Assembly (NCBI RefSeq): GCF_000015205.1
Contig: NC_008701.1
Span: 186,001 to 250,000, forward strand
Reading direction: 5' to 3'
DNA: 64,000 nucleotides
Origin: Pyrobaculum islandicum DSM 4184
GTDB lineage: Archaea; Thermoproteota; Thermoprotei; Thermoproteales; Thermoproteaceae
Shown here in pieces: positions 1 to 64,000 of the stretch (positions are counted from its first letter, which is position 1; each line of letters opens with the position of its first letter). A program made the translations under genes and the position numbers. The notes below the pieces were generated by a model that was not told the origin of the DNA, did not search any database, and saw only the letters and a list, made by a program, of their open reading frames with translations.

Positions 1-53
1 CCAAAACCGTCGTCTCCGTAGACTACGTTGCCCAGCCCGACGACTAGTAGCAT
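1..53 (-). CDS. [NiFe] hydrogenase maturation endopeptidase, HyaD/HybD family (N-terminal fragment, runs off window)
   Basis: The minus strand from 53 down to 1 reads MLLVVGLGNVVYGDDGFG. This is the N-terminal signature of hydrogenase maturation endopeptidases (GxGNxxxxDDGxG, containing a nickel-sensing acidic residue). The ATG shares its A with the TAA stop of the hydrogenase large subunit, so the two are translationally coupled. In this family the enzyme removes the C-terminal extension of the large subunit after nickel insertion. The large subunit next door carries such an extension, so the role follows from context. Only 17-18 codons are visible; the rest lies outside the window. Confidence 0.85.
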   Translation of the reverse strand, partial: MLLVVGLGNVVYGDDGF

Positions 54-1969
54 TAAATGGCGCAAGCATTCCAGATCACCTTCTCGATTACGTTCATAAC
101 TCTGCCCCCTTCGCCCTTGGCCTCAAAATGTACAGCACACGCCAGACAGGGGTCGAAGCTCCTGATCGCCCTCACTTGGTCAAGGCCAGTCCACTGGTCA
201 GGCGGGAGCTCCTCCGTCACTACGCTGTTCCGTACAGACATTTCGAACGGCCCGGCGCACTGGCCCTTCCACGGGTCGGTACAACGGTTGTTAGACGGGC
301 TGACGTTGGGCGTCGTCGGAGCCTCGTACTGGTAGTTCACGATCCTCCCGCCCTTCTGCACGAGCCAGTGCATACAATTGCCGCGCGGCACTTGCCACCA
401 GCCGAAGCTATAGCTAAAGTCGGGCCACTTGCCGTAGCTCCACGGCCTAGAGGTCTGCACCTTCCCGGCGTTTACCAACTGGAGGCCATACAGCAGGTTG
501 GCCCAGGCTATGGCGTTCACCACGGCGAGGTGAACCGCGCGGGCCAGCAGACGTTCAAACGTCGTCGAGTACTTGGGCAAATTCCACGTAATGACAAGCT
601 CGTCCTTTGTGCCAGGCGGCAAGTCAGGCGCCACAGTCCCGCCGGGGAGATAGATCTTCATCTGACTGCCGTTGGACTCCCAGGCCTTAAAGCCAGCTAG
701 CTCAAACTTTGTGGCGTGTAGCGTGTCAAGCCACAGTTGCGATATGGGGCCGGTCTCGATAGGCGCGATGCGGCCGTCCTTAAGCACAAGCCTAGGCTCA
801 GCCGCCCAGCTGTACTTCTCGGCGAAGTTAATGGCGCCAGGCTTCGGGATAGTGGTCCTATTCCACATGTGGTACTTGAAGAGCTCTGTTCCATTTACCA
901 ACGGCCGGCCGATGGGATCTTCCTTTATCCAGCCGGTGGGCGGCGCCACGTTGCTCTTCACCCAGTCCTCATAGAAAGAGGAGTCTGCAAACTCCACATA
1001 GCCGAGCTGGATCTCCGTCGGGTTCTTGCTGTATATATCGTGGCCGATGGCAAAGCCCGGCTTCTCGCCCCTCGCGTTGTAGGCCTGGTCAAGCCTCGCA
1101 TAGAGCTCTCTCCAGTTGCCCCTCGCCTCGTCGGTGATGTTGCTGTATACCTCGGGATCGTCTGCGAAACCACCGGCGAGCATCACCGGTGGGTCGTGGG
1201 TCTTGCCTTGGGTAGTGGCGTAGGGCTTCCCGTCCGGCGTAGTTACGTGGTCACGGTAGAACTCATAAAGGTCTTGCCAGACGGCCCAGACGAACTTAAC
1301 CCAGGCAGTCAGTTGTGAAAGTCTGGCGTAGTACTCCTGTAGCAGGGAGGGCAAGTTAGTAATATCTGTAGAGATTCCGCCGGGGATAAGGGTAGATGGG
1401 TGGGCATGTCTGCCGTAAATTAATGCGCCAGCTTCTCTCGCAATTCTTTGATATTTTACCGTTAATTGCCAAATTTTGCCTGTGATAGGGTTGAGATCTT
1501 TCATTATGTCAGCAATTGTGCGGTAACCGTGAATCGCCGTGTAATTGGCCGGCGTTTCCTGGGCAACCTTCCACACAGATGGAGTAAGCTTGCTTATAAT
1601 CACCTCGCTGTAGTCCGGCCCCTCCAACATGTTTAAAATCAATGGGTGGTCATAGATGTAGTCTGTCATGGAATAGGCAAGAGTCCTCAATACACTCCCC
1701 ATTGGATACGGTGTCATACCTGCGGCGATATCACAGGCAATCACAGAGGCGTTAGCATGAGCTGCGCCACAGACTCCACATGTACGAGAAACTATGTGGG
1801 GGGCGTCCTCGGGAGGTCTACCCCTTAGGAATACCTCAAAGCCACGGAATGCCATCACTGTGGTTCTAGCAGTTTTCACAGCTCTGGTGCCGGTATCTAT
1901 TTCTGCATACAAAGCTAGATGTCCCTCAATACGCGTAATGGGGTCAATCCAGATCTTTACCGTAGACAT
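53..1969 (-). CDS. [NiFe] hydrogenase large subunit, membrane-bound Isp type
   Basis: Catalytic subunit that splits or forms H2 at a Ni-Fe(CN)2CO centre. Both nickel-ligand motifs are present: RTCGVCGAAH near the N-terminus and DPCLACAVH near the C-terminus. The latter is followed by about 24 residues that the maturation protease should remove after the His. I prefer the ATG at 1969 (638 aa), because a TATA-like element lies about 20-30 nt upstream; a TTG at 2011 would add 14 residues. There is no Tat signal, as expected for a subunit exported together with the Tat-tagged small subunit. The order small subunit, isp1, isp2, large subunit matches the hynS-isp1-isp2-hynL arrangement known from Isp hydrogenases. 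The protein probably sits outside the membrane and passes electrons to Isp1/Isp2. Confidence 0.97.
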   Translation of the reverse strand: MSTVKIWIDPITRIEGHLALYAEIDTGTRAVKTARTTVMAFRGFEVFLRGRPPEDAPHIVSRTCGVCGAAHANASVIACDIAAGMTPYPMGSVLRTLAYSMTDYIYDHPLILNMLEGPDYSEVIISKLTPSVWKVAQETPANYTAIHGYRTIADIMKDLNPITGKIWQLTVKYQRIAREAGALIYGRHAHPSTLIPGGISTDITNLPSLLQEYYARLSQLTAWVKFVWAVWQDLYEFYRDHVTTPDGKPYATTQGKTHDPPVMLAGGFADDPEVYSNITDEARGNWRELYARLDQAYNARGEKPGFAIGHDIYSKNPTEIQLGYVEFADSSFYEDWVKSNVAPPTGWIKEDPIGRPLVNGTELFKYHMWNRTTIPKPGAINFAEKYSWAAEPRLVLKDGRIAPIETGPISQLWLDTLHATKFELAGFKAWESNGSQMKIYLPGGTVAPDLPPGTKDELVITWNLPKYSTTFERLLARAVHLAVVNAIAWANLLYGLQLVNAGKVQTSRPWSYGKWPDFSYSFGWWQVPRGNCMHWLVQKGGRIVNYQYEAPTTPNVSPSNNRCTDPWKGQCAGPFEMSVRNSVVTEELPPDQWTGLDQVRAIRSFDPCLACAVHFEAKGEGGRVMNVIEKVIWNACAI

Positions 1970-1988
1970 AGGACAATCCAGAGGGGGC

Positions 1989-2007
1989 TTTAAAAAATCT
2001 AGTTTTC
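1989..2007 (-). promoter_or_regulatory. Internal promoter-like element before the hydrogenase large subunit
   Basis: On the minus strand this reads GAAAACTAGATTTTTTAAA and ends 20 nt before the ATG at 1969. A near-identical 19-mer (17 of 19 bases) stands at the same distance before isp2 (3345-3363). Position and A/T content fit an archaeal BRE/TATA pair giving a leaderless transcript that starts at the ATG. Confidence 0.5.
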
Positions 2008-2030
2008 TCAACTGTGAAAAATTAAGGGCC

Positions 2031-3326
2031 TTACTCCAGGGCCTCAGCGACTAGGTCTACGATGTGTACTACCTTGGCATTTACGCCGTAGAGCTGTGTG
2101 CCCAACCTAATAGTTTCTATACCGACTGGGCAAGCAGTGACGACAACCTCCGCACCGCTCTTCTTCACGTCGTCCATCTTCCTCCTTATGGCCTTCTTAT
2201 AGGCATCTTCACTCTTCTCTACAAATTCCTTCTCCCGGGCGCTCAACATCCCCCATATGTCCATCCCCAGGAGCTTGCCCATGGCCATGTGCATCTCCTT
2301 CGTGAGACAGTTTATGCCATCTCCGCCGCCACAACAAAGGCTGTTAGCTCTGTTGTGAGGAAGATCGCGGTAGTCGGTAAACGCCTTCAGCACCTCCCTC
2401 GGCTCTTCAAACACGCCGGCTCTCCTACCCAACTGACACGGGTCATGCCAAGTGACTTTGGCACCTGTCTTCTTAAGCTTCAACTTGCCCTCCCTGAGAT
2501 ACTCGGCGAGGAGCTCTGTGATGTGATAAACCTTGAAGCTGAACTTCCTCCTCAGTAGGTTTGTAGCCTCGAACCTGAGGTTGGGGTAGACGAAGCCCCC
2601 ATCTATTGTGACGAGGATCTGCGGCGAAATAGACTCGGCGTATTTAACTACGTCTTCTATAGCTGTCTTCTGTGCCGCCGGGTCTCCCACCACTGCCCCA
2701 ATGGGCGGCCTAACGCCTAGTGGCCGTGACGGAATCGTAAAATCTTCGCCAACCTTCTTTAAAATCTTTATAGTGTTCAAAACAGTGTCCTTCAGCAACA
2801 CCACGTCCATAACTGAAATCATGAGGAGTACCCGGGCGCCCTTCTTGTCAACGGGAGCCCCAAGCTTGGCGACCTCGGTCATGAAGGCTTCCCACATAGC
2901 TTTTACAGACGGGTGCTGTAGATACTGGCCGCTTCCCTCGAAGCCCGCAAATTGCTTCATTAAAGTTGGCGCTATTCCGGTCGAGTAAAGCGCCTGCCTT
3001 AGCAAGCGCACCATCGCGCCGCTATCTATGCCAAAAGGACATGTCACATAGCAGTGGCCGCAGTTGGTGCATCTATAGGCAAACTCCAAGATCTTCCACA
3101 TCTCGTCCTCGCTCTTGGGCATCCTCGCGCCGACGAAACGGCCGAAAAGCCTCCCAGCTAACGTATACTTCGCCCTAAGCATCTCTCTTAGGAACTCAGC
3201 CTTCTCCACGGGGCTGTACCTCTCGTCTACGTAGAAGTAGGGGCAAGAGGGGGCACATGCGGCGCACCCTACACAGTTTTCAAAATAGTGGAGTGTGACC
3301 GAGTTCAGCTTAGGCACCGTAAGCAT
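2031..3326 (-). CDS. Isp2: HdrD/GlpC-like iron-sulfur protein of the hydrogenase
   Basis: A 431-residue Fe-S electron carrier. Two ferredoxin-type [4Fe-4S] motifs lie near the N-terminus (CVGCAACAPSCP and CTNCGHCYVTCP). A CCG-domain-like cysteine cluster lies near residue 320 (HDPCQLGR and LCCGGGDG). This is the architecture of heterodisulfide reductase subunit D and of Isp2 in Isp-type hydrogenases. It lies between the cytochrome b gene and the large subunit, so it most likely works on the cytoplasmic side, relaying electrons between Isp1 and an unknown acceptor or thiol/disulfide couple. The ATG at 3326 is preceded by its own promoter-like element. The 61-nt gap to the large subunit is A/T-rich. 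Confidence 0.9.
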   Translation of the reverse strand: MLTVPKLNSVTLHYFENCVGCAACAPSCPYFYVDERYSPVEKAEFLREMLRAKYTLAGRLFGRFVGARMPKSEDEMWKILEFAYRCTNCGHCYVTCPFGIDSGAMVRLLRQALYSTGIAPTLMKQFAGFEGSGQYLQHPSVKAMWEAFMTEVAKLGAPVDKKGARVLLMISVMDVVLLKDTVLNTIKILKKVGEDFTIPSRPLGVRPPIGAVVGDPAAQKTAIEDVVKYAESISPQILVTIDGGFVYPNLRFEATNLLRRKFSFKVYHITELLAEYLREGKLKLKKTGAKVTWHDPCQLGRRAGVFEEPREVLKAFTDYRDLPHNRANSLCCGGGDGINCLTKEMHMAMGKLLGMDIWGMLSAREKEFVEKSEDAYKKAIRRKMDDVKKSGAEVVVTACPVGIETIRLGTQLYGVNAKVVHIVDLVAEALE

Positions 3327-3344
3327 GGGTAGAAGTGGCAGGAG

Positions 3345-3363
3345 TTAAAAAAATATAGTTTTC
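3345..3363 (-). promoter_or_regulatory. Internal promoter-like element before isp2
   Basis: The minus strand reads GAAAACTATATTTTTTTAA and ends 19 nt before the isp2 ATG at 3326. It matches the element at 1989-2007 at 17 of 19 positions and has nearly the same spacing to its start codon. It is probably a BRE/TATA promoter inside the hydrogenase operon. Confidence 0.5.
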
Positions 3364-3375
3364 AAAAAAGCGAAA

Positions 3376-4149
3376 TTAGTGAGCCCCCCGCTTTATAACA
3401 ACGTCGTACCACTCGTGGAGCTTCCCGTACCAGTAGCCCCACAGGAAGTGGAAGAACTTGGTAAACGGCCACACGGCCACGAACAAGGCAGAGGCGGCAA
3501 TGTGGAGACCGAGCACTAGCCTGTAGTTCTCGATGCCAGGCGGGTAGTGGTGAGCCGCAAGCCATCCAGTCACTACGATGGTAAAGAGGAGCGGCCAAAT
3601 GAGTAGATCACCGACACGGACATTCTTAGCGCCATGTGCCTTCTCCCAAAGCTTCTCGACGATCTTGTAGCCAATGCCGATCAGCGAGAAGATAGTGAGG
3701 ATGTCGCCGTTTAATACTATAGTCAGCGGGCCCCATATGGGGCTAACTCTGATCTCCCCCCCTATGGGAGATGTCACAGTTAGAGTTCCAGTGATCGAGC
3801 TTATTGGAAGCGCGAAGGGCCAGAGCAAGGAGTAGAACGGTATAATCGCCGATAGATACGCCACGTGTTGCGCCAGTAGAAATATCAGGAGGATGAGACC
3901 TACGAAGTGAAGCGCCAACAGCCCAGCAAAGAAGTCGATTGGCTTTGTCCTAATGTTGAATATTATGGGGTTGAGGAAAGACATAATAAGCCCCTTGATC
4001 TTCGCCCCAGCGCCGGTCTTCCTATGTATATAGACGCCCTTCTGATAGAGAAAGACGTACCGCAGTATTCTATAGGTAGCTCCGAAGGCGAAAATCACCA
4101 ACGCGGCAGGGAGAAAGACCCAGAGCGAGAGCTCAAGTAGCTCCTTCAT
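3376..4149 (-). CDS. Isp1: NarI-like membrane cytochrome b of the hydrogenase
   Basis: A 257-residue protein with about five hydrophobic helices and His residues inside or beside them (for example in LLALHFVGLILLIF, GWLAAHHYPPG and VLGLHIAASALF), as expected for a NarI/HdrE-type di-heme cytochrome b. The family transfers electrons between an extracytoplasmic hydrogenase and the membrane or cytoplasmic partner. Its ATG overlaps the TGA of the small subunit gene by 3 nt (ATGA), so translation is coupled. Gene order identifies it as Isp1. No heme evidence beyond helix-embedded histidines is visible. Confidence 0.88.
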   Translation of the reverse strand: MKELLELSLWVFLPAALVIFAFGATYRILRYVFLYQKGVYIHRKTGAGAKIKGLIMSFLNPIIFNIRTKPIDFFAGLLALHFVGLILLIFLLAQHVAYLSAIIPFYSLLWPFALPISSITGTLTVTSPIGGEIRVSPIWGPLTIVLNGDILTIFSLIGIGYKIVEKLWEKAHGAKNVRVGDLLIWPLLFTIVVTGWLAAHHYPPGIENYRLVLGLHIAASALFVAVWPFTKFFHFLWGYWYGKLHEWYDVVIKRGAH

Positions 4150-5462
4150 TTCTTCTCCTCCTTAGGCTTAGCCGCCTTTGAGGCTAGGTATGCGCCTGCG
4201 ACGCCAAGCAAGGCGGCGCCTCCCAGCGCAACCCCCAGCGTCTCTAAAGTGGGTAGCCTAGGCGCATTCAACGGCGCGTAGAATGGCTCAAAGGCGTCGG
4301 TAAAGCCCGGCATGGTGCAACCAATACAGACACCGCCTGTCCTAGTCGGCCCGCCGACACCGTTGACCCAACCCACTTTATTCCACGGGCAGTTAGCTAT
4401 CGGCCCCTTGCAACCCACGGCAAATAGACATCTGTAGTCGCCGGCGCCGGGGTACGGCCTTAGGTCGCCAGCGGCGTAGGAACCGGCGCGTGGGCATTGT
4501 TCATGAACTGTGTTTTCAAATATAAAGCGCGGCCTGGCGTACTGGTCTAGGAAGGCCTTCCTCTCCAGGACGTCCGGCTTAAGCAATCCGGCGGCGACTA
4601 AAGTCAGAAGCGCAAGCGTCCGCAGTATGCCGTTGCCATTCGCTGGGCAACCGGGCACGGCGACGGCCGGCTTCATTGTCTTGAAGTCGGGCACGCCGCC
4701 CTCGTCTATGTACTTCCTAAACGGCTCTACCTCTGGCTGGAAGTAACTGATGTGTATCATGCCCTTTGTTCCCCTCACCGGATCGTCGAACATGCCAACG
4801 GCGCCCGTCGGCGAGGGGGACCAGCTGGGGTATTTGAAGCCTGGCGGCGGCTCCAACACCTTGTTCGCCACGAGACCGCCATAGGATGAACAGTTGCCAA
4901 CTGTAACTACGGCAATGGCATTCTTAAAGAGAAGCTTTGCCCACTCTGTACAGGTCCTATGGCCTACGTGACAGTAGTAGCCGCCCTTCTGCTCGATGTT
5001 TGTGCCAGGTATTCCGTACTCCTGTGGGAAGCTACCCTCTAGAACCAACACGTAGGGGCCGTATTTGCCCTCTGCTATCTCCTCGAGGAGCTTCATGGCG
5101 TCACCGGGAGGTGGTTGCTTTGTTACATAATTCTCAAGGATTTTATGATCCGCAACGTCTGTAGTCTCTTTTATATGGTAAGTGCCCCACTGCGGCATAA
5201 CTGCTTCGTGGAATATTAGACGTACCATGCCAGGCCCTACTAGCGGCGTTGTACCCAGCAAAACGTCTAACAGCGAGGGGTCTGTGGCCTGGATTATAGA
5301 GACCGTGTCGCCCGTGCAACTCTGCGCTTCGAACCAGACGATGTTTACCAACCCTTCCTTTACGGCTTCGCCTGCGGCTTTTACAAGCGCCGGCCAGTTT
5401 AAAGCTGAGAGAGCTGCCGCTAGAGAGCCAGCTCTAATTAGATCGCGTCTAGTTATCTTCAT
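4146..5462 (-). CDS. [NiFe] hydrogenase small subunit with Tat signal and C-terminal membrane anchor
   Basis: A 438-residue Fe-S subunit that carries electrons away from the Ni-Fe site. It begins MKITRRDLIRAGSLAAAL, a twin-arginine signal. The proximal-cluster motif (WFEAQSCTGDT), GNCSSYGG and GCPANG follow, then the distal and medial cluster cysteines (HEQCPRAGSY, GCKGPIANCPWN, GVCIGCTMPGF). A hydrophobic helix near residue 415 is followed by a Lys/Glu tail and should anchor the complex in the membrane. I choose the ATG at 5462; a GTG at 5474 would put four residues before the Tat motif. The start overlaps the preceding winged-helix gene by 14 nt. Confidence 0.96.
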   Translation of the reverse strand: MKITRRDLIRAGSLAAALSALNWPALVKAAGEAVKEGLVNIVWFEAQSCTGDTVSIIQATDPSLLDVLLGTTPLVGPGMVRLIFHEAVMPQWGTYHIKETTDVADHKILENYVTKQPPPGDAMKLLEEIAEGKYGPYVLVLEGSFPQEYGIPGTNIEQKGGYYCHVGHRTCTEWAKLLFKNAIAVVTVGNCSSYGGLVANKVLEPPPGFKYPSWSPSPTGAVGMFDDPVRGTKGMIHISYFQPEVEPFRKYIDEGGVPDFKTMKPAVAVPGCPANGNGILRTLALLTLVAAGLLKPDVLERKAFLDQYARPRFIFENTVHEQCPRAGSYAAGDLRPYPGAGDYRCLFAVGCKGPIANCPWNKVGWVNGVGGPTRTGGVCIGCTMPGFTDAFEPFYAPLNAPRLPTLETLGVALGGAALLGVAGAYLASKAAKPKEEKK

Positions 5463-6072
5463 GGCTCTTTCCACCGCCCTTGTTAATAAATACTTTTTTC
5501 ACATTGGAGAAAATTTCCGCCACATGGGGGCAGTCAGGTAGAAGCTCATAAGTCCCCCCATTGCATAGTTTACAGTAGGCCGCCACGATGAAGCCGTTGC
5601 CGAGGACGTAAGACCCCTTCTCTGTTTCTATACGGCAGGGCTTGCAAAACTCTAGCATCAGCTTTGCCGCGAGCCGCTCAGCTACTGTGTTTTTATAACG
5701 GTATAGATTGCCTATGTCTAAAAGCTTGACCACATCTGAAAACTTCTCCAGCGGGATGTATTCGAGAGCCACTGCGTTACATATTTCGTCTATTACATAT
5801 TTCACAGCCTCTGGCGGTTCGCCATAGCGCCGTGCTAACTCGCTTAAAGCTACCGAATCGCCAGCATATGCGAGCGCTATTAAACCCTTATCTGTTATAT
5901 AGAGTTGGCTTTCTCTCTCAGTAAGAAACCCAAGCATAACCAGTTTATTTGTCCTCCTCCAGGCGGTAGCTAGAGGAAGTCTAACCTCTTTATATATACC
6001 GTAGAACTTAGCCCCCCTCTTGTAGAAGGCAACTCTCAGGATTTCAACGTCCTTCTCTTCAAGCTTGCACAT
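5449..6072 (-). CDS. Putative winged-helix regulator with C-terminal cysteine pairs, first part of the hydrogenase operon
   Basis: A 207-residue protein I do not recognise as a named family. Residues 1-65 look like a winged-helix DNA-binding domain (helices around EKDVEILRVAFYKRG and LPLATAWRRTNKLVML, then a wing-like LTERESQLYITDKGL). The C-terminal third holds paired cysteines (FCKPCRI, AAYCKLCNGG, PDCPH) that could bind zinc or sense a metal. It overlaps both neighbours by 14 nt in the same operon as the hydrogenase, so a regulatory or assembly role for this enzyme is a reasonable inference. The function itself is not shown. Confidence 0.7.
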   Translation of the reverse strand: MCKLEEKDVEILRVAFYKRGAKFYGIYKEVRLPLATAWRRTNKLVMLGFLTERESQLYITDKGLIALAYAGDSVALSELARRYGEPPEAVKYVIDEICNAVALEYIPLEKFSDVVKLLDIGNLYRYKNTVAERLAAKLMLEFCKPCRIETEKGSYVLGNGFIVAAYCKLCNGGTYELLPDCPHVAEIFSNVKKVFINKGGGKSHEDN

Positions 6073-6526
6073 AGAGCTCCTCCGCCCTCTTCGCCAGCTC
6101 CTCCGCGCATTTCTCCCCCTCGGGCGAGAGGCCGATGACGGGGTCGGGCCTCGGCGGTTCGCACTCCACGACGTATATCTCGTCGGTGGGCCTCCCCAAG
6201 ACGCTGAGGCCGATGAGGAGGTCCTCCAGCGAGATCCTCCCCTCTAGCGAGGGCCTCAGGGCGTCGTTTATCTCCAGGGGGCTGCCGAAGCTTCTCGGCG
6301 TGAACTTGTAGACTTCCACAGTGCCTGGCCTGCGGCCTCTCTGTACTGCGCCGATTAAAATCAATTTGTCTGGCTTCAGCTTCATAAGCTCGTCTACCAT
6401 GGTAAATACATCGCCTGACAGCTCCACAGCCTCCACCCCCTTGCTACGGAGTAACTCCCCAGCCCTTAAACCCACGGCGCAATCTCCTTTAAAAAGATAT
6501 CCTATGTAGCCGACCAAAACACGCAT
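6059..6526 (-). CDS. Divergent hydrogenase maturation protease-like protein
   Basis: A 155-residue protein with the fold signature of hydrogenase maturation proteases: an N-terminal MRVLVGYIG strand and loop, a central LILIGAVQRG strand and a later GRRPGTVEVY. The canonical N-terminal GxGNxxxxDDGxG is degraded to GYIGYLFKGDCAVG, so one acidic and other conserved residues are lost. A canonical protease already lies at the other end of the operon (position 53). The ATG at 6526 sits about 25 nt from a TATA-like stretch; a start at 6556 would lie inside that stretch. It could be a protease for another hydrogenase or a non-proteolytic nickel-checking relative. Confidence 0.72.
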   Translation of the reverse strand: MRVLVGYIGYLFKGDCAVGLRAGELLRSKGVEAVELSGDVFTMVDELMKLKPDKLILIGAVQRGRRPGTVEVYKFTPRSFGSPLEINDALRPSLEGRISLEDLLIGLSVLGRPTDEIYVVECEPPRPDPVIGLSPEGEKCAEELAKRAEELYVQA

Positions 6527-6609
6527 ATATCTCAACTTAACCGTATATATATACATTCTCCCCTATTTTGCCATAGGTAAATATTTTAGCTCTATAGTTC
6601 ATACGTTTG
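6527..6609. promoter_or_regulatory. Divergent promoter between the hydrogenase operon and the hyp operon
   Basis: An 83-nt A/T-rich spacer between two operons that need each other. A run of alternating TA near 6544-6556 lies about 25 nt from the minus-strand ATG at 6526. On the plus strand, GTAAATATTTT near 6576-6587 lies about 25-30 nt before the hypE ATG at 6610. Shared regulation of hydrogenase and maturation genes is likely. Confidence 0.55.
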
Positions 6610-7641
6610 ATGATTAAGCTTTCCCACGGATCTGGAGGAGTTGAGACAGCCGAGATAATTGAAAAGCTTTTCTTAAAGCGTTTACCAGAGAGTCTTAAAA
6701 AGGTGGCCGGGGGGCTTGGGCTTGATTTTCCTGATGATGCGGCAGCTATACCTATGGGAGATGGCCGGTATCTCGTAGTGACTATTGACGCATATACAGT
6801 CAACCCGCCCTTTTTCCCCGGGGGCGACATCGGGGTGCTCGCCGCCTCGGGCTCTATAAACGACGTGTTAATGCTCGGCGGTAGGCCCGTCGCCATGTTA
6901 GATTCGATTATAGCAGAAGAGGGACTCCCCTACGAGACGCTCGACAGAGTAGTCAAGTCCTTCCTCTCTGTCCTAGAGACGGAGGGCGTGGCCCTTATCG
7001 GCGGAGATTTCAAAGTAATGCCCAAGGGCCAGCTCGATAAGATTGTGATCACGACCGTGGGGATAGGGGTCGCGGAGAGAGTCATCGTGGATAGGCCGAG
7101 ACACGGTGACAAGATCGTGGTGAGCGACTTCGTGGGAGATCACGGCGCTGTGATCCTTATGTTGCAGATGGGGGACGTGGATAAGCCAGAGCAACTCAAA
7201 CTAAAGAGTGACGTGAAGCCGCTTACCAAGCTCATGGTGCCGCTGGTGGAGAAATACGGCGAGTATATCCATGCGGCTAGAGACCCCACGAGGGGGGGCC
7301 TCGCCATGGTGTTGAACGACTGGGCTAAGGCTGGCGGCGGCGTAATAGTGGTAGAGGAGGAGAGTCTCCCTGTGAGACCAGAGGTGGCGTCATACGCCGG
7401 GATGCTCGGCATAGACCCGCTTTATTTAGCAAGCGAGGGTGTTGCAGTCCTCGCTATTGATCCCTCTGTCGCAGAGGAAGTGGTGAAGTTCGTGAGGGGG
7501 CTGGGCTTTCAAAACGCGAGAATTGTCGGCGAGTTTAGAGAGGCGAAACAACACAGAGGGTATGTCTTGCTTAAAACTCTCGCAGGCGGGCTTAGGATTC
7601 TGGAGCCTCCCAGAGGCGACATAGTGCCGAGGATATGCTGA
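6610..7641 (+). CDS. hypE: HypE, hydrogenase maturation carbamoyl dehydratase
   Basis: HypE turns the carbamoyl group, received on its C-terminal cysteine from HypF, into a thiocyanate that supplies the CN ligands of the Ni-Fe site. The protein has the N-terminal LSHGSGG motif, an AIRS/PurM-like ATP-binding fold (DDAAAIPMG, GVLAASGSINDVLMLGG, ARDPTRGGLAMVLND) and ends exactly in PRIC, the conserved C-terminus that carries the acceptor cysteine. Length is 343 aa, normal for the family. The ATG at 6610 is preferred over the TTG one codon upstream. It starts the hyp operon, divergent from the hydrogenase. Confidence 0.97.
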   Translation: MIKLSHGSGGVETAEIIEKLFLKRLPESLKKVAGGLGLDFPDDAAAIPMGDGRYLVVTIDAYTVNPPFFPGGDIGVLAASGSINDVLMLGGRPVAMLDSIIAEEGLPYETLDRVVKSFLSVLETEGVALIGGDFKVMPKGQLDKIVITTVGIGVAERVIVDRPRHGDKIVVSDFVGDHGAVILMLQMGDVDKPEQLKLKSDVKPLTKLMVPLVEKYGEYIHAARDPTRGGLAMVLNDWAKAGGGVIVVEEESLPVRPEVASYAGMLGIDPLYLASEGVAVLAIDPSVAEEVVKFVRGLGFQNARIVGEFREAKQHRGYVLLKTLAGGLRILEPPRGDIVPRIC

Positions 7642-8207
7642 GACTAGTCTTTAGAGACGTGAGAATCGTGCGGTGGGACTACGCTGGGGTTGAGATATCG
7701 GCAGGCGGGGAGTCACTCTGTATAGACGTGTTGAAGCCGCCCTGTAGACATGTCCTCTACACCCACATCCACCCGAGACACTACGGCGGCGTCGGGGGCT
7801 TGGCACCTCCTGCGGTAAAGCCCGGAGATAGGCTTGAGCTCGGGCCCTTTGCCGTATCTGTTGTGGAGGCTTATAACATGACTAAATTAATAAATGGAGC
7901 TCCAGTACATCCAAAGGGGTTCGGCGTCGGCTATCTGGTAGAGGTGGGCGGCGTATCCCTATACCACCCGGGAGATACTGATTTAATAGGGGAGATGGCA
8001 AAAATTAAGACAGACATCTTTCTAGCCCCCATCGGGGGGGATGGCACTATGACAGCAGAAGAAGCCGCCGAGGCTGTTAAACTCATCCGTCCAAAGATCG
8101 CAATACCCATCCACTTCGGGGAGATGCGGCCCTACGTTAAGTTTAGAGACATTTCCCAGCCCTATACCCAAGTGGTGTACCTAGATGCCTCCCCCTCAAA
8201 TATATAA
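7635..8207 (+). CDS. Metallo-beta-lactamase-fold metal-dependent hydrolase
   Basis: A 190-residue UPF0173-like MBL-fold protein. Visible metal-site motifs are YTHIHPRHYGG (a variant of HxHxDH), YHPGDTD and the late IPIHFGEM histidine. It overlaps hypE by 7 nt and lies between hypE and hypD, so it is co-transcribed with hydrogenase maturation genes. No specific role in maturation is known to me, and its substrate cannot be read from sequence. The first motif has His and Tyr where the family usually has Asp and His, so the metal site may differ. Confidence 0.8.
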   Translation: MLRLVFRDVRIVRWDYAGVEISAGGESLCIDVLKPPCRHVLYTHIHPRHYGGVGGLAPPAVKPGDRLELGPFAVSVVEAYNMTKLINGAPVHPKGFGVGYLVEVGGVSLYHPGDTDLIGEMAKIKTDIFLAPIGGDGTMTAEEAAEAVKLIRPKIAIPIHFGEMRPYVKFRDISQPYTQVVYLDASPSNI

Positions 8208-8208
8208 A
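8199..8208 (+). promoter_or_regulatory. TATA box of hypD
   Basis: An A/T-only stretch (AATATATAAA) ends about 20 nt before the hypD ATG at 8228, the usual distance for leaderless archaeal transcripts. It supports the long N-terminus of HypD and an internal promoter in the hyp operon. Confidence 0.5.
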
Positions 8209-8227
8209 TGACAAATATCTCTAGCTC

Positions 8228-9508
8228 ATGTCTTGTCTATCTCTGAGCGAGTTTCCTGGCCCCGCCCCCTCTCCCGATTGTTTCAACTGTTCTATGATGC
8301 GTAAGGAGATGGCCGCCCTCGAGCTGGCCTTTAGGCGGAAGAGCAAGATCACGGGCATGTTGATCCAGTATATTAAGAAATACGCCAAAGAACTCAAGAA
8401 GAGAGATGGGGACTACGTATATAAGGTCATGGACTTCTGCGGCACCCACGAGTGGACTATTGTCCACTTCGGCCTTAGGAGCGTCCTAGAGATGGCTGGG
8501 GTGGACAACGTAGAGCTTGTGGCTGGGCCAGGATGCCCCGTCTGCGTCACCCCATCCTACTACCTAGAGGAGGCGATCAAACTGGCCTTTGAAGGAGTAG
8601 TGATATATACATATGGAGACGTCTTCAGGCTCCCGGCTCTCCAGAGGGTGAGGGGGGCCAGGTCGCTGGCTGAGGCTAAGGCGATGGGTGCCGACGTGAG
8701 ACTTATACACACCTTCCTCCACGCGGCTATAGACGCCAAGAGGCACAACAAGCCCTCCCTCTTCCTGGGCATTGGGTTTGAGACAGTGGCGCCGGGCTAC
8801 TCCGAGGCCATCTTGAGGGGGCTTGTGCCTCCTAACCTCAAGCTGATGTCTCTAGTCAAACTGACCCCGCCGGCGATGTTCTACGCCCTTGACATGGTTA
8901 AAGAAAAGCCTACCGACTATCCCATCTCTGGCGTCATCGCGCCGGGCCACGTCTCAACAATAATAGGGGGCAAGGCCTGGGCCCCCGTGGCTGAGCAATA
9001 CCGTGTACCTGTAGTTGTGGCGGGGTTTGAGCCTAACGACGTCCTTACGGCAATTGCCGAAATTTTAAGACAGTTAAAAAATGGCGAACATAAAGTCGTA
9101 ATTGAGTATGTAAGAGCCGTAAAGTGGGAGGGAGATTTAAAGGCGCAGTCTTCAATACATACAGTGTTTGAAACTGTAGATACGGCGTGGCGAGGCATAG
9201 GCTATATCCCAAAGAGCGGCCTCGCGCTTAGGGAGGAGTTCAAGCAGTACGACGCCTTTGAATACTTCGGAATCCCAGACCTAACGCCGGAGAGATGGCG
9301 CTACGACTTGCCGCCTGGTTGTAAATGTGCAGAAGTCAACCTTGGCAAAGCCAAGCCTACCGACTGCCCGCTCTTTATGAAAGCTTGCACGCCGGATCAC
9401 CCCGTCGGCCCCTGTATGGTTTCTGTAGAGGGGACGTGTGCCATATGGGCGAGATTTGGAGGCGGAGGTCTCGCCGTGGAGGTTGCAAAAGAGATAGGCC
9501 TGGCGTAA
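8228..9508 (+). CDS. hypD: HypD, hydrogenase maturation Fe-S scaffold
   Basis: HypD carries a [4Fe-4S] cluster and, with HypC, holds the Fe(CN)2CO unit while it is assembled. Signature motifs are all present: FCGTHEWTIVHFGLR, AGPGCPVCVTP, GFETVAPGY, GVIAPGHVSTIIG, and the C-terminal cluster cysteines (CKCAEVNLG, TDCPLFMKACTPD, GPCMVSVEGTCAIW). At 426 aa it is about 45 residues longer than common HypD proteins because of an N-terminal extension. A TATA box about 25 nt before the ATG argues that this extension is real, though a start inside it (for example at MMRKEMAALE) cannot be excluded. Confidence 0.96.
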   Translation: MSCLSLSEFPGPAPSPDCFNCSMMRKEMAALELAFRRKSKITGMLIQYIKKYAKELKKRDGDYVYKVMDFCGTHEWTIVHFGLRSVLEMAGVDNVELVAGPGCPVCVTPSYYLEEAIKLAFEGVVIYTYGDVFRLPALQRVRGARSLAEAKAMGADVRLIHTFLHAAIDAKRHNKPSLFLGIGFETVAPGYSEAILRGLVPPNLKLMSLVKLTPPAMFYALDMVKEKPTDYPISGVIAPGHVSTIIGGKAWAPVAEQYRVPVVVAGFEPNDVLTAIAEILRQLKNGEHKVVIEYVRAVKWEGDLKAQSSIHTVFETVDTAWRGIGYIPKSGLALREEFKQYDAFEYFGIPDLTPERWRYDLPPGCKCAEVNLGKAKPTDCPLFMKACTPDHPVGPCMVSVEGTCAIWARFGGGGLAVEVAKEIGLA

Positions 9509-9509
9509 T

Positions 9510-9857
9510 ATGTGTTGGGCAGTCCCCTCAGTAGTTAAAAAAATAGAGGGGGGCATCGCCTTTGTAGATCCTGGAGATGGCGTAGAGAGGCCGGCGGTGA
9601 TAGGCATAGAGGAGGGACAACTACAAGTGGGCGACCTCGTAATGGTTCACGCCGGCGTTATAATTGCGAAAGTAGATCTAGAGACTCTAAAAGAAAGTAT
9701 GGAGATGTGGAAACAGATGGCTAGAGAACTGGCAGCTTCAACAGGGGAGGACCCCGAGGCGGCTGAAAAAATTATCGAAGAGGAGATGTGGCGTGTGTTA
9801 AAAATCGCAGAGGAGGTACGGCAAGGGAGGAGCCAGGCTTTGAGAGAACTTGCCTAA
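9510..9857 (+). CDS. hypC: HypC, hydrogenase maturation chaperone
   Basis: A small OB-fold chaperone that binds HypD and the large subunit and delivers the iron unit. It begins MCWAVP, whose second-position cysteine is the essential iron-binding residue of the family, and continues with the typical VGDLVMVHAGVIIAKVD. The roughly 75-residue HypC core is followed by a 40-residue charged, probably helical C-terminal extension. The start codon lies 1 nt after the hypD stop. Confidence 0.95.
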   Translation: MCWAVPSVVKKIEGGIAFVDPGDGVERPAVIGIEEGQLQVGDLVMVHAGVIIAKVDLETLKESMEMWKQMARELAASTGEDPEAAEKIIEEEMWRVLKIAEEVRQGRSQALRELA

Positions 9858-12096
9858 GGCCTACCTAATACATATAATCGGCATTGTCCAAGGAGTAGGC
9901 TTTAGGCCATATGTCAAAATTCTGGCAGATCAACTGGGCCTCAGCGGCTATGTAAAAAACTTGGGGGGTGGAGAGGTGGAGATATACGTCGAGGGGGAGA
10001 GAAGCAGAGAGTTTTTAGATAGTCTTCTAAACGGGCGGCCAAAGGCGATATATATAGAAGATATAAGAGTTATAGAGGTGGCCCCCAGGGGAGTGCGCGG
10101 CTTTACTATTGAAAAAAGCTCGCAGGAGGTGGAGACTGTATCTATGATCCCCCCAGATTTAGCCATATGTGATGAATGTCTCAGAGAGGTTCTCGAAGGA
10201 GATGAGAGGAGGAGACGTTACCCCTTTAACTCCTGTAGCTTCTGTGGGCCGAGGTTCTCCATAATTAAAAAACTCCCCTACGACCGGGAAAACACAAGTT
10301 GGACTGCCTTCCCCCTATGTGATAAATGCACAAGGGAATATAACGACCCTAAAGTAGGCGGCATTAGGCGTTTCTACTACCAGGGTATATCTTGTAAAAA
10401 TGATGGGCCTCAAGTCAAATTATTAGACTCAACTGGGGAACCTATAGATGTGGGAGATCCCATCTCCGAGGCCTCTAGGCTAATAAACGAGGGCTATATA
10501 GTGGCGGTAAAGGGGGTTGGGGGTTTCCACATATTTGCTCTCGCCTCAGACGACGACGTAGTGGCTAAGCTTAGGAAGAGAAAGAAGAGACCTACCCAGC
10601 CCTTTGCTATAATGGCGCTTGACCTTGAGACGGCGGGGCGGCTGGCAGTAGTTAATAAAACTGCAGCCGAGCTTCTAACATCGCCTCAAAGGCCAATAGT
10701 TCTACTCTTCAAGAGAGAGGATAGCCCGGCGTCTCCTCTAGTGTCGCCTGGGTTGGACAAAGAGGGCATATTTCTCCCCTACACGGCGCTTCAATATCTC
10801 CTCTTGTCTGAAATAAGGGATAAATTCGCCATTGCCACAAGCGGGAATATACACGGCGAGCCGATGTGTACAGATTGGCGGTGTGTTGCGAAGTTGGGCG
10901 TGGCAGATTATATCCTAGACCACACCCTGGAGATTGTTCACAGAGTAGACGACAGCGTAGTCAGATTCACAGCCGGTAGACCCACGCTACTGAGGAGAGG
11001 GAGGGGCTACGCCCCTGTGTGGATAAAAACGCCTTTACGCTTGGGCAGAGCCGCAGTGGCCTTTGGGGCAGATCTTCAAACAGCAGGCGGCGTGGGCATA
11101 GGCGATAAGGCTATTTTAACTCAATACATAGGCGATTTAGATAGCTTCAAGGCACTTGAAGATCTAGACCGAGAGCTCCGTTGGCTAGTCCAGACGTATA
11201 GACTAAGAGAGTTTGTCCTCGTCTGTGACCTCAACCAAACTTATAACTCACATAGGTTGTGCCGCGAGTGGGCCGAAGAGTTTAACGCAGAGATTTACAT
11301 GGTACAACACCACCACGCCCACGCCTTGGCGACTGCTGCAGATGTAGGAGTCGCCGAGCCTTTCGTAGCCGTGGCTATAGACGGCGTGGGGCTTGGAGAA
11401 GATGGCGCCGCGTGGGGCGGCGAGGTTTTATATGTAGACGGGGCGAGATATGAGAGAGTCCGTCACCTCGCCTACGTCCCCATGCCGGGGGGCGACCTCG
11501 CCGCCCTGAGGCCAGCTCGAATGGCGTTGGCCTATTTATTTAAATACTTTGGCGAAGACTGGGATCTCGTAGAGAGACTGAAACTTGCCGAAAGACTCCC
11601 TGGCGGTTTGTCAGAAGCTCAAATCGTAGCAAGAGAAGTGAAAAAGTCTCGGCTCTACACCTCTAGCGTAGGGAGGTTTCTAGACGCCGTGGCGGCAGCA
11701 CTCGGCGTGGCTTGGGAGAGGACGTATGAAGGAGAGCCAGCCATTAGGCTTGAAGCTACGGCGGCTGGCGGGAGGCTAATTGAGCTAGAGGCTGAAGACC
11801 AAGTGGAGTTGTTTGGGCAACTCATAGAGCTGTATCTAAAAGGCGCCGATGTAAAAGATCTTGCATATACAGCCCAGTATAAGTTGGGGCAGATCCTCGG
11901 CAAGTGGGCTTGTGAGACGGCGGAGAGGAAGGGCGTAAGACATATAGTGGTTGGAGGCGGAGCTGCCGTAAATGATTACATAATCGCCGGGCTGGAGTCG
12001 GTGTGTGGAAGAGCGGCTCTCCCGTCGAAGACGCCGCCTGGCGACGGAGGCATAGCCCTCGGCCAGCTGTACTACCTTGCCCACCTTGGAGTATAA
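9850..12096 (+). CDS. hypF: HypF, hydrogenase maturation carbamoyltransferase
   Basis: HypF activates carbamoyl phosphate with ATP and passes the carbamoyl group to HypE. Domain order is normal: acylphosphatase (GIVQGVGFRPYVK at residues 10-22), zinc-finger region (about 108-185), YrdC-like domain (about 205-380) and Kae1-like carbamoyltransferase (about 400-748, with QHHHAHALA and VAIDGVGLGEDG). The first zinc finger is standard (CxxC-x18-CxxC). The second has CDKC, a 21-residue spacer instead of 18, and then CKND, so the last zinc cysteine is an Asp. The start is a TTG overlapping hypC by 8 nt. Length (748 aa) is normal. Confidence 0.96.
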   Translation: MPKAYLIHIIGIVQGVGFRPYVKILADQLGLSGYVKNLGGGEVEIYVEGERSREFLDSLLNGRPKAIYIEDIRVIEVAPRGVRGFTIEKSSQEVETVSMIPPDLAICDECLREVLEGDERRRRYPFNSCSFCGPRFSIIKKLPYDRENTSWTAFPLCDKCTREYNDPKVGGIRRFYYQGISCKNDGPQVKLLDSTGEPIDVGDPISEASRLINEGYIVAVKGVGGFHIFALASDDDVVAKLRKRKKRPTQPFAIMALDLETAGRLAVVNKTAAELLTSPQRPIVLLFKREDSPASPLVSPGLDKEGIFLPYTALQYLLLSEIRDKFAIATSGNIHGEPMCTDWRCVAKLGVADYILDHTLEIVHRVDDSVVRFTAGRPTLLRRGRGYAPVWIKTPLRLGRAAVAFGADLQTAGGVGIGDKAILTQYIGDLDSFKALEDLDRELRWLVQTYRLREFVLVCDLNQTYNSHRLCREWAEEFNAEIYMVQHHHAHALATAADVGVAEPFVAVAIDGVGLGEDGAAWGGEVLYVDGARYERVRHLAYVPMPGGDLAALRPARMALAYLFKYFGEDWDLVERLKLAERLPGGLSEAQIVAREVKKSRLYTSSVGRFLDAVAAALGVAWERTYEGEPAIRLEATAAGGRLIELEAEDQVELFGQLIELYLKGADVKDLAYTAQYKLGQILGKWACETAERKGVRHIVVGGGAAVNDYIIAGLESVCGRAALPSKTPPGDGGIALGQLYYLAHLGV

Positions 12097-12784
12097 ACTT
12101 CTCTGTGGCAATAGCCCCCTCCGCTACGAGGGCGGAGACGGCGAGGTTAAAAACGGCACATATAGATTAACTAAGAGTGGGGGGACGGTGGAAGTTGAAA
12201 TAGACGGGGCAGTGGTCAGCTTGAAAGAGGCAGTGGTAATATGCGGAGTGAGAGATAGTCGCGTGAGACCCGGCATCTACCTAATCGACGTAGCACGTAG
12301 ATGGAGGCTCCCCAAGTTGTTAGGCAAGCTCTTGAGGCGGGGCATTCCGCCGGACAGAGCCATAGATAGAATAGATAGAAAGCTGGCGGCCACAGCCGCG
12401 TTGAACCAAGAGCCGCTTTCAAAAATTAGGCTAGGCGGCGACGAGCCCCATGTCGCGTACTATTCAGCGAAGTGGGTAGCCGGGGCGTTAGAGGGGGTTC
12501 TCTTCTTCGGATGGAGGGGAGACGGCGGCATTTATGAATACGAGCCCCTGTATTTTAGATATAGAGACGGCGAGGTGAAAGAGGTATATATCAGGCTCCA
12601 CTACATACCTGCAAGAATTCCCCCTGCCGTAATTGCTTTAAGAGATCCCTTCGACCCCAAGAACCACTTCTTATTTCCAGCTCCCGGCGACAAGCCAATA
12701 GATAGATTTAATGTCTCTTTTGGCTTGCCTAGAGAGCCGCCGGAGAAAAAAGTAGTGGGTTATATATTTAAAATTCCGATGTAA
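12077..12784 (+). CDS. Unknown protein after hypF
   Basis: A 235-residue soluble protein that I cannot assign. The open frame starts with TTG 20 nt inside hypF; TTG at 12086 is an alternative, so the start is uncertain. It is beta-rich by eye (alternating polar and hydrophobic strands at KNGTYRLTKSGGTVEVEIDG and GIYEYEPLYFRYRDG), has a basic helix (RRWRLPKLLGKLLRRG) and a conserved-looking DPFDPKNHFLFPAPGD near the C-terminus. There is no signal, membrane helix or cysteine cluster. Coupling to hypF suggests, but does not prove, a part in hydrogenase maturation or nickel handling. Confidence 0.65.
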   Translation: MPTLEYKLLCGNSPLRYEGGDGEVKNGTYRLTKSGGTVEVEIDGAVVSLKEAVVICGVRDSRVRPGIYLIDVARRWRLPKLLGKLLRRGIPPDRAIDRIDRKLAATAALNQEPLSKIRLGGDEPHVAYYSAKWVAGALEGVLFFGWRGDGGIYEYEPLYFRYRDGEVKEVYIRLHYIPARIPPAVIALRDPFDPKNHFLFPAPGDKPIDRFNVSFGLPREPPEKKVVGYIFKIPM

Positions 12785-12788
12785 AAAC

Positions 12789-13085
12789 ATGGCGCTCCAC
12801 CTTTTAGCCCAGAAGGGGGGCAAAATATATACATACGGCGAGAAGATATATATATACGTAGAAGAGACTTGGCTCTCTTTAAATTTACGACTGCTTATAT
12901 GGAGAGTTGGCGAGAGGCCGCCGCCTAGGGCAGAGCTTATTGCAGAGGGAGAAGAGGCAAAGGCTATAGCAACAGAATTTGCACAACTTCTTGAAAGATA
13001 TACGGAGGCGAAAGTTATGAAAGGCACTGCGAAAGAGGCGCTTATGAGGAGTATTAAGGAGAAGACTCTCTATGTCTTAACATAG
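12789..13085 (+). CDS. Small unknown protein at the end of the hyp operon
   Basis: A 98-residue acidic/helical protein of unknown function. The ATG at 12789 stands about 25 nt after an A/T-rich TATA-like stretch (TTATATATTTAAAA near 12764-12777), which supports a real, independently transcribed gene. The C-terminal half is a charged amphipathic helix pair (EGEEAKAIATEFAQLLERY and onward). The 3' end overlaps the convergent cbiO gene by 9 nt. Confidence 0.5.
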   Translation: MALHLLAQKGGKIYTYGEKIYIYVEETWLSLNLRLLIWRVGERPPPRAELIAEGEEAKAIATEFAQLLERYTEAKVMKGTAKEALMRSIKEKTLYVLT

Positions 13086-13748
13086 CTTTCTACGCGGCGT
13101 ATATGGAGTGAGCTTCCCCTCGCGTAGTTTATAAACAGAGTCTGCAAGTCTGACAGCAAGTTCTTCGTCGTGTGTGGCAATTACTGCAGAGACGCCGCCG
13201 GCTTTAAGTTTCGCAAGATAGTTAACTACAACTTCATACGCGTCTTCGTCTAGATAAGTCGTCGGCTCGTCCAACAGGAGTAGCCTAGGCCTGTGGACAG
13301 TGGCAGCCGCCAGGGTGACAAGCCTCTTCTGCCCTCCGCTGAGTTTGTAGGGGGGCCTATCTAGGAGACCCTCTATGCCAAGGGCCTTGGCCGCCTCCTC
13401 GGCGAGCTTAAGCCCCTCCTCTCTGCCGTAGATCCTCACGGCTGTGTAGGCGATTTCGTCTCTCACTGTGTGGTTGAAAAACATGTCGTCTGGGTTCTGG
13501 AACACCACCCCCATCAGCCTCCTAGCCGCTGGGAGTTGCCCCTCCAGGGGCTCCCCCATGAAGTACACCTCCCCCCTCCGCGGCTTGAGGAGACCCGCCA
13601 GCACCAGGAGGAGGGTGGTCTTGCCCGAGCCCGTAGGCCCCATCACCGCCATGAACTGCCCCTCCCCAACCGATAGGCTAACTCCCTTCAGCACGTCCTC
13701 TGAATAGCCGAAGTAGACGTCGACGGCCTTAAGCACTTCGCGCCTCAT
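13077..13748 (-). CDS. cbiO: Energy-coupling-factor ATPase of a Ni/Co transporter
   Basis: A 223-residue ABC ATPase. Motifs: Walker [15 protein letters not shown]-loop VVFQNPDD, signature KLSGGQKR, Walker [13 protein letters not shown] and switch ATHDEE. It overlaps the T-component gene by 20 nt and completes a CbiM-CbiN-CbiQ-CbiO set, so it powers metal-ion uptake. Its position between the hydrogenase maturation genes and a metal-chelatase-rich region leaves nickel or cobalt open; hydrogenase context favours nickel. Confidence 0.92.
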
Positions 13749-14313
13749 ATGCCATCCTCAAGCTTACCCCCCTCTGTATGCCGTATATCAAAACGTCTCC
13801 TATAGCCGCCGCCACAGCCCTCTTGTCCTCCCCCCTAGCCTCCTTAGCCGCCGCTATGACCACCGCCGCCTGGCCAATGGCCATAACAGAAAGCGGCATA
13901 AGCTCAAACATACGCCTCAAGTCCCCCCTCAGCCTGAGGGATCTCACGAAGCCCCACCAGCCGGTGAGGAGAAGGCCTCCCGTGGCAACCGACGCCGCGG
14001 AGACCGTCCTCGCCACGAAGAGGAGAGGGTCTGTCTTGTTGGGGAGAAGACCTAGGGCGGCCGGGAGGGAGACCAGTCCCGAGAAGAAAAGGGAGAAGAA
14101 AGCCACTAGAGCCCACGGCTTCACCTCCCTAGCCGCGGCGGCGAAGAGAAGGCCCAGGGCGAAAAACGCCGCGGCGATGTAGACAGAGGGGGAGAAGGAG
14201 GCCGCCGCGGTGGAGACGAGGAGGAGTATAGAAAAGGGGGTGTTTTCCACTCTGGGGATCCGCTCAAACGCCGCGACGGCCTCAGTAATATCTTCAACGA
14301 GTTTTCTTAACAC
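13729..14313 (-). CDS. cbiQ: ECF transporter transmembrane (T) component, CbiQ-like
   Basis: A 194-residue membrane protein with about five hydrophobic helices and the T-component pattern in the C-terminal half (RLRGDLRRMFELMPLSVMAIG, AAKEARGEDKRAVAAAIGD), where an Ala-Arg-Gly helix contacts the ATPase. It starts with GTG at 14313, overlapping the cbiN-like gene by 20 nt. It is shorter than typical bacterial CbiQ (about 225-250 aa). It links the metal-binding CbiM/N unit to CbiO. Confidence 0.87.
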   Translation of the reverse strand: MLRKLVEDITEAVAAFERIPRVENTPFSILLLVSTAAASFSPSVYIAAAFFALGLLFAAAAREVKPWALVAFFSLFFSGLVSLPAALGLLPNKTDPLLFVARTVSAASVATGGLLLTGWWGFVRSLRLRGDLRRMFELMPLSVMAIGQAAVVIAAAKEARGEDKRAVAAAIGDVLIYGIQRGVSLRMAYEARSA

Positions 14314-14605
14314 GTCTAGCTACCAGCCAGAGGGCTATAAATATTGCGAGGCCTATATACGCCGATATGATGTAGCCAAGCCAATCAGGTAGCCCCGGCA
14401 CCGTGTAGTCCTTCAGCGGGGTCCAGTTCATCTGGTCGCTGACGTCCTGCAGTATTACCTTGTGCAACGTCTCGTTAGCCACTTCGTTTATCATGTCCGC
14501 GGCCACGTCAAGCGGCTCGTGGTAGCCCACCAAGTTGGCTAGCCACACGCCGAACACCGGCGACACAAGCGCCATCAACGCCAGGAATATGTACAGCTTC
14601 TTCAT
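14294..14605 (-). CDS. CbiN/PDGLE-like small subunit of the Ni/Co transporter
   Basis: A 103-residue protein with two membrane helices (MKKLYIFLALMALVSPVFGV and IISAYIGLAIFIALWLVA) and an extracytoplasmic loop ending in GLPDWLGY, a variant of the PDGLE motif found in CbiN/NikN-type accessory proteins. The ATG at 14605 overlaps the cbiM stop by 4 nt; a longer reading frame upstream lies inside cbiM and is unlikely to be used. In this transporter class the small subunit is needed for metal loading of CbiM. Confidence 0.82.
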   Translation of the reverse strand: MKKLYIFLALMALVSPVFGVWLANLVGYHEPLDVAADMINEVANETLHKVILQDVSDQMNWTPLKDYTVPGLPDWLGYIISAYIGLAIFIALWLVARRVKKTR

Positions 14606-15210
14606 ACCCTCACGTACTGGGGAGCCCTCTTGAGCAGATACTCCACCACGGCCGCCGTTATAACCCCCTCTACTATGCCCAACAGCGCGTGCCACGTAGT
14701 CATCACAGGCACGCTGATCGTCCAGGCATAGGGGAAGTAGGGGCTTACCCCGATCTCAAACCCCGCCGCCATCCCCGCCACAGTGATGCTAGCCCACCCA
14801 GCCACAGCCGCCGCAAGCGGCTTGTTGTATCTGGAGAGTAGCCTCCACGCCGCCCAGCCCACAAGCGGCGCGACCACGCCCATGTTTATCACGTTGGCCC
14901 CAAGCGTTGTAATCCCCCCGTCGTGAAAAACCAACGTCTGCACGAGGAGGACGAGGAGCAATACGAAAAACGCCTCGAAGGGCCCCAGCATAATAGCGGC
15001 GAGCGCCCCGCCGACGAGGTGAAGAGAGGTCCCGCCGGGGATAGGCCAGTTAAACATCTGCGCTATAAAAATCGCGGCAGCTAGCCCAACCACAACCTCC
15101 AGGTTTTTCCCAAGCGCCGCCTTCTTGTACGCAAAAAAGCCGTAGATTAACATTATCGCCCAGGTCACGCCAGCCGAGATGGGGTCTAGATACCCGTCCG
15201 GTATGTGCAT
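14602..15210 (-). CDS. cbiM: CbiM/NikM substrate-specific component of the Ni/Co ECF transporter
   Basis: A 202-residue membrane protein starting MHIPDGYLDP. The N-terminal Met-His-Ile is the hallmark of CbiM/NikM, where His2 and the terminal amine bind the metal. Six or so hydrophobic helices follow, with the characteristic GGTSLHLVGGALAAIMLGP segment. It heads the cbiMNQO operon with its own TATA box. CbiM and NikM cannot be told apart safely by eye; the neighbouring hydrogenase genes argue for nickel. Confidence 0.93.
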   Translation of the reverse strand: MHIPDGYLDPISAGVTWAIMLIYGFFAYKKAALGKNLEVVVGLAAAIFIAQMFNWPIPGGTSLHLVGGALAAIMLGPFEAFFVLLLVLLVQTLVFHDGGITTLGANVINMGVVAPLVGWAAWRLLSRYNKPLAAAVAGWASITVAGMAAGFEIGVSPYFPYAWTISVPVMTTWHALLGIVEGVITAAVVEYLLKRAPQYVRV

Positions 15211-15225
15211 AAGAGGGAGATTTCA

Positions 15226-15240
15226 CACCTATAAATACTT
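15226..15240 (-). promoter_or_regulatory. TATA box of the cbiMNQO operon
   Basis: The minus strand reads AAGTATTTATAGGTG, about 20-28 nt before the cbiM ATG at 15210, fitting a leaderless transcript. No clear dyad for a metal repressor is seen next to it. Confidence 0.5.
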
Positions 15241-15282
15241 TCACTGTAATAAATACATCTTGGTCATGTATTACGGTATATG

Positions 15283-16035
15283 TTATCCCGGCGGCTGCTG
15301 GGGGATGACGGCGGGGATTTCCCAAAGTATTTTCGTCTTGACGCCGTAGACGTCGTATATGACGTCTTCTCTAAAGACGGCTTTTGTAGGCCCCGCGGCG
15401 TATACCTCCCCGCGGGACATAAATATGGCGTAGTCGGCGTACCTCAGTGCCATGTTTAAATCGTGTAGAACAGCCACCACAGTGACGTCGCTAGAGAGCT
15501 TCCTCAACAGCGAGGCCACCTCCAGCTGGTGTCTCAGATCTAGGTTGTTGAAGGGCTCATCCAGCAGGAGGACCCTCGGCTCCACCGCAAGTGCCCTAGC
15601 CAGGAGGACCAGCTGGAACTCGCCGCCGCTCAGCTCCTCCAGAAACCTATCCCTCAGGTGGCTGACTCCAACGCGCTTGAGGGCCTCCTCGGCGGCTTTG
15701 TAGTCCCTGGCGGTGGGGAAGAAGCGGAAGTAGGGCTTCCTAGAGCTCACCACTAGGTCGATAACCCTCAGCCGGCCCCCCGGGGTGGCCCTCTGCGGGA
15801 CATAGCCCACCATCTTATACAGCTCCTCCCTCCGCGGAATCCTCCCGTCGAAGTACACTGCCCCCCTCCTGGGCTTTAGCACAGACGCCATGATCTTCAT
15901 GAGGGTGCTTTTCCCAGCCCCGTTTGGCCCAAGCACTGCCGTAAAAGACCGCGGCGGGATCTCCACAGTGACCCCCCTAAGCGCCGGCCGCGAGGGGTAG
16001 CTGAACTCAACCCCCTCTATCCTAATACTCACCAT
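15283..16035 (-). CDS. ABC transporter ATPase, FecE/BtuD family
   Basis: A 250-residue ATPase of a type II importer for iron chelates, heme or corrinoids. Motifs: Walker A LGPNGAGKSTLMK, Q-loop VGYVPQRA, signature ELSGGEFQL, Walker B VLLLDEPFNNLD and switch VLHDLNMA. It overlaps the permease gene by 14 nt and forms a complete importer with the two genes upstream. The substrate is unknown. The neighbours (CbiMNQO, a DUF364 metal-chelation-like gene) favour a metal complex. The C-terminal region ends in a Pro/Gln tail. Confidence 0.9.
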   Translation of the reverse strand: MVSIRIEGVEFSYPSRPALRGVTVEIPPRSFTAVLGPNGAGKSTLMKIMASVLKPRRGAVYFDGRIPRREELYKMVGYVPQRATPGGRLRVIDLVVSSRKPYFRFFPTARDYKAAEEALKRVGVSHLRDRFLEELSGGEFQLVLLARALAVEPRVLLLDEPFNNLDLRHQLEVASLLRKLSSDVTVVAVLHDLNMALRYADYAIFMSRGEVYAAGPTKAVFREDVIYDVYGVKTKILWEIPAVIPQQPPG

Positions 16036-17038
16036 ACCTCCTCAGCCTAAAGAGCAGAGCCAATATGAAGGCAGCCCCCACGAAGCTCAAGGTGATCCCC
16101 ACCGGAATTATCACGGGAGGCTTCGCCAGCCTCCCCACGATGTCTGCCCCCAGCACAAGGGCGGCGCCGGCCGCCGCGGAGGCGGGGATAAGCCTCGTGT
16201 GGTTTCCCCCCACCAAGAGCCTCGCTATATGCGGAGCCGCCAGGCCCACGAAGCCGATGACCCCCGTGAAGGACACCAACACCGCCACCGCCAGCGTCAC
16301 GGCCACGAGGGTGGTCAACCTCAGCCTGGCGGGGTCCACCCCCGAGGTCTTCGCCACCTCCTCCCCCACGGCCACCAGGTTGTACCCCGCCGAGTTGGCG
16401 AGGAAGTAGAGAGCTGAGGCGGCCGCCACGGCGAGAAGCATAAAGCTCTCCCAGTAGCCGGGCCTCCCCACGTCTCCAAAAGTCCAGAAGACCACAGCCG
16501 CCGTCTGTATATCGTTGAGGTAGAGGTACTGGAGGAGGGCCAGCGCCGCCTGATACACAGAGGAGACCACCACCATCGCCAGAACCACAGAAGCCACGCT
16601 GAAGCCGGTCAACGAGGCGAGGAAGAGCACGAGGAGGCCGTTCAAGAGAGCCGAGAGGAAGGCCAACCCCACGACGAGGTAGGGGTTGGATATGTCCAAC
16701 AGGCCGCGCGTGACTGTCCCCGCCCCCGCCACCATCACCGCCACAGCCACGCCCAAGGCCGCCGCCTGGGGGATCCCGAGGGTGAAGGGCGAGGCGAGGG
16801 GGTTCCTCAAAACCGCCTGTAGAGCAGCCCCCGCCACAGCGAGGGCGGCCCCCACCGCCACAGACGCCACAGCCCTCGCCAGACGCATCTTCGCCACAAG
16901 CGCCTCAGGCCCAGACCCCCACAACGCCGCCTTAAGCACATCCAGAGGGCCGTAGCTGTACGCTCCAACAGAAAGCGAGTAGAGGAAAAGCGCCGCCAAC
17001 ACCCCAACCAACAGGAGATACGACGCTAAGACCCGCAT
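16022..17038 (-). CDS. ABC transporter permease, FecCD/BtuC family
   Basis: A 338-residue membrane protein with about ten hydrophobic helices. Family-typical motifs include GAALAVAGAALQAVLRNPLA near residue 60, ASPFTLGIPQAAALG, and GFVGLAAPHIARLLVGGNH near residue 260, the loop that docks onto the ATPase. Length is normal for BtuC/FepD. It overlaps the binding-protein gene by 13 nt. It works as a homodimer or with a partner to pass metal chelates into the cell. Confidence 0.92.
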   Translation of the reverse strand: MRVLASYLLLVGVLAALFLYSLSVGAYSYGPLDVLKAALWGSGPEALVAKMRLARAVASVAVGAALAVAGAALQAVLRNPLASPFTLGIPQAAALGVAVAVMVAGAGTVTRGLLDISNPYLVVGLAFLSALLNGLLVLFLASLTGFSVASVVLAMVVVSSVYQAALALLQYLYLNDIQTAAVVFWTFGDVGRPGYWESFMLLAVAAASALYFLANSAGYNLVAVGEEVAKTSGVDPARLRLTTLVAVTLAVAVLVSFTGVIGFVGLAAPHIARLLVGGNHTRLIPASAAAGAALVLGADIVGRLAKPPVIIPVGITLSFVGAAFILALLFRLRRYGEY

Positions 17039-18207
17039 TTGAACTCTGTCAGCTGTCTAAATCCTCCTTTGAAATCCTTGGCTATTGCCGTGTAGAGGGG
17101 CGTGCCGAGGAACTCCCTATAGATCTCGTCAGCCTTAGCCACAGGATCCACATCCCTAAACGCCTCCGGATAAAGCACCTTACCCATAAAGTAGGCATCA
17201 GCAAAAAGCGTAGCGATGTTGCTCCAGTAGTGGTTAAAGGGCAGTATCCCGTATATCCTCCCCTCTTTGAATGCCTTAAGAGCGCAGTACTTATCCCGGC
17301 TCTTGTTAAAGTCCTGCGCCACCAGGGCGTAGTTCCCCAAGTCGATGAAGATCACGTCAGGCTGCTCCTTCAAGAGCGCCTCCCAGTCGATCTTGGCCCC
17401 CGGCTGTATGCCGTATCTATCTGCGACCCCCGGCGTGTTTAACAAAACCAGCGGCGGGAACTTCGACATGGTGCTCTCGAAGGGCTGGCCGCCCTTGTAG
17501 GAGATTGCGCCTACGTACACCTTCGGCTTTTGGGTTATGTTGGCGGTGCGTCTCTTGAGATCCTGGATCAAACCCTCCATGTATCTAACCAGCTCCTCAG
17601 CCCTCTCCTCTCTACCCAATACGACGCCTAACGTCCTCAGCGACTGGAAGAGAGTGGTAAAGTTTACCCCGCCCACGGCGTTGCTATACGAGACCACCAC
17701 CACGGATATGCCAGTTTTCTCCTGTACTTGGTCGGGAGAGTTGGCCAGCACTGGAGACATAACGATTACGTCGGGGCCCACCTTCATAATAGCCTCAAAG
17801 TTGACGGGGCTGTCGGGGCCGCCCTGGCCAATCACCGGGAGCGAGGTGAGGTTTTTTGTCCAGAGGATGTAGCCGTAGTCTCTACCCCGCGGTGGCCTCT
17901 TCTCTATCTCTTCTATCCCGGCTAGTTTGTCTGTGGCGTTGAGATATACCACGAGCCTAAGCGCCCCCGGCCCCAAAGCCACAACTCTAGACACAGGCGC
18001 CTTCACAGACACCCGCCGCCCCAACACATCCACCACCTCCACAGCACCGGCGGTGGAAGGCGGCGTAGTCGTCGTGGTTGCGGCGGCCGTGGTTTGTGCT
18101 GTGGGGACTGTAGTTTGTGGAACAGCCCCCGGCTGTTGGGAGAGGTAGTAGGCTGAAAGAGCTAGGATTACAAATACGGCGATTCCCAGATAAATGGCTT
18201 TCCTCAT
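17026..18207 (-). CDS. Substrate-binding protein of the FecCD-type importer
   Basis: A 393-residue extracytoplasmic binding protein. An N-terminal hydrophobic helix (AIYLGIAVFVILALSAYYL) anchors it. A Thr/Pro-rich linker (residues 30-50) follows, typical of glycosylated crenarchaeal surface binding proteins. A class III binding fold then begins at VEVVDVLGRRVSVKAPVSRV, the usual start of FepB/BtuF domains. Unlike the two tandem-domain relatives at 27983-30031 and 39532-41703, it has a single binding unit. It shares its promoter pattern with those loci. Confidence 0.9.
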   Translation of the reverse strand: MRKAIYLGIAVFVILALSAYYLSQQPGAVPQTTVPTAQTTAAATTTTTPPSTAGAVEVVDVLGRRVSVKAPVSRVVALGPGALRLVVYLNATDKLAGIEEIEKRPPRGRDYGYILWTKNLTSLPVIGQGGPDSPVNFEAIMKVGPDVIVMSPVLANSPDQVQEKTGISVVVVSYSNAVGGVNFTTLFQSLRTLGVVLGREERAEELVRYMEGLIQDLKRRTANITQKPKVYVGAISYKGGQPFESTMSKFPPLVLLNTPGVADRYGIQPGAKIDWEALLKEQPDVIFIDLGNYALVAQDFNKSRDKYCALKAFKEGRIYGILPFNHYWSNIATLFADAYFMGKVLYPEAFRDVDPVAKADEIYREFLGTPLYTAIAKDFKGGFRQLTEFKCGS

Positions 18208-18225
18208 GGCTGTAGTATGTTATGT

Positions 18226-18241
18226 GTATTTAAGTATTAAT
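18226..18241 (-). promoter_or_regulatory. Promoter of the binding-protein/ABC operon (shared box)
   Basis: The minus strand reads ATTAATACTTAAATAC, centred 26 nt before the ATG at 18207. The core AATACTTAAA recurs at the same distance before the genes starting at 30031 and 39432. It is probably a BRE/TATA element of a coordinated set of metal-uptake and chelatase genes. Confidence 0.55.
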
Positions 18242-18964
18242 GGGGATTGTGTATGGAATGCCTAGATCTTTGTGTAGCGCTAGGGAGATGTAGTGGCCTA
18301 GCTTGAGGTGGCGTATCGTCGGCTCAATGTTGAACTTTATGGAGGCCACCACGTGTACCCCTGTGCCCCTCAGCGCGTCTGGGTGTACCCCGGCTGTGGG
18401 GCCGGTCAGTATGTTTACCCCCCGGGAGACGGCCAATACGTCGTCGATTGTAAAGTTCAGCAAGGTCATGCCAGTGATTATGACCGTCTTGCAGCGGGGG
18501 AGGAGGATTCTCTCCTCCACCTCAGAGTATGCACCGAACCTGAGGTGAGGCGACTTCTCGAATACGTACACCTGGTGGCCCCTCCTCCTGAGGGCCTCTG
18601 CTAGGGGTCTCATGTTGCCTATTAGACACACCGGGTCTCCCGCGTAGTACTTCATCAAGTCGCCTGGCTCCACAGGTCCCAGGTGGTACTGAGACACGGC
18701 GTTTACCATCGCCACCCCCAACGCCCTGTTTATGGGGTGTAGATCCACGACGAAGTCAGCCATCTCCTCCAACGCGGGGGGTCTCACCTCACCAAGCTCG
18801 TGGAGGTCCTCCCTAGGAATGTGGGCAAAGCCCAGCGCCTTCCCCCGCGGCCCCTTAACAACTACATATACGCCAGAAAAACAGACGCAGTAATCCACAA
18901 TCTCAAGCCCCTCGGCCATCTGCGATACATACTCTGCAATTTTCTTAACAAGCACGTAATACAA
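18230..18964 (-). CDS. DUF364 putative heavy-metal-chelation domain protein
   Basis: A 244-residue protein resembling the DUF364 family, annotated as putative heavy-metal chelation because of structural likeness to metal-chelating enzymes. Recognisable segments are VCLIGNMRPLAEALRRRGHQV, VFEKSP, VIITGMTLLNFTIDDVL and the glycine-rich GPTAGVHPDAL. The frame opens with TTG at 18964, but a TATA-like stretch at 18971-18983 makes GTG at 18955 the better start. It lies directly before a metal-chelate ABC importer on the same strand, supporting a role in handling the imported metal; the reaction is unknown. Confidence 0.72.
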   Translation of the reverse strand: MYYVLVKKIAEYVSQMAEGLEIVDYCVCFSGVYVVVKGPRGKALGFAHIPREDLHELGEVRPPALEEMADFVVDLHPINRALGVAMVNAVSQYHLGPVEPGDLMKYYAGDPVCLIGNMRPLAEALRRRGHQVYVFEKSPHLRFGAYSEVEERILLPRCKTVIITGMTLLNFTIDDVLAVSRGVNILTGPTAGVHPDALRGTGVHVVASIKFNIEPTIRHLKLGHYISLALHKDLGIPYTIPINT

Positions 18965-18997
18965 AAATTCTAGATATATATTTCTCGTGTCTAATAC

Positions 18998-20716
18998 TTA
19001 AGATAGGCCTACTTCAGCCGGCTCGGCGATGGGGCCTACCATCTCTCTTACCAACCGCTTTATGTCCTCTGGCTTATAGCTACCCCTAATTTTTACAATT
19101 GGAACTTCAAACTTCAGGGGATCTCTGCCCTTTTCTACTTCAACTTCGACGCCCAACGTCTTAGATATAGCCTCTTTGATCTCGCCGGGGCTGATCCTAT
19201 AACCGTTTACCTTAAGCACGCCGTCTCTCCTCCCCAACGGGAAGATATACATGTCGTTGTCCATAACCGCCAGGTCCCCCGTGTCGTATACGCCGGAGAA
19301 CTCCAGCTCCACTGGCATGGCAGGCCAGGGGGCCTTTGCCACCAGCCTACCCGGCCTCCCCCTCACGGAGTTCCCCAGCTCGTCCACCACGTCTAATACA
19401 AAACCCGGCATCGGCGGCCCCGCGGAACCCGGCTTCAACGGCGTGAAGACGTAATCTGGCAGAGGCCCCGTGACAAAGGTGCCGAACTCAGTCTGTATAA
19501 AGCTATGTATCACCGGGATCCTCCCGCTGAGTTTCTCCGGCAGAGAGTCGACTGTGGGCACCGTCCCAGTACCCACGTATTGGTATGTCCACCGCCAGAT
19601 CTCCACCTCCATGGGCTCCGCGGTGGTTATGATCAGGCGGAGGGTGTCCAGGTTGTGCCTCCTCAGCAGCTCAGGGTCCTGCCTGGAGAGATAGCGGAGG
19701 GCCCCCGCCGTAGTGACGAACACAGTCACGGCGTACCTCTCTATGATAGACCACCACCTATCCCAGTGGGGGTAGTCCGGCCCCCCCTCGTACACCACCA
19801 CAGACGAGCCCACCATCAGCGGGCCGAAGAGGACGTAGGTTATGCCTGTAATCCACCCCGGGAGAACCGTACAGAAGTAGGTGTCCCTCGGCCTAACCCC
19901 CAGCCATCTGGTGGTGGCGTAGGTCTGCGTCAAATACCCCCCGGCGCGGTGGGTAAGCGGCCTCGGCCCCTCGGGGTAGCCGGCGTGGAGGCCGAAGAGC
20001 GGGTGGCCGCTGGGGACAACCGCCTCCTCCCACGGCGCCCGCTCCACCTCCTCTAGAAATACGTCGTTGCGACGCCTCGCCACCCCCACGCCCATCCTAG
20101 GCACCACCAGCACCTTGACCTCCTCGGGCACGGCCTTATCCACCGCCTCCTTCACCCTCACAGGCCTCCCCCGCCTGGGGAAGGCGTCCACCGTCACAAC
20201 AACCTTCGGCTGCCTGTTGGCGACTCTCTTAGCCAGGGCGTACCACCCCCAGCCCGTGAAGACCGGCTCAAAAGGCGCCCCCAGCCTAACCGCCGCCAAC
20301 ATCAAAGCCACAACCTCCGGCGTAGGCGGGGCGTAGAAAACCACCCAGTCCCCCCTCCCCACCCCAAGCCCCCTCAACACGCCCGCCATCTCCCCCACCA
20401 ACCTATCCAAATCGCCGTAGGTGTAAACCCTCACCTCCCCCTCCTCGCTCTCCCACACCAGCGCCACCTTATCCCACACCCAAGACCCCCTATGTCTCCC
20501 AACCACGTTCTCGTAGGGAGAGAGCTCCCCATCTGGAAACCACACGCCCCCCTCATACGCCTTAGACGGCGGCCGTCTCCACACAAGCCGCCCCGCCTCC
20601 CCCATCCAGAAGCGGAATACATCTCTCACGCTCTCCCCATAGAGCTTGAAATAGAGGGAGAAGTCCACAGTCTTCCACTTGAGACTAGGCGGCACAACCG
20701 CCTCCCCCGATGACAT
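18998..20716 (-). CDS. Acyl-CoA synthetase (AMP-binding) homologue lacking P-loop and catalytic lysine
   Basis: A 572-residue member of the ANL superfamily, closest by eye to acetyl-CoA synthetases. It retains the N-terminal cap, an A5-like QTEFG, A7 VYDTGDL and A8 GRRDGVLKVNGYR. Two essential features are absent. The ATP-phosphate loop, normally YTSGTTGKPKG, is replaced by LHAGYPEGPRPLTH around residue 250. The protein also stops at VGPIAEPAEVGLS, just before the PKTRSGKxxRR segment that carries the adenylating lysine. A normal paralogue lies at 59127-61016. It is therefore probably a pseudoenzyme or altered enzyme. The ATG at 20716 is supported by a TATA box about 25 nt upstream. There are no frameshifts, so it is not obviously decaying. 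Confidence 0.85.
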   Translation of the reverse strand: MSSGEAVVPPSLKWKTVDFSLYFKLYGESVRDVFRFWMGEAGRLVWRRPPSKAYEGGVWFPDGELSPYENVVGRHRGSWVWDKVALVWESEEGEVRVYTYGDLDRLVGEMAGVLRGLGVGRGDWVVFYAPPTPEVVALMLAAVRLGAPFEPVFTGWGWYALAKRVANRQPKVVVTVDAFPRRGRPVRVKEAVDKAVPEEVKVLVVPRMGVGVARRRNDVFLEEVERAPWEEAVVPSGHPLFGLHAGYPEGPRPLTHRAGGYLTQTYATTRWLGVRPRDTYFCTVLPGWITGITYVLFGPLMVGSSVVVYEGGPDYPHWDRWWSIIERYAVTVFVTTAGALRYLSRQDPELLRRHNLDTLRLIITTAEPMEVEIWRWTYQYVGTGTVPTVDSLPEKLSGRIPVIHSFIQTEFGTFVTGPLPDYVFTPLKPGSAGPPMPGFVLDVVDELGNSVRGRPGRLVAKAPWPAMPVELEFSGVYDTGDLAVMDNDMYIFPLGRRDGVLKVNGYRISPGEIKEAISKTLGVEVEVEKGRDPLKFEVPIVKIRGSYKPEDIKRLVREMVGPIAEPAEVGLS

Positions 20717-20791
20717 GGCAGATGGTTGCCACAGCCTTAAAAAGCTATGTCCCAGCCGCAACTCTTAATAATACATGTCCTGTGTTAACGT

Positions 20792-21508
20792 ATGAGGTTT
20801 CGAAAACAGATAGTGGAGCTCCTCCAGAGGAGAGACCTCTGGGGGCTTTTAAACAAAGCGGCGGAGCTACACGGCCACATATGCGTAGGGCTGGCACTAG
20901 GCGTGAAGACAAGCGCGGTGGCGCTGGAGAGGCTGGGCGTCTTGCCGGCCGACGACACCGACATAATCGCTGTAACCGACAACAACACCTGTTTCGCAGA
21001 TGGGGTCCAGGTGGTCATGGGCGCGACGCTGGGCAACAACAGGCTGATCTACAGAGACGCGGGCAGATTCGCCCTAATCCTCGTCGACAGAAGAGGTGGA
21101 AAAGCCGTCAGGATCTCGCTCGCCGGCCGCCTCACCACTCCAACCATGGAGAACCCCCGATACCGGGACTACTGGAGCCGCCTACCCCAACTCACGGAAG
21201 AGAAACGTCAAGAGTTCCGAAGCCTAATGGAGAAGGCCTCGGCAGAGGTGCTGGAGGCTCCAGACGCCATATTCAAGATAGAGGAGGTGCCCCCAGACCC
21301 CATCCTCGACGCCCTAAAAAGCACCACAAGGCCGAGCTGGACCGTCTGCGAGAGATGCGGCGTCGCAACCCTAGCAGAAAGGGCGGTCGTCGTGGGGGGC
21401 CGCCACTACTGCCCAGACTGCGCAGGTCTAAAGACATATGCGGTCGTGGGGAGAAAAATCACCGAGTTTAAGCCCCCCTCCTCCTCGCCGACTCAAACAG
21501 CTTTTTAA
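20792..21508 (+). CDS. FmdE-family protein with C-terminal zinc ribbon
   Basis: A 238-residue protein with the FmdE fold, named after subunit E of tungsten/molybdenum formylmethanofuran dehydrogenase. Shown by AAELHGHICVGLALGVK, DNNTCFADGVQVVMG and TLGNNRLIYRDAGRFAL. The C-terminus has a treble-clef-like CERCGVATLAERAVVVGG followed by CPDC. The formylmethanofuran dehydrogenase core is not present here, so this is a stand-alone FmdE whose function is unknown; the motif suggests metal or molybdopterin-related binding. ATG at 20792 follows a TATA-like TTAATAAT by about 25 nt. It is divergent from the AMP-binding gene. Confidence 0.85.
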   Translation: MRFRKQIVELLQRRDLWGLLNKAAELHGHICVGLALGVKTSAVALERLGVLPADDTDIIAVTDNNTCFADGVQVVMGATLGNNRLIYRDAGRFALILVDRRGGKAVRISLAGRLTTPTMENPRYRDYWSRLPQLTEEKRQEFRSLMEKASAEVLEAPDAIFKIEEVPPDPILDALKSTTRPSWTVCERCGVATLAERAVVVGGRHYCPDCAGLKTYAVVGRKITEFKPPSSSPTQTAF

Positions 21509-21740
21509 ACTCTTCACAAGCCTCCCTATCCCCCGCGCCGCATCTCCACCCAATGGCGAACCCCCGCCGAAAGCCCTCGCTCCCCGAGAAAACGACGTAG
21601 AGCAGTATGTACCAGCCGGCGGCGAAGCTAACGGCTCCCAGAAGCAGAGTAAAGGGGAATAGCAGAACGCCTATAAACATGAGGAGAAGCGCCCCAAACG
21701 CAACCCAAGCCTTAAGAATCCTCAACAGCCACTTCCCCAC
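21468..21740 (-). CDS. Small membrane protein of unknown function
   Basis: A roughly 90-residue protein with two adjacent hydrophobic segments (AWVAFGALLLMFIGVLLFPF and LLLGAVSFAAGWYILLYVVF) and a charged, cytoplasmic-looking C-terminal tail with two cysteines. A TATA-like sequence at 21758-21769 places the transcript start near the GTG at 21740; a TTG at 21758 would overlap the TATA box. Its 3' end overlaps fmdE-like by 41 nt tail to tail. I recognise no family. Confidence 0.5.
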   Translation of the reverse strand: MGKWLLRILKAWVAFGALLLMFIGVLLFPFTLLLGAVSFAAGWYILLYVVFSGSEGFRRGFAIGWRCGAGDREACEEFKKLFESARRRGA

Positions 21741-21767
21741 GTAGAAACTTGACCACAAATATAAACC

Positions 21768-22547
21768 TTAACAAGGACAGCGGGTTGGACAAGGGAGGAC
21801 GACGAATAGCGCCCCCATCTCTGGACGGTCCTCTACCAAGACCGCCTCTCTTGGAATTTCCAGCTCGTCAACCAACTTCGCCAACTCCTTGACTACACTT
21901 GGGCTGAGACACTTTGGCTGGACATATATATTGACTAGGTTTCTAGCTACGTCAAAGTTTGCCCAAAATGCTCTCGTGTAGTTACACATCTGCGACAACC
22001 TCCCCCCATTCTCCTCCCTATACAGCCTATCCTTCAACGCGTCTGCCCATTGGATCAGCTGTTTGTATGTGTATCTGCCCTTTAGGAAGACAACCTCGGT
22101 GCCGAACTGCTTCGCTAGATCGCCGATAGTCCCCGCTATCTTCTCCTTACAAGCGTGGTCGGTCACCACGATGTATATCCTCGCCGCGTCTACAAACATC
22201 CCCCCGTAGCACCTCTCGTAGACCTCTATGCCGACCGGGTCGTTGTTTAGCCATTGACGAAGCTTTTCTGAAATATTGAAAAAGCCACACGGCGTGCCAA
22301 AAACGCCCGTTGGTTTATCTAGAATATGTTTAACCGCGTCGTCTAACTCGATATTCAACTTCTTCGGCAGTCTGCCATATATGTACCAGAAATAGTCACG
22401 GCAGTCCCACTCAGCCACGGCCAAGCCCTCAATTACGGACACGCTCCTCTGCCCGCCAACCGCTTGGAGACCGCCTACAGCTACGTACACCACGAAGGCC
22501 ACCAAAACGGCCGCCACAGCTACCGCGATTTTGCAAGCCCATCTCAT
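21768..22547 (-). CDS. Membrane-anchored extracytoplasmic protein of unknown function
   Basis: A 259-residue protein with one N-terminal helix (KIAVAVAAVLVAFVVYVAV) and a soluble domain holding eight or so cysteines (DCRD, TPCGFF, ERCYGG, DHACKEK, MCNYT, PKCLS, CPTRCPC), so disulfides outside the membrane are likely. It has the alternating helix/strand look of a small alpha/beta fold. The ATG at 22547 fits a TATA-like TATGTTTAAG at 22570-22579; the ATG at 22562 is only 8 nt from it. No family recognised. It lies 27 nt downstream of the small membrane gene's start region on the same strand. Confidence 0.6.
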   Translation of the reverse strand: MRWACKIAVAVAAVLVAFVVYVAVGGLQAVGGQRSVSVIEGLAVAEWDCRDYFWYIYGRLPKKLNIELDDAVKHILDKPTGVFGTPCGFFNISEKLRQWLNNDPVGIEVYERCYGGMFVDAARIYIVVTDHACKEKIAGTIGDLAKQFGTEVVFLKGRYTYKQLIQWADALKDRLYREENGGRLSQMCNYTRAFWANFDVARNLVNIYVQPKCLSPSVVKELAKLVDELEIPREAVLVEDRPEMGALFVVLPCPTRCPC

Positions 22548-22562
22548 GACAAAATCCGCCAT

Positions 22563-22844
22563 CCAGTTTCTTAAACATAATGTACTGCAAGTACATACCT
22601 ACGGCGTCAAGATGGTGGAGCGCATAATGCGTTGTTTAACATTGTATTGGACTAGGAGCAGCCCCCGTTGCTCTGGGCTAAGTGGCGGGTCATGAAGTTA
22701 AAGCACACTTTTCCAAATCCCGAGCCGTCTCACTTTCGACGCTACTCCACGAACAGCCCCTTTGCTCTGGGGCTCGTCAACAGCGGCGCCGGCGTGGTCC
22801 AGCTCCGGACTGTCCCAAGAGGCTCGGGGCGGGAGCGCTCCTGC
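22563..22844. other. Stretch without a recognisable gene
   Basis: About 280 nt between the exported unknown and the ATPase pseudogene. It holds the promoter of the 22547 gene at its left end. The short open frames here have no protein I recognise and no promoter at a sensible distance. It is probably decayed DNA. Confidence 0.4.
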
Positions 22845-23473
22845 TTACGGGGTGAGGGCTTTTCTCACGGCCTCTCTGTGGAGGGGGGTTTGCCAGGCGA
22901 AGCTCCTCCCCACCCCAATGTCTGGGTCCCTCTCGGGGGGCGGCTCGTCGATCCAGAGGCGGCCCTCCCTCTCCGATAGCCAGTCGATGATGAGGTTTCG
23001 GTCCACCAGCGCCTCCACGAGCTTCAGAGCCTCTGCCCCCTCCTCGGCCATGTGTCTCTCCACGGCGTCTGGGTCCTCCAAGGCCTCTTAGAGAACGGCG
23101 CGTTGCCTCTGGCTAAGCGAGGCGGCCAGCTCCCGTATCCTTCTCTCCGCCGCGATCTTCGCCACGGCCCAGTCTACGTCCCAGCCTCTGCCGCGAGCTC
23201 GCCGGCTACGTCGGGGTTGCCTCCCGTGAGCCTCCACGCCGTGTCTAAATCGGGCTTGGAGTGAGGTATCTGACTGAGGAGCTCCCCAAATCCAGCCCTA
23301 GACATATTCCACATAACCCTCACCCCGGCCATCAGTGTCTGCCAACCCTCCAACAAGTCCTCTGGCCAGCTCCCGCGGATCGTCAGTGGACAGTAGCCGC
23401 CCGCCGGCCCACTCCGCCGGGCTGTAATAGATCGCGCCACACCCCTCGAGGTCTCAAAGCGCCGTCTTTCCAT
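22845..23473 (-). pseudogene. Broken archaeal AAA ATPase (PF01637-like), C-terminal part
   Basis: Two reading frames together give the C-terminal part of a crenarchaeal AAA ATPase. The first (23473 to about 23180) has VRVMWNMSRAGFGELL and PDLDTAWRLTGGNP. A 1-nt frameshift in the GAGGCTGG region near 23180 is followed by GWDVDWAVAKIAAERRIREL, a TAA stop at 23088-23090, then EALEDPDAVERHMAEE to the end at 22845. Apart from the shift and the stop the frames continue perfectly. The N-terminal P-loop half is missing. The gene is therefore truncated, frameshifted and interrupted. Confidence 0.75.
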
Positions 23474-23615
23474 AGTCCTCCGGTTAGTATATCAACATGG
23501 GCTTATGGATCCCGTTTGTCTCTAGGCACTCATTGTTTTCCATTCGTCACGCCTAGGGACAGGCGGAAAAAACGGTCTGGCGCCAAATTTATAATTTTCT
23601 ACATATAGAAATGTT

Positions 23616-24098
23616 GTGGGGGTTTTGCCTAAACCTTGGCTTGACTTGGCAGGGTACAAGAGGGTGAGACTTGAGGAGGCTAGGGCTGAGGCTGAGCTGG
23701 CTAGAAAGTTCCTTGAGCAAGGTCTATTGCGGAACGCCGCCGGTAAGGCGTTTCAAGCGTGGAAGGCTTTAGTGGCGGCGCTTGCCACAGAGAGGAGGGA
23801 AGAGCTGGCCAAGCTGTACCCTGGCAAGGTCAGGCTGAGAGGCAGGAGGGCGAGGGTCGACAGGGTAGATTGGATTATTGCAGTTATGCCGACGACATAC
23901 CTCAAGGAGGTGGCCATGGCGATAGGGGGGAGGGTAGACGCCTTGACAGACAAGGCGCTCTGGATACATCAGTATCAGTACAACGGGCCCGACCCCGAGG
24001 GGGTGTTGAGCCCGTATAGAAGCGACGAGACGGCGAGGAGAAACATCGAAACGCTGTTGCGTGGCATCGAGGAGATCCTCTCGTCGCTGGGCCTCTAG
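23616..24098 (+). CDS. PaREP1-family (HEPN-like) protein
   Basis: A 160-residue mostly helical protein of the PaREP1 family, a paralogous family expanded in Pyrobaculum and related to HEPN domains. Typical features are the N-terminal repeat of charged helices (LEEARAEAELARKFLEQG), AAGKAFQAWKALVAAL and the late HQYQYNGPDPEG followed by a final helix. The start is GTG at 23616, about 25 nt after a TATA-like AATTTATAATTTT. HEPN proteins often pair with nucleotidyltransferases in toxin-antitoxin systems, but no partner lies next to this gene. Its function is unknown. Confidence 0.78.
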   Translation: MGVLPKPWLDLAGYKRVRLEEARAEAELARKFLEQGLLRNAAGKAFQAWKALVAALATERREELAKLYPGKVRLRGRRARVDRVDWIIAVMPTTYLKEVAMAIGGRVDALTDKALWIHQYQYNGPDPEGVLSPYRSDETARRNIETLLRGIEEILSSLGL

Positions 24099-24224
24099 GG
24101 TAGGAAACGGCCAGCTCTCCAACAACTTTTGAAGGTCTCTTGATCTGTTGATTCCCCCGGCGCCCGATCTCTCCCGCTATATAGACAGAGAGCCCATATC
24201 TTTGTATCTAAAGACTCCGAAAAG

Positions 24225-24341
24225 CTACGATTCCAGCTGGCGTAAATAGCTGGATATCGTCTGGACAAGTCTTTTTATATCGTCAGCTACCAACTCAATA
24301 CGTGGATATCTGCCGAACCCGGATTTGTCAAGTCCGTTGTA
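24225..24341 (-). pseudogene. C-terminal remnant of a second PaREP1-like gene
   Basis: The minus strand encodes YNGLDKSGFGRYP followed by a charged helix and a TAG stop at 24225-24227. This aligns by eye with YNGPDPEGVLSPYR plus helix at the end of the PaREP1 gene 130 nt away, on the opposite strand. Upstream of Tyr the frame hits TAA at once, so the rest of the gene is gone. Confidence 0.45.
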
Positions 24342-24563
24342 TTAAAAATTGTGGAAGTTGATGGCCACGTTTGTCGTAGAGCTTTGCCCCGTGGTGTGCG
24401 CCTTCGCCACGGCGGGCATAGAGACCGTCTCTAGTGGCAGGCCTTCAGAAGCTACGCGGCTTTGTTGAACACGCCCGCCTGGGTTCTAGAACAGGAGACA
24501 TCCGCGGCGCAGAGCTGGCGCGAGGTCTCCCTATAGGCGAAGGGCTCGGCGAGGTATTCGGCA
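24342..24563. other. Unassigned stretch before the chelatase-gene fragment
   Basis: About 220 nt with short open frames only (for example from ATG at 24362, 35 codons). None is recognisable, and no tRNA-like or hairpin terminator structure is seen. Together with the remnants on both sides it looks like a graveyard of gene fragments. Confidence 0.4.
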
Positions 24564-24673
24564 GTTAGAACAGCCAAGGCCATAGCCGCCCTCGACGGCC
24601 GTCTCAAGGTCAACCTAGACGACGTGAAAAAGGCCATGGAGCTCGCCCTACCCCACCGCCTCAAGGCAACACC
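24564..24673 (+). repeat. 110-bp near-identical copy of part of the ChlI-ChlD chelatase gene
   Basis: Matches 34555-34664 (reverse complement) at 109 of 110 positions. It encodes [14 protein letters not shown] and onward to HRLKATP in frame, then diverges and stops. The single difference (CGT versus CGC) is synonymous. Sequence on both sides is unrelated to the chelatase gene. It is a gene fragment moved about 10 kb and inverted relative to its source. Confidence 0.9.
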
Positions 24674-24695
24674 TGCCCAGCTTCTGTAGGACCGC

Positions 24696-25301
24696 TTAGT
24701 AGAGCTTCTGGTCGCATGGCTTCTGCTCGAGTAGAGTTAGCTCCTCCACGATCCTGACCCCGTTGGCGTATTTTACGTCGTAGATGAAGCGCGTCAGCAC
24801 ATTTCCACTCCACTCGTATCTCGCGTAGCCGCTGGAGGAGTACCTGGTAACTATCACCACCTTGCCGCTCTCCCTCTTCACCTCGTAAGGTGGGGGTAGC
24901 TGCCCCCTGAGATACTGTAGATAGATGTCGCAGGCAACGTCAAGCGTGTAAATGAGTGGTTGATAGTAGCCGGTGATGTAGAAGGCTCTGTCTTTTTCTG
25001 CTCCCGCTATCTCCACAGACCTCCTCGTGCCGTTGCTGTATTCCAGCTCCAGCCACCCCATGGCGAAGTTCCTGGCCCCCATGGCTACTAGATACCACCC
25101 GCGTCCCCTATATATCAAGCTCCCGTTCCAGTACTCGACATACATAGTATAGTTCAACATCGTGTTGTTGAACACAAATTTACAAGTCCCCGGCGGCGCC
25201 TCACCTACCGAGAAGCGTACCGAGACCGGCAGGAAGAATAGTATGGGCACCATGAGGAAGACTATCACGAAGATAAGGATTGTTACGGTTCGGATGCCCA
25301 T
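24696..25301 (-). CDS. Signal-anchored extracytoplasmic protein of unknown function
   Basis: A 201-residue protein with one strong N-terminal membrane helix (IRTVTILIFVIVFLMVPILF) and a beta-rich outer domain with several N-glycosylation sequons (NNT, NYT, NGS, NGT). There are three Cys in the outer part. No family recognised. ATG at 25301 is chosen because a TATA-like TTTTAAAAAATT at 25312-25323 stands just upstream; a TTG at 25310 is too close to it. The gene ends 23 nt after the chelatase-gene fragment. Confidence 0.6.
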   Translation of the reverse strand: MGIRTVTILIFVIVFLMVPILFFLPVSVRFSVGEAPPGTCKFVFNNTMLNYTMYVEYWNGSLIYRGRGWYLVAMGARNFAMGWLELEYSNGTRRSVEIAGAEKDRAFYITGYYQPLIYTLDVACDIYLQYLRGQLPPPYEVKRESGKVVIVTRYSSSGYARYEWSGNVLTRFIYDVKYANGVRIVEELTLLEQKPCDQKLY

Positions 25302-25331
25302 AGAGGTCAAGAATTTTTTAAAATTTGAGAC

Positions 25332-26051
25332 TTAGTTAGTGAAGATGCCGTAGTTCTTTATCACCACTTTTCCCAGGGCGGCGGCTAGTTTAGCTATCTG
25401 CTGGAGGTGGCTTGGGGGTGGGTTGCAGTGTTGTCTACACCACTGGGGATCTCTTGGGTCTGTGGTGGGTGGGCCGAGGAGCGGCTGTATCACTACCGTG
25501 ACCTCGGTCTCCGCTAGGGCGTTGCTCACCTCCTCTATCCTTTTTGCGTAGGTCTCTAGGGGGAGGTTCGCGGCGGGGATTCTGAGCTCGATGGGGATTT
25601 TTCTACTTGAGGCGGTTTTTAGGGAGGTGAGGAAGTTCTGCCACAGCTGTTGCCAGTGTGGAACGCCGTACATCTGGTCTGGTATTTTTAGGTCTGTGGC
25701 TAGGTGGTCTACCTCGTCTATGACTTTTTCTAGGGCTTTGGTGAGGGTGGCGTTGGTGTTGAGGCTTCTGGCCACGCCGGCTTCCCTAGCCCTTTTGAAG
25801 AGGTGTCTCAGCTCCTCCGCCTGTAGCAGGGGCTCTCCGCCTGTGACGTGTAGATAGTCTATGTAGGGCTTGGCGCGGGCGAGCTCGCCCAGGAGCCTCT
25901 CCACGTCTAGCTCGCCGCAGTTCTGCCGCTCGGCTATCCTCCAGTTGTGGCAGAATGGGCATCTTAGGTTGCACCCGCAGAGCCAGAGGGTGAAGGTCAC
26001 TGCGCCGTGGACGTCGACTGTGGATATGCCCTTCCAGCCGGCGGCCAGCAT
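25332..26051 (-). CDS. nrdG: Anaerobic ribonucleotide reductase activating protein (radical SAM)
   Basis: A 239-residue radical SAM activase that uses a [4Fe-4S] cluster and SAM to place a glycyl radical on NrdD. The cluster motif is CGCNLRCPFCHNW, followed by HVTGGEPLL (SAM-binding GGE). The ATG at 26051 shares one base with the nrdD stop (TAATG), so the two are coupled; a longer frame upstream would lie inside nrdD. Length is greater than bacterial NrdG (about 155 aa) and typical of archaeal forms. Confidence 0.93.
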   Translation of the reverse strand: MLAAGWKGISTVDVHGAVTFTLWLCGCNLRCPFCHNWRIAERQNCGELDVERLLGELARAKPYIDYLHVTGGEPLLQAEELRHLFKRAREAGVARSLNTNATLTKALEKVIDEVDHLATDLKIPDQMYGVPHWQQLWQNFLTSLKTASSRKIPIELRIPAANLPLETYAKRIEEVSNALAETEVTVVIQPLLGPPTTDPRDPQWCRQHCNPPPSHLQQIAKLAAALGKVVIKNYGIFTN

Positions 26052-27871
26052 TAGTAATGCCTCCTGAGCCAGAACTCCCTCCTCCTGTATGGGTTCCAGT
26101 TCTTGAGAGGTCTGTAGTAGCCGATTATGCGGCTCCACACCTCCACGCCCTCGTAGCCGCAGGAGGGGCACCTCTTGTAGAGCCCGGTGTAGGTTCTGCC
26201 GCAGCGGGGGCAGTGGGTCTGGGCTGGGGTGAAGCTCCAGTAGACCACCTCCGTCTCTGTTATCCTCCTGGCTAGCTTGGCCAAGGCCTCGGGGTCAGGC
26301 TCCTCCCCTAGGAATATGTGCATCATGACGCCGCCGGTGAACTCCCTCTGCACCTTGGCCTCCACCTCCACCCTCTCCCACAGCTCCATGGGGGCGTAGT
26401 AGGGGGCTACGGAGGTGCTGTATATGAGGTCTGGGAGGTACTGCGCCAGCTCTGGGTACCTCCTGGCGTCTTTAATCGCCAGCTTGGCGGCGGCGCTCTC
26501 CCCCGGCACCTCCTCCACGTTCCAGGGCGTTCCCTCCTCCGACATCCACTCCCTAGCTTTCTTTACGGCGAAGGACACCATCTTCTTCATTAGGTCGGCC
26601 GCGGCTGCCCAATCTCTGTGGGAGCCCTCTGTCCAAAGGTCGGGCTTGCCCATGTATATGGCGGCGGCCTCCGGGAGGCCTATTATGCCTATGGTGTTGA
26701 AATGCGACGTGGGGAACTCGGGCAGATACCTCCTGACGAAGCTGTACATCTCCGTCTTGAGGAGCTTGACGTACCTCTCCCTGAGCCAGTCCAAGCCCCT
26801 CTTGACAAGCTCCAGCCTCTCTTCGTAGAGCTCCCAGAACCTCCCGTCGTCTCCTCTGGCGTCGAGGGCTATGCGGGGGAGGTTGACGTCTATAACGCCG
26901 ACTGACCCCGTGACGTCGGGGAGGGCCCAGACGCCGCCGAACCTCTGCTTCTCCATGCGGCTCCAGAGATCCTCAGTCGCCAGCTTCACATCTCTCTTGA
27001 GGGAGATGCGTGCCCCTCTGGCGTACATGAGCTCGTTCCTGTCTATGTTTATCCTGCAACACATGGCGAAGGACCCGTCTGGGTCGACAACCCTTGTGTT
27101 AAGCCAGTAGAAGCTCCCCCTCTTCGCGGCGGTGGTGAAGACCGCCTCGAAGATCTCCGGGTCTTCCCAGAGCCAGGTGGCGGTGGTCATGAGCGTAGGT
27201 ATGGGGAAGGTGAAGGGCTTCCCCTCGGCGTCTCCCTCCTTTAGAACTGAAGCTAGGGCTTTTAGGAAGAGCTTAGCCTCCTCCTCGTAGACGCCAAGCG
27301 GCTCGACCTCTTTTCCGTCGTACACAGCGCGGTCGCCGTCCAACATCTTCCTCGGCGCGTTCATCGTCACTGTGAAGTTGGTGAAGGGCGTCTGGAACCC
27401 CACCCTGCTTGGGTAGTTTAGGTTGTAGACGAGCCTCTGGACGCTCTGCCTCACCGCCTTGAAGTCCAGCTTGTCGTTTCTGATGAAGGGCCCGGCGTAC
27501 CACTCAACGCTTGAGAAGGCTTGGGCCCCCGTGAAGTAGTGCTGCGCCGTGGAGAGGAAGTTGGCCACGTGGTCTACGAAGGTGTCGAGGTGCCGCGCCG
27601 GCCGCGAGGCGATTATCGGCGTGACCAACCCCTGCTTCAACAGCCTACTTATCGAGTGGCCAGAGCAGTAGGGCAGGTAGGCCGAGTAGGGGAGCTTGTG
27701 TACATAGATAAGCCCCTCCTGGTGCGCCTCGGCTACCTCGGCGGGTAGATCCACGGGCATGTGCTCCTCCAGTAGGTAGGAGAAAAAGCCGGTTGGGCTT
27801 GGGTACCTATTCGCGTTTTCATTCACCTCCAGGGAGTTCCAAGCCAGGTACTTCTGGATCACCTCCTGCAT
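26051..27871 (-). CDS. nrdD: Anaerobic (class III) ribonucleoside-triphosphate reductase
   Basis: A 606-residue oxygen-sensitive enzyme that makes deoxyribonucleotides. Evidence: LPYCSGHS and FAMCCRIN with the active-site cysteines, a C-terminal zinc site (CPRCGRTYTG and CPSCGYEG), and the glycyl-radical segment SRIIGYYRPL near the end. There is no N-terminal ATP-cone, since the sequence goes directly into the catalytic barrel, so allosteric activity control by that domain is absent. A TATA-like AAATAAATATGG at about 27891-27902 lies 20-30 nt before the ATG. Confidence 0.96.
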   Translation of the reverse strand: MQEVIQKYLAWNSLEVNENANRYPSPTGFFSYLLEEHMPVDLPAEVAEAHQEGLIYVHKLPYSAYLPYCSGHSISRLLKQGLVTPIIASRPARHLDTFVDHVANFLSTAQHYFTGAQAFSSVEWYAGPFIRNDKLDFKAVRQSVQRLVYNLNYPSRVGFQTPFTNFTVTMNAPRKMLDGDRAVYDGKEVEPLGVYEEEAKLFLKALASVLKEGDAEGKPFTFPIPTLMTTATWLWEDPEIFEAVFTTAAKRGSFYWLNTRVVDPDGSFAMCCRINIDRNELMYARGARISLKRDVKLATEDLWSRMEKQRFGGVWALPDVTGSVGVIDVNLPRIALDARGDDGRFWELYEERLELVKRGLDWLRERYVKLLKTEMYSFVRRYLPEFPTSHFNTIGIIGLPEAAAIYMGKPDLWTEGSHRDWAAAADLMKKMVSFAVKKAREWMSEEGTPWNVEEVPGESAAAKLAIKDARRYPELAQYLPDLIYSTSVAPYYAPMELWERVEVEAKVQREFTGGVMMHIFLGEEPDPEALAKLARRITETEVVYWSFTPAQTHCPRCGRTYTGLYKRCPSCGYEGVEVWSRIIGYYRPLKNWNPYRRREFWLRRHY

Positions 27872-27878
27872 AAATAAG

Positions 27879-27892
27879 GGACAAATTTCCCA
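27879..27892 (-). promoter_or_regulatory. Dyad between nrdD TATA box and start
   Basis: The minus strand reads GGGAAATTTGTCCC, with GGGA/TCCC arms, immediately downstream of the nrdD TATA box. It could be an operator; a chance short dyad is possible. Confidence 0.25.
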
Positions 27893-27982
27893 TATTTATT
27901 TCTTACGTTTAAAATAAGTTGATACGCTGGATCGAAATTTTCAGCCTACTCCGGCGGAGGCGAAAAGGGGGTTAAGAACCCG

Positions 27983-30031
27983 TTACCCCCAGACCTGTGT
28001 GTAGGACACGCCGTACCACCTCCTGTAGTAGTAGTCGGCTACCTTGGTGAAGTTTACGTCTCTGAAGAGGTCTGGGTAGAGCTTTGTGGCTGTCCACAAC
28101 ACCGAGAGGGCGGTGTCTGGCGTGTACTCCGAGAGGATGGGCTTTTTGTATACTCTGCCGTTTTTCACGGCGTTTACCCCGCGGTATACCGGGTTGTTCA
28201 AGACGGCAGACTCGTTGTATCTCGCCTGCCAGGCGATGATTATCACGTCTGGGTTCCACTTAAGTATCCGCTCGGGGTCCACCTTCACGGTGCTCATGGT
28301 GGGGTAGTCGGCCGCGGCTACGTTTACCCCGCCCGCCAGCTCTATGTTTTGGCTAAAGAGGGAGGCGCCTCCCGCCACCGTCAGCGGGTCTACCCAGAGG
28401 TATAGGACCCTCGCCTTTTCTCTCACCGACGCGGTTCTGTTGGCGACAAACTTCACTATGTCCTCCATGTCGTTGACGATCTGTCTAGCCCTGGGCAATC
28501 TGTCGAAGACCACGCCGTATAGCCAGACGAGCCTCTCGGCGTCTGTGAAGTTGTTAACCACCACCTGTACCAGGGTTAGGTTAGCCCTCTGCATTGTTCT
28601 TATATCGTCGGGGTTTACCACCCAGTTAAACACCACCTGCGGCTTCAGCTGGACAAGAGCTTCGACGTTTACCTTGAAGCGATCTCCAGGCGTCGGCAGA
28701 TTTACCACGGCGGGGAAAGCCGCCTTCATCAGAGGGGCGAAGACGCCTTGGACAGCGTCTCTCCCCACGGCGACGAGCCTAGAGGTGACGTTGAAGGCGA
28801 TGGGGAGTTGATATGTGACAAAGGTGGCGAACCTCTCCACCCTGCTGGGGATCTTCACCACGTTCCCCGCCAGGTCTACCACCTCCTTCCAGTTTATGTT
28901 GTACACGGCGTAGGCCTGCGGCGGGATAGACACGCCGTACATATCTCCTAGGCGCTTTAGATCTCCCCGCCAGTCAAAGGCGTAGACGTCGGGGTAGAGC
29001 ACCTCCGCGATGTACTCCCTGCCGACTACGCCCCGGGGCCCCCAGTTGAGTATATCCCCTATCTTAGACCCCCAGGGGACTAGGTATATCTCGCCGTTTT
29101 TATACGCCTTTAAGACGCGCCACCTCTCGTCTGACCTGATCTTGTCGAATATCCTCCCGGCGTCTTCCGCCGATGCCGCTATTAAAACCACGTCGGGGTC
29201 CCACCTCATCAACGTCTCCATGTCTATCTTAGGCCAGGCCTGGTTTGGGAACTGCTCCAACGCCACGTTTACAGCGCCGGCCTCAACCAACGCCATGCCG
29301 AAGGACGAGTTGGCGGCTAAAGACAGCGGGCCGCCGGCCAGTATGCTACTGCCGAAGATCAACACAGCCCTCTTCCTCTCCTTTATCTTCGCCGCCCCGG
29401 CCCCCAGCTCTTCAAACCTCTTGGCCATAAAGGCCTTCAGCTCCCTCGCCTTATCCACAGCCCCCGTGAGGTTGCCCAATACCTCCACAGCCTTCAACTC
29501 GTCTGGAGTCCCCCGCATAAACAACGCCACCACCGGGACGCCCGCCTCCTCAAGTCTCTTTATCACCTCGTCTGCTTTTCCATAGCCGTAGTCTGTCACC
29601 ACCACGTCAGGCTTGAGAGCCACCACCGCCTCCACGTTAACACCGCCGAATAGATCCCCAACCACCGGCTTCTTCCTCACCTCCGGCGGCAGATACTCGT
29701 CGGCGTCTACGTATCTCCCGATGCCGACGATCTTATCCCCAGCCCCCAACGCCACTAACACCTCTGCCCAGTAGGAGTTGAGCACCACGATCCTCTCGGG
29801 AGGCTTAGGAAGCACAATCCTCTTACCTCGGAAATCAACGACGACGATCTGCCGGGAGACCGCCGGGGTCTGAGTAGGCGGTTGCGTAGCGACGGCCGTG
29901 GGAGAAGCCGTAGGCGAGACAGCCGCCGTAGGCGCCGTCTGAGCGGGGGACGGCCCCTTTGGCAAAAGGAGGTATACTGCGGCAATAGCCGCCAGTATTA
30001 CCACCAATAGGGAAATTATTTTCCATTTCAT
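27983..30031 (-). CDS. Double-headed substrate-binding protein (two FepB/BtuF-like domains)
   Basis: A 682-residue surface protein. An N-terminal anchor helix (IISLLVVILAAIAAVYLLL) is followed by an Ala/Thr/Pro-rich linker and two class III binding domains in tandem. The first starts at VVDFRGKRIVLPKPPERIV (about residue 68) and the second at VVDLAGNVVKIPSRVERFA (about residue 388). Each domain ends with the usual NGRVY/NGEIY strand and a tyrosine-rich tail. Ordinary binding proteins of this class have one such unit. It lies downstream of the cobN-like gene with its own promoter and no permease beside it, so it probably shares the permease at 41694. The ligand is unknown; corrinoid, heme or another metal chelate is inferred from context. 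Confidence 0.88.
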   Translation of the reverse strand: MKWKIISLLVVILAAIAAVYLLLPKGPSPAQTAPTAAVSPTASPTAVATQPPTQTPAVSRQIVVVDFRGKRIVLPKPPERIVVLNSYWAEVLVALGAGDKIVGIGRYVDADEYLPPEVRKKPVVGDLFGGVNVEAVVALKPDVVVTDYGYGKADEVIKRLEEAGVPVVALFMRGTPDELKAVEVLGNLTGAVDKARELKAFMAKRFEELGAGAAKIKERKRAVLIFGSSILAGGPLSLAANSSFGMALVEAGAVNVALEQFPNQAWPKIDMETLMRWDPDVVLIAASAEDAGRIFDKIRSDERWRVLKAYKNGEIYLVPWGSKIGDILNWGPRGVVGREYIAEVLYPDVYAFDWRGDLKRLGDMYGVSIPPQAYAVYNINWKEVVDLAGNVVKIPSRVERFATFVTYQLPIAFNVTSRLVAVGRDAVQGVFAPLMKAAFPAVVNLPTPGDRFKVNVEALVQLKPQVVFNWVVNPDDIRTMQRANLTLVQVVVNNFTDAERLVWLYGVVFDRLPRARQIVNDMEDIVKFVANRTASVREKARVLYLWVDPLTVAGGASLFSQNIELAGGVNVAAADYPTMSTVKVDPERILKWNPDVIIIAWQARYNESAVLNNPVYRGVNAVKNGRVYKKPILSEYTPDTALSVLWTATKLYPDLFRDVNFTKVADYYYRRWYGVSYTQVWG

Positions 30032-30050
30032 ACGACTATGATAATAATAC

Positions 30051-30064
30051 GTTTTAAGTATTAC
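30051..30064 (-). promoter_or_regulatory. Promoter of the double binding protein (shared box)
   Basis: The minus strand reads GTAATACTTAAAAC, centred 26 nt before the ATG at 30031 and overlapping the 3' end of the cobN-like gene. It contains the same AATACTTAAA as the promoters at 18226 and 39451. Confidence 0.55.
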
Positions 30065-33000
30065 TCCTCTAATATGCCCTCTAGCTCTTCTGCAATTTTT
30101 CTAATTTCTTCGTCGCCTTCCCAGTAGCCTCTTCTGTGGGCTTCCTCTAGCCGTTTTATAATTTCATAAAGCGCCCATGGGTTTACTGTTTTGATTCGTT
30201 CTCTCATCTCAATATTTTTTACATACATCTCAGCTATTTGACGCCAGAACCATCTATCCACCGTGCCTGTTAACGCGGCATGCCCTAGCACATATTCCAC
30301 CCTCTTGGCGATCTCCCGCGCCCCGTCGTAGCCGTGTTTAAGCATCTCCTCAGCCCACTTGGGGTTTAGTAATCTTGTCCTTAGGGCGAAGTCTACCGCC
30401 TCTTCTACCGTCCTAATTCTCATCTTTTCTCCAGTGGCGTCTACCCAATAGGCCTCCACCCTCCTTCCGGCTAGAGTCTCCACGGCTTTTTTAAGCCCGC
30501 CGAGAAATTCGTAGTAGTGGTCTAGGTCGGCTATGTCGTACTCCGTAGCGCTTCTCACTTGGCTCACCACCTCTACCTTCTTAAGGAGCTGTACGAAAAG
30601 CTCTCTCATAGCTTCGCCGTGGATATCATCGCCGTATCCATACATCATGTCTCCCACGTACACCTCGACGAGCTCCCCCTCGTTTTTCCAACTAGAGCTC
30701 TCTATAAACTCGGGGAGACGGGTGCCGTATGTCCCCGGCTTAGGGCCAAATATCCTAGTGATGCGGCCTATTTCAAGGTAGTGTTTTCTCACGTAGTTCA
30801 TCTCAAGCGGTTCATCTAAGCTGGCAACTAGCTTCACCGCTCTATCTATGAGAGAGATGAGGTTGGGAAACATGTCGCGGAAGAAACCGCAGATTGTTAC
30901 AACCACGTCTATCCTCGGCCTCCCGAGCTCCTCCAGAGGAATAGGCTCAAGCTCGGGGGCCCAAGGTCCGTGTTTTCTCACAAGTCTCACGCCTAAGAGC
31001 TGTAAGATTTGGCCTACCGTCTCGCCTCTGGTCTGCGCAGTTTCAAAGCCCCATAGGACGACAGCGACACTCTCTGGGTAACGTCCGTACTTCTCCCTAT
31101 ACCTCTTTACCAACTCCTCGGCGAGGTTTATCCCGCGTATATACGCGGCTTTCGTAGGTATAAGCCTGGGGTCGAAGGCGTAGCCGTGGGAGCCTGTGGG
31201 GAAAACCTCTGGCGTTCTCAACGGCTCTCCGGCGACTCTAGGCTCTACATATCTCCCATCTAAGGCCTTTAGTAAAGAGGACACTTCGTCAGACTCTAGA
31301 ATTCTCTTGGCTAAATCACGTACATATCTAAACACCTCCTCGGCCTCTCTCCTCCTCTTTTTGAAATACTTAGCCGGGTCTCCCCCCGAGAGAGCTTCTT
31401 TAATCATCCTTCTCGCCTCCTCCTCCGCCTCTACAAGCAACCTCCCCCCTCCCGCCTTCTCTACTCCGTCGTAGTTGACCCCCCTCTCCTCTAGAATTAG
31501 CCTATGTAGCGATGGGACATCCCCCTCTCTCCTAAGGACAAAGGTTATGTAGTTCACTACGTCTTCTACACTCCACCTACTGCCAAAGACGTGGAGGCCC
31601 CGCGGGATCACCGCCCGTTTCATCTCCATTAGGTAGTCGTGTAACCTCTCCAAGTCGCCGCAGGGGAGATTTAGTTTTCTACACTTCTCCTCTATTAACC
31701 TCCTCACGTCTTCTCCCCCCTTCTCGGCCTCCTCTAGGAGCTCCTCAAGCTCCACATATTCGCCGTAGAGATCTGCGTGTGTAAACGGCGGAGTGCCGTG
31801 TGTTATAATATAGGCGTAGCTCCTCCTCTTGGCGATAGTCTTCTCAGACGGGTTTGTCACATGGTAGATGTATATGTGGGGGGTGTCGCCGATGAGAATA
31901 TCAGGCCAACACCTATCCGATAACCCCACCTCTTTCCCTGGCATAAGCTCAAGCGTGCCGTGTGTACCTACATGTATTATTGCGTCTGCCTTAAAGACCT
32001 CTTTAATCCAGTAGTAGAAGGCCAAGTACTGGTGGTGAGGCGGGATGTCCTTTGAGTGATACAGTTTAGATGGATCTTCGTGGAAGCCTCTGGGGGGTTG
32101 CACGCCGATGAAGACGTTGTCGAGTACTACGCCGGGGATTAAAAAGCTGTCCCCCTCTACGTTTACACCGCCTGGGGGCTCGCCCCACGTTTTTATAACC
32201 TCGTCTCTGTTGGCCAGTGTGTTGAACCACCTTAAGTATTCAGACACCGGCAACTTTGGCACATCGCCATGGCTTCCCCACTGCGGCGAGTTGACTAAAA
32301 ACCTCTCTGCTATAAGACGTCGAAGCTCCTCTTTATCTAACGCCCGGGTCCTATAGCCGGCTTCTCTCAACGCCTTTAGAATTACAGCAAGGCTAGCCAA
32401 AGTGTCTAAATATGCGGCATTGCCCACATTATGCTCCCCCGGTGGGTAGTTGTATATCACAATCGCCACCCTCCTCTCTGAGGGGGGCTTCTGCCTGAGC
32501 TTTATCCAGTTGGCCACTCTCCTAGCCTTTTTCTTTACTCTCTCCTCTAAGACTACCATTTCTGCATATATGCTGTCGTCTAAACCCGCCGAGATAATAG
32601 GCTCTATTGCCCCATCTATCTCCGGCAGGGCGACGCCCCCTACAACTTCCACGGGAGAGAGACCTCTGGGATCTTTCTCCCACTGCGAAATCCTCCGCGT
32701 ATAGGCGACCAGGCCGTTGAAGAGGAGAGAACCCCTTTCTTTAAACAGCTCGCGGGTGGGCTCCGGAGATCCGCCGTAGGGCCCGCCGTTTATGACAAAC
32801 CACTGGAGGTTTATGACGGCGTCTACAGACCTCCCCCCTACGAGGGTGTACTTCCTCAACGCTTCCAGTTGTTTAAGTAGCCCATCTGTGACTCCTCCTG
32901 TCGCAATAAAGGCATTTACGCCGAGTTTCTCCAACTCCTCCTTTAGTTTGAGGGCTACGGGCAGAGTTTCATCGAAGTGCATACCTGCGTAGGTAAATAT

Positions 33001-33624
33001 CAACACTACAGGCCCTTTCGTCTCTGGCGGCTTATATGTAAATCCTATGCCAGGGGTATACACTGCGAATTCTCCCACTAGCTTAGGCTCGCCGTATTTT
33101 ACCCCTGCGCCGAAATACTCGGCGAGAATAAGCTTGAACAAATTAGCTAAGTTTTCCCTACCCCAGTAGGCCCAGTATTTCGTGGCCCAGATCCAATTTC
33201 TTAGATGTCTCAACGGCCCCACTGGCAACACCCTGCCCGCAGTTTCTACGGCGGATAACACCTTGGAGATCTTTGAGAAGTCTACGCGGTCTGTGTCGAA
33301 GTCTTGCTCCGGCACTCTCTTCGCTATTTCGACTCCGCTGAAGCCTCCAAGTCTTAAAAGCGCAAGTGTTCCAGGCGAGCCGCCCACCAATGGGATGACT
33401 ACTTTAGCTCTGCTTTTCTCCACGGCATTTATAAGCTCCCTAGGCGCACCCCCTCTCACGTCTATTAAGATAACGTCGGCGTTTTCAACAGCGGCATAGT
33501 CCACAGAGCTGTGTATATAGTAGGTCTGTAGCTCTATGGATACGCCGGCCTCTGCCTCTACTTCCTTCGCCGCGTCAAAAAGCGTACGAAGGGAGGGCTT
33601 GGTGGAGATAATTACTATCTTCAC
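30061..33624 (-). CDS. CobN/ChlH-type metal-chelatase large subunit
   Basis: A 1187-residue protein of the CobN/BchH family, the porphyrin- or corrinoid-binding subunit that inserts cobalt or magnesium with ATP hydrolysis by a ChlI/ChlD-type motor. Family segments visible include [21 protein letters not shown] (about residue 560), [68 protein letters not shown] and [11 protein letters not shown]. Length is normal. It overlaps the ChlI-ChlD gene by 4 nt in one operon with a split paralogue. The gene for the third subunit type is the fused ChlI-ChlD. Whether it serves cobalt, nickel or another metal cannot be read from sequence. Confidence 0.93.
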
Positions 33625-35534
33625 ACCTCTACTACCTTGGCCGAGGTGATGCTCGCTATTAGGTCTATGTAGGTGGGGGCTGGGTCGAAGCCTCTGCCTC
33701 TGGTGGCGTATATCTCCAGCTCCACACCCGCCTTCTTTAACAGGTGGGAGAGCCTCTCCAGATCCTCTCTTACGTTTCTATACAGTGGGACGTTGGCTTT
33801 GCCGTCTGTTATCAAGACCCCCACCACCTTGGCGTCTCTGTATTTAGCCCTGAAGCTTTTGGCTATCCTATAGAGGGTCTCCAGGGCGTGGGGCAACGGC
33901 GTTCTGCCGCCGGTGGGTACTGCGGATAAGGCGGCGAGGATCTCCTCGTATTTCCTCACGGGGGGCACCACCACCTGGGCTCCGCCTCCTCTGAAGACGA
34001 TCAACGAGATGTACTCCCTCCCCCTGTAGGAGGACTCCGCTAGCTTTCTCACTAGCCCCTTCGCCACCGCTATCCTCCTCAAGGCGGCCATGCTCCCACT
34101 TGAGTCAAGCAGGACGACGCGGAGGACGGGCACTCTAGCTCTTCTTACGTTTATCCTAAGATCCTCATTATCTACGGCCAAGGGGAGGCCGGCGCCTAGC
34201 CTTCTGAGCGCTGCGGCTGTCAACGTCGCGGTGATGTGTATATCCACCGCCTCCCCCCTTGGGATCGCGTAGGTTGTAACTACGCCGTGGCTCCCGCCGA
34301 TTTTAAGCTCGTAGGCTCTCCTAGCCCGCCTCCCGCCGCCCCCCTCCTCCTCCCCCCTAAGGCGGACGGGCGTCTCCCGGGGCTCGTAGGGGGGCTTCTC
34401 CTCGCCGAACTGCTTCCCCCCGCCTCCCCTCCCGCCGCCTGCCTCTCCCCCTCCCTGTCCCCCTCCGCCTCCCTGCGGCCCTCTGTCGCCTCCGCCGTCG
34501 TTCTGCTGGGGAGATGGCGGAGGGCTTGCGGGAGGCGGGGGAGGCGGCTCGAAGGGTGTTGCCTTGAGGCGGTGGGGTAGGGCGAGCTCCATGGCCTTTT
34601 TCACGTCGTCTAGGTTGACCTTGAGGCGGCCGTCGAGGGCGGCTATGGCCTTGGCTGTTCTAACGACCGTAATCTCTGCCCTGTGGCTTCTGATCTTTAG
34701 GTCTGTTATAGTCTTGACTATGAACTTCATGAGGTCTTCGTCTATTTGGACGTCGTTGACGATCTGTCTAGCTCTAGATATAGCCTCCCTAAGCCTGTTC
34801 TGCTCGGGCTCCCACTTTCTGTAGAAGGCTGTTGGGTCTCTGTTGAACTCCTCGACCCTCCTGATTATCTCTATCCTCTCCTCCGGGTTCATGGAGGCCT
34901 CCACCTTCACATATAGGCCGAATCTGTCCAACAGCTGGGGCCTAAGCTCGCCCTCCTCTGGGTTCATACTACCGATTAATATGAATCGGGCTGGGTGTTT
35001 CACGGATATGCCCTCTCTCTCCACGATGTTCCAGCCCATCGCCGCAGCGTCTAACAAGACGTCTATTATGTAGTCGTCTAGTAGGTTTACCTCGTCTATA
35101 TACAGTATGTTTCGGTTAGCCTCGGCGAGGAGGCCCGGCTGAAGCGCTCTTATCCCCTCGGCGAGCGCCCTCTTTATGTCGAGCGTCCCCACCAACCTAT
35201 CCACTGTGATGCTTAGGGGGAGGTCTATAACGCGCATCTTCCTCTTCGCCACCTTTATCTCGCCTCTTTTCCACTTCAGGTAACACTCGTCGCACATCTC
35301 CGCCGGGTTGTGCGGGTTGCAGCCGAAGGGGCACCCCTCTACCACCTCTATCTCAGGGAGGAGGTCGGCGAGCGCCCTCACCATAGTCGATTTGCCCGTC
35401 CCCTTGTCTCCGGCGAGGAGAACCCCGCCAATGGCGGGGTTTACCGAGACCGCCAATAGAGCCAGCTTGGCCTTTTCCTGGCCTACAATCGCGGCGAAGG
35501 GGTAGACAACCCGGCGTTCCCTCGCCTCCTCCAT
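33621..35534 (-). CDS. Fused ChlI-ChlD (AAA+ and VWA) chelatase motor subunit
   Basis: A 637-residue protein. Residues 1-330 are an AAA+ ATPase (Walker [12 protein letters not shown], Walker [14 protein letters not shown], with a cysteine-rich insert containing [18 protein letters not shown]). A Pro/Gly-rich linker at about 330-395 follows. The C-terminal von Willebrand A domain has a complete metal-ion-dependent adhesion site ([28 protein letters not shown]). The ATG at 35534 shares a base with the TGA of the split cobN 3' half, so the long upstream frame is not needed. It presumably serves both chelatase large subunits in the operon. A 110-bp piece of it (34555-34664) is copied at 24564. 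Confidence 0.93.
34555..34664 (-). repeat. Source copy of the 110-bp duplicated segment
   Basis: A segment inside the ChlI-ChlD gene, identical at 109 of 110 positions to 24564-24673 on the other strand. Here it is part of an intact reading frame at the end of the AAA+ lid, so this is the source and the distant copy is the derivative. Confidence 0.9.
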
Positions 35535-37045
35535 CACCTCAGCTTTATCCACAGTTTTTCTATCTTCTTGACCGTCTCTTGGTTTTTCCACACATCTACG
35601 TCCTCCGCCGTGTATATCTCTATGGAGCCTCCCTGCACCTCTCCCTCCCCCACCTCCTCCTCAAGAACGCCCTCTATCTCGCCGTATGCCTCCCTCAGCT
35701 TGTCCAACAAGTCCTTGTCGGCTTTCCACAGGCCTCTCTGGGCCGCCTCTATGAGCCTCCTCGCGACCTCCTCAGCCGCCCATGGGTTGTTCTCGAGGAA
35801 CCACTTCCTCATCTCTGGGTCTAGGATGTAGGTTTTGGCAATTTCGTCGAAAACCCACTTCTCGACGACTTTGGCCGTGGCCGACCAGCCGTAGAGGTGG
35901 AGTATCTTCCTCTGGAACTCGTTGGCGCCTCTATAGCCGTGTTTCTTCATCTCGGAGATCCAGACGGGGTTGAGGAGCTTGGCTCTCACTATGCGCTCCA
36001 CCTCCTCCCTCATGTCTCTCACCTCTACGTTAGAGACGTCGCGGGTGTCGACGGTCACGATCTTCACGTTTTTCCCGCTTACCGCCTTGGCGGCGTTGTA
36101 GAAACCGCCGTGGTAGGAGTAGTAGCAACAGCAGCCGAATATGTCGAACTCGTCGCTTTCGTGGTTTCTATTTACCACGTCGACGTAGCGGAGGTTCAAC
36201 ATCAGAGCCTCTGGCGCGGGCTTCCCGTAGTTCCTCCTGGTGTACATATAGCTCGACCACTGGATCCAGACCTTGGCTAAATCCTCGTCTGTCCTCCAAG
36301 CCGAGGCCTCCACCGCGTAGTTTACCCCCGCCCCGTAGGCGCCTGGAGGCTCGGCGAAAACCCTCGCCTTGGCCATCTCCTCCACGTCGCCCTCTACCCC
36401 CTCCGCCTTGAGCTTCATCAGGTTCTCCAGGTAGTGCTTCTTCACGTAGTTCATCTCAAGCGGCTCGTCCAGCGCCACGACCTTAGCCACCGCCTCGTCT
36501 ATTAGGTGGACGTAGTTGGGCAGGGTGTCTCTCACGATGCCGCTTATTCTAACCAACACGTCTATCCTCGGCCTCCCCAGCTCCTCCAGAGGGATGGGCT
36601 CGACCCCCCTCACGCTCCCGCCGGAGTCCCACACAGGCCTTACCCCCATTAGGTAGAGGATCTGGGCCAGCTGCTCTCCGTCTGCCCTATACGCGTCTTT
36701 CGACCAGAGGACCTCCCCCACGGACTCGGGATACCTCCCCTCCTCCTTGAGGTAGTACTCGAGGAGCTTCTTGGCGGACTGTACGCCTATTTCCCAAGCC
36801 GCGGGGGTGGGCATTTGGGTTGGGTCGACGGCGAAGAAGTTGCGGCCGGTGGGGAGGATCTCGAGCTTCCCCCGGGTCAACGATCCGGCGGGCCCCGGCT
36901 CCACGAAGCCGCCCTCCAGCCCGTTTAGAAAACCTCCGTACTCCGCCTCGCCGCTTTCTCTAACGAGCTCCACAGCCTTAAGCACGTTTTTAAACGCCTC
37001 GGCGAGCCTCTGCGCCTGTCTATAGATCGCCTTGGCCTCGGTCAT
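35534..37045 (-). CDS. CobN-like large subunit, C-terminal half of a split paralogue
   Basis: A 503-residue protein matching the C-terminal 430 or so residues of the CobN-like protein at 30061: shared [46 protein letters not shown] and the C-terminal [19 protein letters not shown]. It begins just before the segment [13 protein letters not shown], which aligns with [13 protein letters not shown] of the intact paralogue, so the break lies in the inter-domain linker. Its ATG overlaps the stop of the N-terminal half by 4 nt. Differences include [10 protein letters not shown] in place of [10 protein letters not shown], suggesting a different metal or ligand. The two halves probably assemble into one chelatase subunit. 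Confidence 0.88.
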
Positions 37046-39432
37046 AGCCCAAAGGCCGTCCTCACCTCCTCCACCGCCTTCACCACCGCTTCTTCTGTAA
37101 GCCCCGCGCTTGTGTATCCGCTCTCCACTAGCCTCTTCGAAACGGAGTACGCCATCTCCTTCAACTTCTTGAGAAGCTCGTCGTTTGTCATACCGAGTTT
37201 GTTCACGTCCCAGGGCCTCCTCCTAAGCTCGTCGTAGTCGAAGCCGAGGTACTCAGCCAACGCCCTCACGACCGAGGGGTACCTCGCCGTGTCCTTGAGA
37301 AATATGGTGATCCCATATCTGGCGAGTTTCTCCACGTCGCTTGTGGGGTGGCCGAAGATGTGGAGCCCCAGGTTTATCTCGGTGTCGCTCACCATCCGTA
37401 GGTAGTTGTGGACCTCCTCCACGTAGTCGTCTGGGTCGTCGGTTTTCACCCTGGGCTTGATGTGGGCCTTCTCCGCCTCCTCCCTAATCTTGGCGTATAG
37501 GATCTTGGCTTGCTCGTAGTTGCCGTTCTGCTTTGCTCTCCAGTAGTCGTTGACCAACTTCTCCAGCTGTTCAAACACCTCTGCCGTGTCCATCGGCGGG
37601 TAGAGGTGGTCTATAATCACGGCGTAGCTCCTCCTCTTTGCAATCACGCCCTCCATGGGGTTGGTGAAGGCGTAGACGTAGAGGTGGGGGACGTCGTCTA
37701 CGCTTATCTCGGGCCAGCTTGAGACGTCTAGGCCTACGCCTTTGCCTGGGCGGAACTCCAAAGCGCCGTGTGTGCCGAAGTGTATTAACACGTCTGCGCC
37801 GAAGACTCTGGTGGCCCAGCGGTACGCGGCTAGCCACTGATGCGGCGGGGAGATGGTTGGGTCGTGGAGGATTCTACAGACTCTCCCATCGCACCGAGGA
37901 CCTGCGCAGCCGAACTTAGGCTGAGGCATTATCAACACGTTGCCGAAGACCACGCCGGGTATTACGAACTTGCCCTGGTAGACCATCCCCACAAACAGCT
38001 TGTTGAACCTCCCGCCTAAGACGTCGGCTGGGTGGCCCCAGTCTTTCACTATCTTCTCTCTCACGTCGGGGGGAAGCTCGTTAAACCACTGCATGTATGT
38101 GTCTAAGTCGACGAAGCCCACGGCGCCGCCCGACTTGACTATAGTCTCGACGGAGGTCCACCTAAACTCGCTGATTGCCTTCCTCGAGAGGATGAGCTTT
38201 ATCAAGGCCTGCCCGTTCTCCGGGATCTCCCCCCCTACGTTATAGCCTAATTCTCTCAGCCTCTTTAACAACCTCACCACGGACTCGGGCACGTCCAGCC
38301 CTAGGCCAACCCCCACGTTGGCCTCAAGGCCTTTACATGGCGGATTTATGAGCACTATGGCGATCTTCCTCTCGCTAGGCGGCTTCCTGGAGAGCCTTAT
38401 CCACCTCTTTACCCTTCTGACGAGGTAGGACACGTGGGGTTCGTAGACGTCCGCCACCTTAGCCCCGTCTCTGTTTACCCTAGTGCCGACTAGGAAGAAG
38501 GGCTCGATCCCGCCGTCCACCTCCGGCATAACGACGTAGTAGACTTGGCTCATGTAGTCGATTCCCTCGGGGCTGTCTAGCCACTCCCTCACAGTCTGGC
38601 GCGAGGACTGGGCGGGCGTAATGATGGGGACGTTGAGAATCTTCAGGAGACCAACGCCGTCTGCCACCCTCATCCTGTTGGGATCCAGAGTCCATCTACC
38701 TCTGTCGAGGATGAAGAAGGAGGTTAGGTTCACCACCGCGTCTACAACAGGTCTGCCGCCGCGTATGAAGTACCTCGCCGCCGACTCCTCCTTGGAAGGC
38801 GCCTTCAATATGTCGTCGCGGAAGCCGTAGGTGAAGACGGCGATGACGTTGACCCCCTCTTTCTCAAACTCCTCTATGAGCCTATCTACGTGTTTTGTGT
38901 TACCGTAGAGCCAGTTTGTTCTGTAGAACAGTATCCCCACCGTCTCCTCCCCCCTCTTCTCGTACCTCCTCGTGTACTCCTCTAGGTCTGTGAAAACGCC
39001 GTATTTCGGGTGGTAGATGCCGTCCCAGGGGATGGGCTCCACGTCCTGTACCTCCACAGCCACGCCGAGCTCCCTAAGGAGGAGACGCACAACGTTTCGA
39101 AGGTTTTTCTCTCCCCCGGTTACGAAGTACCGCCTAGTCTCGATCCAGAGGTCCGGCCTACCTCTTGCGATGTCTGGGTGGTACTCGGGGTTTAGAGAAA
39201 CCACGACCTTAGCCCTGGACCTTCTTATGGCGGATTCCACCTCTGGGGCAAGCTGGTACGTATAGATCAACACGGCGTCGCTCTCCTTTAAAAAATCGGC
39301 GTGGGCGGAGGCGGCCGCGTCGGAGGTCACGAGGTATTCAAAACCCAACTTCTTCGCCTCCTCCTCCGCCACCTTAGCTAAAACCGGCAACATAGAGCCG
39401 CCGTAGCCCACGATAAAAGACAGCCGGAGCAT
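37042..39432 (-). CDS. CobN-like large subunit, N-terminal half of a split paralogue
   Basis: A 796-residue protein matching the N-terminal 750 residues of the CobN-like family: LIHFGTHGALEFRPGKGVGLD (about residue 560), PHLYVYAFTNPMEGVIAKRRS, INLGLHIFGHP. Distinctive is a cysteine-bearing insert (FGCAGPRCDGRVCRILHD) near residue 530 that the paralogue at 30061 lacks; it might bind a metal or cluster. It is the first gene of the chelatase operon, with a promoter of the shared type. Both halves are free of stops and coupled by an ATGA overlap, so the split is a stable arrangement rather than decay. Confidence 0.88.
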   Translation of the reverse strand: MLRLSFIVGYGGSMLPVLAKVAEEEAKKLGFEYLVTSDAAASAHADFLKESDAVLIYTYQLAPEVESAIRRSRAKVVVSLNPEYHPDIARGRPDLWIETRRYFVTGGEKNLRNVVRLLLRELGVAVEVQDVEPIPWDGIYHPKYGVFTDLEEYTRRYEKRGEETVGILFYRTNWLYGNTKHVDRLIEEFEKEGVNVIAVFTYGFRDDILKAPSKEESAARYFIRGGRPVVDAVVNLTSFFILDRGRWTLDPNRMRVADGVGLLKILNVPIITPAQSSRQTVREWLDSPEGIDYMSQVYYVVMPEVDGGIEPFFLVGTRVNRDGAKVADVYEPHVSYLVRRVKRWIRLSRKPPSERKIAIVLINPPCKGLEANVGVGLGLDVPESVVRLLKRLRELGYNVGGEIPENGQALIKLILSRKAISEFRWTSVETIVKSGGAVGFVDLDTYMQWFNELPPDVREKIVKDWGHPADVLGGRFNKLFVGMVYQGKFVIPGVVFGNVLIMPQPKFGCAGPRCDGRVCRILHDPTISPPHQWLAAYRWATRVFGADVLIHFGTHGALEFRPGKGVGLDVSSWPEISVDDVPHLYVYAFTNPMEGVIAKRRSYAVIIDHLYPPMDTAEVFEQLEKLVNDYWRAKQNGNYEQAKILYAKIREEAEKAHIKPRVKTDDPDDYVEEVHNYLRMVSDTEINLGLHIFGHPTSDVEKLARYGITIFLKDTARYPSVVRALAEYLGFDYDELRRRPWDVNKLGMTNDELLKKLKEMAYSVSKRLVESGYTSAGLTEEAVVKAVEEVRTAFGL

Positions 39433-39450
39433 AGCTGTATTACGTTACTT

Positions 39451-39466
39451 CTATTTAAGTATTAAT
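39451..39466 (-). promoter_or_regulatory. Promoter of the chelatase operon (shared box)
   Basis: The minus strand reads ATTAATACTTAAATAG, centred 26 nt before the ATG at 39432. Fifteen of its sixteen bases match the box at 18226-18241. Downstream of it lies AGAAGTAACGTAATAC, whose TTACTTCT (plus strand 39445-39452) recurs at 39517-39524 before the divergent gene. Confidence 0.55.
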
Positions 39467-39500
39467 GCCTAAATCCTCCGCACTTCTCCCGGCCTTAAAA

Positions 39501-39524
39501 CTTTAAATTTGTAATATTACTTCT
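39501..39524 (+). promoter_or_regulatory. Promoter and possible operator of the second double binding protein
   Basis: A TATA-like CTTTAAATTT (39501-39510) is followed by the perfect 10-bp dyad GTAATATTAC (39511-39520), which runs into TTACTTCT, an 8-bp direct repeat of 39445-39452 across the divergent promoter region. ATG follows at 39532. A shared repressor for both operons is plausible. Confidence 0.45.
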
Positions 39525-39531
39525 GGATTTT

Positions 39532-41703
39532 ATGAATACAAGAGTTGTAATAGGGGTTCTCCTGGCGGTAATCCTAGCTGTTTTCGCCCTCTATCTGGCG
39601 AAATCCCCCACGGGGGGCGGCGTCTCCAACGCCACGGCTCCGCCTAGAGCCGCCGGGCCCTCCCCCGTCTCTGTGGTGGACTCTGCGGGGCGCGTGGTAG
39701 TTTTTGACAAACCTCCCGAGAGGGTGGTGGCGTTGACTCACGCCGAGTTTCTCTACGTGTTGGGGGTGTGGAATAGGGTTGTGGGGATTGGGAAATCCGT
39801 CGCCGACGTGGTCTCTCTGCCGGCTTCGCTTAGGAACAGAACCGTCGTGGGAGATACCTACTCCGGGATAAACTGGGAGGCGGTCGCCGCCTTGAAGCCG
39901 GATTTGGTGGTGATGGGGTACTGGGGCGGGGTTTTCGCCGCCGGTGAACAACAGGTCTTAGAGAAGTCGCGGGAGCTGGGATACAAAGTCCTCGCCTTTG
40001 GATATGTAGCGCCCAGCGTAAACAGCTCCTGGCCGTATGAAAACATCAGGATAGTCAGAGTGCTCGGCAAGGTCTTCAACGTACGGGATAGAGCCGAGGA
40101 GTTGGCCAGCTGGCTTGAGGAGAGGTATAGAGAGGCTCTAGATATCGCGAGGAGGATCCCGCCGGAGAAGAGGTTAAACGTGCTCGTGATCTCGGCCTAC
40201 TCCCTCGCCACAAGCGGCGATATCTACATATCGGGGAGAGGTAGCGCCTCCGGCGAGCTCGTGGAGCTTGTAGGCGCACACAACGTCGCTTTTGATTACA
40301 ACCTGAGCCAGACCCGCAAGCTGGACCTGGAGAAGCTCATCACCCTATTTGGAAACAAGACAGATGTCGTAATAGTGAGAGATTTCCACGGGGGGAAATA
40401 CGTCGATAGGGCGATCAAGAGGATCTTGGGCGATCCGAGGTGGAGGGCGATAAAGGCCGTGAGAGAGGGGAGGGTCTACGGGGTGAACTTTTCATACTAC
40501 GACTTCAGCTACCCCTACGAATACTCGCCTAGGTTTATCTCCGCCATCTACGCGCTAGGCCATTTGATCTACCCACAGTACTACCCGGACTGGAGACCTA
40601 TACATGTAGAGTTGCTCAGGAGGTTCTACAACATGTCTTGTCACGTAGAGGGCGGGCTTAGGTGTAACGTGGCTCAACTCTACCCTGTTACAGTTATGGA
40701 TTCCATGGGAAGGGAGGTGACTTTCGAGTCGCCGCCTAGGAGAGTTATTGTGTTATACAGCGGTTGGGCCGAGGCGCTTTATGTATTGGGGGTCGTAGAT
40801 AGGGTCGTGGGGATCAGCCCCTCTGTGGCCAGGGCGTCGTTTTTACCTAAGGAGGTCAGGGGCGCTCCGGCAGTGGGCGAAACCTTCTCGGGTTTAAACT
40901 GGGAGGCAGTGGCTGCTCTACGGCCCAACTTAATTATCATGGGCCGCTGGAAAGGCGGCTTTGAGCCCGGCGAGAGACAGGTGTTGGAGAAGTCGCGGGA
41001 GCTTGGGTATAAGGTCTTGGCGTTCGGCATCACCGATGTCAATAAGACGGGGACGAAGATGCCTTATGAAAACATCAGGATCATCAGAGCGCTCGGCCGT
41101 GTGTTTAACGTCACCGAGAAGGCGGAGGCTCTTGCGGACTTTCTAGAGAGGGAGTACAAAAAAGCTCTTGAAATCGCGAGGGGGATCCCGCCGGAGAAGC
41201 GGAGAAATGTCCTCGTGATTTACCCCACAGGCGTGTTGGAGAGGGGGCCTATCTCCGTGTCCTACAGGGGGTCTGCCTACGCAGAGACCGTGGAGCTGGT
41301 GGGAGGGCACAACGTGGCTTTTGACTACAACTTCACGGTGCAGTACCCCAAGTTTGACCTGGAGAAGCTCATCGCCCTATTTGGAAACAAAACCGACGTC
41401 TTGATCGTGGCGTGGTCTGACTACAACAGAACTGCGCAAGCGGTGAAAGCTATCCTGAGCGATCCGAGGTGGAGGGCGATAAAGGCCGTGAGAGAGGGGA
41501 GGGTCTACGGGGTTGTCCTATCTGCATATAGCTTAGACTTCCCCGAGATCTACGGCCCTAGGTTCGTAAGCGCCATCTACGCCTTCGGCCGCGCCATATA
41601 TCCAGAGTATTATCCAGACTGGAGACCTATACATGTGGAGCTGCTGAGGAGGTTCTATAATGTGTCGTGTACATACGTGGGCGAGGGGTTGAGATGTGGG
41701 TGA
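39532..41703 (+). CDS. Double-headed substrate-binding protein with recent internal duplication
   Basis: A 723-residue surface binding protein with an N-terminal anchor (VVIGVLLAVILAVFALYLA) and two tandem FepB/BtuF-like domains, starting at SVVDSAGRVVVFDKPPERV (about residue 47) and TVMDSMGREVTFESPPRRV (about residue 385). The two halves are far more alike than in the 682-residue relative: both have LGYKVLAFG, AVREGRVYGV and YYPDWRPIHVELLRRFYN, and they share a 55-nt exact repeat. Each half ends in a Cys pair (SCHVEGGLRCN, SCTYVGEGLRCG). It is the first gene of a six-gene operon with permease and ATPase, so it is the receptor of that importer. Confidence 0.9.
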   Translation: MNTRVVIGVLLAVILAVFALYLAKSPTGGGVSNATAPPRAAGPSPVSVVDSAGRVVVFDKPPERVVALTHAEFLYVLGVWNRVVGIGKSVADVVSLPASLRNRTVVGDTYSGINWEAVAALKPDLVVMGYWGGVFAAGEQQVLEKSRELGYKVLAFGYVAPSVNSSWPYENIRIVRVLGKVFNVRDRAEELASWLEERYREALDIARRIPPEKRLNVLVISAYSLATSGDIYISGRGSASGELVELVGAHNVAFDYNLSQTRKLDLEKLITLFGNKTDVVIVRDFHGGKYVDRAIKRILGDPRWRAIKAVREGRVYGVNFSYYDFSYPYEYSPRFISAIYALGHLIYPQYYPDWRPIHVELLRRFYNMSCHVEGGLRCNVAQLYPVTVMDSMGREVTFESPPRRVIVLYSGWAEALYVLGVVDRVVGISPSVARASFLPKEVRGAPAVGETFSGLNWEAVAALRPNLIIMGRWKGGFEPGERQVLEKSRELGYKVLAFGITDVNKTGTKMPYENIRIIRALGRVFNVTEKAEALADFLEREYKKALEIARGIPPEKRRNVLVIYPTGVLERGPISVSYRGSAYAETVELVGGHNVAFDYNFTVQYPKFDLEKLIALFGNKTDVLIVAWSDYNRTAQAVKAILSDPRWRAIKAVREGRVYGVVLSAYSLDFPEIYGPRFVSAIYAFGRAIYPEYYPDWRPIHVELLRRFYNVSCTYVGEGLRCG
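40430..40484 (+). repeat. 55-nt exact direct repeat, copy 1
   Basis: Identical to 41459-41513, offset 1029 nt (exactly 343 codons), within the two domains of the same gene. It codes for the SDPRWRAIKAVREGRVYGV-type segment. Exact identity at synonymous sites points to recent duplication or gene conversion. Confidence 0.95.
41459..41513 (+). repeat. 55-nt exact direct repeat, copy 2
   Basis: Second copy of the repeat at 40430-40484, in the C-terminal binding domain. The flanking bases differ, so the exact match is bounded at 55 nt. Confidence 0.95.
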
Positions 41704-42734
41704 GGTATCTCGTCTACGGGCTACCCCTGGCGGTGTTTCTTGTGAGTATCTCGGTGGGCGCGTACCCCATACCTATATATGACGTGGTTATGGTGGTGTC
41801 GGCTAAGTTGGCTTCTCTTCTCTCCACAGCCGTTAGCGTGGTTACATTTGGCGTCGTTTCGCCTGCGGTGAATCTGCACTACCCCACGACCTATGAGGTT
41901 GTTATCGTTGGAATTAGGATGCCGAGGGTTGTCTTCTCTATGGCGGTGGGCGCGGCGTTGGCTCTCTCCGGCTTGATTCTTCAAGCCATGTTTAAAAACC
42001 CGCTTGTCGATAGCTACATCTTGGGCATCTCCTCCGGGGCGGCCTTCGGGGCCACGTTGGCTATAGGCTTCTTGGCTGTCGCCAGCGTGACCCCCATAGC
42101 GTTTGTCTTCGCCTTGTTGGCCGTCTTCATGACCTACAGCCTGGCAAGGATTGGAGGCTCTGTCACCCCCGTCTCTCTTGTCTTAGCCGGTATAATCGTC
42201 AACGCGCTTTTCACGGCGTTGACGTCTCTCCTCAAGTTTCTGATGGAGCATAACAGACTCGCGGCGGCTGTGTATTGGCTAATGGGTAGCTTCTCGGGGG
42301 TGGGCTGGGACGCCGTCGTTGTCGCCGTTCCGGTAATCTCGGTGTTGGGGGCTCTGGCATATCTCTTGAGGTGGCGCCTTGACGTTCTTAGCTTTGGGGA
42401 AGAGGCTAAGACCCTCGGCGTAGATGTGGAGAAGCTGAAGGCGCTTTTCGTCTTCGTGGCTACTCTACTCACGGCGGTTTCTGTGGCATACAGCGGGATC
42501 ATCGGCTGGGTTGGGCTCATGGTACCACACATAATGAGGATGGCCTTTGGGCCAAGCCACAGAGGTCTAGTGCCGCTGACTATTGCAGGGGGCGCCGCCT
42601 TTATGGGCGCCGCGGACACTCTCGCGCGGACTATAGCCACTTTTGAAATCCCCGTGGGTATTTTAACCACGGTGCTTGGGGTGCCCTTCTTCATCTACCT
42701 CCTGAGGAAGACGGGCGGCAGGTGGCATGCTTGA
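41694..42734 (+). CDS. ABC transporter permease, BtuC/FecCD family
   Basis: A 346-residue membrane protein with about ten helices and family motifs: GAALALSGLILQAMFKNPLVD, SYILGISSGAAFGATLA and GIIGWVGLMVPHIMRMAFG. ATG at 41694 overlaps the binding-protein gene by 10 nt; an earlier GTG/TTG-type start would lie deep inside that gene. It is the only permease for two double-headed binding proteins in this region, so both may dock on it. Confidence 0.92.
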   Translation: MWVRYLVYGLPLAVFLVSISVGAYPIPIYDVVMVVSAKLASLLSTAVSVVTFGVVSPAVNLHYPTTYEVVIVGIRMPRVVFSMAVGAALALSGLILQAMFKNPLVDSYILGISSGAAFGATLAIGFLAVASVTPIAFVFALLAVFMTYSLARIGGSVTPVSLVLAGIIVNALFTALTSLLKFLMEHNRLAAAVYWLMGSFSGVGWDAVVVAVPVISVLGALAYLLRWRLDVLSFGEEAKTLGVDVEKLKALFVFVATLLTAVSVAYSGIIGWVGLMVPHIMRMAFGPSHRGLVPLTIAGGAAFMGAADTLARTIATFEIPVGILTTVLGVPFFIYLLRKTGGRWHA

Positions 42735-43488
42735 GGTAAAAGGCCTTGAGTTTAGCTACGGCGAGTTTACAATCAGCGGCGTGACCTTTTCCGTGGGGAA
42801 GGGCGAGGTGGCGGTTCTGCTGGGGCCAAACGGCAGCGGCAAAACCACAATTTTGAAGGCTATCTACGGGTTGTTAAAGCCGAGGGCGAGGTGCGTATAC
42901 GTCGATGGGGCAGACTTCCACTCCCTGCCCTTTAGGAGGAGGTCTCAACTCGCTGGCTATGTGCCGCAAAGCCACCACCCGCCCTTCCCCTATAGGGTGA
43001 TAGACGTAGTGGTCACCGGCTTTGCCCCGCGGCTTGGCCTCTTCCAGAGCCCGGGGAGGGGGCACTACGAGAAGGCGTTGGAGAAGCTACGGCTCTTGGG
43101 TATAGAACGCCTCGCCGAGAGACCCTACACTCATTTGAGCGGGGGGCAGCTACAGCTTGTCCTCATAGCCAGGGCGCTTGTACAAGAGCCTCAGGTCCTC
43201 CTCCTAGACGAGCCCACAGCCCACCTAGATTTTAAAAACCAGCTGAGGGTTCTCTCCACCGTTAGAAGGCTGGCGAAAGCCAGCGGCGTGGCCGTCTTGA
43301 TGACTCTCCACGACCCCAACCTCGCCGCAGCGTATTCGGACAAAATTATCGTGGTGAAAGACGGGAGAGTGGTGGCGGTGGGGGCTCCCCGAGATGTAAT
43401 TAAAGACGACATAATTAGGGAGGTCTACGGCGTAAGCGTTAAAGTGCTTGAGGTAGACGGCAGAGTGGTGGTACTCCCCCATGATTAA
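42727..43488 (+). CDS. ABC transporter ATPase, BtuD/FecE family
   Basis: A 253-residue ATPase: Walker A LLGPNGSGKTTILK, Q-loop GYVPQSHH, signature HLSGGQLQL, Walker B VLLLDEPTAHLD and switch TLHDPNLA. It overlaps both neighbours by 8 nt and completes the importer encoded from 39532. It is similar in length and layout to the ATPase at 15283-16035 but clearly a separate paralogue. Confidence 0.93.
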   Translation: MLEVKGLEFSYGEFTISGVTFSVGKGEVAVLLGPNGSGKTTILKAIYGLLKPRARCVYVDGADFHSLPFRRRSQLAGYVPQSHHPPFPYRVIDVVVTGFAPRLGLFQSPGRGHYEKALEKLRLLGIERLAERPYTHLSGGQLQLVLIARALVQEPQVLLLDEPTAHLDFKNQLRVLSTVRRLAKASGVAVLMTLHDPNLAAAYSDKIIVVKDGRVVAVGAPRDVIKDDIIREVYGVSVKVLEVDGRVVVLPHD

Positions 43489-44377
43489 CCCGGCGGCTCT
43501 TCTACGCGACGTCTTATTCCTCGCGCCTAGCGTAATCGGGGGCTCTCTCCTCGCCGCATTTCTAATGGAGAGGGGCGTGATGAACAAGTTGAGACCTCTT
43601 GCGGCGCCTTTTGTAAAACTCAGCGGACTTGGCCCCGAGACCGCGGCGGCATTTATCACGGCGTTTTTCGACGTAAGAAGCGCAAACACTCTTCTAGTCA
43701 CACTACATAGGGAGGGTAGGCTTAGCCGGAGGGAGATGTATCTAGCCTCTCTTATGAACGCCTTCCCAGCCGCCGTGAGACACTGGGACTCTATGCTTCC
43801 ACCTCTTCTAGCTCTCCTCGGGCTCTGGGGCGCTCTCTACTTCGCCTACTTCCTCCTCGTTGGCTTAGCCCAAACGCTCCTCTTCGCGTTGTTATCTAGG
43901 CTTTTAGTCGCGGGGAGCGGCCGCGTGTCCGCCGTCGTAACGGAAGGAGGCGGGGGGCCTAACGCGTTAAAGAGGGCGTTGAGGAGGGCGGTTAAGATCC
44001 TCGCAACCTCTGCCGCCGCTTTGGCAGTTGTGGAGCTCGCAACCTCTCTCGGCCTCTTTGGCGTGTTAAATAGCTATGTGAAATCCGCCGTGTCGGCCTT
44101 CCCCCTGTCTGCAGAGGAGCTGGGGGTCGCCGTGGCTTCCATGGTTAACTACGCCGCAGGCGCCGCCGCTGCAGCCGCGTTGATCAACGCGGGGCTGTTG
44201 GATGGGTGGAGAGCTGTCAAAGCCATGTTGTTGGGATCCGCCTTCTCCTTTGTCACAGCGCTGAGGGCCGTCTTGCCGTACTACGTAGGCGTGTTTGGCC
44301 CTAGAGATGGGCCCCTCCTGATGGCTATCTCCACCTCCGTGAGAACAGCTCTCATCCTTGCCCTGGTATGGATATAG
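43481..44377 (+). CDS. Gate-domain (nucleoside-recognition-like) membrane protein, first copy
   Basis: A 298-residue membrane protein with about eight helices arranged as two similar halves, each with the Gate-domain look (LLAAFLMERGVMNKLRPLAAP, AAAFITAFFDVRSANTLL; second half VELATSLGLFGVLNSYV). Gate domains occur in nucleoside transporters, FeoB and related permeases. Homology is by eye, and the substrate is unknown. It overlaps the ABC ATPase by 8 nt and the methyltransferase by 10 nt. A paralogue follows two genes later, so the two may form a heterodimer that moves the imported ligand, metal or a modified tetrapyrrole. Confidence 0.65.
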   Translation: MINPAALLRDVLFLAPSVIGGSLLAAFLMERGVMNKLRPLAAPFVKLSGLGPETAAAFITAFFDVRSANTLLVTLHREGRLSRREMYLASLMNAFPAAVRHWDSMLPPLLALLGLWGALYFAYFLLVGLAQTLLFALLSRLLVAGSGRVSAVVTEGGGGPNALKRALRRAVKILATSAAALAVVELATSLGLFGVLNSYVKSAVSAFPLSAEELGVAVASMVNYAAGAAAAAALINAGLLDGWRAVKAMLLGSAFSFVTALRAVLPYYVGVFGPRDGPLLMAISTSVRTALILALVWI

Positions 44378-45132
44378 ACTGGGCCGAGGAGTGGGCGGCG
44401 TGGCGGAGGGAGGTTTGGACCCCACCGGATTTCTGGGATAGGGCTACCCCCCGGTTCTACAGATCTGCGAAGAGGAGAAGGGTCGAGGTGGAGAGGTTTT
44501 TAGACTGGCTCCTCGGGGAGCTGGGGCTCGGCGGGGGGAGCTCCGTGCTTGAGGTTGGGGCTGGGGCGGGGGCCTACGCCGTGCCTCTCGCCAAGAGGGT
44601 GAGCCGCGTCGTCGCCGTGGAGCCCTCTAGGGAGATGGCCCGATACCTGAGGAAATACGCCGAGGAGGAGGGCGTTAAAGTCGACGTAGTGGAGAAGAGG
44701 TGGGAGGAGGTCTCTCTTGAGGAGGTCGGCCGCCACGACTTAGCTCTGGCCGCCCACTCCATTCTAGTGGAGAACCTCAGGGGGGCAGTGGAGAAGTTGG
44801 AGGAGGCAGCTAGATGCGTCTGCGTTGTTCTACACGTCGGCGTGCCTGGCTGGGCCCAGCTCTACAGGTCGTTGGGCGTAGAGCGGCCCCACCGCCCTTG
44901 GTTCACCGCCTTCTACAACTTCCTCCTCCAGAGGGGGGTCTACGCCAACGTCAAAATCTTCGAGAGAGACGTGGTCAGAGAGTACCCAAGCGTCGAAGAA
45001 GCGGCTGAGGATCTTGGAGTCGAGGTGGAGAGAGTCGTGGAGACGTTGCCGCGTTTAGGGAGGCGGGGGGACGGCGGTGTGGTCTTCAAGTATAAAGTGA
45101 AGGAAGCGGCGGTATGGTGGTGCAGGAGGTAG
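44368..45132 (+). CDS. SAM-dependent methyltransferase (class I)
   Basis: A 254-residue class I methyltransferase. SAM motif I is SVLEVGAGAGAYAVPLA (about residue 60), motif II is VVAVEPSREMARYL, and the acidic motif is followed by DLALAAHSILV. The C-terminal half resembles small-molecule methyltransferases. It overlaps both Gate-protein genes (10 and 19 nt), so it belongs to the uptake/chelatase operon. A tetrapyrrole or the imported ligand is a possible substrate by context; nothing in the sequence fixes it. Confidence 0.82.
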   Translation: MDIDWAEEWAAWRREVWTPPDFWDRATPRFYRSAKRRRVEVERFLDWLLGELGLGGGSSVLEVGAGAGAYAVPLAKRVSRVVAVEPSREMARYLRKYAEEEGVKVDVVEKRWEEVSLEEVGRHDLALAAHSILVENLRGAVEKLEEAARCVCVVLHVGVPGWAQLYRSLGVERPHRPWFTAFYNFLLQRGVYANVKIFERDVVREYPSVEEAAEDLGVEVERVVETLPRLGRRGDGGVVFKYKVKEAAVWWCRR

Positions 45133-46022
45133 CGGGGGTTCTCCTGGCTATGTTGTTGGGCTTTCTAGCGGCGGAGATGCTTCTGGAGCACGGCGTTTTG
45201 TACAAGCTGTCGTTTCTCCGCCGCGTGGCGAAGTTGGCCAACCTCCCCGACGTCTGCGGCGTTACCTTCGCCACGGCGTTTGTGTCGCCTGCCGCGTCTA
45301 ACGCCATGTTGCAAAGCCTAAGAGATAGGGGCGTGTTAAACGATAGGGAGGTGCTTCTCGCGTCTTTGTTAAACGCCGCCGCGGTGCCGTTTTACGAGAC
45401 ATTCACGGTGTATCTGCCCGTGGTGATACCGCTGTTAGGCCCTAGGCTAGGCCTCATGTATATGTCGGCGATGTGGCTCAATGGAGCGTTGTCTTTCGCC
45501 GTAGTTGTGGCGGCCGGGAGACTGGCGCTGAATCGAAGAGAGACAGGCCTTGTGGAGGAGGCGGCGAGGAAGCTTGGTAGGAACTACAAAGCGGCATTGA
45601 GAAGGGGGCTGAGGAGGTTTGTGAAAACCGCTGTGGTTTTCGCCGCCACTGTCTCCACTGTGGAGCTTCTTCTGAGGTACGGGGTTCTGCAACATCTCGC
45701 AACCCCCCTCTCCTCCTATGCGATGGGCATTTCTCCACAGCTGCTACCTGCCATTGGAATATACGTGCTTCACCCCACCGCGGGCATGGCGGCCGTGGGC
45801 CAACTGGTGAAAACCGGCGTGGTGGGAGAGGTCGAGGCACTGGCGGCGCTACTGCTCGCAAGCGTCTTCATGCTACCGCTACTCTACCTAAGGGTGTACA
45901 TCCCCCAGTGGGTCGCCATATTTGGCCCGCGGGTGGGGCTAGCCAGAGGAGCCATCGGGCTCTCTATCGCGTTGGCGGCACGCATAATAGTACTGGCCTC
46001 GGTTCTGGCTCTCGTGCATTAA
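45114..46022 (+). CDS. Gate-domain membrane protein, second copy
   Basis: A 302-residue paralogue of the protein at 43481. Shared positions include LLEHGVLYKLSFLRR, ATAFVSPAASNAMLQSLRDRG versus ITAFFDVRSANTLLVTLHREG, LLASLLNA, RRFVKTAVVFAATVSTVELLLRYGVL, and the C-terminal IFGPRVGLARGAIGLSIALAAR. It is the last gene of the six-gene operon. Two such proteins around a methyltransferase suggest one two-subunit membrane unit. Eighteen nt after its stop a miniature IS element begins. Confidence 0.65.
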   Translation: MVVQEVAGVLLAMLLGFLAAEMLLEHGVLYKLSFLRRVAKLANLPDVCGVTFATAFVSPAASNAMLQSLRDRGVLNDREVLLASLLNAAAVPFYETFTVYLPVVIPLLGPRLGLMYMSAMWLNGALSFAVVVAAGRLALNRRETGLVEEAARKLGRNYKAALRRGLRRFVKTAVVFAATVSTVELLLRYGVLQHLATPLSSYAMGISPQLLPAIGIYVLHPTAGMAAVGQLVKTGVVGEVEALAALLLASVFMLPLLYLRVYIPQWVAIFGPRVGLARGAIGLSIALAARIIVLASVLALVH

Positions 46023-46027
46023 CGGCG

Positions 46028-46260
<233 letters not shown>

Positions 46261-46271
<11 letters not shown>

Positions 46272-47040
46272 AGGGGGTCATCTCGCGCGACGTTAGCTGG
46301 GGATTACGCCGTTCCGATCTCGACGGCGTGGGGGTTTTCAAAATCGCCAGGAGTAGGGGCTGGAATGACGGCGTCGCCGGCTTCGTCTCTGCTGACGTAT
46401 ATATGAACCTCTTGACCCTGCCGACGGCTCTTCTGCCGCCTTTTCTTACTCTGCCGTATTTAACCTCGACACTCCAGAGCTCTCCGTCTACCTCCGCCAC
46501 TAGGTCGACCTCGCCGTTGAGCTTCAGGTAGTAGAGCTTGTAGAGGCGAGCCAAGTGGGCCGCCACGGCGGCCTCCGCCATTTTCGCCTCGTCCGGCGGG
46601 ACGGCGCCTACCCACTTGGAGAATGAGTGGTATATGAAGGGGTCTAGGAGGTAGAACTTCCTCAGCTTTCTGGGCATGGGGAGGCCCGTGTTTGGATCCA
46701 CGGCTTCGACGGTCTTCAGCAGGTGGAGCTTCTCCAGGAGGCCGACGTAGCTAACCGCCGTCTTAACGGTGCCGACGCCGTAGTCATGCGAGATGGTGTG
46801 GAAGCTGAACTCCGAGGAGGCCCTCTCGATTATGGCCCGGGCCGTCAGCTTGAAGAACGTCTCGCTTCTCCGTAGCTTGTAGATATCGCTGGAGATGCTA
46901 CCGACAAAATCAAACGCCATCTCCTGCGAAACGGCGCCTCTCGTGAAGAAGTCCCGAACCGCGTTGGGGAAGCCCCCTGCGGCGAGGAAGTATCTAAACA
47001 GCTCAAAGAGTCTCAGCAGTAGGCCGAGGTATCTGTGAAA
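46261..47040 (-). pseudogene. AAA ATPase C-terminal half (DUF4143-like), truncated at the N-terminus
   Basis: Open in one frame from about 47040 to the stop at 46261. Family features: RYFLAAGGFPNAVRDFF, SISSDIYKLRRSE, VGTVKTAVSYVGLLEKL, KFYLLDPFIYHSF and the C-terminal nuclease-like GEVDLVAEVDGELWSVEVKYG. These form the C-terminal half of archaeal AAA ATPases with a DUF4143-type domain. The P-loop half is missing and the frame begins at the edge of a tnpB fragment. An ATG at 46920 would allow a 219-residue product, but that would start mid-domain. The last residues run into the right hairpin of the miniature element. Confidence 0.7.
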
Positions 47041-47371
47041 GTTATCTGTCCTCGTCGAGGTCGACGGCGCTGTGGTGTAGACGTAGTGGGAGGGGAGGTC
47101 CGGCGCTTCTCTCTCAGCTCGTCGTACAGAGCTTTACGGAGCGAGACCTGCCCCGTCACCCCGTGCTCAAAGCCGTATTCGACGAACTCTTTGTACTTCT
47201 CCTCAAGCTCCTTTAGGAGGTACGCCAGCTCAGCCGCGGGCTGGGGACAGCGACGGTACGCATTACGACGTGTACGTTGTCCTTCTTTTCCTTCCCCTCG
47301 GCGTCTTTTCTGCTTGTCTTGCCCACGCCTTTCTTTAGCCCGCCCTCCTCTATACTTCCCTCCGCTTCCAC
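47041..47371 (-). pseudogene. N-terminal tnpB fragment with frameshifts
   Basis: Three frames in succession give a TnpB-like N-terminus. From GTG at 47371 the first reads GLKKGVGKTSRKDAEG to VVMRTVAVP. A shift near the CCCCAGCCCGCGG run leads to PAAELAYLLKELEEKYKEFV and SLRKALYDELRE. A second shift, in a GAGAGAGAAG run near 47110-47120, leads to APDLPSHYVYTTA. The N-terminal pattern (RTVAVP, a helix, then LRKALYDELR and LPSHYVYT) matches archaeal TnpB proteins from memory. The catalytic part is absent and the ATPase remnant follows directly. Confidence 0.5.
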
Positions 47372-47418
47372 GTAAAATTATTGTTTTTAAGCTCCTGCCG
47401 TGCTGTAGACGACGGAGA

Positions 47419-47547
47419 CTACTCGGCGGCTCCTTTGAGGCCGCTTGCCGACAGCAAAATTCCTCCAATGAATGAACAACCCACGTAGAGCAACCTCCAC
47501 CAGACTCGCGGCGGGGCCTCCAGAGACAGCCGGCCCATCGCGTACAT
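47419..47547 (-). CDS. Possible small membrane peptide or gene remnant
   Basis: A 42-codon frame from ATG 47547 with one hydrophobic segment (LLYVGCSFIGGILLSASGL). The frame is open 21 codons further upstream to a TAA, so it could be the tail of a lost membrane protein gene. No promoter is seen. Reported because nothing else explains this stretch. Confidence 0.25.
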   Translation of the reverse strand: MYAMGRLSLEAPPRVWWRLLYVGCSFIGGILLSASGLKGAAE

Positions 47548-47725
47548 CCCCCACACAGAGGCTACGGCAGAGTTTAGAGAACCCCGGAAAGAGTATGACG
47601 GATCTTAGCTCAGTCTAAAACCAGCGCTACGCCGGCGTTAAAAAGACGGCAGAGCCGCTGGGGTGCAGCAAGCCGGTTTGGCCAAAGCCCTAGTTTATCC
47701 GAAGCCAATAGTTAAACTTATAAAT

Positions 47726-48007
47726 ATGAGGTTTAACTTTACCGTGACAGAGCGCGGGACGTCGAGGGCTGTGCTCAGGGTCTATAAGAAGGGGATTGTG
47801 GCCCTGCCCAAGGCTCTAAGAGAGGAGGTGGGGATCAAAGAGGGCGAGGAGGTCGTGGCGGAGGTCGTGGGAGGAGCTATCGTGTTAAGGCCGCTCAAGC
47901 CCAGGGTGGTGGATGTAAGCCCCGAAGAGGTGGAAAACGCTGTCAAGGAGGAGAAGGAGGAGTGGGACAGAAGGCTAGATGCGCTTAGGAAAGAAGTTGG
48001 TACTTGA
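47726..48007 (+). CDS. vapB: VapB-type antitoxin (AbrB/SpoVT fold)
   Basis: A 93-residue antitoxin with an N-terminal swapped-hairpin AbrB domain (RVYKKGIVALPKALREEVGIKEGEEVVAEV) and a charged helical C-terminus (SPEEVENAVKEEKEEWDRRL) that should wrap the toxin. ATG at 47726 directly follows an A/T-rich ACTTATAAAT. If that is the TATA box, a GTG at 47744 is the better start for a leaderless message. It overlaps vapC by 29 nt. It binds and neutralises VapC and normally represses the operon. Confidence 0.85.
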   Translation: MRFNFTVTERGTSRAVLRVYKKGIVALPKALREEVGIKEGEEVVAEVVGGAIVLRPLKPRVVDVSPEEVENAVKEEKEEWDRRLDALRKEVGT

Positions 48008-48434
48008 CACAAGCGTACTAGTTGAGTACATCGTCGCCAAGTCCCCCTACAGGGGCCTCGTCGAAAGCATCTTTCAGAGAGCCGCAAGGGGGGAGCTAGA
48101 GCTCTACGTAAACGCCGTCACCCTAGCCGAGACGCTGTATGTCGCGTCAAGGATCTACAACACGGCTGGAGTGGAAGACCCCAACGGAGAGGCTAGAAAC
48201 TTCGTGACGTGGGTCGCGAGAAGAGCCGATGTGCTAGACATAGACATACACACGTCGACCCTAGCCGGAGAGCTCAAAAAGAGGCTAAAGATAGCGCTCC
48301 CGGACTGCCTCGTGATAGCCACCGCCAAGAGGATCGGGGGCACGCCCCTCTTCAAGAAGATTGAAGCCGAGATGCGGGACGCCCTAGATGAGCTCCGTAG
48401 GCTAGGGACGGCATTCCTCGAAGAGCTCCGCTAA
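47979..48434 (+). CDS. vapC: VapC-type PIN-domain toxin
   Basis: A 151-residue PIN-domain ribonuclease. The first metal-binding Asp is in KLVLDTSVLVEYI, a conserved Glu is in VTLAETLYVA, and the late acidic residue is in ALPDCLVIATAKR. Length is typical. It lies immediately downstream of and overlapping an AbrB-type antitoxin, so this is a VapBC type II toxin-antitoxin pair. Such pairs are numerous in Thermoproteales genomes. Confidence 0.9.
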   Translation: MRLGKKLVLDTSVLVEYIVAKSPYRGLVESIFQRAARGELELYVNAVTLAETLYVASRIYNTAGVEDPNGEARNFVTWVARRADVLDIDIHTSTLAGELKKRLKIALPDCLVIATAKRIGGTPLFKKIEAEMRDALDELRRLGTAFLEELR

Positions 48435-48552
48435 GCGGATCTCCCGCAGGGACATCCATCGTCGGCCCTCGTCAGCTATGCTTCGCACCTCTCCCACCTC
48501 CCTATCGCGACCCCTAGATCTACGCCGCACAGAAATCACAAACAGTTAGGAA

Positions 48553-48981
48553 ACATAAAAAGGAAATGTCCCAACTGGATGGGAAACCATCCCGGTGCCC
48601 TCGGTGGCCGGCCGGTGGACGGGGTACGCCGGCGCTCAGACAGACGGCAGACGGGCGGAAGGCACGGCCAGCGCAACCTCAAGAGACATCGGCAGTGAGG
48701 CTGGCTAGGGATTTTGAACCTAGTGGAGAGCGTGGTTTAGTAAAGCATTCAGCAAGTCTTACACCGGCGCGGACTGACGCCGCTGGGGCGGCGGAGGGTA
48801 ACAAGGAGGCGCCCACCGCCCCCTTTACGTGGTTGACAGATCGCGGGTATCCCCCATCTGAAGGCGCTTGGGTCTTCCCCGGTGGTCCCCGGGATCCGTG
48901 TGTTGCTGGGTCTGCGGGAGGCGCCACGGGGGTCTTGGCCTTAGGTCTGCCAGAGCGCTAGGCCGCCGAGGGGTGGCTAGG
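48553..48981 (+). other. GC-rich stretch with TATA box and GNRA hairpin; possible structured RNA or IS remnant
   Basis: A TATA-like ACATAAAAAGG (48552-48562) is followed about 20 nt later by GGATGG-GAAA-CCATCC (48577-48592), a perfect stem with a GNRA tetraloop. Further stems lie downstream, such as CTAGG/CCTAG around 48700 and GGGGCGG/CCGCCCC around 48785-48830. A 132-codon open frame from 48566 starts too close to the TATA box and has no protein features I trust. It might be a decayed IS right end or an independent RNA. I cannot assign it. Confidence 0.25.
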
Positions 48982-49606
48982 TCAACGCCCGAGTGTAGAG
49001 CCTGCGCTTGCCCAAGTGACGGCGGCTGAGAGTATGAACTCTAGGCTAGACCTGTAGAAGCGCTCCCTTTTGAGGACGTGGCCGAGCTCCACGGAGGCTA
49101 TGGGCGCATCGTCGTAGACCTTCAGCCCCATGTGTCTCACCACCTCCTCCACATATGTCCCCAGGACGGCCCAGTACCTCTCCATGTAGTCCACGGGGAG
49201 GTCGTGGGGTAGCTCGGGCGAGGCCGGCTCCGGGACCCACTCCACCTCCGCCTCCACGCCGAGGGCATCCAGTATCGTCGTCGGAGAGGGGCTCGCCCTT
49301 CTCTACTGGTCTACCCCCGTACCCCAGAGACACCGCAGGTCTCCTCAAGTTTGCCAAGGCCTCCCAAAGAGGAGCTCTGACGTAGTCTTGCGGGGAGAGG
49401 ATGCTCAAGGCCCACACGTCGTCAACCCAGCCCAAGCCGGGAGGTAGAACATAGGCCTCTAGAAGATCCTCTTGTTCCACAGCTGGGTGAACTCCTCGAG
49501 ATCCTTCAAAACCTTTCCATAACAAGAGAAGGACATAAATACTTATAATGTTTCTATATCCCCTCGCCGCGCTGAAGCGTCTATAGACGTACTCCGGAAA
49601 ACCCAA
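48982..49606 (-). pseudogene. Frameshifted gene of unknown function
   Basis: The N-terminal part (49606 to about 49290, including GWVDDVWALSILSPQDYVRAP and LGYGGRPVEKGEP) and the C-terminal part (about 49290 to 48982, SPTTILDALGVEAEVEWVPEP through SLEFILSAAVTWASAG) lie in different frames that join at CCCCTCTCC near 49285. A second break near 49480 is likely, because DLEEFTQLWNKRIF in another frame looks coding. No family recognised. Either two sequencing-type indels or, more likely, a decaying gene. Confidence 0.5.
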
Positions 49607-49642
49607 ACCGACCCCACGCGCCGAAGCCCCAACGCGCAGGCT

Positions 49643-50185
49643 CTAACCTCTGAGCCGCGCCACCTTATCCGCCAGCTCCACGAGCTTTTCCAAGACCTCC
49701 TCCCTCTTTGCCCTCTCCCTTAGATAGGCCCAGTCGATTTGCTCCCACTGGGCGGCGAGCACGGCTGCCGCTCTTTCGCAGTCAGCTGGTGAATTCCGCA
49801 AAACGCAGGCGGCGAGACTTGAGACGACGGAGTCCTCAGGCGACTGAACGTAAAGCCTAGAGCCGCAGGCCCACAGCTCCTTCACCCTACCCAAGTATTC
49901 AAGACCGACGAGGTCTAGGTAAAGAGGGCTTGGCCCCTCCCACACTCTGGACACCCTCCGCCAACCCGCCGCGTTGGCCAACGCCGTGAAAACCTCCAAA
50001 GCGGCCTGGGGGTTATGCGTATCTAACACAAAGTCGACGTCTCCGGTCCTATATACTCCGCCGCTGTAGAGCTCCACGGCGAAGCCGCCTACGATTACAA
50101 CTCGGCCAAGGCCCCTTCTCTCAAGCTCCGCGTTTAATCTGGCGAGGAAGGCCACTGCAGAGCTACAACTGTTCCTCGAGGACAT
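49643..50185 (-). CDS. Nucleotidyltransferase-like protein (AbiEii/MNT type)
   Basis: A 180-residue protein with the minimal nucleotidyltransferase core: VVIVGGFAVELYSGGVYRTGDVDFVLD, where GG and DxD provide the nucleotide/metal site, and a later Asp in LYLDLVGLEYLG. The rest is helical. It overlaps the small upstream gene by 23 nt. Such enzymes paired with a small DNA-binding partner resemble AbiEi/AbiEii-type toxin-antitoxin systems. That pairing is inference here. Confidence 0.7.
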   Translation of the reverse strand: MSSRNSCSSAVAFLARLNAELERRGLGRVVIVGGFAVELYSGGVYRTGDVDFVLDTHNPQAALEVFTALANAAGWRRVSRVWEGPSPLYLDLVGLEYLGRVKELWACGSRLYVQSPEDSVVSSLAACVLRNSPADCERAAAVLAAQWEQIDWAYLRERAKREEVLEKLVELADKVARLRG

Positions 50186-50351
50186 AGGCCCCGTCTACGT
50201 ACCTCGCCCGGTACCTCACATGCGGCTCCCAACTCCTAAGCGTGAAGACGTCCCTCGAGAGCCACAGGACGTTTCTACCAGCCCTAGCCGCCATTACCAC
50301 GATCTTCTTCAGCCTCTCCTCGGCCACCTGCGGCGGAAACCTCCTCACCAC
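50163..50351 (-). CDS. Small partner gene of the nucleotidyltransferase
   Basis: A 62-residue basic protein (MVRRFPPQVAEERLKKIVVM and onward) with one or two helices and a C-terminal hairpin-like VRYRARYVDGAYVLEEQL. A TATA-like TAAAAAGTTTTAAG lies at 50371-50384, about 25 nt before the ATG, so it begins the operon. It could be an antitoxin for the nucleotidyltransferase. No family recognised. Confidence 0.5.
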   Translation of the reverse strand: MVRRFPPQVAEERLKKIVVMAARAGRNVLWLSRDVFTLRSWEPHVRYRARYVDGAYVLEEQL

Positions 50352-50370
50352 GTCTCCTGCTACGCCCCGC

Positions 50371-50384
50371 CTTAAAACTTTTTA
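50371..50384 (-). promoter_or_regulatory. Promoter of the nucleotidyltransferase pair
   Basis: The minus strand reads TAAAAAGTTTTAAG, 20-33 nt before the ATG at 50351, a good archaeal TATA/BRE position. It also marks where the neighbouring IS element must end. Confidence 0.5.
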
Positions 50385-50399
50385 CATCCACCAATCCTC

Positions 50400-50601
50400 A
50401 CCCATGTGGAGCTCAAGCCCATATACTGTGCCCCCTTTGTTACACCGGCCTTCCCCGGGGGAGCTCGGGGCTCGCCCCCGCCGGACGCCCTGGTGGGCGG
50501 GGCGGAGACGAGGGGGCCCGGCCGTGCCCGGGCGTACGGGCTCGCTGGATGTAGCAATCGGCCGGTGCCCCAGGGCCGGTTGGTTCATGCGGAAGAATTA
50601 G
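50400..50601 (-). ncRNA. Putative omega RNA region at the 3' end of tnpB
   Basis: About 200 nt of very GC-rich, stem-forming sequence downstream of the tnpB stop, on the tnpB strand (for example GGCCCTGGGGCACCGGCC, and CCGCCCCGCCCACCAGGGCG with a later GGCGGGGGCG). In characterised IS200/IS605 elements the RNA guide for TnpB comes from this position. The short open frames here are not convincing proteins. Boundaries are guesses. Confidence 0.35.
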
Positions 50602-51852
50602 TTACGAGGTTAAAAGTGTGGTGGTCGCCGAAAAAGCGGGTTGTTTCTGGAGTAGCTCCCAGTAACGCTTTTTAGCCCATATCAGTGGCACGTTGTCTCT
50701 GTTGTCGTTGAAGCCGCAGACGGGGCATTGCATCCGCCTGTTATTCAACTCTTCCATCTTCGCGCCACAGCGGGGGCAGACGGTCGAGTACAGTCTTTCC
50801 TCAAGGTAAGGCAATCCATACCACCGTGCAAGCGTTTGCAAGCGTCTCCTCAGCTGGCCCAACCCGTCTAGGAGGTGTTTCTTCTCTCCACTCCAGTTGC
50901 CCTCCTTGAGCTCTCGATATGTTTCGTCTTCCATTGTGTCCACCACGATTGCGGCTTGGTGTTCCCTTGCTAATTTTATGATTTCGCCAACGATGTCTTT
51001 AACGACACCTCTTATCTTCCTAAACCGTCTGGATTTAAGGTGACGCGCCCTCTCCTCGAGACGTCTCCTTCTGGCGGGGTCCGCCTCCCTAGCGGCTTGC
51101 TCGTCGAGACGGCTTATCTCCTCGTGGAGTCTCCTCAGCTCTCTCACCGCGTCTTCGTCTAGAAGTCTCAATGTCTGTCTCAGCTTTCCGTCCACGAGGA
51201 GACCCATCATGACTCCATGATCCAATCTGTTCACATCAACGGCAACAACGGCCTTTGGTTCCACTTGTTGAACTTTGCGGGCAAAGACGAGCGCTATGTA
51301 GAGCTTTCCGTAGGTCGGCTCCTTCTTGCCCTTCAGCCTTTCTATGCCCAAAAACGCCAGTTTGAGTCTGGCGCCCTCTTGTAGTCTCTCTCTTATCCAA
51401 GCAACGTTGCCCTTCTTCAGCTCGACGGCGAAAGGCGGTATGCCGGTTTTCCGTACTCTGAGGACGCCGCTCTTTAGGCCGACGAAGACGGCTCTGCCCG
51501 CGTCCCTCTCGTTCTCGATCCTAAGTTGGGCGTCAAGGGGAACCGCTCGCCAAAATGCCGTCTCGCGCCAAAACATCTTAGCTTGCTTTACGAAGTACCT
51601 CCCCAACCCGTATTTGGGGAACGCCACATCTATTATCTTGACAGCCAACTCCCTCCTGTCGGGAGTAAGCAAGCGGTCTATCTCCTCTGTCGTCAGCTTC
51701 GGCTCCCCTTGCCCCGTGATTTCTTTGAGCAATGTTTTGGCGTACTCTTCAACGGCCAAGTGCATCCTCGTCACTAGGTCTAGGACGTCCGGTCGCTCTT
51801 CGACGAGACGCCACGGGATTTTGATCTTCAGTACTCTGTAGACTTGGTTCAT
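50602..51852 (-). CDS. tnpB: TnpB RNA-guided nuclease of an IS200/IS605 element
   Basis: A 416-residue TnpB (418 if ATG 51858 is used). The RuvC-like catalytic residues appear in order: Asp in AVVAVDVNRLDHG, an acidic residue in AIVVDTMEDETYREL, and Asp in CGFNDNRDNVPL. The target-nuclease zinc finger is CPRCGAKMEELNNRRMQCPVCG. Members of the family use an RNA from the element's right end to cut DNA that lacks the element. The third motif reads NRDNVPLIWA where many TnpBs have DRDVNAAxNI, so the C-terminus is unusual. It appears full length. Confidence 0.88.
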   Translation of the reverse strand: MNQVYRVLKIKIPWRLVEERPDVLDLVTRMHLAVEEYAKTLLKEITGQGEPKLTTEEIDRLLTPDRRELAVKIIDVAFPKYGLGRYFVKQAKMFWRETAFWRAVPLDAQLRIENERDAGRAVFVGLKSGVLRVRKTGIPPFAVELKKGNVAWIRERLQEGARLKLAFLGIERLKGKKEPTYGKLYIALVFARKVQQVEPKAVVAVDVNRLDHGVMMGLLVDGKLRQTLRLLDEDAVRELRRLHEEISRLDEQAAREADPARRRRLEERARHLKSRRFRKIRGVVKDIVGEIIKLAREHQAAIVVDTMEDETYRELKEGNWSGEKKHLLDGLGQLRRRLQTLARWYGLPYLEERLYSTVCPRCGAKMEELNNRRMQCPVCGFNDNRDNVPLIWAKKRYWELLQKQPAFSATTTLLTS

Positions 51853-51914
51853 GTGCATACAAGGCGTAGGAGAGAAAAACTAGTTAAAGAAACTCTCTTT
51901 CAGCTCTTTCGACA

Positions 51915-51947
51915 CACCTGCCTGACAGCGCCGCTGTCAGGCAGGTG
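51915..51947. repeat. Perfect 16-bp palindrome with 1-nt centre
   Basis: Left arm CACCTGCCTGACAGCG (51915-51930), one C, then its exact reverse complement (51932-51947). It lies 63 nt upstream of tnpB and 57 nt upstream of the divergent gene at 52004. It could be the left end of the IS element, an operator or a bidirectional terminator. A one-base loop is unusual for a transcribed hairpin and fits a cruciform or protein-binding dyad. Confidence 0.85.
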
Positions 51948-52003
51948 AACCGAGGGAGTAGAAAGGACGCTTCTAACTTTTCCCCTACGCGCCACGTGTG
52001 GAC

Positions 52004-52624
52004 ATGGGCCAAACCCAATACCCCACTGTGAAACAGTTTGTAAAGTTAATCGAAACTTTGCGGAAGGAGGAGGGGCTTTCGGACAACGCGTTAATTGCGT
52101 TTGAGTCTCCTATAGTCGACGCGGGCGGCGGCGTGGATACGTATTACGACGTCTCCGCCGACGAGGTCGTGAAGTCGGAAGTTGTCGTCGGCAAAGACGG
52201 CTTGACGACGCCGTCCTCGGCAAGTACCGGTGGGACGGCAAAACCGCGGGGAGAGCTAGCTGAGAAGGTAAACACCATTGTGATAAGGGGCGGCGAGGTG
52301 GTGGCCTATGCCGAGGTCTTCTTCGGGAGGTTGCCCTACGGGCCCTGGGCGGAGCTCTTCAACCTGCGGGTCTTGGGTACGCCGGTAGAGGCGGAGCTGT
52401 ACCGCCTATTCGCCAAGTACATGGAGGCGGAGGACCTGCTCTATGTGGAGTACCTGGACGATGGAAAGACCGCCCGCCAGCTGGCAACCGGCGTACCCCC
52501 GGGCGAGAGCAGGATGAGGCGGCTCCTGGAGAGTTGCGGCTTCAGGGTAGTGAGGGATTGGTACCGTTGGAGGGCACCCCCAAGCTCCGGGCCGTTAGGC
52601 TACCTAAGCCTCTCCCTGAGGTAG
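52004..52624 (+). CDS. DUF1122-like crenarchaeal protein
   Basis: A 206-residue protein resembling the DUF1122 family of crenarchaeal proteins, which has an acetyltransferase-like fold as far as I recall. Segments: VKQFVKLIETLRKEEGLSD, LAEKVNTIVIRGGEVVAYAEVFFG, ELFNLRVLGTPVEAELYRLF and GVPPGESRMRRLLESCGFRVVRDWYR. The last resembles the ending of GNAT-type domains. The GTG at 51998 is two codons upstream of the preferred ATG. It converges on, and overlaps by 25 nt, the oxidoreductase gene. Function unknown. Confidence 0.65.
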   Translation: MGQTQYPTVKQFVKLIETLRKEEGLSDNALIAFESPIVDAGGGVDTYYDVSADEVVKSEVVVGKDGLTTPSSASTGGTAKPRGELAEKVNTIVIRGGEVVAYAEVFFGRLPYGPWAELFNLRVLGTPVEAELYRLFAKYMEAEDLLYVEYLDDGKTARQLATGVPPGESRMRRLLESCGFRVVRDWYRWRAPPSSGPLGYLSLSLR

Positions 52625-53928
52625 AGCCTTGCGATTATGGTGAAGGGGTGCCAGGGCGAGGCGGTGAAGGGCATGTATGAGTACTCGGCCTTGAACATAT
52701 CCTCCACGGGCCTCCCCAGGAACTGGGTGGCTAAGTCCACCAGGCCGCCCACCGAGGGGGTCCGGCCCACTATCTGCATCCCCACCAGCCTGCCCTCCCT
52801 ATCCACCACGGCCTTTAGGGTGACGTCTACGGCGCCCTTCATGTACCTCGCCTTGTCTGTCGCGGAAATAGAGATAGAGCTGCCGTAGATACCCCTCCTC
52901 CTTGCCTCCTCCTCGGTGAGCCCGGTGGATCCTATGTACATGTCGAGGAACTTGGTCACCGAGGCGCCGGCCACCGGCGGGAAGGAGATGGCCCTCCTCC
53001 CCAAACCGGCGTTTGTCCCAGCGACGTACCCCATCTTGTTGGCGTAGATGGCCAGCGGTATCCACACCGGCTCCCCCGTCACCGCGTGTCTCGCCTCGGC
53101 CACGTCGCCTGCGGCATAGACGGCGGGCGCCGCCGTCTCCATGTATTCGTTTACCTCCACAGCACCCGTCTGGCCCAGCCTCGCGCCGGCCCTCAGGGCG
53201 AGGTCGACGTTGGGCCTCACCCCCGTGGCGAGGAACACAACGTCGGCGGGGTAGCGGCCACCGTCGGTCTCCACGTACCTAGCCCTGCCCCCCTCACCCC
53301 CGATTTTCACAAGCCTCTCCCCCAGCCTCAGCTCCACCCTCTCCCCCATGTATCGAGCCACCACCGCGGACATGTCCGGATCAAGCGACTTGGCCAGAGG
53401 CCTGGGGCTCCCGTCTATGAGCACCACCCTTTTGCCCATCTGGGCCAAGACGTCGGCCATCTCCACCCCGATGTAGCCCGCCCCAACCACCGCCACGTCT
53501 CTAGCCCCCTGGAGGAGCCTCTTCGCCTTATCCACCACCTCCACCCCCCTCACCGGCAGAACCCCCTCCAGCTCCACCCCCTCCACCTCGGGCACCGCCG
53601 GTCGGGCCCCTGTGGCTATAACTAACGTATCGAACTTGAGAACCCCTTCTAACTTCCCCTCAAGATATACTCTATCTCCCAACACGTCCACGGCTCGGGT
53701 CTCTGTGTACACCTCCACTCCCCTCTCGCTTTCGAACTCCTCCTCGCTGTATAGCCAAATCTCTCCTTGGGTAAGGTCTCCAATGGCATATGGAATAGCG
53801 CAAGGGGCGTGTGTTATATATCTAGAGGCCTCTATGAGTATTACTCGACATTGAGGACACAGCCTCTTGGCCCTAGAGGCGGCGGTAGCTCCTGCCGTAC
53901 CGCCGCCAATAACAACCATAGTTTTCAT
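52600..53928 (-). CDS. FAD/NAD(P)-dependent disulfide oxidoreductase (NADH oxidase/CoA-disulfide reductase family)
   Basis: A 442-residue flavoprotein. FAD-binding motif VVIGGGTAGATAASRA, the single redox cysteine in HAPCAIPYAIG (about residue 45, the CoADR/NOX position), NAD-binding VAVVGAGYIGVEMADVL and the second FAD motif VYAAGDVAEA. The C-terminal dimerisation domain ends SYMPFTASPWHPF. The family reduces O2, polysulfide or CoA disulfides with NAD(P)H. In an anaerobic sulfur/hydrogen metaboliser a CoA-disulfide or polysulfide reductase is more likely than an oxidase. It lies 42 nt after the fumarate reductase genes on the same strand. Confidence 0.88.
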   Translation of the reverse strand: MKTMVVIGGGTAGATAASRAKRLCPQCRVILIEASRYITHAPCAIPYAIGDLTQGEIWLYSEEEFESERGVEVYTETRAVDVLGDRVYLEGKLEGVLKFDTLVIATGARPAVPEVEGVELEGVLPVRGVEVVDKAKRLLQGARDVAVVGAGYIGVEMADVLAQMGKRVVLIDGSPRPLAKSLDPDMSAVVARYMGERVELRLGERLVKIGGEGGRARYVETDGGRYPADVVFLATGVRPNVDLALRAGARLGQTGAVEVNEYMETAAPAVYAAGDVAEARHAVTGEPVWIPLAIYANKMGYVAGTNAGLGRRAISFPPVAGASVTKFLDMYIGSTGLTEEEARRRGIYGSSISISATDKARYMKGAVDVTLKAVVDREGRLVGMQIVGRTPSVGGLVDLATQFLGRPVEDMFKAEYSYMPFTASPWHPFTIIARLYLRERLR

Positions 53929-53970
53929 GACTTACATATGTATATTCCTATTTTAACTTTTTTAACATGA

Positions 53971-54273
53971 TTATTCAGTAACTAAATCTTTAATTACTTT
54001 TTTTCCTTTGAGAGGTTCTATGAAAATTTCGTCTGTCTTTAAATCAGATATTTTAACAGTACAGGCAAGTCTCGGAACGCCGTTGATTACCATAGCACAC
54101 GCGCCACAGACTCCCATGCGACATGCATATCTCATGGAGAGAGTACCGTCCAGTTTTTCTCTAATTAATAACAAGAGGTCAAGTATTGTGATATTTTCAG
54201 ATATCTCCACTATGTAGCTCTGGTAATATTGTGCCCCATTCCTCCCCCTCTTGACGTGCACCTTGACCCTCAT
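53971..54273 (-). CDS. Short [2Fe-2S] subunit of fumarate reductase/succinate dehydrogenase
   Basis: A 100-residue protein equal to only the N-terminal plant-ferredoxin-like domain of SdhB/FrdB. The [2Fe-2S] ligands are in YACRMGVCGACAMVING and RLACTVK. Ordinary SdhB/FrdB (about 230-320 aa) continues with a domain carrying [4Fe-4S] and [3Fe-4S] clusters; here the protein stops after GKKVIKDLVTE. The ATG overlaps the sdhA stop (TGATG). There is no downstream remnant of the missing domain, so the short form seems genuine. Electrons must reach FAD by another route or from a soluble donor. Confidence 0.85.
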   Translation of the reverse strand: MRVKVHVKRGRNGAQYYQSYIVEISENITILDLLLLIREKLDGTLSMRYACRMGVCGACAMVINGVPRLACTVKISDLKTDEIFIEPLKGKKVIKDLVTE

Positions 54274-56000
54274 CAATATCTCCTTGTCTCCGGCATCCAT
54301 CTGGTGATTTCCACTTTTGTCGTTGAGACGTGCAAAGTGTCGCCATATAGATAGTACACAGTGTGTACAAGCCAGTCGTCATCGCGCCTAGGGAAATCTA
54401 GACGGTAGTGAGCTCCTCTAGACTCTCGTCTCAAAAGGGCGCCTGTCAGCACGGCCTGGGCGGCGTATAACATGCCGTATAGCTCAAGTACTTCTCTCAA
54501 TTCCATATTGTAAATCCTCCCCCCGTCTGTAATCCTTACCTCTTTTAACATATCAAACAGCTTATTAAGTCTTCGTAGAGCCTCAGAGGTAACGCTACCG
54601 TGTCTAACTATGCCAGCTCCCCTCTCCATGAGGTCTTGTAGCTTAGCTCTTAAGCTAAGCGGAGTCATACCCCCGTGTTCATTTTTTATGAGCTTCGCTA
54701 TTCGCTCTTCCTCCTTCTGTATCTCTAGTCTTACGACAGTAGTGCTGAGGGCCGGCCTCCCCATTGCGTAGACAGCCGCCTCTTCTCCCACAATCCTCCC
54801 CCAGACGGCGCACTCAGTTAGGGAGTTGGAGCCCAGTCTGTTAGCCCCGTGTACGCCGGTAGAGGCGGCTTCCCCAGCCGCCCAGAGACCCCGGATCCAC
54901 TCACCCCTGTGGTTCAGCACCCTCCCCCGGACGTCTGTATATATTCCGCCCATGAAGTAGTGGACGGCCGGCCTCACGGGTATCAACTCCGTGGTTGGAT
55001 CAACCCCGGCATAGGTCTTAGAGAGCTCCAGGAGGAGGGGTAGCCTCTCCTCTAGTCTCTTCCTATCTATGTGCCTAACGTCGAGACCTACGTAGCAGAG
55101 GCCCGACTCGTGGAGGAACCCCCTACCCTCCATGCACTCGGTGATTATTGCCCTAGACACTACGTCCCTCGGCGCCAGCTCCATCTTCTCGGGGGCGTAC
55201 CTCTTCATGAACCTCTCGCCGTGTCTATTCACGAGGTAGCCCCCCTCGGCCCTGGCGGCCTCGCTTATCAATATGCCGCTTGGGACCAGCGCCGTGGGGT
55301 GCCACTGGACAAACTCCATATCTCTCAGCGCCGCGCCTGCCTTAAGCGCGTAGCCCAGAACCTCGCCCGTGTTTAGCCACCCCATGGTGGTCATACGGTA
55401 GAGTCTCCCCGCGCCCCCTGCCGCGATGACGCCGGCCTTGGCCACAAACCCCACCAGCTCTCCCCTCCTCATGTCTAACGCCACCAGGCCGTAGAAGACG
55501 TCGTTTTTCACCACTAGCGTCGTGACAAAGTACTCTTCGTAAAAATGGATATTGTGGAAAGACTTGGCATATCTATACAGCGCTGTCATTATGTAGAATC
55601 CTGTCCTATCCTTTGCAAAGACTGTCCTAGGCTTAGACATACCGCCGAACATCCTCAGACTGTAGGTTCCATCGGGGTCTCTGCTCCAGGGCACCCCGAT
55701 GGAGTCCAGGAACTTAACCTCGGCGGGGGCCTCCCTCGCCAGCACTATAGCCGCCTCTTGATCTACCAGGAAGTCCCCGCCCTTCACGGTGTCATAGGCG
55801 TGGAGCTCCGGGCTGTCGCCGGTCTTCTCCGGGTGTACCACCGCTGCCATCCCGCCCTCGGCGGAGATGCTGTGGGACCGGGGGCCCGAGGTCTTGGTGA
55901 CCACGGCCACCGAGACCCCCCGGAGGGCTGCGGCAACTGCTGCTCTCAGTCCAGCTAGGCCGCTGCCTATTACCACTACGTCATATATAAGTAAATCCAT
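54273..56000 (-). CDS. Fumarate reductase/succinate dehydrogenase flavoprotein subunit
   Basis: A 575-residue FAD protein that interconverts fumarate and succinate. FAD-binding VVVIGSGLAGLRAAVAA, the His for covalent FAD in PRSHSISAEGGMAAV, catalytic residues in FVQWHPTALVPSG and RPAVHYFMGGIYTD, and the C-terminal ANRLGSNSLTECAVWG. In the dicarboxylate/4-hydroxybutyrate cycle it should work as fumarate reductase. Adjacent cycle genes support this. No membrane-anchor genes (sdhC/D) follow, so the enzyme may be soluble or use an unlinked anchor. Confidence 0.95.
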   Translation of the reverse strand: MDLLIYDVVVIGSGLAGLRAAVAAALRGVSVAVVTKTSGPRSHSISAEGGMAAVVHPEKTGDSPELHAYDTVKGGDFLVDQEAAIVLAREAPAEVKFLDSIGVPWSRDPDGTYSLRMFGGMSKPRTVFAKDRTGFYIMTALYRYAKSFHNIHFYEEYFVTTLVVKNDVFYGLVALDMRRGELVGFVAKAGVIAAGGAGRLYRMTTMGWLNTGEVLGYALKAGAALRDMEFVQWHPTALVPSGILISEAARAEGGYLVNRHGERFMKRYAPEKMELAPRDVVSRAIITECMEGRGFLHESGLCYVGLDVRHIDRKRLEERLPLLLELSKTYAGVDPTTELIPVRPAVHYFMGGIYTDVRGRVLNHRGEWIRGLWAAGEAASTGVHGANRLGSNSLTECAVWGRIVGEEAAVYAMGRPALSTTVVRLEIQKEEERIAKLIKNEHGGMTPLSLRAKLQDLMERGAGIVRHGSVTSEALRRLNKLFDMLKEVRITDGGRIYNMELREVLELYGMLYAAQAVLTGALLRRESRGAHYRLDFPRRDDDWLVHTVYYLYGDTLHVSTTKVEITRWMPETRRY

Positions 56001-56083
56001 ACATATGCTTATTTTTATGGTTTAAATCGATTTTTTATAATTACAAAAAATGAAGAAAATGTTAATTTTCTATAATCTAGTTT

Positions 56084-57580
56084 TTATAACTTTTCTATCT
56101 CAGACTTCCTATGCAGTTCGGACGCCCCTGGTGGCTCGGGACCCCTCATTCTAGCTAGTCTCCTTGCTATCGTCTCGGCTCCTTGGAAGTCATATAACCT
56201 TGAGAAGACTATCTTCTGCGCCGCGGGAGACCCTGCGCCGTGGACTGACTCTATGAGGAAGCCCACACTGATACTTACGTTCTCCAGTAGTCTGAGCATC
56301 CTAAGCCTATCCTCTGCCGTGAACTCCGGCACGCCCTGGAGGTATTTTTCAACGAGGTGTTTAATCTCGGAATTCTTGAGGTCGAACTCGCTAGGCGCCG
56401 TCCCGATTATGCCGCCTGCAATGTCATGTGCTAGCCTTGCTATTTCATAAGGGAACCTAGACACCAAGTGTTTCGTGACGTTGGCATACATCGGGTTTAC
56501 CCACCAGCCACCGTCTTTCAGTAGCTTCTTCCCCTCCCAGCTGGCGGCGAGACCGGCGCTGTACATGCTCTCGTTTAGAAACACCATCTCGGTCAACTTA
56601 TCCACGATGTTGGGCTTGTCAGCGACGCCGATCTGCTTCGCCAGGTTGTAGGCCGCCCCTATGATCACGTCGCCCAGCCCCGACTTACATCCGGCGTAGC
56701 CCTGGCGGTGGAAGGCGGAAAAGACCTCCACCAGCGGGCCCGCCCACTGCCACTCCTGGTAGAGGAAGACCCGGTCCCAGGGCACGAACACGTCCTCGAA
56801 TATTATGAGGCCCTCGTGGTGGGACATATACGGCAACCCGTCGATGTCGCCCTCGGCCTTCCTCACGTCGTTTATCTGCCTACCCACTACGACCGTGACG
56901 CCGGGGCTGTCCAGCGGCACGGCGAAGGCCACAGCGTAGGGGGCATCCTTCTCAGTCATAGCCCTGGTGGGCATCACGATCACCTCGTCGACTAGGGCTA
57001 CGCCGGTGATGTTGGCCTTCGCCCCTCTGACGATTATGCCGTCGTCTCTCTCCTCCACCACTCTGACGTAGGCGTCTGGGTTAGGTTGCTCGTGGGGTCT
57101 CAGAGACCTCACGCCTCTCGCGTCTGTCATAGCCCCGGCCAGCGCAAGGTCCCGTCTTTGAACCTCCTCTAAATATTGAAAGAAGCGCTCTCTGTAAATC
57201 GGCTTACCCTTCTCGGCCATCTTCCCAGTGATTATGTATAGCGTATTTAACGCGTCCCACCCGACGCACCTCTGGAAGCATGTCCCAGTCTTGTGGCTGA
57301 GGGCTCTGAGCAACTTGACCTTAGCCACAAGGTCTTGGGGGCCCTGGTGTATGTGTACAAACCTGTTTATCTCCTCGTTTATAAAGGGGCTGTAGGCCCT
57401 GGCCAAGTCGCGGGTGTCCTCCTGGAATGCGGCATCGAAGGTAGCCTTAAAGGAGAGGAGAGACGGCTTTAGAAAGAGATTTGTTGTCACGTCTTCAACT
57501 CTCTTGCCCATAACATATACCTTTACATGTCTCCTATTTCGAAGACCTTCGACGTATTGTTCCCCTGTACGTAGCCCCAT
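56084..57580 (-). CDS. 4-Hydroxybutyryl-CoA dehydratase
   Basis: A 498-residue FAD and [4Fe-4S] enzyme that converts 4-hydroxybutyryl-CoA to crotonyl-CoA by a ketyl-radical mechanism. It is the key enzyme of the 4-hydroxybutyrate cycles. Cluster ligands appear as [14 protein letters not shown] and in [15 protein letters not shown] (His and Cys, next to a conserved Lys). Flavin-site segments VIVMPTRAM and [13 protein letters not shown] are also seen. Length is normal. It is transcribed divergently from the aldehyde dehydrogenase, across a region with a 25-bp dyad. Confidence 0.96.
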
Positions 57581-57601
57581 GCCATTGCGGCAAGAGCCAT
57601 A

Positions 57602-57626
57602 TATAAAGTTTCTAAGAAACTTTATA
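57602..57626. promoter_or_regulatory. Perfect 11-bp inverted repeat, candidate operator for the CO2-fixation genes
   Basis: TATAAAGTTTC (57602-57612), TAA, then GAAACTTTATA (57616-57626). It begins 22 nt from the dehydratase ATG, so it covers the expected TATA/BRE of that gene, and lies 78 nt before the aldehyde dehydrogenase ATG. A bound protein would block or fix polymerase at the dehydratase promoter. Confidence 0.7.
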
Positions 57627-57667
57627 ATATTAAATAATTATAAAAATTTTCACATTTATATTATATC

Positions 57668-57686
57668 AGAAAAATTATTAAAAGAC
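57668..57686 (+). promoter_or_regulatory. Promoter region of the aldehyde dehydrogenase/acyl-CoA ligase operon
   Basis: A/T-rich AGAAAAATTATTAAAAGAC about 20-35 nt before the ATG at 57704, suitable as BRE/TATA for the two-gene operon. Confidence 0.45.
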
Positions 57687-57703
57687 TATGGAAAGAAACT
57701 GTG

Positions 57704-59125
57704 ATGAAAGATGTAAAAGATTTAATTGTTATAGTTAATCCAGCTACAGAGGAGGTAATCGCCGAGCTTCCCAAAGCTACGAGAGAAGACGTGAGAAGGG
57801 CCATAGATGCGGCGTGGGACGCCTTCGCCAGCTGGTCGGCCCTACCGCTGAGGAAGAGGACCCGCGTCTTGCTGAAGACCGCCGAGCTTGCCGAGACCGC
57901 CAGGGAGGACCTCCTCAAGACCCTGGTGGCGGAGTCCGGGAAGCCCATTAAAGACGCCGAGGCGGAGATCACGAGGGCAATAGAAATCTTCCGCTCCAGC
58001 GCGGAAGAGGCCAAGCTGATCCTAGAGGGGTCGGTCCCCAGGGTAGACGCCTACGAGTACCCTATCGGCAACGAAAACAGACTCGTGGTGGCCGTGAGAG
58101 AGCCCGTGGGCGTCGTCGGGGGGGCCCTCAGCTACAACAACCCCGTCTCCACTTTCGCCCACAAGGTGGCCCCCGTCATCGCGGCGGGGAACACAGTCGT
58201 CGTGAAGCCTTCCTCCTACACCCCCCTCACCGCCCTTAAATTCCTGGAGATTATGAAGAGGGCTGGGGTGCCCGAGGGCGTGGTAAACGTAGTTGTAGGC
58301 AGCGGGGAGGAGATCTTCGATGAGCTTATCCAGAGCGACAAGGTCGCTGGGATAAACTTCACCGGCAGCACCGCGGTGGGGCTACAAGTGGCAGCTAAGG
58401 CCGCCTCCAGGGGGAAGAAGTTCATGATAGCACCCGGAGGTTCCGACCCGGCCGTGGTGTTTAAAGACGCCGATTTAGACGCCGCGGCTAAGATCATCGC
58501 CAGAGCCCGGTACGAAAACGCGGGCCAGAACTGCAACGCCACCAAGAGGGTTTTCGTGGAGCGGGAGGTCTACCCCAAGTTCGTAGAGCTCCTCCTCGGC
58601 TATGTGAAAGCCATAAGAGTAGGCGACCCCATGGACTACAGCACAGACATGGGTCCCCTCATCTCCGAAAAGATGGTGAGGGCCATGGACAGCGTAGTGA
58701 AAGACGCCCTCGAGAAAGGCGCCAAACTGGCGGCGGGGGGCAGGAGGATGAACAGGAGGGGCTACTTCTACGAGCCCACCGTCCTCCTCTTCGACGGCGA
58801 CGCCGAGGCTAAGGCGCTTAGGGAGGAGGTCTTCGGGCCGGTTCTGCCCGTGGTGCCCTTCGAGGGGGAGGAGGAGGCCGTCCGCCTCGCCAACGCCACC
58901 CAGTACGGCCTACAGTCTGCTGTCTTCACCTCGGACTACAGGAAGGCGCTTAGGGTGGCGAGAGCCATAAAGGCGGGGGCGGTCATGATAAACGACAGCA
59001 CCAGGGTGAGGTTCGACGCTCTTCCTTACGGCGGCGTTAAGATGTCGGGCTTCGGCTGGAGAGAGGGCGTGAGGTCGACCATGATCTACTACACAGAGCC
59101 CAAGTTCCTCGTCTTCGGGCTTTGA
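57704..59125 (+). CDS. CoA-dependent aldehyde dehydrogenase, probable succinyl-CoA reductase
   Basis: A 473-residue member of the aldehyde dehydrogenase superfamily. The catalytic cysteine is in NAGQNCNATKR and the NAD-site motif is FTGSTAVG. The usual general-base glutamate segment LELGG is replaced by IAPGG, so the base is Ala. Loss of this residue is unfavourable for hydrolysing acids but compatible with CoA-acylating chemistry. In Thermoproteales an enzyme of this family in this gene neighbourhood reduces succinyl-CoA to succinic semialdehyde; the context here (dehydratase, CoA ligase, alcohol dehydrogenase) supports that. The start is ATG, with GTG one codon upstream. Confidence 0.85.
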   Translation: MKDVKDLIVIVNPATEEVIAELPKATREDVRRAIDAAWDAFASWSALPLRKRTRVLLKTAELAETAREDLLKTLVAESGKPIKDAEAEITRAIEIFRSSAEEAKLILEGSVPRVDAYEYPIGNENRLVVAVREPVGVVGGALSYNNPVSTFAHKVAPVIAAGNTVVVKPSSYTPLTALKFLEIMKRAGVPEGVVNVVVGSGEEIFDELIQSDKVAGINFTGSTAVGLQVAAKAASRGKKFMIAPGGSDPAVVFKDADLDAAAKIIARARYENAGQNCNATKRVFVEREVYPKFVELLLGYVKAIRVGDPMDYSTDMGPLISEKMVRAMDSVVKDALEKGAKLAAGGRRMNRRGYFYEPTVLLFDGDAEAKALREEVFGPVLPVVPFEGEEEAVRLANATQYGLQSAVFTSDYRKALRVARAIKAGAVMINDSTRVRFDALPYGGVKMSGFGWREGVRSTMIYYTEPKFLVFGL

Positions 59126-59126
59126 T

Positions 59127-61016
59127 ATGTCCGCGGAGTTCATAGAGGTATACAAGAAGTCGCTGGAGGACCCCATCGGCTTCTGGGAGAAGCAGGCGGA
59201 GAGACTGTACTGGAGGGAGAGGTGGAAGAAGACCTACGACGACTCCAACCCCCCCTTCTACAGGTGGTTCGTAGGCGGCAAGACCAACATCTCCTACAAC
59301 GCCCTAGATAGGCACGTTAAAGGCGGGAGGGCCAACAAGGCGGCGTTGATCTGGGTCTCGGCGGACGGCGCCACCAGGGTGCTCAGGTACTGGGACCTCT
59401 ACAGAGAGGTCAATCGTTTTGCCGTGTTTTTGAAGAGCCTCGGCGTAGAGCGGGGCGACAGAGTGGCGATATACATGCCGATGATACCCGAGGCCATGGT
59501 GGCGATGTTGGCCGTGAACAGAATTGGGGCGGTGCACACAGTGATCTTCTCAGGCTTCGGCCCCCAGGCGCTCGCCGAGAGGATAAAAGACGCCGAGGCC
59601 AAGGTGGTGATTACGGCAGACGGCATGAGGAGACGCGGCAGGGTGATCCCCCTGAAGCCCACCGTAGACGAGGCGCTGAAGATTGTGGGCAACGACATAT
59701 TCACGGTGGTGTACAAACACACGGGGGTCGAGGTCCCCATGAAGCAGGGCAGAGACCTCTGGTGGCAAGAGGAGATAGCCAAGATCCCCCCAAACACCTA
59801 CATAGAGCCCGAGTGGGTGCCCGGGGAGGCGCCGCTCTTCATACTGTACACATCAGGCACAACCGGCAAGCCGAAGGGCATACTCCACTTACACGGCCAG
59901 TATATGGTGTGGGTATGGTACGCCTTCAACCACCTCACCGGAGCCGAGAGGGAGTTCAGAGAGGACATAGTCTTCTTCTCCACAGCCGACATAGGCTGGA
60001 TCTCCGGCCACCACTACGGCGTCCACGGCCCCCTCCTCAACGGCCTGACCGTGCTATGGTACGAGGACGCCCCCGACTACCCCCACCCCGGCATCTGGTG
60101 GGAAATCGCCGACACCTACAAGGTCACACACATGTTGTTCTCCCCCACGGCCATCAGGCTGTTGATGAAATACGGCGACGAGTGGCCTAGGAGGTACAAG
60201 CTAGACAGCCTAATGGCCCTCTACTCCACCGGCGAGGTCCTCAACGAAGAGGCATACAACTGGATGAGGCGGGAGATATGTAGGGGGAGGTCCGACTGCC
60301 AGATAGCCGACATATGGGGCCAGACCGAGACCGCTTGCTTCGTCACAGCCCCCGGCTCCATGAACCTAGGCGGCTTCCGCTACAAATACGGCTCGGTGGG
60401 CATGCCCTACCCCACCCTTAACCTACAGATCCTAGACGACGACGGGAAGCCGCTTCCGCCCGGCGCCAAGGGACACGTGGTGGCCAAGCCGCCGCTGCCC
60501 CCCGCCTTCTTACACACGCTGTGGCGCGACCCGGAGAGATACGTCAAGTCCTATTGGTCCCGCTTCCCCGGCTACTACTACACTGGCGACCTCGGCTACA
60601 TAGACCAAGACGGGCACCTCCACATAATGGGCCGCTCCGACGACGTGATAAAGGTGGCCGGCCACAGGCTCTCCACCAGGGAGGTGGAGGACATACTCAC
60701 CAGTCACCCCGCCGTCGCCGAGGCCGCCGTGGTGGGCGTGCCAGATGAAGTCAGAGGCGAGGTGCTGGGGGTCTTCGTGGTGCCCAAACAAGGCATGAAA
60801 ATCACGGAAGAGGAGGTGGTTAAACACCTCAGGAACTCCCTTGGCCCCGTCGCCGTAGTTGGAAAAGTCGTGATACTGGATAAGCTCCCCAAGACCAGGA
60901 CAGGCAAGGTCATGAGGAGAGTGCTGAGGGCTATGGCCACCGGGCAACCCGTGGGCGACCTAAGCACCCTAGAAGACGAGGAGGCCCTTGAGGAGCTAAG
61001 GAAAAAACTCAGCTAA
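59127..61016 (+). CDS. AMP-forming acyl-CoA synthetase, probable 4-hydroxybutyrate-CoA ligase
   Basis: A 629-residue acetyl-CoA-synthetase-like enzyme with every core motif: ATP loop LYTSGTTGKPKGILH, A5 WGQTETACF, A7 YTGDLG, A8 GRSDDVIKVAGHR and the adenylation lysine segment LPKTRTGKVMRR. It begins 1 nt after the aldehyde dehydrogenase stop, so the two are one operon. The order CoA reductase, ligase, then alcohol dehydrogenase nearby points to activation of 4-hydroxybutyrate; acetate or propionate activity is also possible for this family. It contrasts with the motif-less homologue at 18998. Confidence 0.88.
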   Translation: MSAEFIEVYKKSLEDPIGFWEKQAERLYWRERWKKTYDDSNPPFYRWFVGGKTNISYNALDRHVKGGRANKAALIWVSADGATRVLRYWDLYREVNRFAVFLKSLGVERGDRVAIYMPMIPEAMVAMLAVNRIGAVHTVIFSGFGPQALAERIKDAEAKVVITADGMRRRGRVIPLKPTVDEALKIVGNDIFTVVYKHTGVEVPMKQGRDLWWQEEIAKIPPNTYIEPEWVPGEAPLFILYTSGTTGKPKGILHLHGQYMVWVWYAFNHLTGAEREFREDIVFFSTADIGWISGHHYGVHGPLLNGLTVLWYEDAPDYPHPGIWWEIADTYKVTHMLFSPTAIRLLMKYGDEWPRRYKLDSLMALYSTGEVLNEEAYNWMRREICRGRSDCQIADIWGQTETACFVTAPGSMNLGGFRYKYGSVGMPYPTLNLQILDDDGKPLPPGAKGHVVAKPPLPPAFLHTLWRDPERYVKSYWSRFPGYYYTGDLGYIDQDGHLHIMGRSDDVIKVAGHRLSTREVEDILTSHPAVAEAAVVGVPDEVRGEVLGVFVVPKQGMKITEEEVVKHLRNSLGPVAVVGKVVILDKLPKTRTGKVMRRVLRAMATGQPVGDLSTLEDEEALEELRKKLS

Positions 61017-61119
61017 ACCCCGCCAAACGTCTTTAACACGAATTTTTGAAAATACGTGTATGCCTTTCCCAACCTGTTTCTAGGTCGTTAAACAGGGTAG
61101 GCCCCAGGGGGACCGGCCT

Positions 61120-61136
61120 GGGGGGGGGGGGGGGGG
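61120..61136. repeat. Poly-G tract of 17
   Basis: Seventeen consecutive G on the plus strand, between two convergent genes and 6 nt from the stop of the alcohol dehydrogenase. Long mononucleotide runs are length-variable in Pyrobaculum aerophilum as I recall. Here it cannot shift a reading frame, but may affect 3' ends. Confidence 0.9.
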
Positions 61137-61141
61137 AAGCG

Positions 61142-62230
61142 TTAGGGTACGACTAGAGGCCTTATGGCTTTGCCGCTTCTCAACGCCTCAACCGCCTGGT
61201 TTATCTCCTCCAGTCTATAGGTGGGGCCGGCCAGTTTCTCCGGCTTTAGAAGACCCCTCTTCACCATGTCCACAACCGCCGGCAGATCTACCCTCGGCCT
61301 AGCGCCGTAGCTCCCCACTATCTGGATCCCCCCACGCACCACCCTGGCGAGGCCCAGGGGGGTCTTGTGGCCAACCGGCATGAGGCCCACCAGCACCACC
61401 CTCCCGCCGAGCGCGGCCATGTCCACGGCCATCTGTATCGTGTCGTCGTTGCCGACGGCCTCCACCACGACGTCTGCCCCCCTGCCCTCCGTCAAATCTC
61501 TCACGGCCTTGACCGGGTCTCCCTCCCTCGTGTTCACCACCTCCGCCCCCAGCTCCGCCGCCACCTTCAGCTTGTCGGGGTTGCGGCCTACGGCGATGAC
61601 CCTCGCCCCCACGGCCTTGGCCACCTGCACCGCCGAGAGCCCCACGCCCCCTGTCCCCACCACCACAACGGTGTCGCCGGGAGAGACTGAGCCGGAGTTC
61701 ACCACGGCGCCGTACGCCGTCAAAAAGGCGCAGCCCAACATGGCGAGCTCCTGCCTCCCCCTAAGCCCCTCGGGGAGCTTAGCCACCGCTGTGGCGGGCA
61801 CCACCGACGCCTCGGCCCATGTGCCGCCGAGAAACGCCCTCACCTCCTCGCCGCTCCTCTTCCTAAGTCTTGTAGTGCCGTCTAGAAGCGTCCCCTTTAG
61901 CCTAACCTGGGCAAAGGTCTCGCAGAGGTTCTCCCTCCCCCTTACGCAGTTTCTACAGCGGCCGCAGGGCCAGACGAAGCTCGTCACCACCCAGTCGCCC
62001 GGCTGCAAGTTTTTCACCCCCGGCCCCACCTCCTCCACCACGCCCACGGCCTCGTGGCCGGAGACCACCGGGGTGGGCACGGGGGTGGCCCCCTCTAGCA
62101 CGTAGAGGTCGCTGTGACAAACACCTGCCGACTTTATCCTAACTAGAACCTCTCCCTCTTTTGGCTTTTCTATGTCTATATCCTCTATTACCAACGGAGT
62201 GTTGTATTGAAACAATACCGCCGCCTTCAT
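61142..62230 (-). CDS. Zinc-dependent alcohol dehydrogenase, probable succinic semialdehyde reductase
   Basis: A 362-residue medium-chain dehydrogenase. The catalytic zinc site has Cys in AGVCHSDLY and His in SGHEAVGVVEEVG. Structural zinc ligands are in CGRCRNCVRGRENLC. The NAD(P) fold is VVVVGTGGVGLSAVQVAKA. It converges on the CoA ligase gene. In the dicarboxylate/4-hydroxybutyrate cycle an enzyme of this class reduces succinic semialdehyde to 4-hydroxybutyrate, and the neighbours fit that step. The motif set alone would allow other aldehydes. Confidence 0.87.
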   Translation of the reverse strand: MKAAVLFQYNTPLVIEDIDIEKPKEGEVLVRIKSAGVCHSDLYVLEGATPVPTPVVSGHEAVGVVEEVGPGVKNLQPGDWVVTSFVWPCGRCRNCVRGRENLCETFAQVRLKGTLLDGTTRLRKRSGEEVRAFLGGTWAEASVVPATAVAKLPEGLRGRQELAMLGCAFLTAYGAVVNSGSVSPGDTVVVVGTGGVGLSAVQVAKAVGARVIAVGRNPDKLKVAAELGAEVVNTREGDPVKAVRDLTEGRGADVVVEAVGNDDTIQMAVDMAALGGRVVLVGLMPVGHKTPLGLARVVRGGIQIVGSYGARPRVDLPAVVDMVKRGLLKPEKLAGPTYRLEEINQAVEALRSGKAIRPLVVP

Positions 62231-62302
62231 AATGCGCAGTTTATTTAGTTTTAAAATTTTTACAATTTAAATTATAAATATAGATGTATATATTAGGTAA
62301 AC

Positions 62303-62312
62303 ACTTATAAAC
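62303..62312 (+). promoter_or_regulatory. TATA box of PEP carboxylase
   Basis: ACTTATAAAC, ending about 20 nt before the ATG at 62332, giving a leaderless transcript. Confidence 0.5.
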
Positions 62313-62331
62313 TAGGCTAGTCGGGCAGATA

Positions 62332-63717
62332 ATGATCCCCCGCCTAATGTGTACACAACATCCAGATGCTACAGTTAAAGTAACAGCAAATGAAGAAGTT
62401 GACGAAGCACTTGTGGCATATACCGCATATGGATGCGACGAAGTTATGATAGACTACGAGGGGAAGACCACCCCCTATTCACAGCCTAAGGATATTACTG
62501 TAAAGGCGTATGAGGCCGGCCTTCCACTCGGCGAGAAGTTCTTCTTAACTCCACGTATGCCAAATCCACGGCTGGAGGAATTTGAAAGATCGATGCTTAC
62601 CCTCGAGGCGGCGATACTTGCCAACTACTTCTCTGTAAAACTTATGGGTAGACAAGCAATTAGATGGATAGTTCTGCCAATGGTAACGGATATCGAGACT
62701 CTCGGGCTGGTTTATAGGATGTTGCTACATAAGACAGAAGCTTATATAAAAGAAACTGGGGTAAAGCTAGAGCCCCCCGAGCTCATACCGTTGATAGAAG
62801 ACGCAATTGCACAACTTAAGGCAGATGAGCTAATCAGCGGCTTGTTAAAACAAATGGCGCAACAGCCGCAGTATATAAGGCTTTTCCTCGGGAAGTCGGA
62901 CTCTGCCGTTAGACACGGCCATTTAGCTTCTGCACTAGCTATAGTGGCAACACTTTCAAAAATGAGAAGTGTTGAAAAATCGCTAGGGATAAAGATCTAC
63001 CCCATCTTAGGCATGGGATCTCCGCCTTTTAGAGGCGGGATAAACAACCCATCTCTTTCACACCTAGAAACTATACAGTACGTAGGATATTACACAGTCA
63101 CTGTTCAATCTGCTGTGAGATACGACACGTCATATGATGAATACATCAAGGTGAGAGAGACTATACTAAATGCGTGTTGTCTTCCGAGTAGAGAGATAAA
63201 CCTCCCCGAGCTAGAGGAGATAATTACAAAGGCATCATCTACATATAAGTCTGTTGTTGTAAAATTTGCAGACAGAATCGTACAGATGGCGAGGCTAATC
63301 CCTGGGACTAGAGATAGAATAAGTTGGACCGTATATGGCAGAAATATCACTGCAGAAGATAGAGTTGTAAATATGCCGAGGGCTATCGTCTATACATCTG
63401 CTTGGTACGCCATGGGTCTACCCCCGACATTTCTAGACGCGCCAACTGTCGTAGAACTTGCTAAATCTGATAAATTAGATCTAGTTCTCAAAGCACTTCC
63501 GTCGTTAAGAAGAGAGTGGGAATATGACGCTCAATTTTACGACCCACAAGTGGCGTCTAGATATACGTCTGAAGATTTTGTAAAAGTAGTAAATGAAATG
63601 CTTGATTACCTCGGGATAAACCTCAGGGCCAACGGCACCTATCTCTCGCTTCTTAGAATGAATCGCAATGAGTCAAATATCTTGGCAATGGGTAAATATA
63701 GGAAATTTCTAGGCTAG
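62332..63717 (+). CDS. ppcA: Archaeal-type phosphoenolpyruvate carboxylase
   Basis: A 461-residue archaeal-type PEPC, which is about half the length of bacterial enzymes. It makes oxaloacetate from PEP and bicarbonate, the second carboxylation of the dicarboxylate/4-hydroxybutyrate cycle. The N-terminus MIPRLMCTQHPDA, CDEVMIDYEGKTTP, LGMGSPPFRGGINNP and the C-terminal LLRMNRNESNILAMGKYR are family signatures. The ATG follows a TATA box by about 20 nt. Codon use is more A/T-rich than in the adjacent cycle genes. Confidence 0.96.
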   Translation: MIPRLMCTQHPDATVKVTANEEVDEALVAYTAYGCDEVMIDYEGKTTPYSQPKDITVKAYEAGLPLGEKFFLTPRMPNPRLEEFERSMLTLEAAILANYFSVKLMGRQAIRWIVLPMVTDIETLGLVYRMLLHKTEAYIKETGVKLEPPELIPLIEDAIAQLKADELISGLLKQMAQQPQYIRLFLGKSDSAVRHGHLASALAIVATLSKMRSVEKSLGIKIYPILGMGSPPFRGGINNPSLSHLETIQYVGYYTVTVQSAVRYDTSYDEYIKVRETILNACCLPSREINLPELEEIITKASSTYKSVVVKFADRIVQMARLIPGTRDRISWTVYGRNITAEDRVVNMPRAIVYTSAWYAMGLPPTFLDAPTVVELAKSDKLDLVLKALPSLRREWEYDAQFYDPQVASRYTSEDFVKVVNEMLDYLGINLRANGTYLSLLRMNRNESNILAMGKYRKFLG

Positions 63718-63719
63718 AT

Positions 63720-64000
63720 ATGGGCGATAGAGTAAAATATTACATCAAGCGAGAGCCTATAACGGTCCCCCCTGGGACTACTCTGAAAGAGGCCGTAGAG
63801 ATTATGGCCCGGAACAATATAGGTCTCGTAGTTATTGTCGACCAATCTAGGAGGCCTATAGGCGTTTTGTCTGAACGTGATGTAATAAGAGCTCTGGCAG
63901 CTGGGAAGTCCTTAAATACCCCAGTAGAAGAGGTTGGGACCATTGGAAATTTACTTACTGTGAGAAAAGACGACGATATATACACGGCGGTTAAAGCTAT
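63720..64000 (+). CDS. CBS-domain protein (5' part, runs off window)
   Basis: Starts with ATG 2 nt after the PEP carboxylase stop and is open to the window end (93 codons). It begins MGDRVKYYIKREPITVPPG and contains the CBS pattern TLKEAVEIMARNNIGLVVIVD and GVLSERDVIRALAAG, then the start of a second repeat (VRKDDDIYTAVKA). CBS pairs bind adenine nucleotides and often regulate metabolism; coupling to PEP carboxylase could mean energy-sensing. The C-terminus is not visible. Confidence 0.85.
   Translation, partial: MGDRVKYYIKREPITVPPGTTLKEAVEIMARNNIGLVVIVDQSRRPIGVLSERDVIRALAAGKSLNTPVEEVGTIGNLLTVRKDDDIYTAVKA

Follow-up and report, generated by a model that had tools for sequence, protein, structure and literature searches.

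The intergenic region between the divergent dehydratase and succinyl-CoA reductase operons of Pyrobaculum islandicum carries an AT-rich palindrome at positions 57621-57644 of the 64-kb stretch of DNA analysed here (the window), and this palindrome, judged by comparison of orthologous promoters, is the conserved element of the region, whereas the 25-bp perfect dyad at 57602-57626 highlighted in an earlier note is not. We consider it probable that the palindrome is an operator for the two divergent operons, bound by a family-restricted activating regulator, most likely DhcR. The conserved box itself has most likely been described already. The focus thereby shifts from a striking but species-specific palindrome to an element kept by selection and placed at exact coordinates, and the near-fixed distance between this element and the succinyl-CoA reductase start offers a simple, testable sign of an activator in a CO2-fixation pathway.

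The gene for 4-hydroxybutyryl-CoA dehydratase (56084-57580, minus strand; Pfam HpaB_N and HpaB; orthologue of Tneu_0422 by cluster order) begins with an ATG at 57580, a start that is presumably leaderless. Also on the minus strand are the genes for the flavoprotein (54273-56000) and iron-sulphur (53971-54300) subunits of fumarate reductase, both recognised from their open reading frames and by family search. The plus strand carries succinyl-CoA reductase (57704-59125, aldehyde dehydrogenase family by Pfam, with an alternative GTG start at 57701), 4-hydroxybutyrate-CoA ligase (59127-61016, acetate-CoA ligase family) and an archaeal PEP carboxylase (PEPC; 62332-63717, from the open reading frame and family search); succinic semialdehyde reductase (zinc alcohol dehydrogenase family) lies at 61142-62230 on the minus strand. 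For the ligase and the semialdehyde reductase the family comes from a search and the role from the cluster. The roles in the cycle were assigned after the cluster Tneu_0418-0422 of P. neutrophilum (PMC3189178), which P. islandicum also carries according to PMC12794621.

Within the intergenic, the dehydratase TATA box TTTATATA was read from the sequence at 57600-57607 on the minus strand, where the alignment of 13 orthologous promoters also shows a TATA-like element, and the putative BRE, AGAAAC, was placed at 57608-57613 on the same strand, in the inner part of the dyad, from the layout of archaeal promoters. The 25-bp dyad TATAAAGTTTCTAAGAAACTTTATA can be written TATAAAGTTTC-TAA-GAAACTTTATA; its arms pair over 12 bp around one central nucleotide and its core, GTTTCTTAGAAAC, follows the pattern GTTTC-N3-GAAAC. 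The earlier note had thus located it correctly, as a perfect dyad inside the divergent promoter region that spans the BRE position and most of the dehydratase TATA box. Because TTTATATA and AGAAAC fall there, one arm of the dyad is core promoter. In the other arm the outer six bases, 57621-57626, are the end of the AT-rich palindrome, and the two palindromes have these six bases in common. Read on the minus strand, the AT-rich palindrome is TTTATAATT-ATTTAA-TATTATAAA, of the general type TTTATAATT-ATTTAA-AATTATAAA, with its centre at 57632.5. On the opposite side a putative succinyl-CoA reductase TATA-like element, TTATTAAA, is placed by sequence and alignment at 57675-57682 on the plus strand. 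We rejected the reading that the AT-rich box is simply the TATA box of succinyl-CoA reductase, since it lies about 70 nt from the start and this separate TATA-like element is closer. Between 57645 and 57700, many genomes carry a second, loosely similar AT stretch (acatatat, acatacat) between the box and the BRE, and this stretch could belong to a more extended binding site.

To describe conservation, strong dehydratase matches in 13 of 19 family genomes were combined with that of G037, one further genome of the order which belongs to another family and has a dehydratase gene (our guess is Vulcanisaeta), giving 14 promoters of 120 bp upstream; a fourteenth family genome, G018, has a distant dehydratase match only. 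The AT palindrome was first picked by eye in the alignment of the 13 family promoters and then scored by a matrix from whose training the tested genome and its near copy were excluded, with 500 shuffles per promoter. As the block had been picked by eye from the same promoters, this leave-one-out procedure is not fully blind. The palindrome stood above the shuffles in 13 of 13 family promoters, with scores of 22.0-35.3; no shuffle was as good in ten genomes, and 1, 1 and 2 of 500 were as good in G006, G009 and G003, respectively. The P. islandicum box, a probable DHC box, scored 32.4 when neither P. islandicum itself (G000) nor G004 contributed to the training, a score that none of 500 shuffles reached. 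It is absent from the G037 dehydratase promoter, where the score was 1.1 and 416 of 500 shuffles did as well. The stretch 57621-57644 is the sole place in the P. islandicum genome within one mismatch of the 20-mer consensus, exact copies of which occur at the dehydratase of G016 and upstream of the ligase in G013. Weak copies carry little weight because the box is AT-rich: at up to three mismatches the 19 genomes hold 65 matches compared with 38 for the reversed pattern, and P. islandicum holds 2 compared with 3. One such weak match, at 23588-23611 (score 13.9) before a 160-aa open reading frame (23616-24098), is probably due to chance.

The box is held at a nearly constant distance from succinyl-CoA reductase. 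From its centre to this start we measured 68.5-71.5 nt in 12 of 12 genomes (SD 1.1), using starts chosen by homology (automatically chosen starts gave other values, 34.5, 60.5 and 61.5, in G003, G009 and G010), as compared with 45.5-68.5 nt (SD 6.7) to the dehydratase start in 13 genomes. The variances of the two spacings differ, with a Levene P of 0.008, or of 0.03 in the nine genomes sharing one box, from which the near copy G009 was dropped, values which are too favourable because the genomes are related. Where the ligase has its own box, in three of ten genomes, the distance is 70.5 (G013) or 71.5 (G003 and its near copy G009). For the semialdehyde reductase, the three sites with scores over 17 give 69.5, 71.5 and 76.5, and seven weaker sites give 31.5-69.5; for PEPC the distance is 58.5, 58.5 and 62.5 at the three best sites, and for the fumarate reductase gene frdA the sites with scores over 15 spread between 45.5 and 126.5. 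A spacing of about 70 nt is therefore not a general rule across the cycle genes. The fixed distance at succinyl-CoA reductase may be a new observation.

These positions bear on how the box would work. Activation is the most likely mode, given that the box lies upstream of BRE and TATA on both sides and that the succinyl-CoA reductase distance is fixed; a site held at about -70, well upstream of BRE/TATA, would be easier to reconcile with an activator than with a repressor blocking TBP/TFB. In the mechanism that we propose, 57621-57644 would be the operator common to the dehydratase/fumarate reductase and the succinyl-CoA reductase/4-hydroxybutyrate-CoA ligase operons; in autotrophic growth the bound regulator would activate by helping to recruit TBP, TFB and RNA polymerase, and it would release the box once acetate or a comparable substrate is available. 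The opposite sign of control is possible but appreciably less likely: a regulator bound near the BRE could hinder TBP/TFB or RNA polymerase during growth on organic substrates and leave under autotrophy. The geometry on the dehydratase side is compatible with such repression, as 7 bp separate the box from the BRE position in P. islandicum, close enough for hindrance, and the spacing there varies over 45.5-68.5 nt. On the succinyl-CoA reductase side, however, a gap of about 25 bp or more lies between the edge of the upstream box and the TATA-like element, and a distance held within 3 nt in 12 genomes is a better fit to contact with the transcription machinery.

The reading of the AT palindrome as an operator is in keeping with the genes at which the box is found. 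Several cycle promoters within one genome carry separate boxes in G013, G002, G010 and G016. In G002 a box lies in the succinyl-CoA reductase/frdA intergenic and the separated dehydratase has its own; in G013 the ligase is set apart and has an exact box. The intergenics between PEPC and the semialdehyde reductase reach a score of 15 in four of ten genomes (G010, G013, G015 and G016). They score only 13.1 in P. islandicum and 11.4 in G004, and with 13.1 as the best intergenic score there is no box of note before PEPC in P. islandicum. At 62249-62288 in this intergenic, TTTACAATT and AATTATAAA occur as half-sites separated by 2 bp, compared with 6 bp in the box. Inside the window the further box copies are weak only, including one before frdA (56034-56057, plus strand; score 21.3), which is doubtful because the close relative G004 has no copy of note there.

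Beyond the cluster, we scored 12 of 13 loci for PPDK (L104 was left out) and 16 of 16 for PEP synthase, each with 300 shuffles. PPDK promoters have a box at 111-114 nt in five of the six Pyrobaculum tested (0-6 of 300 shuffles as good), and a weak one in the sixth, G010 (17 of 300). Of the nine Pyrobaculum with a scored PEP-synthase promoter, five carry the box there at 64-65 nt (0-9 of 300 shuffles as good), among them P. islandicum (score 18.1, 5 of 300), and a sixth, G002, has its box at 86 nt. No clear box was seen in the PPDK and PEP-synthase promoters of the Thermoproteus side, nor at PEP synthase in the remaining genomes. A low shuffle count is not proof in itself, since the PEP-synthase promoter of G017, a genome without the candidate regulator described below, reaches 4 of 300 at a score of only 8.6. 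Box-like sites were also seen at loci L029 and L045, before genes that on reading appear to encode acetyl-CoA synthetase, in G007 (20.0) and G010 (25.1).

The same data bear on whether a specific regulator is needed at all. We regard it as unlikely that the palindrome works without one, as an AT-rich upstream element or as a docking place for chromatin proteins, for example Alba. The box is indeed AT-rich and weak matches to it are common; Ramos-Vera and colleagues (2010) reportedly also recovered Alba with the corresponding promoter region in P. neutrophilum. In addition, AbfR1 was found in a 2025 study (PMC12529230) to bind non-specifically where a specific regulator had been proposed. Against this stand the conservation of the sequence, which goes well beyond its dinucleotide composition, and the retention of the box at separate cycle genes after rearrangement.

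The core pattern of the 25-bp dyad, GTTTC-N3-GAAAC, occurs once in the window, with a mean of 0.06 in shuffled sequence. The whole genome of 1,826,402 bp has it at one place, and the reversed pattern is no rarer there, with a single occurrence of its own. Twenty shuffles of the 64-kb window contained on average 0.3 perfect dyads with arms of at least 11 and a loop of at most 10, nested versions being counted separately, and shuffling the 123-bp intergenic 5000 times gave a perfect dyad with arms of at least 11 in 29 cases; on these counts the dyad is unusual for this spot, but not beyond chance genome-wide. The earlier note had named a lack of conservation in orthologous intergenics as the outcome that would refute its reading, and this is the outcome obtained. 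The full dyad is absent from the 13 other orthologous dehydratase promoters, whose best matches have 6-10 mismatches of 22: 6 in G004, the dehydratase of which is 95% identical (1 of 500 shuffles as good), and 7-10 in the remaining 12. The partial match in G004 is to be expected from shared descent. The 13-bp core is found at five places in the 19 genomes, at a dehydratase promoter only in P. islandicum. At up to three mismatches the full dyad has a single place in the P. islandicum genome, and its sole further match in the 19 genomes is one place in G015. The orthologue comparison and the single genomic place rule out the dyad as a conserved autotrophy box. It is probably a species-specific composite that arose by chance: the outer end of the conserved box (TATAAA) is united with the facing BRE and TATA box of the dehydratase (AGAAAC-TTTATATA), a coincidence restricted to P. 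islandicum. A role as RNA hairpin or terminator was rejected because the dyad lies upstream of both starts, which reportedly are leaderless in P. neutrophilum according to Ramos-Vera and colleagues (2010).

It is quite improbable that the dyad is a recently gained P. islandicum operator, through which another regulator would block the dehydratase BRE/TATA. Its perfect 12-bp arms do lie exactly over the core promoter, and their rarity in shuffled intergenics is in line with such a role. Nevertheless, all 13 of the other orthologous promoters lack it, a 13-bp core present at one place in the genome leaves it without a regulon, and the TATA box and the conserved box explain its two ends. Two stacked sites, in which the family-wide box would drive both operons and the species-specific 25-bp operator would let a second regulator shut the dehydratase/fumarate reductase arm alone, strike us as very improbable.

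One longer perfect dyad is present in the window, a GC-rich palindrome of 33 bp at 51915-51947, just upstream of a TnpB-like open reading frame (50602-51858, minus strand). Its 27-bp core, 51918-51944, has 21 places in P. islandicum at up to three mismatches (none for the reversed control), two in G004 and none in the other 17 family genomes. In some copies both arms have changed together, and 15 copies that were read have in common a longer, imperfect palindrome of about 100 bp. This looks like a dispersed palindromic element, perhaps a non-autonomous transposon or else a structured RNA.

Concerning the regulator that would act on the AT palindrome, Ramos-Vera and colleagues are said to have isolated an 18-kDa protein with the P. 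neutrophilum version of this promoter region in 2010; in 2015 Leyn and colleagues reportedly gave this protein, Tneu_0751, the name DhcR and assigned it a DHC box as its site of action. A candidate for this protein was found in 60 kb of G004 by extrapolating gene numbers from Tneu_0422 and picked by its place, size and look. It lies at G004:C1:668773-669243, has 157 aa and 18.1 kDa (range 18.0-18.1 kDa), and is a candidate for Tneu_0751 by map position and mass only. The P. islandicum orthologue (G000:C1:1571885-1572352) is 84% identical. The family-restricted regulator binding the box would most likely be DhcR, with this 18-kDa protein as the candidate. Among 45 genomes of the order, 15 contain a match to it, and these belong to just two genera, which we take to be Pyrobaculum and Thermoproteus. 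When 84,980 species were scanned with two short peptide patterns, a method that overlooks relatives, six loci were returned: two in Pyrobaculum, three in Thermoproteus and one in an uncultured Thermoproteales. The candidate is matched in all 13 genomes with the box, in G010 only with frame shifts, and G037 has neither box nor protein; this co-occurrence follows the phylogeny. G011 and G012 have the candidate, and no dehydratase was found in them. The frame-shifted gene (L091, G010:C1:65655-66098) belongs to a metagenome-derived genome that keeps its boxes, and reflects either decay or an assembly error.

The candidate passed no Pfam cut-off, and its P. islandicum orthologue had no NCBIfam match. 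A structural model (mean pLDDT 71.5, pTM 0.34) predicts a winged helix in the C-terminal part, with a pLDDT of 80-89. A search of PDB sequences with the alignment of the candidate gave nothing convincing (best E 0.11) and Foldseek gave no match at E of at most 0.001; a further structure comparison returned winged-helix chains over residues 98-151 with Z up to 6.0, a modest value. In the N-terminal half, where pLDDT is 56-60 over the first 40 residues, the model suggests by eye a ribbon-helix-helix, with no match in support. Autoregulation was rejected, as none of the 18 loci around the matches to the candidate has a box scoring at least 14.

Among known systems, the closest is the DHC box/DhcR regulon of Thermoproteales, reportedly described by Leyn, Rodionova, Li and Rodionov in 2015 (J Bacteriol 197:2383), and the AT palindrome is most likely that published DHC box. 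Like the AT palindrome, the DHC box is reportedly a palindrome upstream of dicarboxylate/4-hydroxybutyrate cycle operons in Thermoproteales, with a regulator that is taxonomically narrow in its distribution. The AT palindrome shows the traits of such a regulon, being conserved in orthologous promoters and shared by several cycle operons per genome, whereas the 25-bp dyad does not, with none of 13 other promoters and no other cycle gene carrying it. The suggestion that this intergenic holds a palindromic autotrophy box thus stands for the conserved box, and falls for the dyad with which it had been linked. Another close counterpart is the orthologous intergenic between the divergent operons of Thermoproteus (Pyrobaculum) neutrophilus, where the dehydratase is 95% identical and the box reads TTTGTAATTATTTAACATTATGAA; unlike in P. 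islandicum, the 25-bp dyad is missing there, with 6 mismatches of 22. According to PMC12529230, Leyn et al. also predicted an HHC box as a sister proposal for Sulfolobales, and the specific binding of HhcR (AbfR1) to this box was disputed in 2025, when non-specific binding was found. The HHC box resembles the AT palindrome in having been proposed as a motif before genes of the 4-hydroxybutyrate cycle (PMC12529230), and differs from it in the crenarchaeal order concerned, in cycle and in regulator family.
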